Made by a program: the position numbers and the translations under genes
Shown: positions 1 through 32,535 of the stretch, in pieces
Layout: each line of letters opens with the position of its first letter
How positions within the stretch are numbered: the first letter of the stretch is position 1
Source: Bacillota bacterium
GTDB taxonomy: Bacteria > Bacillota > Limnochordia > DTU080
Assembly (NCBI GenBank): GCA_012840225.1
Contig: DULU01000055.1
Location: 1-32,535, forward strand
DNA: 32,535 nt
Direction of reading: 5' to 3'
The notes under the pieces: model-generated
What the model was told of the DNA's origin: nothing
Database searches by the model: none
Seen by the model: the letters and a program-made list of their open reading frames with translations, nothing else

Positions 1-391
1 CCTCACGGCCAAAGCCCAGTCTGCCGACGGCAACCAGAGATTCTTCACTATCCTGGTGCCTCGCCCGGCGGCCGAAGCCGATCAGGCACCACCTTTGGCC
101 AAAGCTACAGAGGCCACCAACGGCTGCAGCGCCACTGTGACGGTGGGCGGTAAAGAGATCACCATCGCCTTCCGGGACAGCAGTGCCGAGCGCCTGGAAG
201 TGGCCGGCTTCTCCACCGACGCCGTGGCTATCGCCATCTGGCGGGAAGTGGACGGGACGAAGAGCGGCGTTATGGCGGTGAACGCCACCTCCATCAGCCG
301 ACAGGGCGAAGTGCTGTTCAGCTCCGAAAACCCGGCAGACGGTGCCTGGGATCTGGTGGACGGCCGGCTGGTAGTCGCTGTCGCCGAGTAG
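1..391 (+). CDS. 3' end of a probable secreted polysaccharide lyase (heparinase II/III-like C-terminal domain), partial
   Basis: The reading frame is open from base 2 and has no start inside the window, so only the last 129 or so residues are visible. It ends at TAG 389-391. The visible part begins with a stretch ending RFFTILVPRP and continues as alternating short beta-strand-like segments, ending in LVVAVAE. A strand of the form R-F-x-T-x-L-x-P followed by a beta-sandwich tail is typical of the C-terminal domain of heparinase II/III-type and related polysaccharide lyases. That family assignment is inference from a short tail; any secreted beta-sandwich enzyme is an alternative. No catalytic residue can be judged. 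It is separated by 274 bases from the next gene and probably belongs to a different transcription unit. Confidence 0.5.
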   Translation, partial: LTAKAQSADGNQRFFTILVPRPAAEADQAPPLAKATEATNGCSATVTVGGKEITIAFRDSSAERLEVAGFSTDAVAIAIWREVDGTKSGVMAVNATSISRQGEVLFSSENPADGAWDLVDGRLVVAVAE

Positions 392-494
392 CGGTTGCCT
401 CCGCCATGTAGTGGCAGCTGCCGCCAAATAGCGGCAACTTCCCCCAAGCAGCAGTCCCGTTGCTGTGTATTTGGAAATATCAAGTTGATGTCGA

Positions 495-534
495 CAAACG
501 GCTCACTCAGCCTTGTGGCGGCGTGAGCCGTTTG
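495..534 (+). terminator. Perfect 12-bp inverted repeat, possible terminator of the upstream gene
   Basis: Bases 495-506 (CAAACGGCTCAC) are exactly complementary to 523-534, with a 16-base loop. It lies about 100 bases after the upstream stop codon. There is no T-run after the right arm, so it is not a textbook Rho-independent terminator. It could act as an mRNA 3' stabiliser instead. Confidence 0.45.
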
Positions 535-665
535 CATAAACTGGGCAAACTTTTAAACTTGACTATCCGGCGGCGGAAGGAGAAGATATAGAAAGGCAGT
601 ACCGGTATTAAAATAGAGTACAACCTTCGGTTAAGCTGCCGGAACCGCAGTTGGGGAGGACAGTG

Positions 666-1739
666 ATGGGCCTGAGGGTGGGTATTCCCCGGGCATTGTG
701 GTATTATTCATACTATCCATTCTGGCGAACTTTTTTTGAATCCCTGGGCGCAAAAGTGGTGGACTCAGGCCCCACGAGCCGGGACACTTTAAACATGGGC
801 GTCGACGAAACGGTGAGTGAAGCTTGCGTGCCTATTAAAGTATTTGTTGGGCATGTCAAGTCGCTCATCAAGCGCTGGGAGAAGCGGGAGATCGATGCCA
901 TCTTCATGCCCCGCTATGTCAACTGGAGCGGCCGGACGGTCTATTGTCCCAAATTTTTAGGGCTACCCGACATGATCAGGTACTCTTTCTCAGATCTGCC
1001 GAAATTGATCGAAGTCCGGCTGGACGCCAGGCGAAGACCGCTTGCCCTGCTCAGAGCCTGTAACACCATCCGCAAGGAATTGGGGGCGCCACGGCGCCTG
1101 CTGCTCGGCGCCTATGTGAAAGCCCTGCGCACGCTGCACAGGCATAACGAGTTGCTGCGTCAGGGAGTTTCCCCGCTGGATTCCATCGCCAGCACCGCAG
1201 GCGGCACCTCCGTCAATGCCACCAGCGGTAAAGTGGCCGGGGAGACTAGGGAGGACAGGGAGGCTAGGGACAACAGGGAAACGCCGGTGATTCGCCTGGC
1301 GGTGTTGGGTTATCCCTATCTGATATACGACCGTTATGTCAATCTGGGCCTCCTCGACAAGCTGAAAAATCTGGGCGTGGAAGTGATCACCGCCGAGTGC
1401 GTGTGGCCGCATCTGGTGCAAAAAGAAGCCTCCAAGTTTATAAAAAATCTCTTTTGGACATATAGCGACATGGTAGCCAAAGCCGGTTATTATTTTCTCG
1501 ATCTCGATGCCAACGAGGCCAAACCCGAGGCCCACAGGATCGACGGCATCATTCACATCACTGCCTTCGGTTGCGGCCCCGATGCCATGGTCGATAAATT
1601 ACTGGAATTGAAAGCCCGCCAGCTGAGTAAGCCTTTTCTGCCGCTGACCTTGGACGAACACACCGGCGAAGCGGGCGCTCTGACCAGACTGGAAGCTTTT
1701 GTCGATATGCTCAAGCGCCGGTGCATGACCGCCGGGTGA
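666..1739 (+). CDS. Acyl-CoA dehydratase activase-related protein (DUF2229/HgdB-like), subunit 1
   Basis: The 357-residue protein resembles the DUF2229 / activase-related proteins linked to 2-hydroxyacyl-CoA dehydratase and benzoyl-CoA reductase systems. It starts MGLRVGIPRALWYY, has EACVPIKVFVGH near residues 52-63, VYCPKFLGLPD at 92-102, AFGCGPDAM at 300-308, and the C-terminal signature LDEHTGEAG followed by TRLEAFVD. Cys54, Cys94 and Cys303 align with three cysteines of the next gene product. A 30-35 residue polar insertion at about 172-206 (Ser/Thr/Gly, then Arg/Glu/Asp) comes from repetitive DNA near 1190-1280. ATG 666 is preferred: GGGGAGGA ends 5 bases upstream, whereas a TTG at 651 lies inside that Shine-Dalgarno. 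It is first of three co-directional genes. Its substrate is unknown; a cytoplasmic Fe-S role is inferred. Confidence 0.8.
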   Translation: MGLRVGIPRALWYYSYYPFWRTFFESLGAKVVDSGPTSRDTLNMGVDETVSEACVPIKVFVGHVKSLIKRWEKREIDAIFMPRYVNWSGRTVYCPKFLGLPDMIRYSFSDLPKLIEVRLDARRRPLALLRACNTIRKELGAPRRLLLGAYVKALRTLHRHNELLRQGVSPLDSIASTAGGTSVNATSGKVAGETREDREARDNRETPVIRLAVLGYPYLIYDRYVNLGLLDKLKNLGVEVITAECVWPHLVQKEASKFIKNLFWTYSDMVAKAGYYFLDLDANEAKPEAHRIDGIIHITAFGCGPDAMVDKLLELKARQLSKPFLPLTLDEHTGEAGALTRLEAFVDMLKRRCMTAG

Positions 1740-1757
1740 GCCGGGTGAGCGGCGAGT

Positions 1758-1818
1758 TAGCCAGGTTGCGGCGAGTAGCCAGGTTGCGGCAAGTAGCCAG
1801 GTTGCGGCGAGTAGCCGG
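1758..1818 (+). repeat. 18-bp tandem repeat, three copies plus a partial fourth
   Basis: Units TAGCCAGGTTGCGGCGAG start at 1758, 1776 and 1794 (the second unit ends CAAG instead of CGAG), with a truncated copy at 1812-1818. A more diverged copy precedes them from about 1738. The repeat sits between two co-transcribed activase-related genes and carries in-frame TAG stops. It has no protein-coding role and no clear operator or RNA structure was seen. Confidence 0.85.
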
Positions 1819-1859
1819 GCTTGGGCACTGATAACGGGACAATGGAAGGAGAATCTGCT

Positions 1860-2957
1860 TTGGCTGTGGCCACCTTTCCCCACATGAACGAGTATTCTCC
1901 AGCTTTCCGCATGATATTGGAGGAACTCGGCCACGAGGTGATCATGCCTCTCCGTCCCAGCAAACGCACCCTCACTCTCGGTTCTTCCTTTGGTCCGGAG
2001 TTTGCCTGCATACCGCTGAAGATCCTTCTCGGCACCTATCTGGAAGCCATCGAAAAGGGTGCCAACCTCATCGTCACCTCCGGCGGGGTGGGACCCTGCC
2101 GCGCCGGCTTATATGCCTCCATGCACAAGGAGATCCTGAGAAGCCTGGGCCATGATATCGACATGGTGGTCTTCGAGCCCATCCGTCACAAGCCGCTCGA
2201 TCTGCTCAAATCGGTGCATCGCCTGAATGTGGCCCGCCTCATGCCCTGGCAACTCTTCGATCTGCTTTACAGGGCCTGGCAGATGATCTCCTACCTCGAC
2301 CAGCTGGAACACCTTCTGCACTGGACCAGGCCCAGAGAGCTCAAGCCGGGCACGGCCGATGCCATATATAGAGCCGGGGTGGACAGCCTCTGCAAAGAGC
2401 GCTCTCTCAAAGGCATCACCAGCCGGGGGCGGCAGGCGGTGGCCGAGATGAAAGCCATCCCCATCGATAAAGACGCCGACCCCCTCAAGATCGGCATTGT
2501 CGGGGAAATCTACGTGGTGATCGAACCGGCGGCCAACCTCGACATCGAGCGCATATTGGGCGAGCTGGGGGTGGAAGTGCACCGCTCCATATTCCTCACC
2601 GGCTGGACCAAAGAAAACGTGGTCAAAGAAGGACACCGGGTCAAAGCCGGTATGGTGGCCCGGCCATATCTCGGGGAGATGGTGGGCGGCCACGGCCAGG
2701 AGTCCATCGGGCATACCATTTTATATGCCCGGGAAGGCCTGGACGGCGTGGTGCAGCTCGCCCCGTTTACCTGCATCCCCGAAATCGTGGCCAAATCCAT
2801 ATTGCCGGCGGTCAGCCGGGATTTTGATATCCCCGTGATTTCCTTCTTCCTCGATGAGCAAACCGGAGAGGCCGGCTTCCGCACCAGGCTGGAAGCATTC
2901 GTAGATCTATTGGCCAGGCGCCGCAGCCGAAAACGGCAAGAAAAACAGCCGGCCTGA
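1860..2957 (+). CDS. Acyl-CoA dehydratase activase-related protein (DUF2229/HgdB-like), subunit 2
   Basis: The 365-residue protein is a paralogue of the preceding one. It opens FPHMNEYSPAFR, as this family typically does, then has FACIPLKILLGTY around Cys50, SGGVGPCRAGLY around Cys80 and APFTCIPEI around Cys305. It ends with LDEQTGEAG followed by TRLEAFVD, nearly identical to subunit 1. Three cysteines at matching positions in two paralogous subunits resemble the three cysteines per subunit that hold [4Fe-4S] clusters in 2-hydroxyglutaryl-CoA dehydratase; cluster binding here is inferred. TTG 1860 is chosen because GAAGGAG (1845-1851) lies 8 bases upstream. ATG 1842 and TTG 1821 are possible but lack a good ribosome site. 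It is followed after 37 bases by the ATPase gene. The C-terminus is a basic tail. Confidence 0.8.
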   Translation: MAVATFPHMNEYSPAFRMILEELGHEVIMPLRPSKRTLTLGSSFGPEFACIPLKILLGTYLEAIEKGANLIVTSGGVGPCRAGLYASMHKEILRSLGHDIDMVVFEPIRHKPLDLLKSVHRLNVARLMPWQLFDLLYRAWQMISYLDQLEHLLHWTRPRELKPGTADAIYRAGVDSLCKERSLKGITSRGRQAVAEMKAIPIDKDADPLKIGIVGEIYVVIEPAANLDIERILGELGVEVHRSIFLTGWTKENVVKEGHRVKAGMVARPYLGEMVGGHGQESIGHTILYAREGLDGVVQLAPFTCIPEIVAKSILPAVSRDFDIPVISFFLDEQTGEAGFRTRLEAFVDLLARRRSRKRQEKQPA

Positions 2958-2994
2958 CAATGCAGCGGATTTTGCGGCAACGGGAGGATAAGAA

Positions 2995-4029
2995 TTGGCA
3001 CAAGGCGTTTATATAGGCATAGATGTAGGTTCGGTCTCCACCAATGTGGCCCTGACCGACGAAAATGGCAAGGTCCTTAAGACGGTTTATATGAGGACGC
3101 GGGGGCAGCCCATCGCCGCCACCCAGGAAGCGCTGCAGCAGGCGGGTAAAGCCATCCCCGAGGGCTGCCCGGTTCTGGGTGCGGGAGCCACAGGCAGTGC
3201 CCGCCAGCTCGCCGGGGTGGTCGCCGGCGCCGATGTGATCAAAAATGAGATCACCGCTCATGCGGTGGCGTCGGCCAGCGTCCTTCCCGATGTGCAGACG
3301 GTGATCGAAATCGGCGGTCAGGACTCGAAGATCATCATCCTGCGCCACGGGGTGATCGCCGACTTCGCCATGAACACCGTATGTGCCGCCGGCACCGGCT
3401 CGTTTCTCGACCAGCAAGCCGCCCGTCTCGGCATTCCCATCGAAGAGTTCGGCGCCATCGCCCTCAAGGCCACTTCACCGGTGCGCATCGCCGGACGCTG
3501 CACGGTCTTCGCCGAGTCCGACATGGTCCATAAACAACAGCTGGGCCACAAGCGGGAAGACATCATGTACGGCCTGTGCCAGGCCTTGGTGCGCAATTAT
3601 CTGAATAATGTCGGCCGGGGAAAGGATATCCGCCCCAAAGTGGCCTTCCAAGGCGGCGTGGCCGGCAACCTGGCTATCCGCAAAGCTTTTGAGGAAGCCT
3701 TGCAGATGGAGGTGTTCGTGCCCCCCTATCATGACTGCATGGGGGCCCTGGGCGCTGCTTTCCTGGCGCGGGAAGAGATGGAATACCGCCGGAGAAAAAA
3801 CGGCACCGCCGTCTCCTCCTTCCGCGGCTTCAATGCAAAGGACCTGGCTTTCCAGGCTTCCAGCTTCGAATGCCGGCACTGCCCCAACCATTGCGAGATC
3901 ATTGAGATCAAGCTCCAAGACCGGGTGGTGGGACGCTGGGGTTCCCGCTGCCGCCGCTGGGAAGTGGTGACCCGCGACGAAGAAGGCCAAGCCGCCCAAA
4001 AGCCCGGCCAGGATCGGCGGGCCGGCTGA
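2995..4029 (+). CDS. BadF/BadG/HgdC-type activase ATPase (CoA-substrate-specific enzyme activase)
   Basis: The 344-residue ASKHA-fold ATPase belongs to the family that drives ATP-dependent electron transfer to 2-hydroxyacyl-CoA dehydratases or benzoyl-CoA reductases. Visible motifs are the phosphate-1 loop YIGIDVGSVSTNVAL (6-20), EIGGQDSK (105-112), NTVCAAGTGSFLDQQA (127-142), GRCTVFAESD (167-176) and AFQGGVAGN (217-225). Cys130 and Cys169 match the two cysteines per monomer that share the bridging [4Fe-4S] cluster in HgdC. A C-terminal extension has Cys293-x2-Cys296-x3-Cys300 and Cys319, a possible second metal site. The TTG start follows GGGAGGA at a normal distance. It is third in the cluster, so its natural partners are the two paralogous subunits upstream. 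The electron acceptor and substrate cannot be read from sequence. Confidence 0.88.
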   Translation: MAQGVYIGIDVGSVSTNVALTDENGKVLKTVYMRTRGQPIAATQEALQQAGKAIPEGCPVLGAGATGSARQLAGVVAGADVIKNEITAHAVASASVLPDVQTVIEIGGQDSKIIILRHGVIADFAMNTVCAAGTGSFLDQQAARLGIPIEEFGAIALKATSPVRIAGRCTVFAESDMVHKQQLGHKREDIMYGLCQALVRNYLNNVGRGKDIRPKVAFQGGVAGNLAIRKAFEEALQMEVFVPPYHDCMGALGAAFLAREEMEYRRRKNGTAVSSFRGFNAKDLAFQASSFECRHCPNHCEIIEIKLQDRVVGRWGSRCRRWEVVTRDEEGQAAQKPGQDRRAG

Positions 4030-4102
4030 GGACTGAGGCTCGCCGGAAAGGCTCGCTTCAGGAAGGCTAGCTGATAAGGTTCATTGAGAAGGTACTCTTT
4101 GG

Positions 4103-4128
4103 AAGGCCGGCGAAAAAAGCCGGCTTTT
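4103..4128 (+). terminator. Rho-independent terminator of the activase cluster
   Basis: The stem AAGGCCGGC (4103-4111) pairs with GCCGGCTTT (4119-4127) with one G-U pair. The loop is GAAAAAA, and the 3' arm runs into TTTT. It lies 74 bases after the activase stop codon. Confidence 0.8.
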
Positions 4129-4228
4129 CCTATGAGTCATGAGGACCACCTGCCTATGGAGCCGCATAGCATGACTTTAGACAGCCCCCAAGGCGTAATC
4201 TGGGCGAGTTAGGTTAGGTGGACCGGCG

Positions 4229-4759
4229 ATGCCTCAGCTCAAAATGACTGGAAACAAAAGCCCCTTCTTCCGGGTGCTATATTATACAGACCCCCCGCTC
4301 TGCGGGCCTGATGTGGCGGCCTTGCAGAATGCGCTGAAGCTCCGCGGTTATTACGATGGCCCGGTGAGCGGCATATACGACGAGAAGACCGCCGAGGCCG
4401 TACAAAACCTGCAGGATATCACCGGGGCCCTGGTGACTGGAGCCGTAGACCGCACTTTGTGGCGCGCCCTCTGTCTCCATTGCACCATCGACGCCCAGGG
4501 CCGCATAACCTGCGCTCCGGCCAGCGTGCATCGCGCCGCTCCAGGTGAAGACCTCTTCTCCATAGCCGCCGCCTATGGGCATCTGCCTCAGGACCTACAA
4601 GCCGTCAACCAACACATCACCAATCCCTCCCGCCTGGCCTCCGGCACTGCCATCTGCCTTCCGCCCCACCCCCTGACCGGCATCGCCCGCTATGAAAGAG
4701 AAGAGGTCGGCCCCGGAACGCTACCTCTTGTCGAACCGCTTGAGGAAGGCGGTGCCTGA
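4229..4759 (+). CDS. Peptidoglycan-binding domain plus LysM domain protein without signal peptide
   Basis: The 176-residue protein has a PG_binding_1 domain at about 24-80, including GPDVAALQNALKLRGYY and the GIYDEKTAEAVQNLQ helix that marks this fold. A LysM domain follows at about 98-146 (HRAAPGEDLFSIAAAYG, then INPSRL-like NPSRLASGTAICLP). Both modules bind cell-wall glycan. There is no signal peptide, lipobox or membrane segment, which is unusual for wall binders. In spore formers, LysM proteins lacking signals can be assembled onto the forespore surface from the mother cell; that role here is inference. Five cysteines (25, 82, 85, 95, 143) are unusual for a small LysM protein. The stop at 4757-4759 is two bases before the peroxiredoxin start, so the two are probably co-translated. 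Confidence 0.75.
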   Translation: MPQLKMTGNKSPFFRVLYYTDPPLCGPDVAALQNALKLRGYYDGPVSGIYDEKTAEAVQNLQDITGALVTGAVDRTLWRALCLHCTIDAQGRITCAPASVHRAAPGEDLFSIAAAYGHLPQDLQAVNQHITNPSRLASGTAICLPPHPLTGIARYEREEVGPGTLPLVEPLEEGGA

Positions 4760-4761
4760 CC

Positions 4762-5325
4762 ATGCTGCTGCAACCTGGACAGCCGGCCCCCCGCTTCACC
4801 GCCGATGCGGTGTGGAAGAAAGAAAGAGTACGACTCTCCCTCGATAGCTATGAAGGCCTCTGGGTTATACTCTTTTTCTTTCCCTCAGGCTTCACATTCA
4901 TCTGCCCGACCGAACTTGGCGCCTTAGCCCTGCTCCATTCGGTCCTCACCGAGCGCAACGCCCGCATCATTGCCATAAGCACCGACAGCGCCTTTGCTCA
5001 TAAAATGGCCGGCCTGCATTCGCCCAACGCCCAGCTGGTACGCTTTCCCCTGGTGGCCGACCGCCAAGGCAAAATCGCCAAGCTATATGGTGTCTATTCC
5101 AAAAACGGCGGCTTTGCCTACAGAGGTGTCTTTTTCATCGATCCCGAGCTGCGCATTCGCACCTTCATGGTTTACGACAACAGCATCGGGCGCGGCACTC
5201 ATGAGATCCTGCGCGTCCTGGAAGCTCTGCAATATGCCGATGAATCCGGGCGGGCAGTGCAAGCCGACTGGTATCCCGGCTATATGGGCCTTCTGCCTCA
5301 GTGGCCCGATGCCGGCAAGTATTAG
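4762..5325 (+). CDS. AhpC/TSA-family peroxiredoxin lacking the usual resolving cysteine
   Basis: The 187-residue protein reduces peroxides through the peroxidatic Cys48 in PSGFTFICPTE, which fits the P-x3-T-x2-C signature. Arg121 in YRGVFFIDP is the conserved active-site arginine. Typical 2-Cys AhpC proteins have a C-terminal resolving cysteine in a motif like VCPAxWxPG. Here the aligned segment is AVQADWYPG (165-173), and Cys48 is the only cysteine in the protein. It should therefore work as a 1-Cys enzyme or use an external thiol. The C-terminal tail is also shorter than usual. It begins two bases after the stop of the LysM protein. The nearest Shine-Dalgarno-like GGAAGG is about 11 bases upstream. 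No reductase (AhpF, NrdH-type) is nearby. Family identification is firm; the mechanism is inferred. Confidence 0.9.
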   Translation: MLLQPGQPAPRFTADAVWKKERVRLSLDSYEGLWVILFFFPSGFTFICPTELGALALLHSVLTERNARIIAISTDSAFAHKMAGLHSPNAQLVRFPLVADRQGKIAKLYGVYSKNGGFAYRGVFFIDPELRIRTFMVYDNSIGRGTHEILRVLEALQYADESGRAVQADWYPGYMGLLPQWPDAGKY

Positions 5326-5510
5326 CCGGGATCAGTCAGGATTGTCCGGGCCGCCGGCTGTAAAAACCAGACCTTCCCAGGCCACTTCTCACTCCCGCTC
5401 CGCTTTATCCCCTCCACCCATGCTCGTATTCATAAAGGAAGATCTCAATACATGTTTAAGGTAATTAATAAATATGAAAAACCATTTGCGTAGCCATGGA
5501 GGCTGACAGC

Positions 5511-6929
5511 GTGATTATCCTTTGGCAATTGCATATGTGGTTGGGCATCGTTGCGGCTGCCGCCCTGGTGGCCGCCACCTTAGCCCTCCGGGATCTGGTG
5601 AGTCTCAAGGGCACCGATCAAAAACTCCTCTTCTTTGTCCTACTCGTGTTCAGTCTGCTATACTCGGCGCAAATGGCCATGGAAATACCTCTCATCGGGC
5701 CCGACTCCTTTTGGCCGGCCGTTCGCTGGTGGGGAGCGGCGGCCTTTCTCCTGATCAGCCGACAGCCGGGGACACCGGCCGGCTCCTGGACGATCCTGAT
5801 CGCCGCGGCCGCCGGCTTTCTACTCTCCCGGCTGGTGGCAGTCGCCGGAGACCCAAGATCTTCCCTCTTATTAAGCACCATCTTTCCGGCCGCCGCCTGC
5901 ACCGCTGCAGCCCTCCGGTTGGCCTTGAGCCGGAGCGGCCGCCGGCTCCTCATCACTACCAACCGAACAGAAATGAACCTGGCCGCCGCCAACCTATACT
6001 TCGCCGCCGGCTCCCTCTTCCATCTCATGGCCGGATCGGCCTATTTGCCCGCCTTAGCGGCCGGTCGCCTCGCCGATGCCGTTGCCATGGTCCTCATCGC
6101 CCAACACATGATAAAGTTATTATTGAAACAGGTGCGGCTGGAGCTGATCCATGCACATGAAGACCAGCGCCGGCAGGAACAGATGACCATCCTGCGCTAC
6201 TTCACCGACAAGATGGCTCACGAGATCAAAAACTCCCTCACCGTCATAAGGATGCGGGTGCAAATGATGCAGATGCAGGCGCAAAACCAACCGCCTACCC
6301 GGACAGAAGCAGCCAACGCCGCCCACTCTGCCGCGCCCGGCGAAGCCCTCTCCCGCCTCATCGCCGGCGTGGACCGGATCAATGAACAGCTGGAAGAATG
6401 GCTGCAGCCCGTACGGCTGAACAACCTGGCCAAAACCATCCGGGACCTGGGCGACCTCTTAGAGGCAGCCTTCGCCCGCTGGCGCCCCGAGCTGTCCGAC
6501 CGCGACCTCGGCTTGCGCTTCTATAGAAGCGAGGAGCCCATGCCGGTGGAAGTCGATGAAGAGTGGCTGGAGCACGCCCTGGGATTTATAGTGCATCATG
6601 CCGTCAAGACCATGCCCAAGGGAGCCTCCCTCACCGTGAAGCTTTTCCGGGAGAAAGACCGGGCCACCATCGCCGTCAAGGACGGCGGCGACGGCGAGAT
6701 CCTCCCTGCCGGTGAAACCGCCCGGCAGCTCGGACAAGAGGAGTTTGTCACATCCGGAATCATCAATCTGGGTCTGGATCTCGCTTTGGCGGCCTGGATT
6801 ATCGCTCACCATAACGGTAAACTAAAGTATGACACCAGCTCTATGGAAGGGACGACCTACTATTGTTCCTTACCTCTTTACCGGCGCCAGTTTGATCTTG
6901 TCCACGATCAGGAAGGTGTCGCCCTTTGA
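5511..6929 (+). CDS. Orphan membrane sensor histidine kinase with degenerate ATP-binding domain
   Basis: The 472-residue protein has about six hydrophobic segments between residues 5 and 205, then a cytoplasmic HisKA-like helix FTDKMAHEIKNSLTVIRMR with candidate phosphoacceptor His237. A HATPase_c-like region follows from about 340. The kinase N-box, normally N-L-x-x-N-A, reads GFIVHHAVKTMPKG, with His363 where the Mg-coordinating Asn is expected. The G1 box reads VKDGGDGEI. The last motif, NLGLDLALAAWIIAHHNG, and the end GTTYYCSLPL are normal. It may be a weak kinase, a phosphatase or a pseudokinase. GTG 5511 is preferred over ATG 5496 because GGAGG (5498-5502) lies 8 bases before it. No response regulator is present. 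Its stop overlaps the lipoprotein gene by four bases. Confidence 0.75.
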   Translation: MIILWQLHMWLGIVAAAALVAATLALRDLVSLKGTDQKLLFFVLLVFSLLYSAQMAMEIPLIGPDSFWPAVRWWGAAAFLLISRQPGTPAGSWTILIAAAAGFLLSRLVAVAGDPRSSLLLSTIFPAAACTAAALRLALSRSGRRLLITTNRTEMNLAAANLYFAAGSLFHLMAGSAYLPALAAGRLADAVAMVLIAQHMIKLLLKQVRLELIHAHEDQRRQEQMTILRYFTDKMAHEIKNSLTVIRMRVQMMQMQAQNQPPTRTEAANAAHSAAPGEALSRLIAGVDRINEQLEEWLQPVRLNNLAKTIRDLGDLLEAAFARWRPELSDRDLGLRFYRSEEPMPVEVDEEWLEHALGFIVHHAVKTMPKGASLTVKLFREKDRATIAVKDGGDGEILPAGETARQLGQEEFVTSGIINLGLDLALAAWIIAHHNGKLKYDTSSMEGTTYYCSLPLYRRQFDLVHDQEGVAL

Positions 6930-7966
6930 TTAAGCAACGCCTCCAACTAGTGCTCGCCTGCTTCCTTTTGGCCATCATGCTTATTTCCGGCTGCCGGGAC
7001 GACCTCCGGGAAATCAGAGCTTATATGCTGCTCGACTTCGGGCGCTTCTTCCCACCAGAACGGGAACAGCGCCTCATCGAAAAAGCCGGGTTTCTTTATG
7101 CTTTGGGCTATCGGGAAGAAAGCGCCGGGCCATACCAGGTGCGCATCATCCCCGACCAGCTTTATGATCTAGAGCATAATCTGCTTCTCGATATCTACTT
7201 ACCCGCCGGCGTCGGCTCACCCCGCCCTGTGGTCTTCCTGATTCACGGGGGAGGCTGGCAGTATTTCACCAAGGTCGCCGTCTCCGGGATGGGGAGACTT
7301 TTGGCCTCACACGGTTTTGCCGCCGTCGGTGTCAATTACCGGCTGTCCTCGCGGGCCATCTGGCCGGCGCAGCTGGATGATCTGGAAGCAGCCATTTCCT
7401 GGCTCGCCGCTCACCGGAAGTTATTCGGCTTGGACCTGGACCGCTTTGCCGTGCTGGGCGACTCCGCCGGGGCCCATCTGGCTGCCATGCTGGCTCTCAC
7501 CGGTCACAGCGCCGCCACGGTGAAAGCAGTGGTGGCTTACTATGGCGTCTACGACCTCAGACCGCTCGCCTCCGAGCAGCTTGATGAGGCAGCCATCAAC
7601 CCCATCAACCAGTTGTTGGGTGTGCCGCCCGGCGATCTGGATACAGCCTGCCGCCTGGCGAGCCCGGTGCATTATGTCACCGAGCATTCTCCCCCGTTTC
7701 TGCTGATCCATGGGACAGCCGACACCCTCGTGCCGGTGACCCAGTCCGAAACCATGGCCGCCCGCCTCAAGGAGAAAGGAGCGGAGGTGGAGACGGCCTA
7801 TGTGGATCATGCCGATCACCTCCTGCTCAGCGTGCGGGGGCTGAACACCGCCACCTTGATAAAGATCGACCAACTCACCATTGATTTTCTGAAACGCAAA
7901 TTACAGGCAGGCGCCCTGCCCGGCGAGAGCGAAATCCCCAACGCGGAAACCGTTAAACGCCGATGA
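6926..7966 (+). CDS. Lipoprotein alpha/beta hydrolase (esterase/lipase, BD-FAE-like)
   Basis: The 346-residue protein has a type II signal peptide, with a hydrophobic stretch then LISGC, making Cys23 the lipid anchor on the outer face of the membrane. The hydrolase core shows the oxyanion-hole motif HGGGW (107-111), the nucleophile elbow GDSAG with Ser180, the acid Asp266 in HGTADTLVP and His298 near DHADHLL. This arrangement is typical of carboxylesterases acting on acyl or acetyl esters, including those on polysaccharides; the actual substrate is unknown. TTG 6926 overlaps the kinase stop (TTGA) and has AGGAAGG (6910-6916) at a good distance, so translational coupling with the histidine kinase is likely. 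The pairing suggests an envelope-related function, which is inference. Confidence 0.85.
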   Translation: MIKQRLQLVLACFLLAIMLISGCRDDLREIRAYMLLDFGRFFPPEREQRLIEKAGFLYALGYREESAGPYQVRIIPDQLYDLEHNLLLDIYLPAGVGSPRPVVFLIHGGGWQYFTKVAVSGMGRLLASHGFAAVGVNYRLSSRAIWPAQLDDLEAAISWLAAHRKLFGLDLDRFAVLGDSAGAHLAAMLALTGHSAATVKAVVAYYGVYDLRPLASEQLDEAAINPINQLLGVPPGDLDTACRLASPVHYVTEHSPPFLLIHGTADTLVPVTQSETMAARLKEKGAEVETAYVDHADHLLLSVRGLNTATLIKIDQLTIDFLKRKLQAGALPGESEIPNAETVKRR

Positions 7967-8011
7967 ATATAACATACAGAGTATAATACAGAGAAAGGTT
8001 GTGCACAAAAA

Positions 8012-8908
8012 ATGACTAAAGCCAAGCGTCTGATAGACAGCCACCAGCATGTATTCTGGCACGGCAAGGATGATCGCGGTCTGGTTGAGGATATGGACCG
8101 CTTCGGCATTGAAAAAGCCTGGTTGCTGACCTGGGAAGAGCTGGAGGCAGAGACGGGAGTGGGATTGCGCGCTCTGGATCCGCGGTACAGAGTGCCCGGC
8201 TCGGCCATCACTGCTCTGCCCCTGCACGATGTGGTCGAAGCCTGCCGGCGCTACCCCGACCGCTTCATCCCCGGCTATTGCCCCCATCCCACCGATCCCA
8301 ACGCCCAGGCGAAACTGGCCGCCGCCATCGATATGTTCGGGGTGAAAGTGTGCGGGGAGTGGAAATCCAGCGTCCTGATGGACGACCCGCGGGCCATCGA
8401 ACTCCTGCGCTTTGCCGGCTCCCGCCGCCTCCCGGTGGTCTTCCACCTCGACGTGCCTTACCTGCCGCCCAATGGAGGCCGCTTTGTAGGCAATTACTCC
8501 TGGAAAGGCGGCACCATCCACAACCTGGAAAGAGCCATGCAGGCTGCCCCCAACACCATCTTCATCGGCCACGGCCCGGGTTTCTGGCGGGAGATGCACG
8601 GCGAGGCCGATAACTGGGGCGAAGTCTATCTGAAACCGCCCCTGGCCCCCGGCGGTCGGCTTTTGACCTTGTTCGACAAGTATCCCAATTTGTATGCCGA
8701 CCTCTCTGCCGGCAGCGCCCTCAGGGCTCTCGGTGCAGATCCGGCGGTGGCCCGGCGCCTGTTGCTCGCCCATTCGGACCGCTTCCTCTTCGCCCGCGAC
8801 TATTATGGCGGCGATCTGCTCGATTTCCTCAACACCCTGGACCTGCCCGAGGAGGTCTGGCAAAAGATCGGCTGGGAGAATGCCGAGCGACTGATAGGTA
8901 ACGCCTGA
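8012..8908 (+). CDS. Amidohydrolase-family TIM-barrel metallohydrolase
   Basis: The 298-residue protein of the amidohydrolase_2 group has a complete set of likely metal and catalytic residues: His11-x-His13 in IDSHQHVFW, His145 in VVFHLDVPY, His187 in FIGHGPGFW and Asp263 in FARDYYGG. Members act as hydrolases or non-oxidative decarboxylases on small organic acids, lactones or amides; sequence does not say which. The ATG is 45 bases after the lipoprotein stop, preceded by GAGAAAGG at a rather long distance. No terminator lies between, so it may belong to the same transcript. A second canonical amidohydrolase is encoded near 26110-26979, but the two are not close copies. The protein is cytoplasmic, with no signal peptide. 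Confidence 0.82.
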   Translation: MTKAKRLIDSHQHVFWHGKDDRGLVEDMDRFGIEKAWLLTWEELEAETGVGLRALDPRYRVPGSAITALPLHDVVEACRRYPDRFIPGYCPHPTDPNAQAKLAAAIDMFGVKVCGEWKSSVLMDDPRAIELLRFAGSRRLPVVFHLDVPYLPPNGGRFVGNYSWKGGTIHNLERAMQAAPNTIFIGHGPGFWREMHGEADNWGEVYLKPPLAPGGRLLTLFDKYPNLYADLSAGSALRALGADPAVARRLLLAHSDRFLFARDYYGGDLLDFLNTLDLPEEVWQKIGWENAERLIGNA

Positions 8909-8996
8909 GCCTGAGAAGGAACTGAGAAAGAACAAAGAGCAGGATATACCTGTTAATATTTTTCCTTCCCCGGCTGGAAGCGGCAGGGAGGATAAC

Positions 8997-9018
8997 GTGC
9001 AGCACAGAATAGCTGCAC
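8997..9018. other. 7-bp inverted repeat upstream of the coiled-coil protein gene
   Basis: GTGCAGC (8997-9003) and GCTGCAC (9012-9018) form a perfect 7-bp stem with an 8-base loop, 44 bases before the ATG at 9063. There is no T-run. It may be a 5'-UTR hairpin or a dimer-binding operator; neither can be decided from sequence. Confidence 0.3.
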
Positions 9019-9062
9019 GAAATGATCGAGAGTTTCTCATTATTCTATAAGGGGGTTTTGTT

Positions 9063-9710
9063 ATGTTGGGAAAGCGAAAATTAGCATATACCTTGGGAAT
9101 CTTTCTAGGTTTGGTTATTTTGGCTACCGCCCCGGTCGCCATGGCTGAGCAAGCCACCGCTCCGGCGGCGCCGCCGGCCACAGCTGCGCCGGCTACAGCT
9201 GCGCCGGCCGCACAGACGCCCGTCTCCCCCACCCCTGCCGAGCAAAATGCTCAGGTGAAGGAAGATGTCACCATCAAGCTCCTAAACCAGATGAACCAGC
9301 TCCTGATCGATCTGATAGATTTGCGCGCCTCTTTAATCCTGGAGGCCAGAGCCGACGAGCTGATCCGCAAACAGCTGGATGAAAACATCTACCTCATGGA
9401 AGCCAGCATCAGCGAACTGAAGAAAACCATGGCCGCCGACAAGGCAGAAATACAGACCGTCCTCATGGTGCATGATGAGCAGCTGAACGAATTCGACATG
9501 AAGCTCGTCACGGCTACCGAAGCCATACATAAGGTTTTGGAAGAGGAGACCGCCGCCCTGGAGAAAAATATCCAGCGCATCGATGCCGTAGACACGGCGC
9601 AGAATGCCGCCCTGGACAATCTGATCAAAGCCGACAGAGGCCTCAACACCCGCCTGTGGATAGCTTTGGGAGCCTCCGCCTTGGGACTGATACTCTCGCT
9701 GGTCAAATAA
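9063..9710 (+). CDS. Exported coiled-coil protein with Ala/Pro/Thr linker and C-terminal membrane anchor
   Basis: I do not recognise a family. The 215-residue protein has an N-terminal signal peptide (hydrophobic 9-26, probable cleavage after AMA at 28). A low-complexity Ala-Pro-Thr stretch occupies about 30-58, encoded by repeated GCGCCGGCTACAGCT-like DNA. Residues 65-190 are a long, charged, heptad-rich helical region with no cysteine, typical of coiled coil. A final hydrophobic segment, about 194-213, lies just before the stop. The layout suggests a trans-side rod held to the membrane at its C-terminus. A strong ribosome site (AAGGGGG) precedes the ATG. It is convergent with the ABC/DUF1854 operon, and a bidirectional gap of 226 bases separates them. 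A structural or scaffold role is only a guess. Confidence 0.7.
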   Translation: MLGKRKLAYTLGIFLGLVILATAPVAMAEQATAPAAPPATAAPATAAPAAQTPVSPTPAEQNAQVKEDVTIKLLNQMNQLLIDLIDLRASLILEARADELIRKQLDENIYLMEASISELKKTMAADKAEIQTVLMVHDEQLNEFDMKLVTATEAIHKVLEEETAALEKNIQRIDAVDTAQNAALDNLIKADRGLNTRLWIALGASALGLILSLVK

Positions 9711-9734
9711 AGAGCGAAGCAAAAAGAGTGTAGC

Positions 9735-9757
9735 AAAAAAACCGGCACCAGCGCCGG
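9735..9757 (-). terminator. Rho-independent terminator of the ABC transporter/DUF1854 operon
   Basis: Read on the - strand, CCGGC (9757-9753), a 6-base loop and GCCGG (9746-9742) are followed at once by seven T (9741-9735). It lies about 180 bases downstream of the DUF1854 stop codon. Confidence 0.75.
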
Positions 9758-9936
9758 CGCCGACGCAGGGCGTCCGGCGGCCTAACCGGCAGACTAGCCG
9801 TTTGCCCAGCTATCTGCCCAGCCGTCCGCCGTCCTGCGCCGTCCAGCGTTCTTTCATGTGAGCAAAGTGAGCTTCCATGGCGGCTGTCGCCGCCTTCTAT
9901 TAAATCTTCACCGCGTCGGGCTTTGGCCTGCATGGC

Positions 9937-10464
9937 CTATACTTCAAGTTCCAGCAAGCTGCGGCTCACGGGATCGAGGTCCGCCTCGTTGGGAATGTCG
10001 TAGCGGTTGCCGTCGATATCCCGGATGATATAGCGGCCGCCGCCCATCGATCTGATGTCGTAGCGGGACTGAAGTTGGAAGCGGCGGGGCCCCCTGTCGG
10101 TCTCCACCTCCCAGTGGGTGATGCCGAACTCTTCTTTGATGCTGACGATGCGGGTAATCTTGGGCACAAAATAGTTGACGGTGAGCTCGTGCCACAGAGC
10201 CTGTTTCGATCCCTCATCAAGGTCGGAGATATCATCCAGCACGCCGATTTCCTCTCCGTTCCGGTCGCAAAGGGTGATCAGTTTTCCCGGATGCGAAAGA
10301 GGAAACATGTAATGCACCGACACATCGCTGAATGTGGTGCTGTCTCCGGTTTTGGGATCCACGATCTGCAAGCACAACCCTTCCGTCACCTTCTGCTGCC
10401 TCAAGAAACGCAAACCTTCCGGATCCAGCTTTTTAATCTCTTGCCCAGCGCGATACACTTTCAC
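9937..10464 (-). CDS. DUF1854 family protein
   Basis: The 175-residue protein resembles DUF1854 proteins, which occur next to a distinctive ABC transporter in several bacterial groups. It lacks signal peptide and membrane segments and is made mostly of predicted beta strands. It ends in a conserved-looking run with RYDIRSMGGGRYIIRDIDGNRYDIP and a final LLELEV. It follows the ABC gene after 36 bases on the same strand, and a terminator follows it. The adjacency fits the known pairing of these families. From family knowledge, DUF1854/ABC pairs sit beside cyanophycin synthetase genes in some Burkholderiales, but no such gene is in this window. Its function is unknown; a cytoplasmic partner or regulator of the transporter is the simplest inference. 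Confidence 0.8.
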   Translation of the reverse strand: MKVYRAGQEIKKLDPEGLRFLRQQKVTEGLCLQIVDPKTGDSTTFSDVSVHYMFPLSHPGKLITLCDRNGEEIGVLDDISDLDEGSKQALWHELTVNYFVPKITRIVSIKEEFGITHWEVETDRGPRRFQLQSRYDIRSMGGGRYIIRDIDGNRYDIPNEADLDPVSRSLLELEV

Positions 10465-10500
10465 TTTCCTCCCGGTGAATTTTTGCTTGGTTCAATACGG

Positions 10501-12945
10501 CTATACGGCTTTGGCATGAGCAATTTCCGACTGCAACTTCACCAACCTGGCGAAAACGCCGTCTTTGGCCATAAGTTCTGCATGGGTTCCCACTTCGGCA
10601 ATCTGCCCTTCCTGCAGGACCACCAGCCTGTCGGCGTTCTGCAGGGTGGAAAGGCGGTGGGCGATGGCCACGGTGGTGCGCCCGCTCACCAGCCTGTCGA
10701 TGGCTTCCTGGATCAATTTTTCCGTCTCGGTATCCACCGCCGAGGTAGCTTCATCCAATATCAGGATGCGCGGGTTTTTCAAAACCGCCCTGGCAATGGA
10801 GATGCGCTGCTTTTGCCCGCCCGACAGACCGACGCCGCGCTCTCCGATACGGGTGTCGTAGCCGTCGGGCAACTCCATGATAAAGCCGTGCGCATTGGCC
10901 GTCATGGCCGCCTGAACGATCTCCTCCAGGGTGGCATCCGGCTTGCCGTAGGCGATATTTTCCGCTATGGTGCCGTGGAAGAGGAAGGGCTCCTGCAGAA
11001 CCATACCGATCTGCTCCCGCAAAAAGGCCAGATCAAGCTGCCTTAGATCCACCCCGTCCAGGGTGATGCGCCCTTCGCTCACATCGTAGAAGCGGGCGAT
11101 GAGGTTGATCAAAGTGGTCTTGCCGGAGCCGGAGGCCCCCACCAGGCCCACCATCTCCCCCGGAGCAATATCCAGGTTGATATGCTGCAGCACGGGGTCG
11201 CCCTTCTCATAATGGAAGGAGACATTCTCAAAGCGAATATGCCCTTTGACCTGCGGCAGGCGAATGCCGGCCTCCTCTTCCACCTCAGCCGGCGTGTCGA
11301 GGATCTCGAAAAGGCGCTCGGCGGCAGTGGCCGCCCCCTGCAGCTGCTCGCTCAGGCGGCTCAAAGCCTGCACAGGGGCATAGAATTGGCCGACATAGTT
11401 GATGAACGCCAGGAGCACACCCAGAGTGAGCAGGCTGGAACCGGCCATCACCTGCCAGCCGCCCCAGCCCCAGACCACCATGCTGCCCAGGGTGGTCACA
11501 AAGCCCATGCCGGGGAAGAAGATGCTGGAGATGCGCACCGCCCTCATATTCTCCTGGAAAACGTCCATATTTTTCTCGGCAAACTTGGCCACCTCATCAT
11601 CCTCGCGGTTGAAGGCTTTCACCACCCGGATGCCCGGTATGGTGTCGCCCAGCACCGCATGCATGTTGGATACCCGGCGCCAGATGCGGTGATAGACCTT
11701 ATGCATACGCCGGGAAAACTTGGAGGTGGCAAAAGCCACGATCGGCGTGGGGAGCAAAGCCACCAGGGCCAGTTGCCAGTGGATGGAAAACATGATGAGC
11801 ACGATCCAGATCAGGCGGAGGATATGGATGGCAATATCCTGCACCCCGTTGACCAGAAAATGCTGCAGGTAGCTGGTGTCGTTGGTCACCCGCGACATGA
11901 TCCAGCCCGTCTGCCGCTTGTCGTAGAATTTCAGCGTCAGCCTCTGCACCTGCTTATATACATCGGTGCGCAGGTCGACCACCACTTTGTTGCCCAATAG
12001 CTGCAAGAGGTAGACGTGGAGAGAGTTCAAGGCCGCCGAGGAGAGGTGAATCCCCAACAGCAAAAGCAGCATGATCTTGAGGCCGGTGAAGTCGCTCTGC
12101 GGGATGACCACGTCCACCAGCTGCTTGATGAGCAAAGGCGGTATCAGGCCCAACCCGGAGAGGAGGGCCGTGACGACGAAGTTGGTGATGAAGAGCCCCT
12201 TATATTTCCATATATATTTAAAAGCCCTGCTCAACAGTTTGCGCTTGTTCAGGCAGCGGGGGCAGACTTCCTGACCCGGCTGCAACACCCGGCCGCAGCT
12301 GCGGCAGATCCCTTTTTTGGACTTCCGGCCGAAGAGATCGTCGTCTTCGGGATTTTGCTTTTTCTTTATCTCCTCGCCATGAGCCGCCGGGATCAGGCGC
12401 TGGCACAGATCGTCGGCTATGTCCAGCATAGTGTCCTCGATGGTGCGGGAGAAGCGCAGGGCATCCACGCTCGGACCGCCTGGTATCTCCCCGGAGGACT
12501 CGCTCGCTCCTCCCCCAATCCCTTCGCCCGCCGTCCGCTCCACCGTGGTGGCCACCTGCAATAGCAGGTCGGGGCGGCTGTCTTCCTGCAGGCGCAGCTC
12601 CAGGACGGAGTTGCCGTAGAGCTGGCGCACCCTGGCATGGGTCAGCACCGAAAGAGGCAAGACCAGGAGACCGCCTTCGTGACCGGCGTCCACGGCGATC
12701 AAGGTGGTGGTGGTCACCACCAGCCACGATTGATCGGAATAGGAACCGTCCAGGTTCATGTCCGAGTTGACGGTATATACAATATCCGCGTTGTCAAGCA
12801 AAGTCCCCAGCCGTTGGCGCAGGTGATCGGGTATCTGCACCGCCGGCTTCTGATCGACGCCGCTCCCTCTCCCTCGACTTCCACTTCCTTCTCCGACTTT
12901 GGATCTGGTGCGTGAATGGTCTTTGTTATTCATGTTCATAGCCAA
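10501..12945 (-). CDS. ABC exporter-like transporter with extra N-terminal domain and zinc ribbon
   Basis: The 814-residue protein fuses four parts. Residues 1-35 are a Gly/Ser/Arg-rich tail. Residues 36-190 form an extra beta-rich domain (for example QSWLVVTTTTLIAVD). A zinc ribbon has Cys214-x2-Cys217 and Cys228-x2-Cys231. From about 245 there is a six-helix exporter transmembrane domain, then an ATPase with Walker A GASGSGKTT (603-611), Q-loop QEPF (651-654), signature LSGGQ (707-711), Walker B ILILDE (727-732) and His763. A homodimer is expected, as in MsbA/LmrA-type half transporters. The extra domain and ribbon are far from standard and probably face the cytoplasm. The TTG at 12945 has GGAGGG at 9 bases; ATG 12939 is an alternative. 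It heads an operon with the DUF1854 gene, behind a leader with its own terminator. The cargo is unknown. Confidence 0.87.
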   Translation of the reverse strand: MAMNMNNKDHSRTRSKVGEGSGSRGRGSGVDQKPAVQIPDHLRQRLGTLLDNADIVYTVNSDMNLDGSYSDQSWLVVTTTTLIAVDAGHEGGLLVLPLSVLTHARVRQLYGNSVLELRLQEDSRPDLLLQVATTVERTAGEGIGGGASESSGEIPGGPSVDALRFSRTIEDTMLDIADDLCQRLIPAAHGEEIKKKQNPEDDDLFGRKSKKGICRSCGRVLQPGQEVCPRCLNKRKLLSRAFKYIWKYKGLFITNFVVTALLSGLGLIPPLLIKQLVDVVIPQSDFTGLKIMLLLLLGIHLSSAALNSLHVYLLQLLGNKVVVDLRTDVYKQVQRLTLKFYDKRQTGWIMSRVTNDTSYLQHFLVNGVQDIAIHILRLIWIVLIMFSIHWQLALVALLPTPIVAFATSKFSRRMHKVYHRIWRRVSNMHAVLGDTIPGIRVVKAFNREDDEVAKFAEKNMDVFQENMRAVRISSIFFPGMGFVTTLGSMVVWGWGGWQVMAGSSLLTLGVLLAFINYVGQFYAPVQALSRLSEQLQGAATAAERLFEILDTPAEVEEEAGIRLPQVKGHIRFENVSFHYEKGDPVLQHINLDIAPGEMVGLVGASGSGKTTLINLIARFYDVSEGRITLDGVDLRQLDLAFLREQIGMVLQEPFLFHGTIAENIAYGKPDATLEEIVQAAMTANAHGFIMELPDGYDTRIGERGVGLSGGQKQRISIARAVLKNPRILILDEATSAVDTETEKLIQEAIDRLVSGRTTVAIAHRLSTLQNADRLVVLQEGQIAEVGTHAELMAKDGVFARLVKLQSEIAHAKAV

Positions 12946-13041
12946 AAGGGGTAGCCCTCCCGGTCAGATTCGGCCGGATGATTTATGGTCAATGGAGAGT
13001 AAAACCACAGGTTGCCCCCTTGGTTTGATCCCCCGGCCGGG

Positions 13042-13066
13042 AAAAAACCCTTTACAGCACAAAGGG
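13042..13066 (-). terminator. Intrinsic terminator in the 5' leader of the ABC/DUF1854 operon
   Basis: On the - strand, CCCTTT (13066-13061), a 7-base loop and AAAGGG (13053-13048) are followed by six T (13047-13042). No - strand gene upstream needs terminating, and it is about 96 bases before the start codon at 12945, so premature termination is likely. Confidence 0.65.
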
Positions 13067-13250
13067 GCTGGCCTGAAACAGGCCGCAGCCCCACCTGATG
13101 ATTGGTATCCTTTTTTGTCATAAACCGCATAATAAAACATGCGGCTGCCAACGGCGCTTCATCGGCGCAAACCAAAAGGCACCACCCGTTGCTCACAGGT
13201 TGTGTCAATCTTACCAACCCAGGCAGATGCAAGCAATAGAGGGCAGCCCC
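13042..13250 (-). promoter_or_regulatory. Structured leader with alternative pairings, candidate attenuator or riboswitch
   Basis: The gap 12946-13376 (431 bases) holds no credible gene but is dense in inverted repeats when read on the - strand. A 7-bp pairing joins 13242-13248 to 13143-13149. A 6-bp hairpin spans 13125-13144 and shares two bases with that pairing. A strong two-part hairpin spans 13064-13092 (7 plus 5 bp, 2-base bulge). Its 3' arm shares three bases with the 5' arm of the terminator at 13042-13066. Overlapping stems of this kind are what an attenuator needs. I could not match it to a riboswitch class I know. The rest of the gap carries the ribosome site of the ABC gene and the start region of the prenyltransferase. 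Confidence 0.45.
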
Positions 13251-13376
13251 TATACTAGCGCCTCCAATAGGCTGAAATAGGGATAGAAGGCGGTTTTCTG
13301 CACTTTGTCTTCACCATGCTCGCCGGCAGTTCGTTTTTGACCGCTTGAGGAGGCATTTTGATTATATCGATGGGTA

Positions 13377-14345
13377 GTGATGACCTTGATGGATTTATCC
13401 CCGGACAAGGAGTTAGAGGCAAAACGCCGCTTGGCACTGAGATGGCGGGCCGATGCCAGCCTGGCTCCGTGGCAGGTCTGGCTCCTGGCTTGCCGCGCCT
13501 CCAGTTTGACAGTTTCTGTCATCTCCGTTCTGGCCGGCACGGCGACTGCCGCCGGGTCGAGCCACTGGCGGCCCGGAGTGTTTTGGCCCACCTTATTCTC
13601 CGCCATGTGCATTCATCTCGGCACCAACCTGATCAACGATTATTTCGACTATATAAACGGTGTCGATACCCATGAAGAAAGATATCGCGAGCATGTGCTG
13701 CCGGCGGGCCTGCTCACCCCCCGCCAGGTGGGGGCGGCGGCGGTGGCGGCTTTCCTCATCGCCATTCTCTTCGGCTTGCCTTTGATCAAGGTGGGCGGTT
13801 GGCCCATACTCACCGTCGGGCTGGCGAGCATAGCCACCGGGGTGTTATATACCGGCGGACCCTGGCCGCTCGGATACAACGGGCTGGGAGATATATTAAC
13901 CTTCGTCTTCTTCGGTCTGGTGGCGGTCTCAGGCACTTTCTACCTGCATGCCGACGGCCTGACCCTCCTGCCGGTCCTGGTCGCCGTGCCCATCGGCAGC
14001 TTGGTCACGGCCATCCTCGCCGCCAACAACACCAGGGACGCCCATATCGATCGCCAGGTAGGCAAACGTACTCTGGCAGTGATGCTCAGCCCGGATTTCA
14101 CCAGAAAGGAATACATAGCTTTGGTGACCGGCGCTTACCTGATGATCCCCTTGATAGTCGCTCTCTACCCGGCGGCAGCCGGCATCTTTCTCTCCTGGCT
14201 CACCTTGCCTTTGGGCTTCTCCCTGGTAAAAGGGATGCTGGCCCCCCATCCCCGGCGGGAGACATGTGACCGCACCCTGGCAGGCACCTTCATGCTACAT
14301 TGGCAATTCGGCCTGCTGGTAACCATCGGCCTGCTCATCGGGTGA
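13377..14345 (+). CDS. menA: UbiA-family prenyltransferase, MenA-like (1,4-dihydroxy-2-naphthoate polyprenyltransferase)
   Basis: The 322-residue integral membrane protein attaches a polyprenyl chain to an aromatic acceptor; in MenA this makes demethylmenaquinone. The first Asp-rich motif is NLINDYFDYINGVD (84-97) and the second is NNTRDAHIDRQVGKRTLAV (217-235), the form typical of MenA. Eight or nine hydrophobic helices are visible. The start is uncertain: GTG 13377, ATG 13380 and ATG 13389 all lack a good ribosome site. The best nearby Shine-Dalgarno, GAGGAGG at about 13346-13352, points at a TTG at 13358 that is in another frame. Either a leader peptide or weak initiation is possible. No other menaquinone gene is present, so the exact substrate is inferred from motifs. 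The 3' end overlaps addA by 51 bases, tail to tail. Confidence 0.8.
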   Translation: MMTLMDLSPDKELEAKRRLALRWRADASLAPWQVWLLACRASSLTVSVISVLAGTATAAGSSHWRPGVFWPTLFSAMCIHLGTNLINDYFDYINGVDTHEERYREHVLPAGLLTPRQVGAAAVAAFLIAILFGLPLIKVGGWPILTVGLASIATGVLYTGGPWPLGYNGLGDILTFVFFGLVAVSGTFYLHADGLTLLPVLVAVPIGSLVTAILAANNTRDAHIDRQVGKRTLAVMLSPDFTRKEYIALVTGAYLMIPLIVALYPAAAGIFLSWLTLPLGFSLVKGMLAPHPRRETCDRTLAGTFMLHWQFGLLVTIGLLIG

Positions 14346-17300
14346 GAGGGAAAGCGTCTCGGGGACCGGCACGGCGATGCCGGGGGTGAGCAGGTAGATA
14401 TAGCTTTCCTTGATGCGGCAGTCCATCACCTGCCGGAGAGCCCGGCGGTATAATACGAGCTGCAAACCATAGGTTTTCAGGGCGGCTTCCGCCATGGCGG
14501 CTCTGTTTAGGCCAGGGAATCTGTCGGTTTTAAAGTCGAGGAGCACCCAGCCGTCGGGTTCCTCAAATATGCAGTCCACCACCCCTTGCAGAAACACTTC
14601 CTCGGTGCTGGTGCCGAGGCTGAGGCGGCGAGCCGGCACAGCCACCATAAAAGGCAACTCCCGGAACACCCGGCGGCCGGCCTGCGCCGCCGCCTGCCGG
14701 CGGCGCCCGATGGGGCTTTTCAGGAAATTAAGCACAGCTGCCTGGTCGACCGCCCGGGCATCCTCGGCGGTTAGAAGGGAGCGGGCGACCATTTCTGCGA
14801 GAAAACTCGCCAGCTCGGGGGCCGTATACTCTCGCTCGGGGGGCAGGTGCTGCAAAAGGAGGTGTGTGACGGTGCCGGCATGCGTCCCGCCGGCGGTGCC
14901 GAGGAACTGCGGCAATCTTAATCTGTAAGCCGGATAGAGATCATACCCCGGGTTGTCGTCGCCCGAGGCGGCGGCGAGCCAGGACCTTTTCAGTCCGGTG
15001 ACGCTGGTTTTCACCGGCAGGGTGGCAGCTTCGGCGTGAGGATAGCGCCACCGGAATTTTTCCATGGGAAAATCGGGGAATGCCGGCTTGGCGGTGGGCT
15101 CGGCAGTTGGCTCAGCGGTCGACTCGGCGGATGGCTCGGCCGCCGGCGAACCTGCGGGCAAGCCTTCTGTGGGCAAGCCCTGCGGCAGGAGGTGCACCCG
15201 CCAGTGGCGCTGCCGATCCTCACCGGTGAACTTCGCCGCTTTGGTGGTAGCCAACAGTTCCGGCACCAGGCCGTCCTTCCTGGTGAGAACGGGCATCAGC
15301 CAGTCGAGGTAGGAGCGGGCACCGACGGCCCAGAACGCCGGCCGGCCAGCCCGGTCCGCGCTGGGACCATCTTCATCGCCGGGGAGGCCGATCTCGCCGA
15401 CCTGCCGCCATTTATGCAACTTCCCTTCCAGATCCGCCACGGTGCCGACCAGCACCAGGCGCTCCCTCGCCCTGGTCATGGCGACATAAAGGACGCGCAT
15501 CTCCTCGGACAAAGCCGCCCGCCGGATTGCCTCCTTCACGGCCAGGTTGGGCAGGGTGGCTGTTTTGGTGCGCCTCGCGGCATTCATATATTGCGCCCCA
15601 AGGCCGAGGTCTCTCTCAAAGAGCATAGCGCCCATGGTGTCCTGCATATTGAAGGGCGAACCCAAGCCCGCCACGATCACCACCGGAAACTCCAGGCCCT
15701 TGCTTTTGTGAATGCTCATTAAGCGCACCACATTACCCTCTGCGCTCAATGCCGGCGGGGTAGCGAGATCCTCTCCGTTTTGCCGCAGGTCGGCTACAAA
15801 ATCGAGGAACCTGGACAAACCCTGGCGGCTGAAGCGGCCGAACTGTCGGGCCCGCTCATAGAGGGCCCGCAGATTAGCCTGCCTTTGCTCCGGATGAGGC
15901 CAGCCGCCCACATAGTCGTAGAAAGCCGTCTCGGTATAGATGCCCCAGATCAGATCGGAGAGGCTGCCGCGCCTGGCCTGGGTGCGCCAGCGGTCCAGCC
16001 TGAGCAGGAAACGGTGCAGCTTTTGCCCCAGAGTATCTGCGACGGCGGCCCTTTTGCGCACAGCCTCATAAAATTCACCCACAGGCAGAGAGCGGCGAAT
16101 AGCCAAGAGGTCCGCCGCTGAGAGCCCCACCAGCGGCGAGCGCAGCACGCCGGCCAGGGGTATATCCTGCCGGGGATTGTCGATGACGGCCAGAAGGGCA
16201 AGCATGATCTCCACTTCGGGAGCCTGGAAATAGCCGCTGCCGCTTTCGGTATAAAGGGGCACCCCCTCAGCTTGGAACACCTCGGCAAACTGGGCCGCCT
16301 TAACATTGGTAGCCCGCAGAAGCACGGCGATATCCCCATATGTCAGGAGGCGATGTTCCCCGGCGCGGCGATCGAAAATCATGGTCTTCCGGGCTACCAG
16401 ATTTTTGATATATCTCGCCACGAAGGCCGCCTCAAGAGCGGAAGCCTCCATCTCCGCCATCCCGCCGGCGGTGCCGTCCACCCCACCGGCACCGTCCATC
16501 CCGGTCTCGCTATCGGCCGCTCCGGTCAGTTCTTCACCGCTCTCCTCCCCGGCCTGCTCCGCCCCCTCTCCGGAGGCGGCATAATGCGCCGGATCGCCCT
16601 CCAGAAGGAACAGCTCCACCGGCGGCTCTTCCTCCGGATACGGCGGATATGGAGCGGCATAGATGAGAGCGGCCCGCTCGTCATAGACCACGCCGCCCAT
16701 CTCCCGGCTCATGACGGCCCGAAAGAGGTCGTTCACGCCCTCGATCACCCGCCGTCGGCAGCGGAAATTTTCGGCCAGGTGAATCATCAGCCAATCGGGG
16801 CTATTCTCCGCTTTCTCAGAGCGGTTGAGGAAGATGGCCGGTTCCGCCAGACGGAAGCGATAGATGCTCTGCTTGACGTCGCCCACCACAAAAAACGGCA
16901 GGCGGCGGCGGGCGGCTTCGCCTCCATCGGCATCAACTGCATCGCCGGCGTTCACCTCGCTGCCGTCCACTTCATCGTCGCCGTTCACTTCATCGCCCAA
17001 TCCGGTCAACAGGGTGAAAATAGCGTCCTGAACAGGGTTTATATCCTGGTATTCATCACAGAAGACTTCCTGGAAAAAGGCTCGCAGTTCCAACGCGGTC
17101 TCGCCGGGAATCAGCCGTCCGGGAGTCGAAGCGGGGTGCCTGAAAAGCTCCAGGCAAAGCCGCTCCAGATCGGAAAAGTTGACCAGGCTGCGCTCCTTTT
17201 TCACCTCGGCATATTTTGCCGCAAAACCCTCCACCAGCTCGATCAAAGCCGCCACCGGCACCTCCGTCCGGCGGATCAACTCCAGCTCTTCGGCTGCCGG

Positions 17301-18281
17301 GCGGGCAAACACTTTTTGCCTTAAGCCGGCGATCACTTTTTTGGCGCTGTCCCGTAAGGTCTGCACCTGCTCCAACAGTTTCTGGTCGACCTCCAGGCCG
17401 ACATCGGCTTTCCTGCTTCGCCTGGCCGGGCGGAAGCTCACGGCGGAGAGGGCCGCCTTGATCTCGTCCCAGCTTCTGTCGTGTTTCAGCATCAGCTCCA
17501 GATCCGCCAGTTGGCTGAGGTCGCTGTCCAAGGGCTCCAGGTAATGCCCCGGGCCGCCTATTTGGGCCGCCAGGCGGCGGGCAGTGAGGAGTTCCGCCCG
17601 GGCTTTCTCCACTTCAGCTCTGGCCTGCTCTTTCACCGGCGGCCACCAGGGTGTCTCTTCCAGGCGACCGGCCAAAGCTTCTCCATAAGCGCGCCTGGTG
17701 TCAGCGAGCCATTTCTCCGGCCACACCTGGCTGCCGGCGAAATCATATAAGCGCAGGATCAGCCGGCGCAGCCGCTCACCGCCCCGGTCGCTGTAATTGT
17801 CCATAAGCTGGTAGAAGGGCGTACCGGGATCACCCTGGCGATAGCACTCCTCCAGCACCTGCCCCAGCACTTCCCGCTTCAGCAGCCGGTCTTCCGCTTC
17901 ATCCAGCACCTGAAAAGAGGGATCCAGATCAAGGCGATAATAGTAATTATGCAACACCCATAGGCAAAAGGCGTGCAGGGTGGAAATATGCGCTCCGGGC
18001 AAAAGGGTGAGCTGCCTGGAAAAGCGACCGCCTTCATCGGCCACCAGGCGCCTCTCTTCCAGGGCGGCGGCAATTCGTTCCCTCATTTCCAGAGCGGCCG
18101 CCTCGGTGAAAGTGACCACCAGGAGGCGGTCGATATCGCAGCCGGCCTCTATCACTTTGCGGATAACCCTCTCCACCAAAACCGCCGTTTTTCCGGAGCC
18201 GGCGGCGGCGGAGACCAAAAGACCGCTTTTGTCCTTCCAGATCGCCTTCCTTTGGGCATCCGTCCATTTGACCTCAGCCAT
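14295..18281 (-). CDS. addA: ATP-dependent helicase/nuclease subunit A
   Basis: This 1328-residue UvrD-type helicase with a C-terminal RecB-family nuclease forms the AddAB complex, which resects double-strand breaks for recombination. Motifs in order: TDAQRKAIW Q-motif, Walker A SAAAGSGKT (24-32), motif II FCDEYQD, motif III VGDVKQSIYRFR, helicase motif SIHKSKGLEFP, motif VI-like VAMTRARERL, and the nuclease centre GVVDCIFEEPDG...LLDFKTDR. It is about 100 residues longer than common AddA proteins. The excess sits in three low-complexity insertions: an acidic Asp/Gly/Val run between motifs II and III, a Glu/Gly/Ala-rich run near 16440-16590, and a Pro/Ala/Glu/Thr run near 15090-15180. ATG 18281 has AGGAAG about 9 bases upstream. 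It follows addB after 44 bases. Confidence 0.96.
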   Translation of the reverse strand: MAEVKWTDAQRKAIWKDKSGLLVSAAAGSGKTAVLVERVIRKVIEAGCDIDRLLVVTFTEAAALEMRERIAAALEERRLVADEGGRFSRQLTLLPGAHISTLHAFCLWVLHNYYYRLDLDPSFQVLDEAEDRLLKREVLGQVLEECYRQGDPGTPFYQLMDNYSDRGGERLRRLILRLYDFAGSQVWPEKWLADTRRAYGEALAGRLEETPWWPPVKEQARAEVEKARAELLTARRLAAQIGGPGHYLEPLDSDLSQLADLELMLKHDRSWDEIKAALSAVSFRPARRSRKADVGLEVDQKLLEQVQTLRDSAKKVIAGLRQKVFARPAAEELELIRRTEVPVAALIELVEGFAAKYAEVKKERSLVNFSDLERLCLELFRHPASTPGRLIPGETALELRAFFQEVFCDEYQDINPVQDAIFTLLTGLGDEVNGDDEVDGSEVNAGDAVDADGGEAARRRLPFFVVGDVKQSIYRFRLAEPAIFLNRSEKAENSPDWLMIHLAENFRCRRRVIEGVNDLFRAVMSREMGGVVYDERAALIYAAPYPPYPEEEPPVELFLLEGDPAHYAASGEGAEQAGEESGEELTGAADSETGMDGAGGVDGTAGGMAEMEASALEAAFVARYIKNLVARKTMIFDRRAGEHRLLTYGDIAVLLRATNVKAAQFAEVFQAEGVPLYTESGSGYFQAPEVEIMLALLAVIDNPRQDIPLAGVLRSPLVGLSAADLLAIRRSLPVGEFYEAVRKRAAVADTLGQKLHRFLLRLDRWRTQARRGSLSDLIWGIYTETAFYDYVGGWPHPEQRQANLRALYERARQFGRFSRQGLSRFLDFVADLRQNGEDLATPPALSAEGNVVRLMSIHKSKGLEFPVVIVAGLGSPFNMQDTMGAMLFERDLGLGAQYMNAARRTKTATLPNLAVKEAIRRAALSEEMRVLYVAMTRARERLVLVGTVADLEGKLHKWRQVGEIGLPGDEDGPSADRAGRPAFWAVGARSYLDWLMPVLTRKDGLVPELLATTKAAKFTGEDRQRHWRVHLLPQGLPTEGLPAGSPAAEPSAESTAEPTAEPTAKPAFPDFPMEKFRWRYPHAEAATLPVKTSVTGLKRSWLAAASGDDNPGYDLYPAYRLRLPQFLGTAGGTHAGTVTHLLLQHLPPEREYTAPELASFLAEMVARSLLTAEDARAVDQAAVLNFLKSPIGRRRQAAAQAGRRVFRELPFMVAVPARRLSLGTSTEEVFLQGVVDCIFEEPDGWVLLDFKTDRFPGLNRAAMAEAALKTYGLQLVLYRRALRQVMDCRIKESYIYLLTPGIAVPVPETLSLSPDEQADGYQQAELPM

Positions 18282-18325
18282 CTTGTTTACTTCCTGTTCC
18301 CTAAAAAATTTGCCTATCCGGGCGG

Positions 18326-21300
18326 CTAAATTTCTCCTGAGCCGGCTTCCTGTACCGACTCCGGGCGCCCGGCATAGGCATCCAGATACCGGTAACTATT
18401 CCCGGCAAAGCGGATGTCGAAAAAGCACACCTGATGATAGGGGCAATAGGTGCAGGCCGACTCGCCGGGGCCATAACGATAAGGTCTGATGTGCGCCTCG
18501 CCCAGGAGAAGGCTTTGGCCGATGGCGGCGACAGTCTTCTCCACCGCCTGCAGCAAGGCCTGAAGCTGCTCTTCGCTCAGGGTATATTGACTTTTGGCGG
18601 GAGTGCCGTCCCGCCGCAGCCTGGCGGGAATCAAGAGCCCCGTCCCTTCGCTATCGCTCAGCGCAATCACCGTGGGATCGCCCACCGTCAAACCCGATAG
18701 GCGGAGCGCCCTGAGCAGCTTCTCTTCCAGGTCGGCCTCATCGAGCGGCACGTTTTCCTCCACCCAGGGCTCATATACATTGAAATAATAAAACCCGGCC
18801 GGCCGCACGGCCTGTATGTTTTTTTCCGCCAGCCGGCCGGACCGGCCTGTCTCGCCGACACCCGGCACAGGGCTGCTTTGCATATGCATTGTCAAAAGAC
18901 CGCGCTTTATACACTCCAGGGCCGTCAGCAGATAGACCGGAAGCTGCAGGCGCAGGCCGTAATGCATATCGCTGTATCTGAAGGCGGCCGTACTGCCTTT
19001 ATAGTCGATCACCCGGCAATAGAGGACTCCTCCCGCCACGGCGACATCGATGCGGTCGATGCGCCCTTCCAAACAAAGCTCCAGACCGCCGGGAAGCGTC
19101 AGGCGACCGGCGGCCGGCACCTCTTGGCTCCGGCTCCCGAAGGTCCCGAAGGAAAACTCCGTGGCCACCGGACGGAACGAGCTCTTCTGCCAATGCTGCA
19201 ACAGCGCTTTGATGGCGAGATTAAGGGTCTGCTTGATGCGCTGCACCATATATTGATGCCCGGCACTGGACAAAAACACCTCATGGCGTAGCCGGGGCGC
19301 CTCTTTGTCCACAATCTGCTCCGCCAAAGCCATAGCCTCATCAGGGAGGGGGACATATCCCGGGTCCTGCTCCGCCCTTTTCATGATGTATCTCACCAGC
19401 CGGTGCAGAGTCTCATGCACCAGGCGGCCCACATCGGTATGCTCAATCCTATAAACTTCCCTTTGGTCGAGCCGCAGGATGTATTGGGCGAAATGGCGGA
19501 AGGGACAGGCCGCCATCACTTCCAGGCGGGACACTGCCGCCTTCAGTCTCCGGCCGGCGCTAAGCTCATCCGCCAGGCCGGGCACGAGACCAGCCTCATT
19601 GGTGAAAGAGAGGGAGGAGAGGATATGATTTATACTCTCATCGCCCAAAGAGCGGAGGAAATTGACGGCGGCACTGGGCTCACCCAGGCCGCGCCTTTTT
19701 ACCAGATCGGCCGCCAGCTGCCGGGGAGAGGTATAGTCCTCCATCTCCTCACCGACCACTCTCACCTGCGCCCCCGGGAAGATAGCCTGGAGGCGCTGGA
19801 AAAATGGAGAAGGAGCAGCGGCCCGGCCGTCGTCCCCGGCTTGCGTATAACTGACCCACAACAGCTCGGAAGCCCTGGTTAAGGCGATATAGCACAGATA
19901 TTCCTCATGCCACAGCCGGCGCGGCTTGGTCGGAGGCAGGCTGAAGCCGCGTTCCGCCAAAAGGCGCCGCTCCATATCGGTGAGCACAGGATCGTCTTCC
20001 CCGGGCAGAGGGAAGAATTTGTCATTCAGGCCGAGGAGGTATACCGCCCGCAGCTCTGGCTGGCGGGAGCGATCGACGGCTCCTATCAGCACCTGGTCCG
20101 CCGTGGGCGGGATCAGACCCATCTCCAGGCTCTCCAGTCCGGTTTCGATGATCCTCCGGAATTCGCCGGGAGAGACGGGATACGCGCCGCCTACGGCCAC
20201 CAGCTGTTCCAGCAAATCGACCAGCTTCTCCCAGACCTGCTGATGGAGCTGGGCTTCGGCAGCCCGGCCCTCCTCGCGGGCGGCAGTCACCCATTCCTCC
20301 AGGCGGGCGCGCAAGTCCACCTTTTCATAAAAATGATATATAGCTTCCGCTCCCCGGGCGACCGTCAGCTCCCCCGACCGGAAGCAATCGAGAGGGGCCA
20401 AGGCCAACATCACCCGCAGCCGCGCCTGATCCGGCTCTACGGCTCCCGGCGACATGGTGCCTGGTGCCACAGTACCCGGCCAGGGTTCCGCCTGTGTCCA
20501 GGCTTTGCCGGTGAGGCCGAAGCGCAAAGCCAGGTTTTCCAGCACGTCGGCTTCATCCCTGGTGACGGGCAGCAAATCGGTTTTCAGGCAGCGCAATATA
20601 TCTTTGGTATCGTTGTGGTTGGCCACGGCGGCGAGCGCCGATCTGGTCAGCTCCACCGCCGGATGATGGGCCACCGGCCGGCGGCGGTCGATAAAATATG
20701 GTATACCATAATCGGTGAAGACCGCGGAGATCAGATCGTCATATGGCTCCAGGTGGCGCACAATGACGGCCATTTCTCTGAATCTATAGTCATAATCCCG
20801 GCAGAGCCTGATAATATCCCGGGCGACCGCTTCCACCTCAGCGCGGCGGTTGGCGGCGGCTACCAGCCGGATGGCGGACACCGCTCCTTCATAAGCGGCC
20901 GGCGGCACGGCGGTGAACTGTTCCGCCACATGCTCCAGCTCGGCCTGCTTAAAGCGGGGCGCTTTCCGGGAAAGGATCAGGGGTGGAGCCAGGGGGGTGC
21001 CGCAAGCCTCGGCCATGGCCTTAATGTGCCCGGCGCTTTCGGCCGCCTGCACGAAAGCTCTGTCGGCTTTGGTGGCTGAGCCGGGAGCGGCGAAAGCACC
21101 CGGCGGCAGGCATAAAGCCACATGCACTTCGGCCGCCGCCTGCATCAGCGCCCGCAGAAAACGATATTCCTGCACTGTGAAGCTGGAAAAGCCGTCGATC
21201 CACACTCTGGCCGACCGGATAAACCCGGAAGCGGGGAGCGCCTCGGCCGCCATCTGCAGATAATCGTCGCTGTTGGTATGGTCGGCGGCCACCGCCCGGC

Positions 21301-21796
21301 GAAACTCGGCCCAAATCAGGCTTAAGTCGGCCAGTTTGAGACCGACCGCCCCTTGATGAGCGGCGGCCAGGCGGCCCAACTCTTCCGGATCATGCCCATA
21401 CTGGGCAAGCTCACGCAGAGCGGCTTCCAGAGCGACCACAAAACCCGGTTGGCGGGCCGCCCGGTGGAAGACCCGCAACCGGCTTTCATGCTTCTGCAGC
21501 AGCATGCGCAACAACATGTGGCGGCCGAGCGGGGTCAGGGCCGGACGGGCCAACCCGCCGGTCTCCGCCAGGATGCGCAAAGCCAGCCGGGAGAAGCCCA
21601 TCACATACAAACGGCAAAAGCCCTTGCGGGAGAGCGAACGGGCCAGCGCCGCCTCCATCTGGAAAGTGGCCTGCTCCGGAACGATATATATCAAAGGAGG
21701 ACCGATAGGCTGCTCTTCCAGGGCAGAACGGATCTCCTCCAGGCAGGTATGGGTCTTACCGGTGCCGGCCCGGCCGATGATGAAGCGCAGGGACAT
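18326..21796 (-). CDS. addB: ATP-dependent helicase/nuclease subunit B
   Basis: This 1156-residue partner of AddA carries the second nuclease and the Fe-S domain. A Walker A GRAGTGKT lies at 8-15. The nuclease motif reads GRIDRIDVAVAGG followed by RVIDYKGS. The four iron-sulphur cysteines are one in MAACPFRHFAQYIL and three in CTYCPYHQVCFFD (C-x2-C-x5-C) near the C-terminus, the arrangement seen in Bacillus AddB. The length fits the family. A short Pro/Gly insertion (EPWPGTVAPGTMSPG, encoded near 20435-20490) interrupts the middle. It is preceded by the FecR-domain gene with 40 bases between, and followed by addA. The ribosome site is weak (AGGAGA about 13 bases away), so translation may depend on the upstream gene. 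Confidence 0.95.
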   Translation of the reverse strand: MSLRFIIGRAGTGKTHTCLEEIRSALEEQPIGPPLIYIVPEQATFQMEAALARSLSRKGFCRLYVMGFSRLALRILAETGGLARPALTPLGRHMLLRMLLQKHESRLRVFHRAARQPGFVVALEAALRELAQYGHDPEELGRLAAAHQGAVGLKLADLSLIWAEFRRAVAADHTNSDDYLQMAAEALPASGFIRSARVWIDGFSSFTVQEYRFLRALMQAAAEVHVALCLPPGAFAAPGSATKADRAFVQAAESAGHIKAMAEACGTPLAPPLILSRKAPRFKQAELEHVAEQFTAVPPAAYEGAVSAIRLVAAANRRAEVEAVARDIIRLCRDYDYRFREMAVIVRHLEPYDDLISAVFTDYGIPYFIDRRRPVAHHPAVELTRSALAAVANHNDTKDILRCLKTDLLPVTRDEADVLENLALRFGLTGKAWTQAEPWPGTVAPGTMSPGAVEPDQARLRVMLALAPLDCFRSGELTVARGAEAIYHFYEKVDLRARLEEWVTAAREEGRAAEAQLHQQVWEKLVDLLEQLVAVGGAYPVSPGEFRRIIETGLESLEMGLIPPTADQVLIGAVDRSRQPELRAVYLLGLNDKFFPLPGEDDPVLTDMERRLLAERGFSLPPTKPRRLWHEEYLCYIALTRASELLWVSYTQAGDDGRAAAPSPFFQRLQAIFPGAQVRVVGEEMEDYTSPRQLAADLVKRRGLGEPSAAVNFLRSLGDESINHILSSLSFTNEAGLVPGLADELSAGRRLKAAVSRLEVMAACPFRHFAQYILRLDQREVYRIEHTDVGRLVHETLHRLVRYIMKRAEQDPGYVPLPDEAMALAEQIVDKEAPRLRHEVFLSSAGHQYMVQRIKQTLNLAIKALLQHWQKSSFRPVATEFSFGTFGSRSQEVPAAGRLTLPGGLELCLEGRIDRIDVAVAGGVLYCRVIDYKGSTAAFRYSDMHYGLRLQLPVYLLTALECIKRGLLTMHMQSSPVPGVGETGRSGRLAEKNIQAVRPAGFYYFNVYEPWVEENVPLDEADLEEKLLRALRLSGLTVGDPTVIALSDSEGTGLLIPARLRRDGTPAKSQYTLSEEQLQALLQAVEKTVAAIGQSLLLGEAHIRPYRYGPGESACTYCPYHQVCFFDIRFAGNSYRYLDAYAGRPESVQEAGSGEI

Positions 21797-21836
21797 GACG
21801 CCGCAACAGTCTCCTATCTCGCTTATGTTACCTTTT

Positions 21837-23603
21837 TCAGTGTCTGGCCAAATTGCGCACCCAGGTCAACGACAGCTTCGCCGGGTCCACGTCCTCCGGC
21901 CGGCCGGGAGCGCCGCTGCCCCGGCTTTCGCTTTGTTTCAGGCGCTCTACCTGCCTCGTTCCCCACCTGTTTACGAAAAAGGCCTGTCCCTGCAGCACCG
22001 TCAGGCGGGTGGTATATATATCGGTGAAGCCGAAGGCGGCGAAGATCGCCTCACCGGCCGTGGACATACTTGTCTGCCTTTGAGCGGTTTCCACCTGCAC
22101 CAGGTAGGCGCCATCCAGCGTGGAGATCAAACCGTTGGGAGTGAGCACTTCAGTATAGGCGACCAGGGAATGGATATCGACATACACCTCGCCGGTATAT
22201 ATCCTGGCCTCAATGACAAACCCGTTGGGATGGGCCACCTCCACCCTTTTGCTCAGATCCAACATCGTCTCTTCGTTGATCAACAAAACGCTGCCGTCAC
22301 TCAAGATCAGTCGGGCACCGGATCTGTCCCTGGTACGGAGGCAATCCCCTTCATATATGGCGAGGGGCCAGGCGGCCTCTTCCCACTCCTCGGCCGTCTT
22401 TTTCTTTATTTCCACGAGCCCGCGGGCTTCATCGAGCAGAGCGAAGGCTCCGGGCGCTATCAATCTTTCCAGATCCTTTGCGGTATATATAGGAACTTTA
22501 ATACCAGCAATTTCCGCGGCCTGGCCGGAGTCCTTTTTCTCGCTTTCCGCTTTGCTGTCGGCAGCGGGTTTCTTCTCCGTTGTGACCGGCAGGAGAGGAA
22601 TGGCAGTTGGTTCGTCGGCCTGGCTGCCCAAAATTCCATCAGCCGGCTGGGGCTCCGGCTTGGTCTGGTCGGGCGTCGTGCCCGAAGGCGGCGGCGTCAG
22701 GCTTTCAGGCGCTGTGCTTTCCGTTCCTCCGCTTTCCGGACCACCGCCATCCGGCTCGGCACCTTCCGGCCCGCCGTTTTCCCTCGGCGCTTCGGCATCG
22801 TCGCCCTGATCAGCCTCTTCTTTCTGCATCTCTTTCTCAAACTCTTCCGCCCAAGCCAATCCCAGTTCGTCCGGGCTAAAGGTTACCGGCGATGTCGGAG
22901 CTGTATTTCTGGTCGCTTCACTTAACTGCCCGGCTCCCACCAGCATGGACCCCAAGGAGTTAAACCAGTTGACCAAACCTTTTAATACCGCCAAAGTGGA
23001 ACGGAAAGAATACATCCGCTTCCAGGTGTCGAAGTTATAGGGCGGAATGCGATCTACGGAAAACAGAGTGGTCGCAATGGTGCGCAAGCTGAACTCAGTG
23101 CCCCGGATGGTGGCCACGGCATCGGGCGTCTCAAATTCCAGCGTCGTCTTCTGGGGATTCACCCGGCTGAAAATATCGCCCAAAAAGAGACGCAGGCGGG
23201 TGACGACGCCCGTCCTTTTGGACGGGTCCAACACCTTGACAATCTCCAGCATAGTGTCCTGGTTGAGAAACACCTCGCTGCCGTCCTGAAAGAGGATGGC
23301 CGCTTTGGCACCGCGCTGGGTGCGCACCCTGTCGCCAAGATATAATGGCATGGGAGCGACGGCCTCCACCCAGGAGCCCTTCCCCTGCCTTTGTACCTCC
23401 ACCTTGTTGACCACTGTGGTAAGGGTGGCCATCAGCTCGGCGGTCTCCGCCCCGGCAGCGGCCGGAGCGGCGGCAGCCTGCGCCCCGACTACCGGGATGA
23501 AGAGGAGGAGGAGAAAAACCATGACTAGAACCGGCAAAAGAGGTAACAGCACACCGCCGGCACCAACCGGCGCCTGCACCAAACGACGAGAGGCAGAAGG
23601 CAT
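21837..23603 (-). CDS. Secreted protein with two FecR domains
   Basis: The 588-residue protein has an N-terminal signal (hydrophobic about 18-40, cleavage near VGAQA) and two FecR-like beta-helical domains. The first, about 60-190, includes LYLGDRVRTQRGAKAAILFQDGSEV and DAVATIRGTEF. The second, about 385-510, includes IYEGDCLRTRDRSGARLILSDGSVL. Between them is a Pro/Glu/Gly/Thr-rich linker from roughly 265 to 350. FecR domains of this kind occur in exported proteins that bind polymers or the wall, often without any FecA partner; signalling is not implied here. ATG 23603 is chosen: AGGGAG lies 9 bases upstream and it gives a clean signal peptide. An in-frame ATG at 23654 has no ribosome site. 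The gene lies 40 bases upstream of addB, an unexpected neighbour. Confidence 0.82.
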   Translation of the reverse strand: MPSASRRLVQAPVGAGGVLLPLLPVLVMVFLLLLFIPVVGAQAAAAPAAAGAETAELMATLTTVVNKVEVQRQGKGSWVEAVAPMPLYLGDRVRTQRGAKAAILFQDGSEVFLNQDTMLEIVKVLDPSKRTGVVTRLRLFLGDIFSRVNPQKTTLEFETPDAVATIRGTEFSLRTIATTLFSVDRIPPYNFDTWKRMYSFRSTLAVLKGLVNWFNSLGSMLVGAGQLSEATRNTAPTSPVTFSPDELGLAWAEEFEKEMQKEEADQGDDAEAPRENGGPEGAEPDGGGPESGGTESTAPESLTPPPSGTTPDQTKPEPQPADGILGSQADEPTAIPLLPVTTEKKPAADSKAESEKKDSGQAAEIAGIKVPIYTAKDLERLIAPGAFALLDEARGLVEIKKKTAEEWEEAAWPLAIYEGDCLRTRDRSGARLILSDGSVLLINEETMLDLSKRVEVAHPNGFVIEARIYTGEVYVDIHSLVAYTEVLTPNGLISTLDGAYLVQVETAQRQTSMSTAGEAIFAAFGFTDIYTTRLTVLQGQAFFVNRWGTRQVERLKQSESRGSGAPGRPEDVDPAKLSLTWVRNLARH

Positions 23604-23698
23604 GACAGACAACTCCCTTATTTCAGGCGACAATGACCGGCGCATCACCATCATCCGGCACCGCCATTCTCTTTGGCGGCCTCTCCTTTTTCATCCAT

Positions 23699-24634
23699 TC
23701 ACCGGGAAGGTAGGAAGTTCCTGGTAGTCTCTTTGGTAAATTGGCCTCCGGCGGAGAAAAGGCGGCGGCTGCGGAAATAGTGCAGCACGATCATGCCGGA
23801 AATGGCCAGTATGGTGCCGGCGATCTGCCTGGTGGTCATGATCTCGCCGAATATCAACCATCCGCCGCCGATGGCCACCAGCGGCGCGAGGAGCGAGAAG
23901 GATCTGGCGATCCAGGCCGGAAAACTGGCCAGCGCATAATAATAGGCCAACAACCCTAAGGACTCCTTAGCTCCGAGAGCCAGCACCCCCAAAAGCGCCA
24001 AAGGTGCCGCGAGCTCCGACAAGCCCGGCCAGGCGCCGTTGAGCAGAAGGACCAGGCCCAGGCATACCGAAGCGGTGGCGGTGTTAAACCAGGCCACAGC
24101 CGGCTGCCATAACATGCCGAGGCCATATTTGATAATCAGCGCATTTACGGCCAACAAAAGCCCGGCCAGGAGCAAATAGAGATGACCGATGGAGATGTGC
24201 GCCAGATCCTTGATGGATATATCCGTCACGCATAATATGCCGGCCAGCATCATCATCCCGCCGCTGATCTCGCCGCCCCTGACCTCTTCCCGGAAGATGA
24301 GGTAGCCGAGCAGCACGCCGAAGATCAGGTCGGAGCGGACCAGCACCCCGGCTAAGGAAGCACCGCTGAGATGGACGCCGGCCACCGTCAGATAGGTCAG
24401 GGTGCTGTTGAAGATGCCGACGATCAGCCAATATGGCCAGCGCCGCCAACCGGCGGCAATTTTCGGCCAGTGCCCGGCGGCGCTGATCCAGGCGGTGAGA
24501 GTCAAATTGGCGACCACCAGAAAAGAAAAGGATAAAACCAGCGGATCGGCACTTAAGCCGACCGCCTTCATGATCAATAGCTGCGCCCCTTGGAAAAGGC
24601 CGTACACCATGCCGGCCAGCACCGGCTTCATCAT
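23699..24634 (-). CDS. EamA/DMT-family transporter
   Basis: The roughly 311-residue protein has ten hydrophobic helices in two similar halves, as in drug/metabolite transporters of the EamA type. Examples are LVLSFSFLVVANLTLTAWIS in the first half and LLAPLVAIGGGWLIFGEIM in the second. The second-half GEIMTTRQIAGTILAISGM run is characteristic. These proteins export amino acids, nucleosides or other small metabolites; the cargo cannot be told. ATG 24634 overlaps the HAD gene stop (ATGA), and no Shine-Dalgarno is seen, so translation is probably coupled to that gene. A TTG at 24649 is an alternative start. A 95-base gap with a 6-bp hairpin near 23661-23681 separates it from the FecR-domain gene. 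Confidence 0.85.
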   Translation of the reverse strand: MMKPVLAGMVYGLFQGAQLLIMKAVGLSADPLVLSFSFLVVANLTLTAWISAAGHWPKIAAGWRRWPYWLIVGIFNSTLTYLTVAGVHLSGASLAGVLVRSDLIFGVLLGYLIFREEVRGGEISGGMMMLAGILCVTDISIKDLAHISIGHLYLLLAGLLLAVNALIIKYGLGMLWQPAVAWFNTATASVCLGLVLLLNGAWPGLSELAAPLALLGVLALGAKESLGLLAYYYALASFPAWIARSFSLLAPLVAIGGGWLIFGEIMTTRQIAGTILAISGMIVLHYFRSRRLFSAGGQFTKETTRNFLPSR

Positions 24635-25329
24635 GTTTGCTGAGGACAAAGAGGGTCGTCTCCTTCACCCACCAGATCCAAAACCGGCAGCTCGTGCAGG
24701 GTGGCAATATGGTGCCGGACAGCTATACCGTCTCTCGGGCGGAAATTGGGGCCGACGGCGATGAAGTAGGCCCCGGCGGCGGTGGCGGCCGCCCCGTCCA
24801 ACCAGGAATCTCCGACCATGAAGAGACGCTGCGGTTGCCCAAGCGCTTGTCTGACGGCGAGCAAGCCGTCGGGCGCCGGCTTGAGGTGCGCCACATCGCC
24901 CCGGCAGAGCACGAGCGTAAAATAGGGCAACAGATCCCAGGAAGTGAGCGCCTTCATGGCCGAGGTTCTGGCGTTATTGGTCAGCACGGCCAACGGATGT
25001 CCGCGCCGGTGCAGCTCACCCACCGCCTCCAGGGCGCCCGGCTCGAGTGCGGCGCCGATCATCCCTTCCGTTTCGTAGGCATCGATCACTTCCCAGAGGC
25101 GGGCCGACAGATCTGCCGGCACCCCGGCCATCCCGGCGGGCAGATCCGCCAAGCGGCCCACCGGCCAGGCGGTCTGCTCCGCGGTGAGCAGCACCCCGTG
25201 GGCACGGAGACAGCCGATCACTTCCTCCCGCATGCCTTTGAAATCAATGTGGGAGGCCACCAAAGTGTTGTCCAGATCAAACACCACAGCAACCGCAGAA
25301 AAAGGCAAACTCTTCACCAGTCCACTCAC
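24631..25329 (-). CDS. HAD-superfamily hydrolase (phosphoglycolate phosphatase-like)
   Basis: The 232-residue cytoplasmic phosphatase has all four HAD motifs: the nucleophile motif VVFDLDNTLV with Asp18 and Asp20, motif II VLTNNARTS, motif III lysine in AHLKPAPDG and motif IV VGDSWLDG. A helical cap lies between motifs I and II, as in phosphoglycolate or pyrophosphate phosphatases. Substrate specificity is not predictable. The GTG start at 25329 overlaps the preceding stop (GTGA), and its own stop overlaps the EamA start. It sits inside a run of four overlapping genes. Together with two amidohydrolase-type proteins and an exporter, it may belong to a small-molecule degradation or salvage pathway, which is inference. 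Confidence 0.88.
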   Translation of the reverse strand: MSGLVKSLPFSAVAVVFDLDNTLVASHIDFKGMREEVIGCLRAHGVLLTAEQTAWPVGRLADLPAGMAGVPADLSARLWEVIDAYETEGMIGAALEPGALEAVGELHRRGHPLAVLTNNARTSAMKALTSWDLLPYFTLVLCRGDVAHLKPAPDGLLAVRQALGQPQRLFMVGDSWLDGAAATAAGAYFIAVGPNFRPRDGIAVRHHIATLHELPVLDLVGEGDDPLCPQQT

Positions 25330-26120
25330 TCTGTCTCCATCAGATTTACGTTAAGCAAACGGGCGGCATGGCGGTAGCACACATCTGCCTTCTCGTCGCC
25401 GGCCACCGGTAAAAGCTCCAGTTTGACCAGAGCGCTGCCGGCATAGGAATGCGGTGAGTGGGTGCCGAAAACCAGATGTTTGCCCCCAACCTTATCCAGA
25501 AACGACAGGGTTGCCTGGTTAAAGTGCACTTCGGTCAATGCCAGATCGACATACCACTCTTTGTCGATCAGGTCCGGCTGCAGCAGGGCATTGATGGCCG
25601 GCGTCACCCGGATGTTCTGCAGGACGATCTTGGCCGCCGGCACGGCGCGCAGGAGATATACCACATCGTCGTATTCCACAGTGCGGCCGGGATCAATGGG
25701 ATGAGCCTGCCGGGGATCCTCTAGACGATGGGGAATGCAGATCAAAAGCCCGCGCTCGGTGCAGGCCTGCACGGCTTTGACAGCCATGGCGCTCTTGAGC
25801 TCCCATCCCTGGTATTGCGGCACGAGACGCACGCCTTTCATGTTCAGCTTTTCGTGGCAATACTTTAGATCATCTTCCCACTTGACATAGGAGGGATTGA
25901 TGGTGGCGAGCGGAAAGAGCCGCCGGCTATATGGCGCCACATCTTCGGCCAGTTTCTCATTGGCCGGTTGCCCGTTCCGATGGAAGATCGCCTCCAGGGA
26001 GGAGACTGCCGCCCAGTTAATCCCATGCCGGTCCATGCGTTCCAGCATTGCGGGCGCCGTGTTATCCCACATAGAGCGGAACGGCCAGCTACCAATCCAG
26101 GCATTGAGATCAAACAGCAT
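25326..26120 (-). CDS. Amidohydrolase-like protein missing most metal ligands
   Basis: The 264-residue TIM-barrel-like protein is related to the amidohydrolase_2 group but altered at the active site. Where family members have D-x-H-x-H near the N-terminus, this reads FDLNAWIG, so both histidines are replaced (Asn6, Trp8). His131 in CIPHRLED may be kept. The next histidine position reads VLQNIRV. The usual G-x-D motif reads FGTHSPHS, with His in place of Asp. It may be a non-catalytic partner, or use different chemistry. ATG 26120 is preferred because GGGGAGG lies 9 bases upstream; GTG 26126 is too close. It starts inside the 3' end of the canonical amidohydrolase gene, which suggests that the two proteins work together. 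The residue alignment is by eye. Confidence 0.7.
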   Translation of the reverse strand: MLFDLNAWIGSWPFRSMWDNTAPAMLERMDRHGINWAAVSSLEAIFHRNGQPANEKLAEDVAPYSRRLFPLATINPSYVKWEDDLKYCHEKLNMKGVRLVPQYQGWELKSAMAVKAVQACTERGLLICIPHRLEDPRQAHPIDPGRTVEYDDVVYLLRAVPAAKIVLQNIRVTPAINALLQPDLIDKEWYVDLALTEVHFNQATLSFLDKVGGKHLVFGTHSPHSYAGSALVKLELLPVAGDEKADVCYRHAARLLNVNLMETE

Positions 26121-26979
26121 CTGCACTCGCCTCCCCGTTTATAGTTCCGGCAGCCTGGGTCTGGTAAAAAGGCTGCAGGCCTTGCTTTGCCAGGATGTCG
26201 GCGGCGTTTAGCCGGAAGATCATCTCTTTTTCTTTCCGGCTGAGCCGGGCCCCGATCACCTTGCCCACACAGCCTTCCATAGTGCTGTCGGTGGCAAATA
26301 GCACCCGCGAGGCGCCCAACTCGGCCACCGCCATCTCAATCTGCCCGTCTTCCAGATTGCTGCCGCTCACATCCACATAGAGATTCGGCGAGGCGTCTCT
26401 GAGGGCCCGCAGGCTCCATTCCAGGTCGCCGCCGCCGCCGATGTGGGCGTTGATCAGAATGGCGTCCGGAAAGCGTTCGCTGATCCTGGCCATGTCTGCC
26501 CCGTCCGAGGTCAGCGGTTGCTCAGCCAGGGTCTTGCCGGTGAGATGGGCGCAATGCTCCAGAACCGGGATGCGCCTCTCGGCTGCCAGCTTAATGATGG
26601 GCCAGACCGCCGGATCGTGTATCTTATATTGATTATACAACTTGATACCGATCATGCCGGCAGCCAAACAACGCTCCACCTCGGCGATAGCCTCGGTGTA
26701 ATAACCAGGAATAACAAAACATAACCCTCTGATCCGGCGAGGGTGCCGGCGCATGGCGGCGATGACACCGTCATTGTTGCGGCGGATCTCCTCCGGGGAG
26801 GCCATCCGGCCCCCGGCAATCGGTGCCGAACACCACAGTTCGGTAATCCCCAGCTTATCCGCCACCGCCACCAGCCTGTCGCTTTGCCGCAAACCCTCTT
26901 CGCCGGGGAGCACATGCGCATGCACATCTATCTTAGGTTCCAGCAATCCGGCTTTTACATCGATGCGGCCGTCTACCAT
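26110..26979 (-). CDS. Amidohydrolase-family TIM-barrel metallohydrolase
   Basis: The 289-residue cytoplasmic protein has a complete amidohydrolase_2-type site: His20-x-His22 in KIDVHAHVLP, Lys113 in GIKLYNQY, His142 in VLEHCAH, His179 in INAHIGGGGD and Asp231 in LFATDST. The family hydrolyses or decarboxylates small molecules, and the substrate is unknown. The ATG at 26979 is preceded by AGGGGG and a short spacer, and it heads the seven-gene - strand array. Its 3' end overlaps the degenerate amidohydrolase-like gene by 11 bases. Upstream lies an AT-richer 286-base gap with two TATGTCAA boxes that may regulate it. It is distinct from the amidohydrolase at 8012-8908. Confidence 0.83.
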   Translation of the reverse strand: MVDGRIDVKAGLLEPKIDVHAHVLPGEEGLRQSDRLVAVADKLGITELWCSAPIAGGRMASPEEIRRNNDGVIAAMRRHPRRIRGLCFVIPGYYTEAIAEVERCLAAGMIGIKLYNQYKIHDPAVWPIIKLAAERRIPVLEHCAHLTGKTLAEQPLTSDGADMARISERFPDAILINAHIGGGGDLEWSLRALRDASPNLYVDVSGSNLEDGQIEMAVAELGASRVLFATDSTMEGCVGKVIGARLSRKEKEMIFRLNAADILAKQGLQPFYQTQAAGTINGEASADAV

Positions 26980-27048
26980 ACCTGCGCCCCCTTTTAATGA
27001 ATTAAGTTATTAATTCGTTCCGGAGGTGAAAGAACCTACTATGTTTTA

Positions 27049-27073
27049 TTGACATATCCGGGATTTTGACATA
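27049..27073 (-). promoter_or_regulatory. Direct repeat TATGTCAA x2, possible regulatory site of the amidohydrolase operon
   Basis: TTGACATA on the + strand (TATGTCAA on the - strand) occurs at 27049-27056 and again at 27066-27073, 17 bases apart. The pair lies about 70-95 bases upstream of the first gene of the - strand array. Tandem boxes in that position fit an activator or repressor site, but no -10/-35 pair could be assigned. Confidence 0.3.
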
Positions 27074-27126
27074 AGCCGAAAACAGGAAACCCGGCGATGT
27101 GAGGTAGCGGCGCGGGTAAGCAAGGT

Positions 27127-27160
27127 GATGGGTGGTGGGCATTGATGAGTGGTGGGCATT
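27127..27160 (+). repeat. 17-bp tandem duplication in the intergenic gap
   Basis: GATGGGTGGTGGGCATT (27127-27143) is followed directly by the same sequence with one change (27144-27160). It lies in a 286-base gap (26980-27265) with no credible gene. Confidence 0.7.
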
Positions 27161-27168
27161 AAATGTGA

Positions 27169-27196
27169 CGTGCCATGCCCGGTGGGACATGGCACG
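27169..27196 (-). terminator. Strong hairpin after the solute-binding protein gene
   Basis: CGTGCCATG (27169-27177) pairs perfectly with 27188-27196, and three further C-G pairs form across a bulged A with a 3-base loop. It lies about 70 bases downstream of the solute-binding protein stop. No T-run follows on either strand, so termination efficiency is uncertain. Confidence 0.4.
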
Positions 27197-27265
27197 CCGC
27201 TGCCGTCCTTGGCAGAGATGAATATCCATAAATAATATTGACGCTTTGACTATTTACCGGCTATT

Positions 27266-28537
27266 TTATTTACCGAACATCATGGCGGTCAGCTCTTCAT
27301 AGGCTTTCGCCAGCACCACACCGGCGCCTATGCCGTCCTGGATGATCTGCCGGCTATACTCCCGAACCTTCAACGCCGCATCCGGATGCGGATAAACCGT
27401 ATCCACCATCATATATCCTCCGGTGAGATTGTCCATCATGGTCTTGCGGGCATTGCGCGGCACGACCTCCGGCGGTAGGAAGTAAGGCGAGTTGAAGAGG
27501 TCCCGCCTGGCCGGCACGGCGCTCAAGGCCGTGATGAGGAACTGCTCCTGCACCCAGCGGTCGGCAGCCAGTTGGGCAATAATGAGGGCCTCGTCATGAG
27601 TGGTGGTGGCCGACACCGCCACGCCGATCAAGCTGAGGCGGCCGCCGCGCTTCCCGGTGTTCGGGCAGATGGGGAAGGGATGATAATCCCATTCGAAGCT
27701 GTCTTTCACCGATCTTTGCGCCGAGCCGATCGACCAGGAACCCAGGTAATTCATGGCGATGATGCCGGCCTGCCATTCATTCCAGCCCTGGCCGGGGAAG
27801 GCCACCCGGTAATCATGCACCAGGCTGCGCAGGTAGTCATAGGCCTGGATGGTTCCCGGCGAGTTGATGGTCACCTCGGTGCCCATAAACTGCTTGTTCA
27901 TGAAGGAGCCGCCGTTGGCATAGACAAACGGCCCGACGAACTGCTCGCCCTGCCACCAGATGCCCGTGCCCCAGACATCCGGCCGGCCGTCGCCGTTGGT
28001 ATCTTTGGTCAGGGGCTTCGACATGTTCAGCAGGTCGTTCCAGGTCCAGTTCCAGTCGGGATAGTTCAAACCGGCCGCCGAAAGCATGGAGACATTGATG
28101 CCCATGTTCGACACTTCCACCGTGGCCGGGATGGCATACAACACCCCTTCATGTATAAAGGGCTCCAAGAGGTCACGAGGTACGGAATTCAGGATATCCT
28201 CATCCACCACCCGCAGGGGCTTCAGGGCGCCCGCTTCGAGAAGCTGCGGAAAAGAGGAAGTGGAATGCACGGCCACCACATCGGGGAACGAGCCGGCTGC
28301 CAGCATGGTCAACTGTCTGTCCAGCCCGCCTTGAGGCATAAACTCCAGCTGTATATCAGGCAGTTTCGCCTTGGTCGCTTCTTCCATAATTCTGGTAAAG
28401 TTAATATACCGGTCGGAGGCATACCACGCCGCATAACTCATCTGTTTTGCCGAGGCTGCCGCCGCCAAGCACAACATGGATAAAACCAAGCACAGCATGG
28501 GGATGATGATCCTATAAGAATGCCTTTTCATTTTCAT
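27266..28537 (-). CDS. Extracellular solute-binding protein, family 1 (sugar ABC importer type)
   Basis: The 423-residue exported protein has a signal peptide (basic N-terminus, hydrophobic 9-28, likely cleavage AAASA|KQ after residue 30). The binding-protein fold follows, with the family-1 features AAGSFPDVVAVHS, LLEAGALKPL, NGDGRPDVWGTGIWW and IAMNYLGSW. These proteins capture oligosaccharides or glycerol-type sugars for an ABC importer. No lipobox is present, which is uncommon for Gram-positive binding proteins, where lipid anchoring is usual. No permease or ATPase gene is adjacent, so it is an orphan component in this window. A strong ribosome site (GAGGAGG) and a near-consensus promoter precede it. 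Its neighbours upstream are the remnants of a carbohydrate locus, which supports a sugar role. Confidence 0.9.
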   Translation of the reverse strand: MKMKRHSYRIIIPMLCLVLSMLCLAAAASAKQMSYAAWYASDRYINFTRIMEEATKAKLPDIQLEFMPQGGLDRQLTMLAAGSFPDVVAVHSTSSFPQLLEAGALKPLRVVDEDILNSVPRDLLEPFIHEGVLYAIPATVEVSNMGINVSMLSAAGLNYPDWNWTWNDLLNMSKPLTKDTNGDGRPDVWGTGIWWQGEQFVGPFVYANGGSFMNKQFMGTEVTINSPGTIQAYDYLRSLVHDYRVAFPGQGWNEWQAGIIAMNYLGSWSIGSAQRSVKDSFEWDYHPFPICPNTGKRGGRLSLIGVAVSATTTHDEALIIAQLAADRWVQEQFLITALSAVPARRDLFNSPYFLPPEVVPRNARKTMMDNLTGGYMMVDTVYPHPDAALKVREYSRQIIQDGIGAGVVLAKAYEELTAMMFGK

Positions 28538-28638
28538 ATTGCAACCTCCTCTGTCGTTCGGCTTTTTGCTTTACCGGTTCTGGCCAAAATGAAAAAACCG
28601 CCTCACCTCCCAGTGAACCCGTGAGTATTTACCCTGGA

Positions 28639-28657
28639 TATGTTACAATGTTTCATA
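28639..28657. promoter_or_regulatory. Imperfect inverted repeat in the leader of the solute-binding protein gene
   Basis: TATGTTACAATGTTTCATA reads as an inverted repeat (TATG...CATA and ACA-A-TGT in the centre) with two mismatched pairs. It lies 30-45 bases downstream of the predicted transcription start, where a repressor could block transcription. The proposal is tentative. Confidence 0.3.
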
Positions 28658-28692
28658 CTGCACGGTATATAATTATCCTTTGTTACAGCAAA

Positions 28693-28721
28693 ATTGTACT
28701 AATTAAATCAGAAGAAGTCAA
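28693..28721 (-). promoter_or_regulatory. Sigma-A-type promoter of the solute-binding protein gene
   Basis: On the - strand, TTGACT (28721-28716) and TACAAT (28698-28693) are separated by exactly 17 bases, in an AT-rich tract. Predicted transcription starts near 28686, giving a leader of about 150 bases. Confidence 0.7.
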
Positions 28722-28789
28722 CAAGAAGTCGTATAGTTCGCTGTTAAAACATATGAGGGTTAAAAATGATAGCGAATGGCGTTATCTAG

Positions 28790-29122
28790 TTATGGTATGA
28801 GAAACGCTCCTCTTTTCGTATCGATGAGGAAGCGACAATTGTAGCCATATTTGTCCACGGCATTTTTATATTCATCTAGATATGGCGAATAGGTATCCAC
28901 ATAAATGTTCCCGTCGGGGCGAAATTCCATCAAAACAAACCAGCCGTCGCCACCGTTGGGTTCGCCTTGAAAATCGACCAGTAATTCATACACCTTATTC
29001 CCGGCATCACCATGACCTATGCGCCTGGGAATCACTGGTGAATAACGGTGTCCGCTCAGCACCATGAAGAAGTTGGAGTGGTTTTTAACCAATTTCCACC
29101 ACATATTGATCCCTTCCACCAA
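28790..29122 (-). pseudogene. Detached C-terminal copy of the metallophosphoesterase gene
   Basis: This 110-codon open frame matches the C-terminal 110 codons of the metallophosphoesterase at 30855-32535 (segment 30855-31187), with the same length and no gaps. By eye, 95 of 110 residues are identical. It keeps LSGHRYSP, one of the metal-site motifs, but lacks the rest of the catalytic domain. Similarity ends abruptly near 29122, just before a TTG that could only be an accidental start, and no ribosome site was seen. The frame has no internal stops, so it is either a recent duplicate or a remnant of a second full gene. It is unlikely to be active. Confidence 0.8.
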
Positions 29123-29164
29123 TGTAACCTCATCATGGCCATTTCCTTTCTCTTTACCGTAAAT

Positions 29165-30181
29165 TTATTGTGCCGTTACTTGATCAACCAGCATCTTAAC
29201 CATCATGGCCACATTCTCTATGTCTGCATCGGCAGGCACAGCGTGAGCCGGAGCTACAATATAGCCACCGTCGCGAGCCATGGCTATCAACCGGGTTATC
29301 TCGGCCTGAACCTCATCTATTGTACCGAAGGGCAACAAGCGCTGCGTACTCACGCCACCCCAGAAAGACAGCCGGCCCGAATAGAAGCGTTTGACGGCAC
29401 ATATATCCATCACCTCAGGCTGAAAAGGATTAAAGCAGTCCACCCCTATCTCTATCAGGTCAGGAAAAAGTTCGCTAACCGCTCCGCAGGAATGGATGAA
29501 TACTTTCTTACCGTGCTTTTTAACCTTGGCATATTGCTGCGCCAGGCGCGGCTTGAAGTATTTACGCCAAAGAGGTGCTCCCATTATCACCCCGGTTTGT
29601 GTACCGTAATCATCTCCAAAGTACACGGCATCAACTTCAGGAAAACGAGAGAGACCTACATCGATTACCGCAAGGTTAAATGCCAAAATGCAGTCTAACA
29701 ATGCTTCCACAAAGTCCGGATCGCTCACCATATCTTCCAAAAGCGACGACAACCCGCGCAAGGACCAGGCTCGTTCATATAAGCTAAAATCCAGAGCCAT
29801 GATTTGGAATTTGTCCGGATGTTTGACCAAATTATCGGCCAGTACATCGAAACGGTCCGGAGCTTCGGGATCCGGCCAGATAAAGTCGGTCAGCGTTTCC
29901 CTGGTAATGATAGGTTTAGGAATACCGATGTCGATATCGATGCGGCGATCATATTCCACGCCGAACTCATCCACATAAAAACCGTCAGGATGGCGTTTGC
30001 CCCACTCTACTTTTATTACCGGTGATACCACAATGTCACCCATCCAACCCTCTGGGGGAACTATCTCACCGAGACGCTCTCTTGCTTTGGCACGGGCAAG
30101 CACCGTGAAATCGACCGCATATGGTGCCCGTGGTATGCGCTGATGATCCAACGCCGCATGTACCAGTTCTTTACTTGTCAA
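29165..30181 (-). CDS. Uroporphyrinogen decarboxylase-family protein (methyltransferase-like)
   Basis: The 338-residue TIM-barrel protein belongs to the URO-D superfamily, in the branch of corrinoid-linked methyltransferases and proteins of unknown role rather than HemE. Typical segments are YFGDDYGTQTG (187-197), MGAPLWRKYFKPR (200-212), VFIHSCGAV (227-235), IGVDCFNPFQP (245-255) and SFWGGVSTQRLLPFGT. His230-x-Cys232 could serve as zinc ligands, as in methyltransferases. No corrinoid protein gene is near. TTG 30181 is preceded by GGAGGAG at 6 bases, and overlaps the end of the glycoside hydrolase fragment by 11 bases, so it was once co-translated with it. It is the only intact gene in a block of remnants. 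The stretch reads less GC-rich than the left half of the window. Confidence 0.85.
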   Translation of the reverse strand: MTSKELVHAALDHQRIPRAPYAVDFTVLARAKARERLGEIVPPEGWMGDIVVSPVIKVEWGKRHPDGFYVDEFGVEYDRRIDIDIGIPKPIITRETLTDFIWPDPEAPDRFDVLADNLVKHPDKFQIMALDFSLYERAWSLRGLSSLLEDMVSDPDFVEALLDCILAFNLAVIDVGLSRFPEVDAVYFGDDYGTQTGVIMGAPLWRKYFKPRLAQQYAKVKKHGKKVFIHSCGAVSELFPDLIEIGVDCFNPFQPEVMDICAVKRFYSGRLSFWGGVSTQRLLPFGTIDEVQAEITRLIAMARDGGYIVAPAHAVPADADIENVAMMVKMLVDQVTAQ

Positions 30182-30533
30182 TAACTGCTCCTCCGTCGGT
30201 TGGTTTTATTGATCCATCAGGATTAATGCTAATGCGCAGGATAGCCGGGCGTTCTCTGAATGGCGCCTTCAGGTCGTTACCGAAAAATGTCGACCACCAT
30301 TGCCCATGAACATCTTTGAAGAACATGTTATGCCCTCCATGCGGTATAGCAATATACCTGTGGCCATATGGTCCATAAATGTTGTCTGCTGCGGCCACAA
30401 AGCAATCATAACGGCGGTGGCCATCGGGTTCTAATACCCAGTCGGCAGCGGACAATATATACCCACCGTTTATTTTGGTGATAAAAGCACCCTCAAACCC
30501 CACCTGATGGTGATTGGTCGGCACCAGCAATCG
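30171..30533 (-). pseudogene. 3' fragment of a glycoside hydrolase (GH43-like)
   Basis: About 120 codons remain, with GFEGAFITKINGGYILSAAD, GHNMFFKDVHGQWWSTFFG and APFRERPAILRISINPDG. Such segments are typical of the C-terminal part of five-bladed beta-propeller glycosidases of the GH43 type, which are usually around 300 residues or more. The N-terminal two thirds, with the catalytic acids, is missing. The frame joins directly to a LacI-type fragment at about 30533, a deletion junction. The stop codon (30171-30173) lies inside the start of the downstream URO-D-family gene. Confidence 0.72.
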
Positions 30534-30703
30534 TCATATTGCCGCCGAGCAGGAGATCGAAATGATTCATTTTCGCCAGGTCTTCTACGCCTTTAACTAT
30601 GTCGGGGAAAAAGGGGTTGGTTATATCCGATACCAGCAGCCCAATAACCGTCGAGCGGCCTCAGCCGGGCGACATTCTTGATGGTGGCCATTTTGCGGGT
30701 CAC
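30534..30703 (-). pseudogene. Remnant of a LacI-family regulator with two deletions
   Basis: GTG 30703 follows AGGGGGA and opens with MTRKMATIKNVARL, the usual start of a LacI helix-turn-helix. The rest of the DNA-binding domain is missing. After a change of frame, the segment STVIGLLVSDITNPFFPDIV and a following VKGVEDLAKM are plainly the beginning of the LacI effector-binding domain. It then stops at LLLGGN and runs into the glycoside hydrolase remnant. An internal deletion of about 45 codons with a frameshift, plus a large 3' deletion, leaves it non-functional. It is too broken to appear as one open frame, and I read it from the reverse-strand codons by eye. Confidence 0.75.
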
Positions 30704-30854
30704 AGATTACTTCCCCCTAAGTTGTAGCGCACTAATCGGCACTTAACCTCCTGGCACATACGCCATATTACATGCCGATTCCACAACTTCTAACGCCGCT
30801 CCTTCAAGACTGCCGCCCGGCTATATAGACTTCATTTCCCGGAAGAGTTCATTG

Positions 30855-32535
30855 TTACGGTACGATAAACGCCCCTCTCTCCGTATCGATGAGGAAGTGG
30901 CAATTGTAACCATATCTGTCCACGGTGCGTTTATATTCATCCAGATAGGGCGAATAGGTATCCACATATATATTTCCGTCCGGCCGGAACTCCATCAGCA
31001 CGAACCAGCCGTCGCCGCCATTGGGCTCGCTCTGAAAGTCGACCAGGAATTCATACACTTTATTTCCGGCATCACCGTGAGCGATACGCCTGGGAATAGT
31101 GGGCGAATAGCGATGACCGCTCAACACCATGAAGAAGTTTTCGTGGTTCTTAACCAACTTCCGCCACATGTCGACCCCTTCCACCATGGTGGTGTCCGGG
31201 TTGGAGCCCAGATTATATGAAGAGGCGCTGGCACCGGCAGCGGCGGGGTAGCCGTCTTTCGTGGTATAGGAGTGCGTGATGAGTATCACCTTGCGGGTGG
31301 GATGTTGCGCAATCACTTCATTGGCCCAGGCCACCACTTCCTCAGGCGGGCAGAACTCCAGGGAAACGACAAGGTATTCCGTGCCGCCGATCTCGAAAAG
31401 GTGGTAGCTGTTTTCCAGTCTGTTCTCTGCGAAGGTGCCCGCCAGGCCGGAGAAATCGCTTTTGCTGAAGTAGTTGTTCAGCAGGGTGAGCCCGCGGCGG
31501 CTCACATTGCCCCCACCGGTGGCCATATCGTGATTGCCGACGGCGAGGGCATATGGTATAAAGCCGTTCAGCAGCTTGAGGCTGGTTTGCGCCCTCTTCC
31601 ACTGATCGGGGGAATTGTCGTCGGTTATATCACCCATGTGCAGGAGGAGCTCGATGTTCCGCTCAGCGGCATTCTGAGCCACCCATTCCACCATGCGGGT
31701 GAAGATATGCGGATATCTCTCGGAAAAATACTGGGTGTCGGGGAAGACGGCAATGGTGTAAGGTTCTCCCGGCTGCCAGGAAGGGGGCGAGTAGTTTTGG
31801 AATATTTGCGATTCATTTGCCGTCACCAGGCCGATGTCTGGGAAAACTTCGATCTGGAAGACGACCTTCCATAAGCCTTCTTTTTCCGGCATGGGGATAT
31901 CAAAAGGCAACTGGTAACCGCCGGGCGGCAGATCGAGCTCAAGCTCGGTCGCCACAACGTCCGGGTAGAGTTTCTCTATGTAATCGCGGCTGGTTTTATC
32001 CCACACCAATTCCACCAGCATGGTCTCCATATTTATGGAGAGCCCCGGCAGGTGGTCGTCGGCATAGAGATTGATCGTGCCGTACACGGAACTGTCGGCG
32101 CGATTTAAATGCACAGCATCGAAAGCGGCTGTTAGATTACCTATGACGATATCCGACTCGATGCTGTAGAGCACCTCGCCGCCGGCGGACAAATACTCTG
32201 CCACCAGCTTCGAGGAGCCGAGCGGCAGTTCTTCTGTCGGCAGAGTGAGCCAGTTTGTTTCCTCTGCGGCGGTAAGCACGGCCAGTTCCTTTTCAGCAAG
32301 ACGGCTGTCCAACCTGATGCGGAAGCTGCCCTGGGGCTGTGCTCCCGGCACATCAAACTTGAGAAATATATTCTCGCTGCGCCCAAAGCGCACCATATGC
32401 AGGCAATCTTCAAAGAGGCCTTTGGCGCAGGTGCTCATCTGCATTCCCAGGGGGATATAATCGGATACGATGTCCAGGGAAGAGATGATGGAGGGGGAAT
32501 CCGTGGGGGCGGTGGCGGGGGCGGCGGGGGCGGCG
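30855..32535 (-). CDS. Secreted or surface metallophosphoesterase, 5' end outside the window
   Basis: The frame stays open to the right edge, so the start lies outside; at least 560 residues are visible. The first visible residues are an Ala/Pro/Thr-rich linker, usual after a signal peptide. A beta-sandwich region follows, then a calcineurin-like phosphoesterase domain with PDTQYF, LLHMGDITDDN, VGNHDMATG, LITHSYTT and LSGHRYSP. These supply the Asp, His and Asn ligands of a two-metal centre, so the enzyme looks active on phosphomonoesters or diesters. A C-terminal segment of about 85 residues follows the last motif. The last 110 codons are duplicated at 28790-29122. An in-frame ATG at 32444 is internal and not the start. 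Secretion is inferred from the linker only. Confidence 0.87.
   Translation of the reverse strand, partial: AAPAAPATAPTDSPSIISSLDIVSDYIPLGMQMSTCAKGLFEDCLHMVRFGRSENIFLKFDVPGAQPQGSFRIRLDSRLAEKELAVLTAAEETNWLTLPTEELPLGSSKLVAEYLSAGGEVLYSIESDIVIGNLTAAFDAVHLNRADSSVYGTINLYADDHLPGLSINMETMLVELVWDKTSRDYIEKLYPDVVATELELDLPPGGYQLPFDIPMPEKEGLWKVVFQIEVFPDIGLVTANESQIFQNYSPPSWQPGEPYTIAVFPDTQYFSERYPHIFTRMVEWVAQNAAERNIELLLHMGDITDDNSPDQWKRAQTSLKLLNGFIPYALAVGNHDMATGGGNVSRRGLTLLNNYFSKSDFSGLAGTFAENRLENSYHLFEIGGTEYLVVSLEFCPPEEVVAWANEVIAQHPTRKVILITHSYTTKDGYPAAAGASASSYNLGSNPDTTMVEGVDMWRKLVKNHENFFMVLSGHRYSPTIPRRIAHGDAGNKVYEFLVDFQSEPNGGDGWFVLMEFRPDGNIYVDTYSPYLDEYKRTVDRYGYNCHFLIDTERGAFIVP

Follow-up and report, generated by a model that had tools for sequence, protein, structure and literature searches.

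What do three neighboring genes near the start of this DNA do? The window, a whole 32,535-nt contig of a Bacillota bacterium, begins at base 1 of the contig, and the genes, here called A, B, and C, lie one behind the other on its + strand. Gene A (666–1739) has an ATG start behind GGGGAGG and encodes a 357-aa subunit matching DUF2229 (PF09989, E = 1.6e-48). Gene B (1860–2957), with a TTG start behind AAGGAGA, encodes a second DUF2229-related subunit of 365 aa, whose match to PF09989 is N-terminal (E = 2.6e-10); its frame may also begin farther upstream, at 1821 or 1842. Gene C (2995–4029) has a TTG start behind GGGAGG and encodes a 344-aa ATPase of the BadF/BcrA/HgdC type (PF01869, E = 3.4e-48; TIGR00241). 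These three ORFs, with their Pfam and TIGR matches, bear out the original prediction of separate DUF2229 genes followed by one BadF/HgdC ATPase. That prediction noted that their surroundings lack a CoA-transferase, a dehydrogenase, and any other acyl-CoA gene, which holds for the first 9 kb of the window. It also proposed an acyl-CoA dehydratase-like system serving an unknown reaction. On this point, the sequences, the domain mapping, and the operon contexts described below favor the lipid ester reductases of the PlsA/Ger type instead. On balance, we consider it probable that the three genes encode, in separate parts, a PlsA/Ger-like ATP-driven iron–sulfur ester reductase (A as its Red1, B as its Red2, and C as its Act2), whose substrate would be a glycerolipid.

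A and B are paralogues, with 25% identity over 361 columns (BLASTP, E = 1e-18). In this alignment, three cysteines of A (Cys54, Cys94, and Cys303) pair with three of B (Cys50, Cys80, and Cys305 when counted from 1860, corresponding to 63, 93, and 318 from the TTG at 1821), as had been predicted. Conservation among homologues had been set beforehand as a refutation test for these residues, and they passed it: A54 is kept in 76 of 77 homologues, A94 and A303 in all 77, and each of the three cysteines of B in 83 of 83. Further cysteines, Cys178 of B and Cys132, Cys245, and Cys353 of A, vary among homologues. The sequence LDE-H/Q-TGEAG...TRLEAFVD is indeed common to both subunits, but it belongs to their C-terminus only and does not mark both start and end as first described. 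In C, six cysteines (130, 169, 293, 296, 300, and 319) are present in 71 of 71 homologues. Cys130 and Cys169 align with the cluster ligands of HgdC (HgdC 1hux, MbdQ 9gai_D), whereas the last four form a C-terminal module (3871–3951, + strand; Cys293-x2-Cys296-x3-Cys300-x18-Cys319). As this tail is invariant among the homologues, it is a conserved feature and not the product of chance; it is probably an extra Fe–S site. The original prediction had singled it out on this ATPase. The motif is real but not special to C, since it is found in 81 of 84 trio ATPases and in the fused proteins of the PlsA type, where it lies on Act2 and not on Act1. Over about 80 homologous cassettes, the six cysteines of A and B and the C-x2-C-x3-C...C tail motif of C are essentially invariant.

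The AlphaFold model of A (pLDDT 89.9) has HadB as its best PDB match (3o3n_B, E = 4.4e-9), and that of B (pLDDT 93.2) matches 3o3m best (E = 3.3e-10). Among PDB matches with E ≤ 0.001, all 13 of A and the first 17 of 18 of B are HAD, BCR, or DCCP. In these models, A and B match the fold shared by 2-hydroxyacyl-CoA dehydratases, benzoyl-CoA reductases, and DCCP. The fold and the HgdC-type ATPase with its cluster cysteines place the trio in the 2-hydroxyacyl-CoA dehydratase/BCR superfamily. The proposed likeness to the HgdA/HgdB pair is therefore well founded: as in HgdAB or HadBC with HgdC or HadI, two paralogous subunits of HAD-like modeled fold, here with three conserved cysteines each, are accompanied by an HgdC-like ATPase. 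The trio differs from these systems in that the full-length likeness is at the level of fold only, CoA-pathway neighbors are lacking, and C has the additional four-cysteine tail. DCCP/DCCP-R of Carboxydothermus and the class I benzoyl-CoA reductase BzdNO(PQ) share the superfamily and ATP-driven electron activation with the trio, but a double-cubane cluster, with its six cysteines, is not possible in A or B. Assignments as DCCP, benzoyl-CoA reductase, or methanogenesis marker 15 are ruled out by cysteine count or by curated score cut-offs.

The nearest functionally studied relatives of the trio are PlsA and Ger. Heterologous expression shows that PlsA converts an acyl ester to a vinyl ether and Ger to an alkyl ether (PMC12838417, PMC11150832, PMC13274423). 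PlsA is a plasmalogen synthase, encoded as PlsA–PlsR in Clostridium perfringens (CPE1194–1195) and by a single gene in Enterococcus, Lactococcus, and Bifidobacterium. The 1400-aa PlsA-type proteins have the domain order Act1-Act2-Red1-Red2. Profile matches pair A with Red1, B with Red2, and C with Act2; A and B are in the same order as in these proteins, and the similarity to PlsA spans most of both reductase domains. Our PlsA anchors are Listeria and Acetoanaerobium copies from records filed as plasmids; the fused proteins share 54% identity with a Listeria protein, and plsA orthologues occur in Listeria (PMC9702350). Both systems have two reductase domains, a BadF activator of the same subfamily, the same three cysteines in Red1 and in Red2, and the four-cysteine tail of Act2. 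The six cysteine columns are present in 9 of 9 PlsA proteins, 6 of 6 two-gene versions, and 82–83 (A) or 81–83 (B) of 83 trios, and this 3 + 3 set extends to the actinobacterial versions. The trio is unlike PlsA in consisting of three genes rather than one or two and in missing Act1, having one separate activator of the Act2 type. Ger of Thermotoga maritima and Desulfatibacillum alkenivorans, compared here by description, is PlsA-like and reduces the ester to an alkyl ether (PMC11150832, PMC13274423). It has two activation domains (PMC13274423), whereas the trio has one activator.

Several observations count against a PlsA/Ger-like reading. The cassette of the window has one activator domain and the fused proteins have two. 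In the tree, the trios form their own clade outside the PlsA clade, with long branches between them, and the identity to PlsA Red1 is about 28%, so that the two cannot be taken for functional orthologues. For the A/B tree, paralogue rooting gives an unstable root and low supports; no claim is built on it. No lipid gene adjoins the trio of the window, and around many trios of Bacillota there is no conserved metabolic gene.

The fully split state, presented at first as unusual, is common: the three-gene cassette occurs in dozens of genomes of Bacillota, Thermotogota, Actinomycetota, and Asgard lineages. We take it for a widespread, uncharacterized split version of a known type of enzyme, probably a lipid-ester reductase. 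Seven Actinomycetota genomes carry A–B pairs within a glycerolipid operon, gpsA-A-B-(A-B)-GPAT, which provides a substrate hypothesis independent of homology. These pairs nest inside the trio radiation in the A + B tree, whose root is unstable, and each of the seven genomes has a trio-type C elsewhere, 56–58% identical to that of the window. In some genomes, one C probably serves several A–B pairs in trans. A second context involves sporulation genes. In a survey of 59 genomes of the class, 37 of the 54 standalone A genes, in trios paralogous to that of the window, directly follow a GerA-family gene placed as in spoVAF-lysA; being related by descent, these syntenic cases do not count as independent. 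A genome of the family of the window (G002) has the order A-B-C-spoVAC-spoVAD, and two-gene fused relatives in the genomes G000 and G001 adjoin spoVAC/D/E. These contexts suggest a possible role of the trio in the spore membrane.

From homology, fold, conserved cysteines, subunit mapping, and the operon contexts of relatives, we infer the cluster types, the electron route, the substrate, and the product as follows. A dimer of C would hold one [4Fe-4S] cluster between its subunits through Cys130 and Cys169, possibly fed by ferredoxin or flavodoxin through a second cluster on the four-cysteine tail. Driven by ATP hydrolysis, low-potential electrons would pass one at a time to the three-cysteine cluster in either A or B, and from there to an open-site [4Fe-4S] cluster in the other subunit. 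The open site would reduce the carbonyl of a glycerolipid acyl ester, via a ketyl-type radical, to a hemiacetal. From there, loss of water would lead to a plasmalogen-like vinyl ether, or a further reduction to an alkyl ether.

Both the original prediction and automatic annotation suggest a genuine 2-hydroxyacyl-CoA dehydratase or an acyl-CoA reductase; this reading would account for the HAD fold and the three conserved cysteines per subunit. It also agrees with the RefSeq names of the homologous Monoglobus trio (acyl-CoA dehydratase activase-related protein, 2-hydroxyacyl-CoA dehydratase, and acyl-CoA dehydratase activase). However, the sequence similarity to HAD is limited to the C-terminal 60–70 residues, as against most of both domains for PlsA. 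Furthermore, CoA-transferase, ligase, and 2-hydroxyacid dehydrogenase genes are absent beside the trio of the window and from the trio neighborhoods scanned, a weak test of the context type. We regard this reading as very improbable. We think just as little of a DCCP-like reading, either as a general small-molecule reductase or as a protein donating low-potential electrons to a partner enzyme. DCCP belongs to the same superfamily as A and B and reduces acetylene, hydrazine, and azide, with a physiology that is unknown (PMC11971306); Nfn-like genes preceding the trio in Tepidanaerobacter relatives also speak for this reading. Yet each DCCP subunit holds its double cubane by six cysteine ligands (PMC11971306), whereas A and B keep just three conserved cysteines each.

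The spoVA and GerA-family neighbors described above could also point to a sporulation-specific reductase expressed with the spoVA genes and acting on something other than a membrane lipid, such as a spore small molecule, peptidoglycan, or a protein cofactor. This seems improbable: Thermotogota, Asgard, and Actinomycetota lineages have trios too, the shared ancestry of the syntenic cases reduces their weight, and the glycerolipid operon points to a lipid. Both contexts would be explained if the substrate were a lipid of the spore membrane. The PlsA/Ger-like reading can be extended to a dedicated spore ether/vinyl-ether lipid synthase, co-transcribed with spoVA and remodeling the forespore inner membrane from ester to ether lipids, an extension that we put forward tentatively and hold to be rather unlikely. 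If it were true, anaerobic endospore formation would have an ATP-driven iron–sulfur lipid reductase as a hidden component, and the A–B module would be a committed ether-lipid pathway (gpsA-A-B-GPAT) in Actinomycetota.

A 2026 lipid study noted further PlsA homologues, lacking an activation domain and of unclear role, in the Bacillota genomes that it screened (PMC13274423). A and B fit this description; in most Bacillota loci an activator gene of its own accompanies them, and in Actinomycetota one is present elsewhere in the genome. The resulting account, in which the ester reductase is split and its ATPase stands alone, is concrete and testable, the more so with relatives among lipid-making and spore-membrane genes, and the repeated spoVA association ties ether-lipid chemistry to spores. 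Two wider questions are touched: which bacteria produce the ether and membrane-spanning lipids that serve as climate proxies, and by what means anaerobes drive difficult reductions.

A scan for sigma-70 promoters near the trio gave no excess over chance. The gap between A and B contains an 18-bp tandem repeat in 3.7 copies (1749–1816). TetR genes lie directly upstream of three trios, a parallel to the TetR gene upstream of Enterococcus faecalis plsA (PMC9702350) that lends weak support to the PlsA-like reading.

The window spans a complete contig (32,535 bp) from a draft genome of 3.55 Mb. All three genes lie on its forward strand, each behind a plausible ribosome-binding site. Genes A (666–1739) and B (1860–2957) encode proteins with a Pfam DUF2229 domain, and gene C (2995–4029) an ATPase of the BadF/BcrA family. 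A and B are paralogous, sharing 25% identity (E = 1e-18), and in their pairwise alignment the three cysteines of one match in position the three of the other. The gene coordinates and cysteine numbers of the original prediction, which had described a fully split acyl-CoA dehydratase/activase-like system, are correct. The A–B gap holds an 18-bp tandem repeat (1749–1816, 3.7 copies). Downstream (3′) of the trio are genes for a peptidoglycan-binding/LysM protein and a peroxiredoxin; further on, two adjoining large ORFs on the reverse strand (14295–21796) resemble AddA/AddB helicase-nuclease subunits, as judged by eye from the translation, and are ordinary.

For comparison, homologous cassettes were drawn both from named genomes and from genomes related to that of the window. 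The A-B-C cassette, in slightly variable order, was found again in Bacillota, Thermotogota, Asgard, and some Actinomycetota genomes; the split form is common and no rarity. In Monoglobus pectinilyticus the homologous trio is already annotated in RefSeq under generic names. The cysteines singled out in A and B passed the conservation check: Cys54 of A is kept in 76 of 77 homologues, Cys94 and Cys303 in 77/77, and all three of B in 83/83, and the remaining cysteines of both proteins vary. All 71 C homologues keep the HgdC-type Cys130 and Cys169 and the four cysteines of the C-terminal tail. At two loci (L119:4493–6649 and L147:5220–7451), A and B are fused into one protein of 720–740 residues followed by a separate C, an architecture intermediate between split and fused.

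AlphaFold2 models of A and B, built on 51 and 55 homologues, reached mean pLDDT values of 89.9 and 93.2, respectively. With Foldseek against the PDB (E ≤ 0.001), A matched only chains of 2-hydroxyisocaproyl-CoA dehydratase, double-cubane cluster protein (DCCP), and benzoyl-CoA reductase (BCR), as did B except for one weak eighteenth match. In sequence profile searches, similarity to the β subunit of 2-hydroxyacyl-CoA dehydratase (HAD) and to DCCP was confined to the C-terminal 60–70 residues, which include the third cysteine and the TR-EAF motif. The conserved cysteines lie at or beside a helix N-terminus in both models. The DCCP-type double cubane requires six cysteine ligands (PMC11971306), whereas A and B keep three each.

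The closest functionally studied relatives are plasmalogen synthase (PlsA), with two domains each for activation and for reduction/dehydration (PMC12838417), and the PlsA-like glycerol ester reductase (Ger), which makes alkyl ethers from esters (PMC13274423, PMC11150832). In the window's class, fused proteins about 1,400 residues long match the C profile twice, then A, then B (Act1-Act2-Red1-Red2). One of them is 54–62% identical to Listeria, Collinsella, and Acetoanaerobium proteins, and plsA orthologues are placed in Listeria and Enterococcus faecalis by the literature (PMC9702350). From this domain order, the Listeria match, and the plsA literature, A, B, and C are the counterparts of Red1, Red2, and Act2. 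PlsA (9/9), a two-gene form (6/6), and actinobacterial A-B pairs (23/23) all carry the same 3 + 3 cysteines. Nor is the C-x2-C-x3-C...C site of the ATPase an extra, as had been proposed: it is carried by 81 of 84 trio ATPases and, in PlsA-type proteins, by Act2 (7/8) and not Act1. In the A+B tree, trios form their own clade, with long branches between them and PlsA, and two-gene systems (Act-Act plus Red-Red) form a third. The window genome encodes one such system on another contig (C79; L120:10155–15330), made up of an 809-aa Act-Act and an 897-aa Red-Red protein; it lies near spoVAD/spoVAE and may be the Ger- or PlsA-like enzyme of this genome. As far as could be tested here, the trio resembles PlsA/Ger in every feature apart from two: it lacks Act1, and it branches separately. 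We therefore describe it as PlsA-like without assigning it to PlsA or Ger. The original observation was correct as such; within the HAD/BCR superfamily, the trio belongs to the PlsA-like branch as a split form that is common but uncharacterised. TetR-family regulators lie directly 5′ of three trios from different lineages (L019:5373–5984, L047:5270–5836, and L051:5427–5915), the placement described for E. faecalis plsA.

Glycerol-3-phosphate dehydrogenase is encoded by gpsA, and GPAT is glycerol-3-phosphate acyltransferase. One Actinomycetota MAG (L049:4886–12788) carries two A-B pairs between gpsA and a GPAT-type gene. Searching its relatives and reading the loci revealed gpsA-A-B-(A-B)-GPAT in seven Actinomycetota genomes (L049, L220–L225); gpsA and/or GPAT were Pfam-confirmed in the first and five of the six others, and the last was assigned by phmmer matches. 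The simplest reading of an A-B module flanked by the enzymes that produce and acylate glycerol-3-phosphate is that it works on acylglycerol esters, a line of evidence that does not depend on the PlsA homology and points in the same direction. These A-B pairs are nested within the trio radiation. As each of the seven genomes encodes a trio-type C elsewhere (56–58% identity to the window C), C probably acts there in trans. This fits the report of additional PlsA homologues without activation domain, of unclear role, in all Bacillota genomes screened (PMC13274423), which we infer to be A/B proteins.

The analysis establishes the homology, the fold, the conserved ligands, and the gene contexts; for the mechanism proposed here, we infer cluster types, electron route, and substrate from HAD, BCR, and PlsA. 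Ferredoxin or flavodoxin would hand an electron to a C dimer, perhaps via the four-cysteine tail; driven by ATP hydrolysis, the electron would reach the cluster in either A or B and pass from there to an open-site [4Fe-4S] cluster in the other reductase subunit. A glycerolipid acyl ester would then undergo reduction, by way of a ketyl-type radical, to a hemiacetal and from there to a vinyl or alkyl ether. In Tepidanaerobacter relatives (L010, L014, L015, L017, and L024), two NfnA/NfnB-like oxidoreductase genes lie 5′ of the trio, a plausible low-potential electron supply to these trios.

In most genomes of the window's class, a trio sits immediately 3′ of a GerA-family gene. Across 59 genomes of this class, 54 standalone A genes were found, of which 37 lie directly 3′ of a GerA-family gene on the same strand, in a neighborhood conserved with lysA and scpAB. 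The order GerA-family gene-A-B-C, mostly with lysA next, is seen at L105–L118, L121, and L144. We take this GerA-family gene to occupy the spoVAF position, as in Bacillus subtilis (spoVAF-lysA). In the tree, the GerA-linked trios group in a subclade that is paralogous to the one with the window trio. A window-type trio in a genome of the window's family (G002; L092:983–3851) is followed by spoVAC, read by eye, and spoVAD, assigned by Pfam. The two-gene systems of the window genome and of a related genome (G001) also adjoin spoVA genes. The spoVA context is thus seen in three different gene arrangements, although the synteny within each is shared by descent. The window trio might itself have a role in spores.
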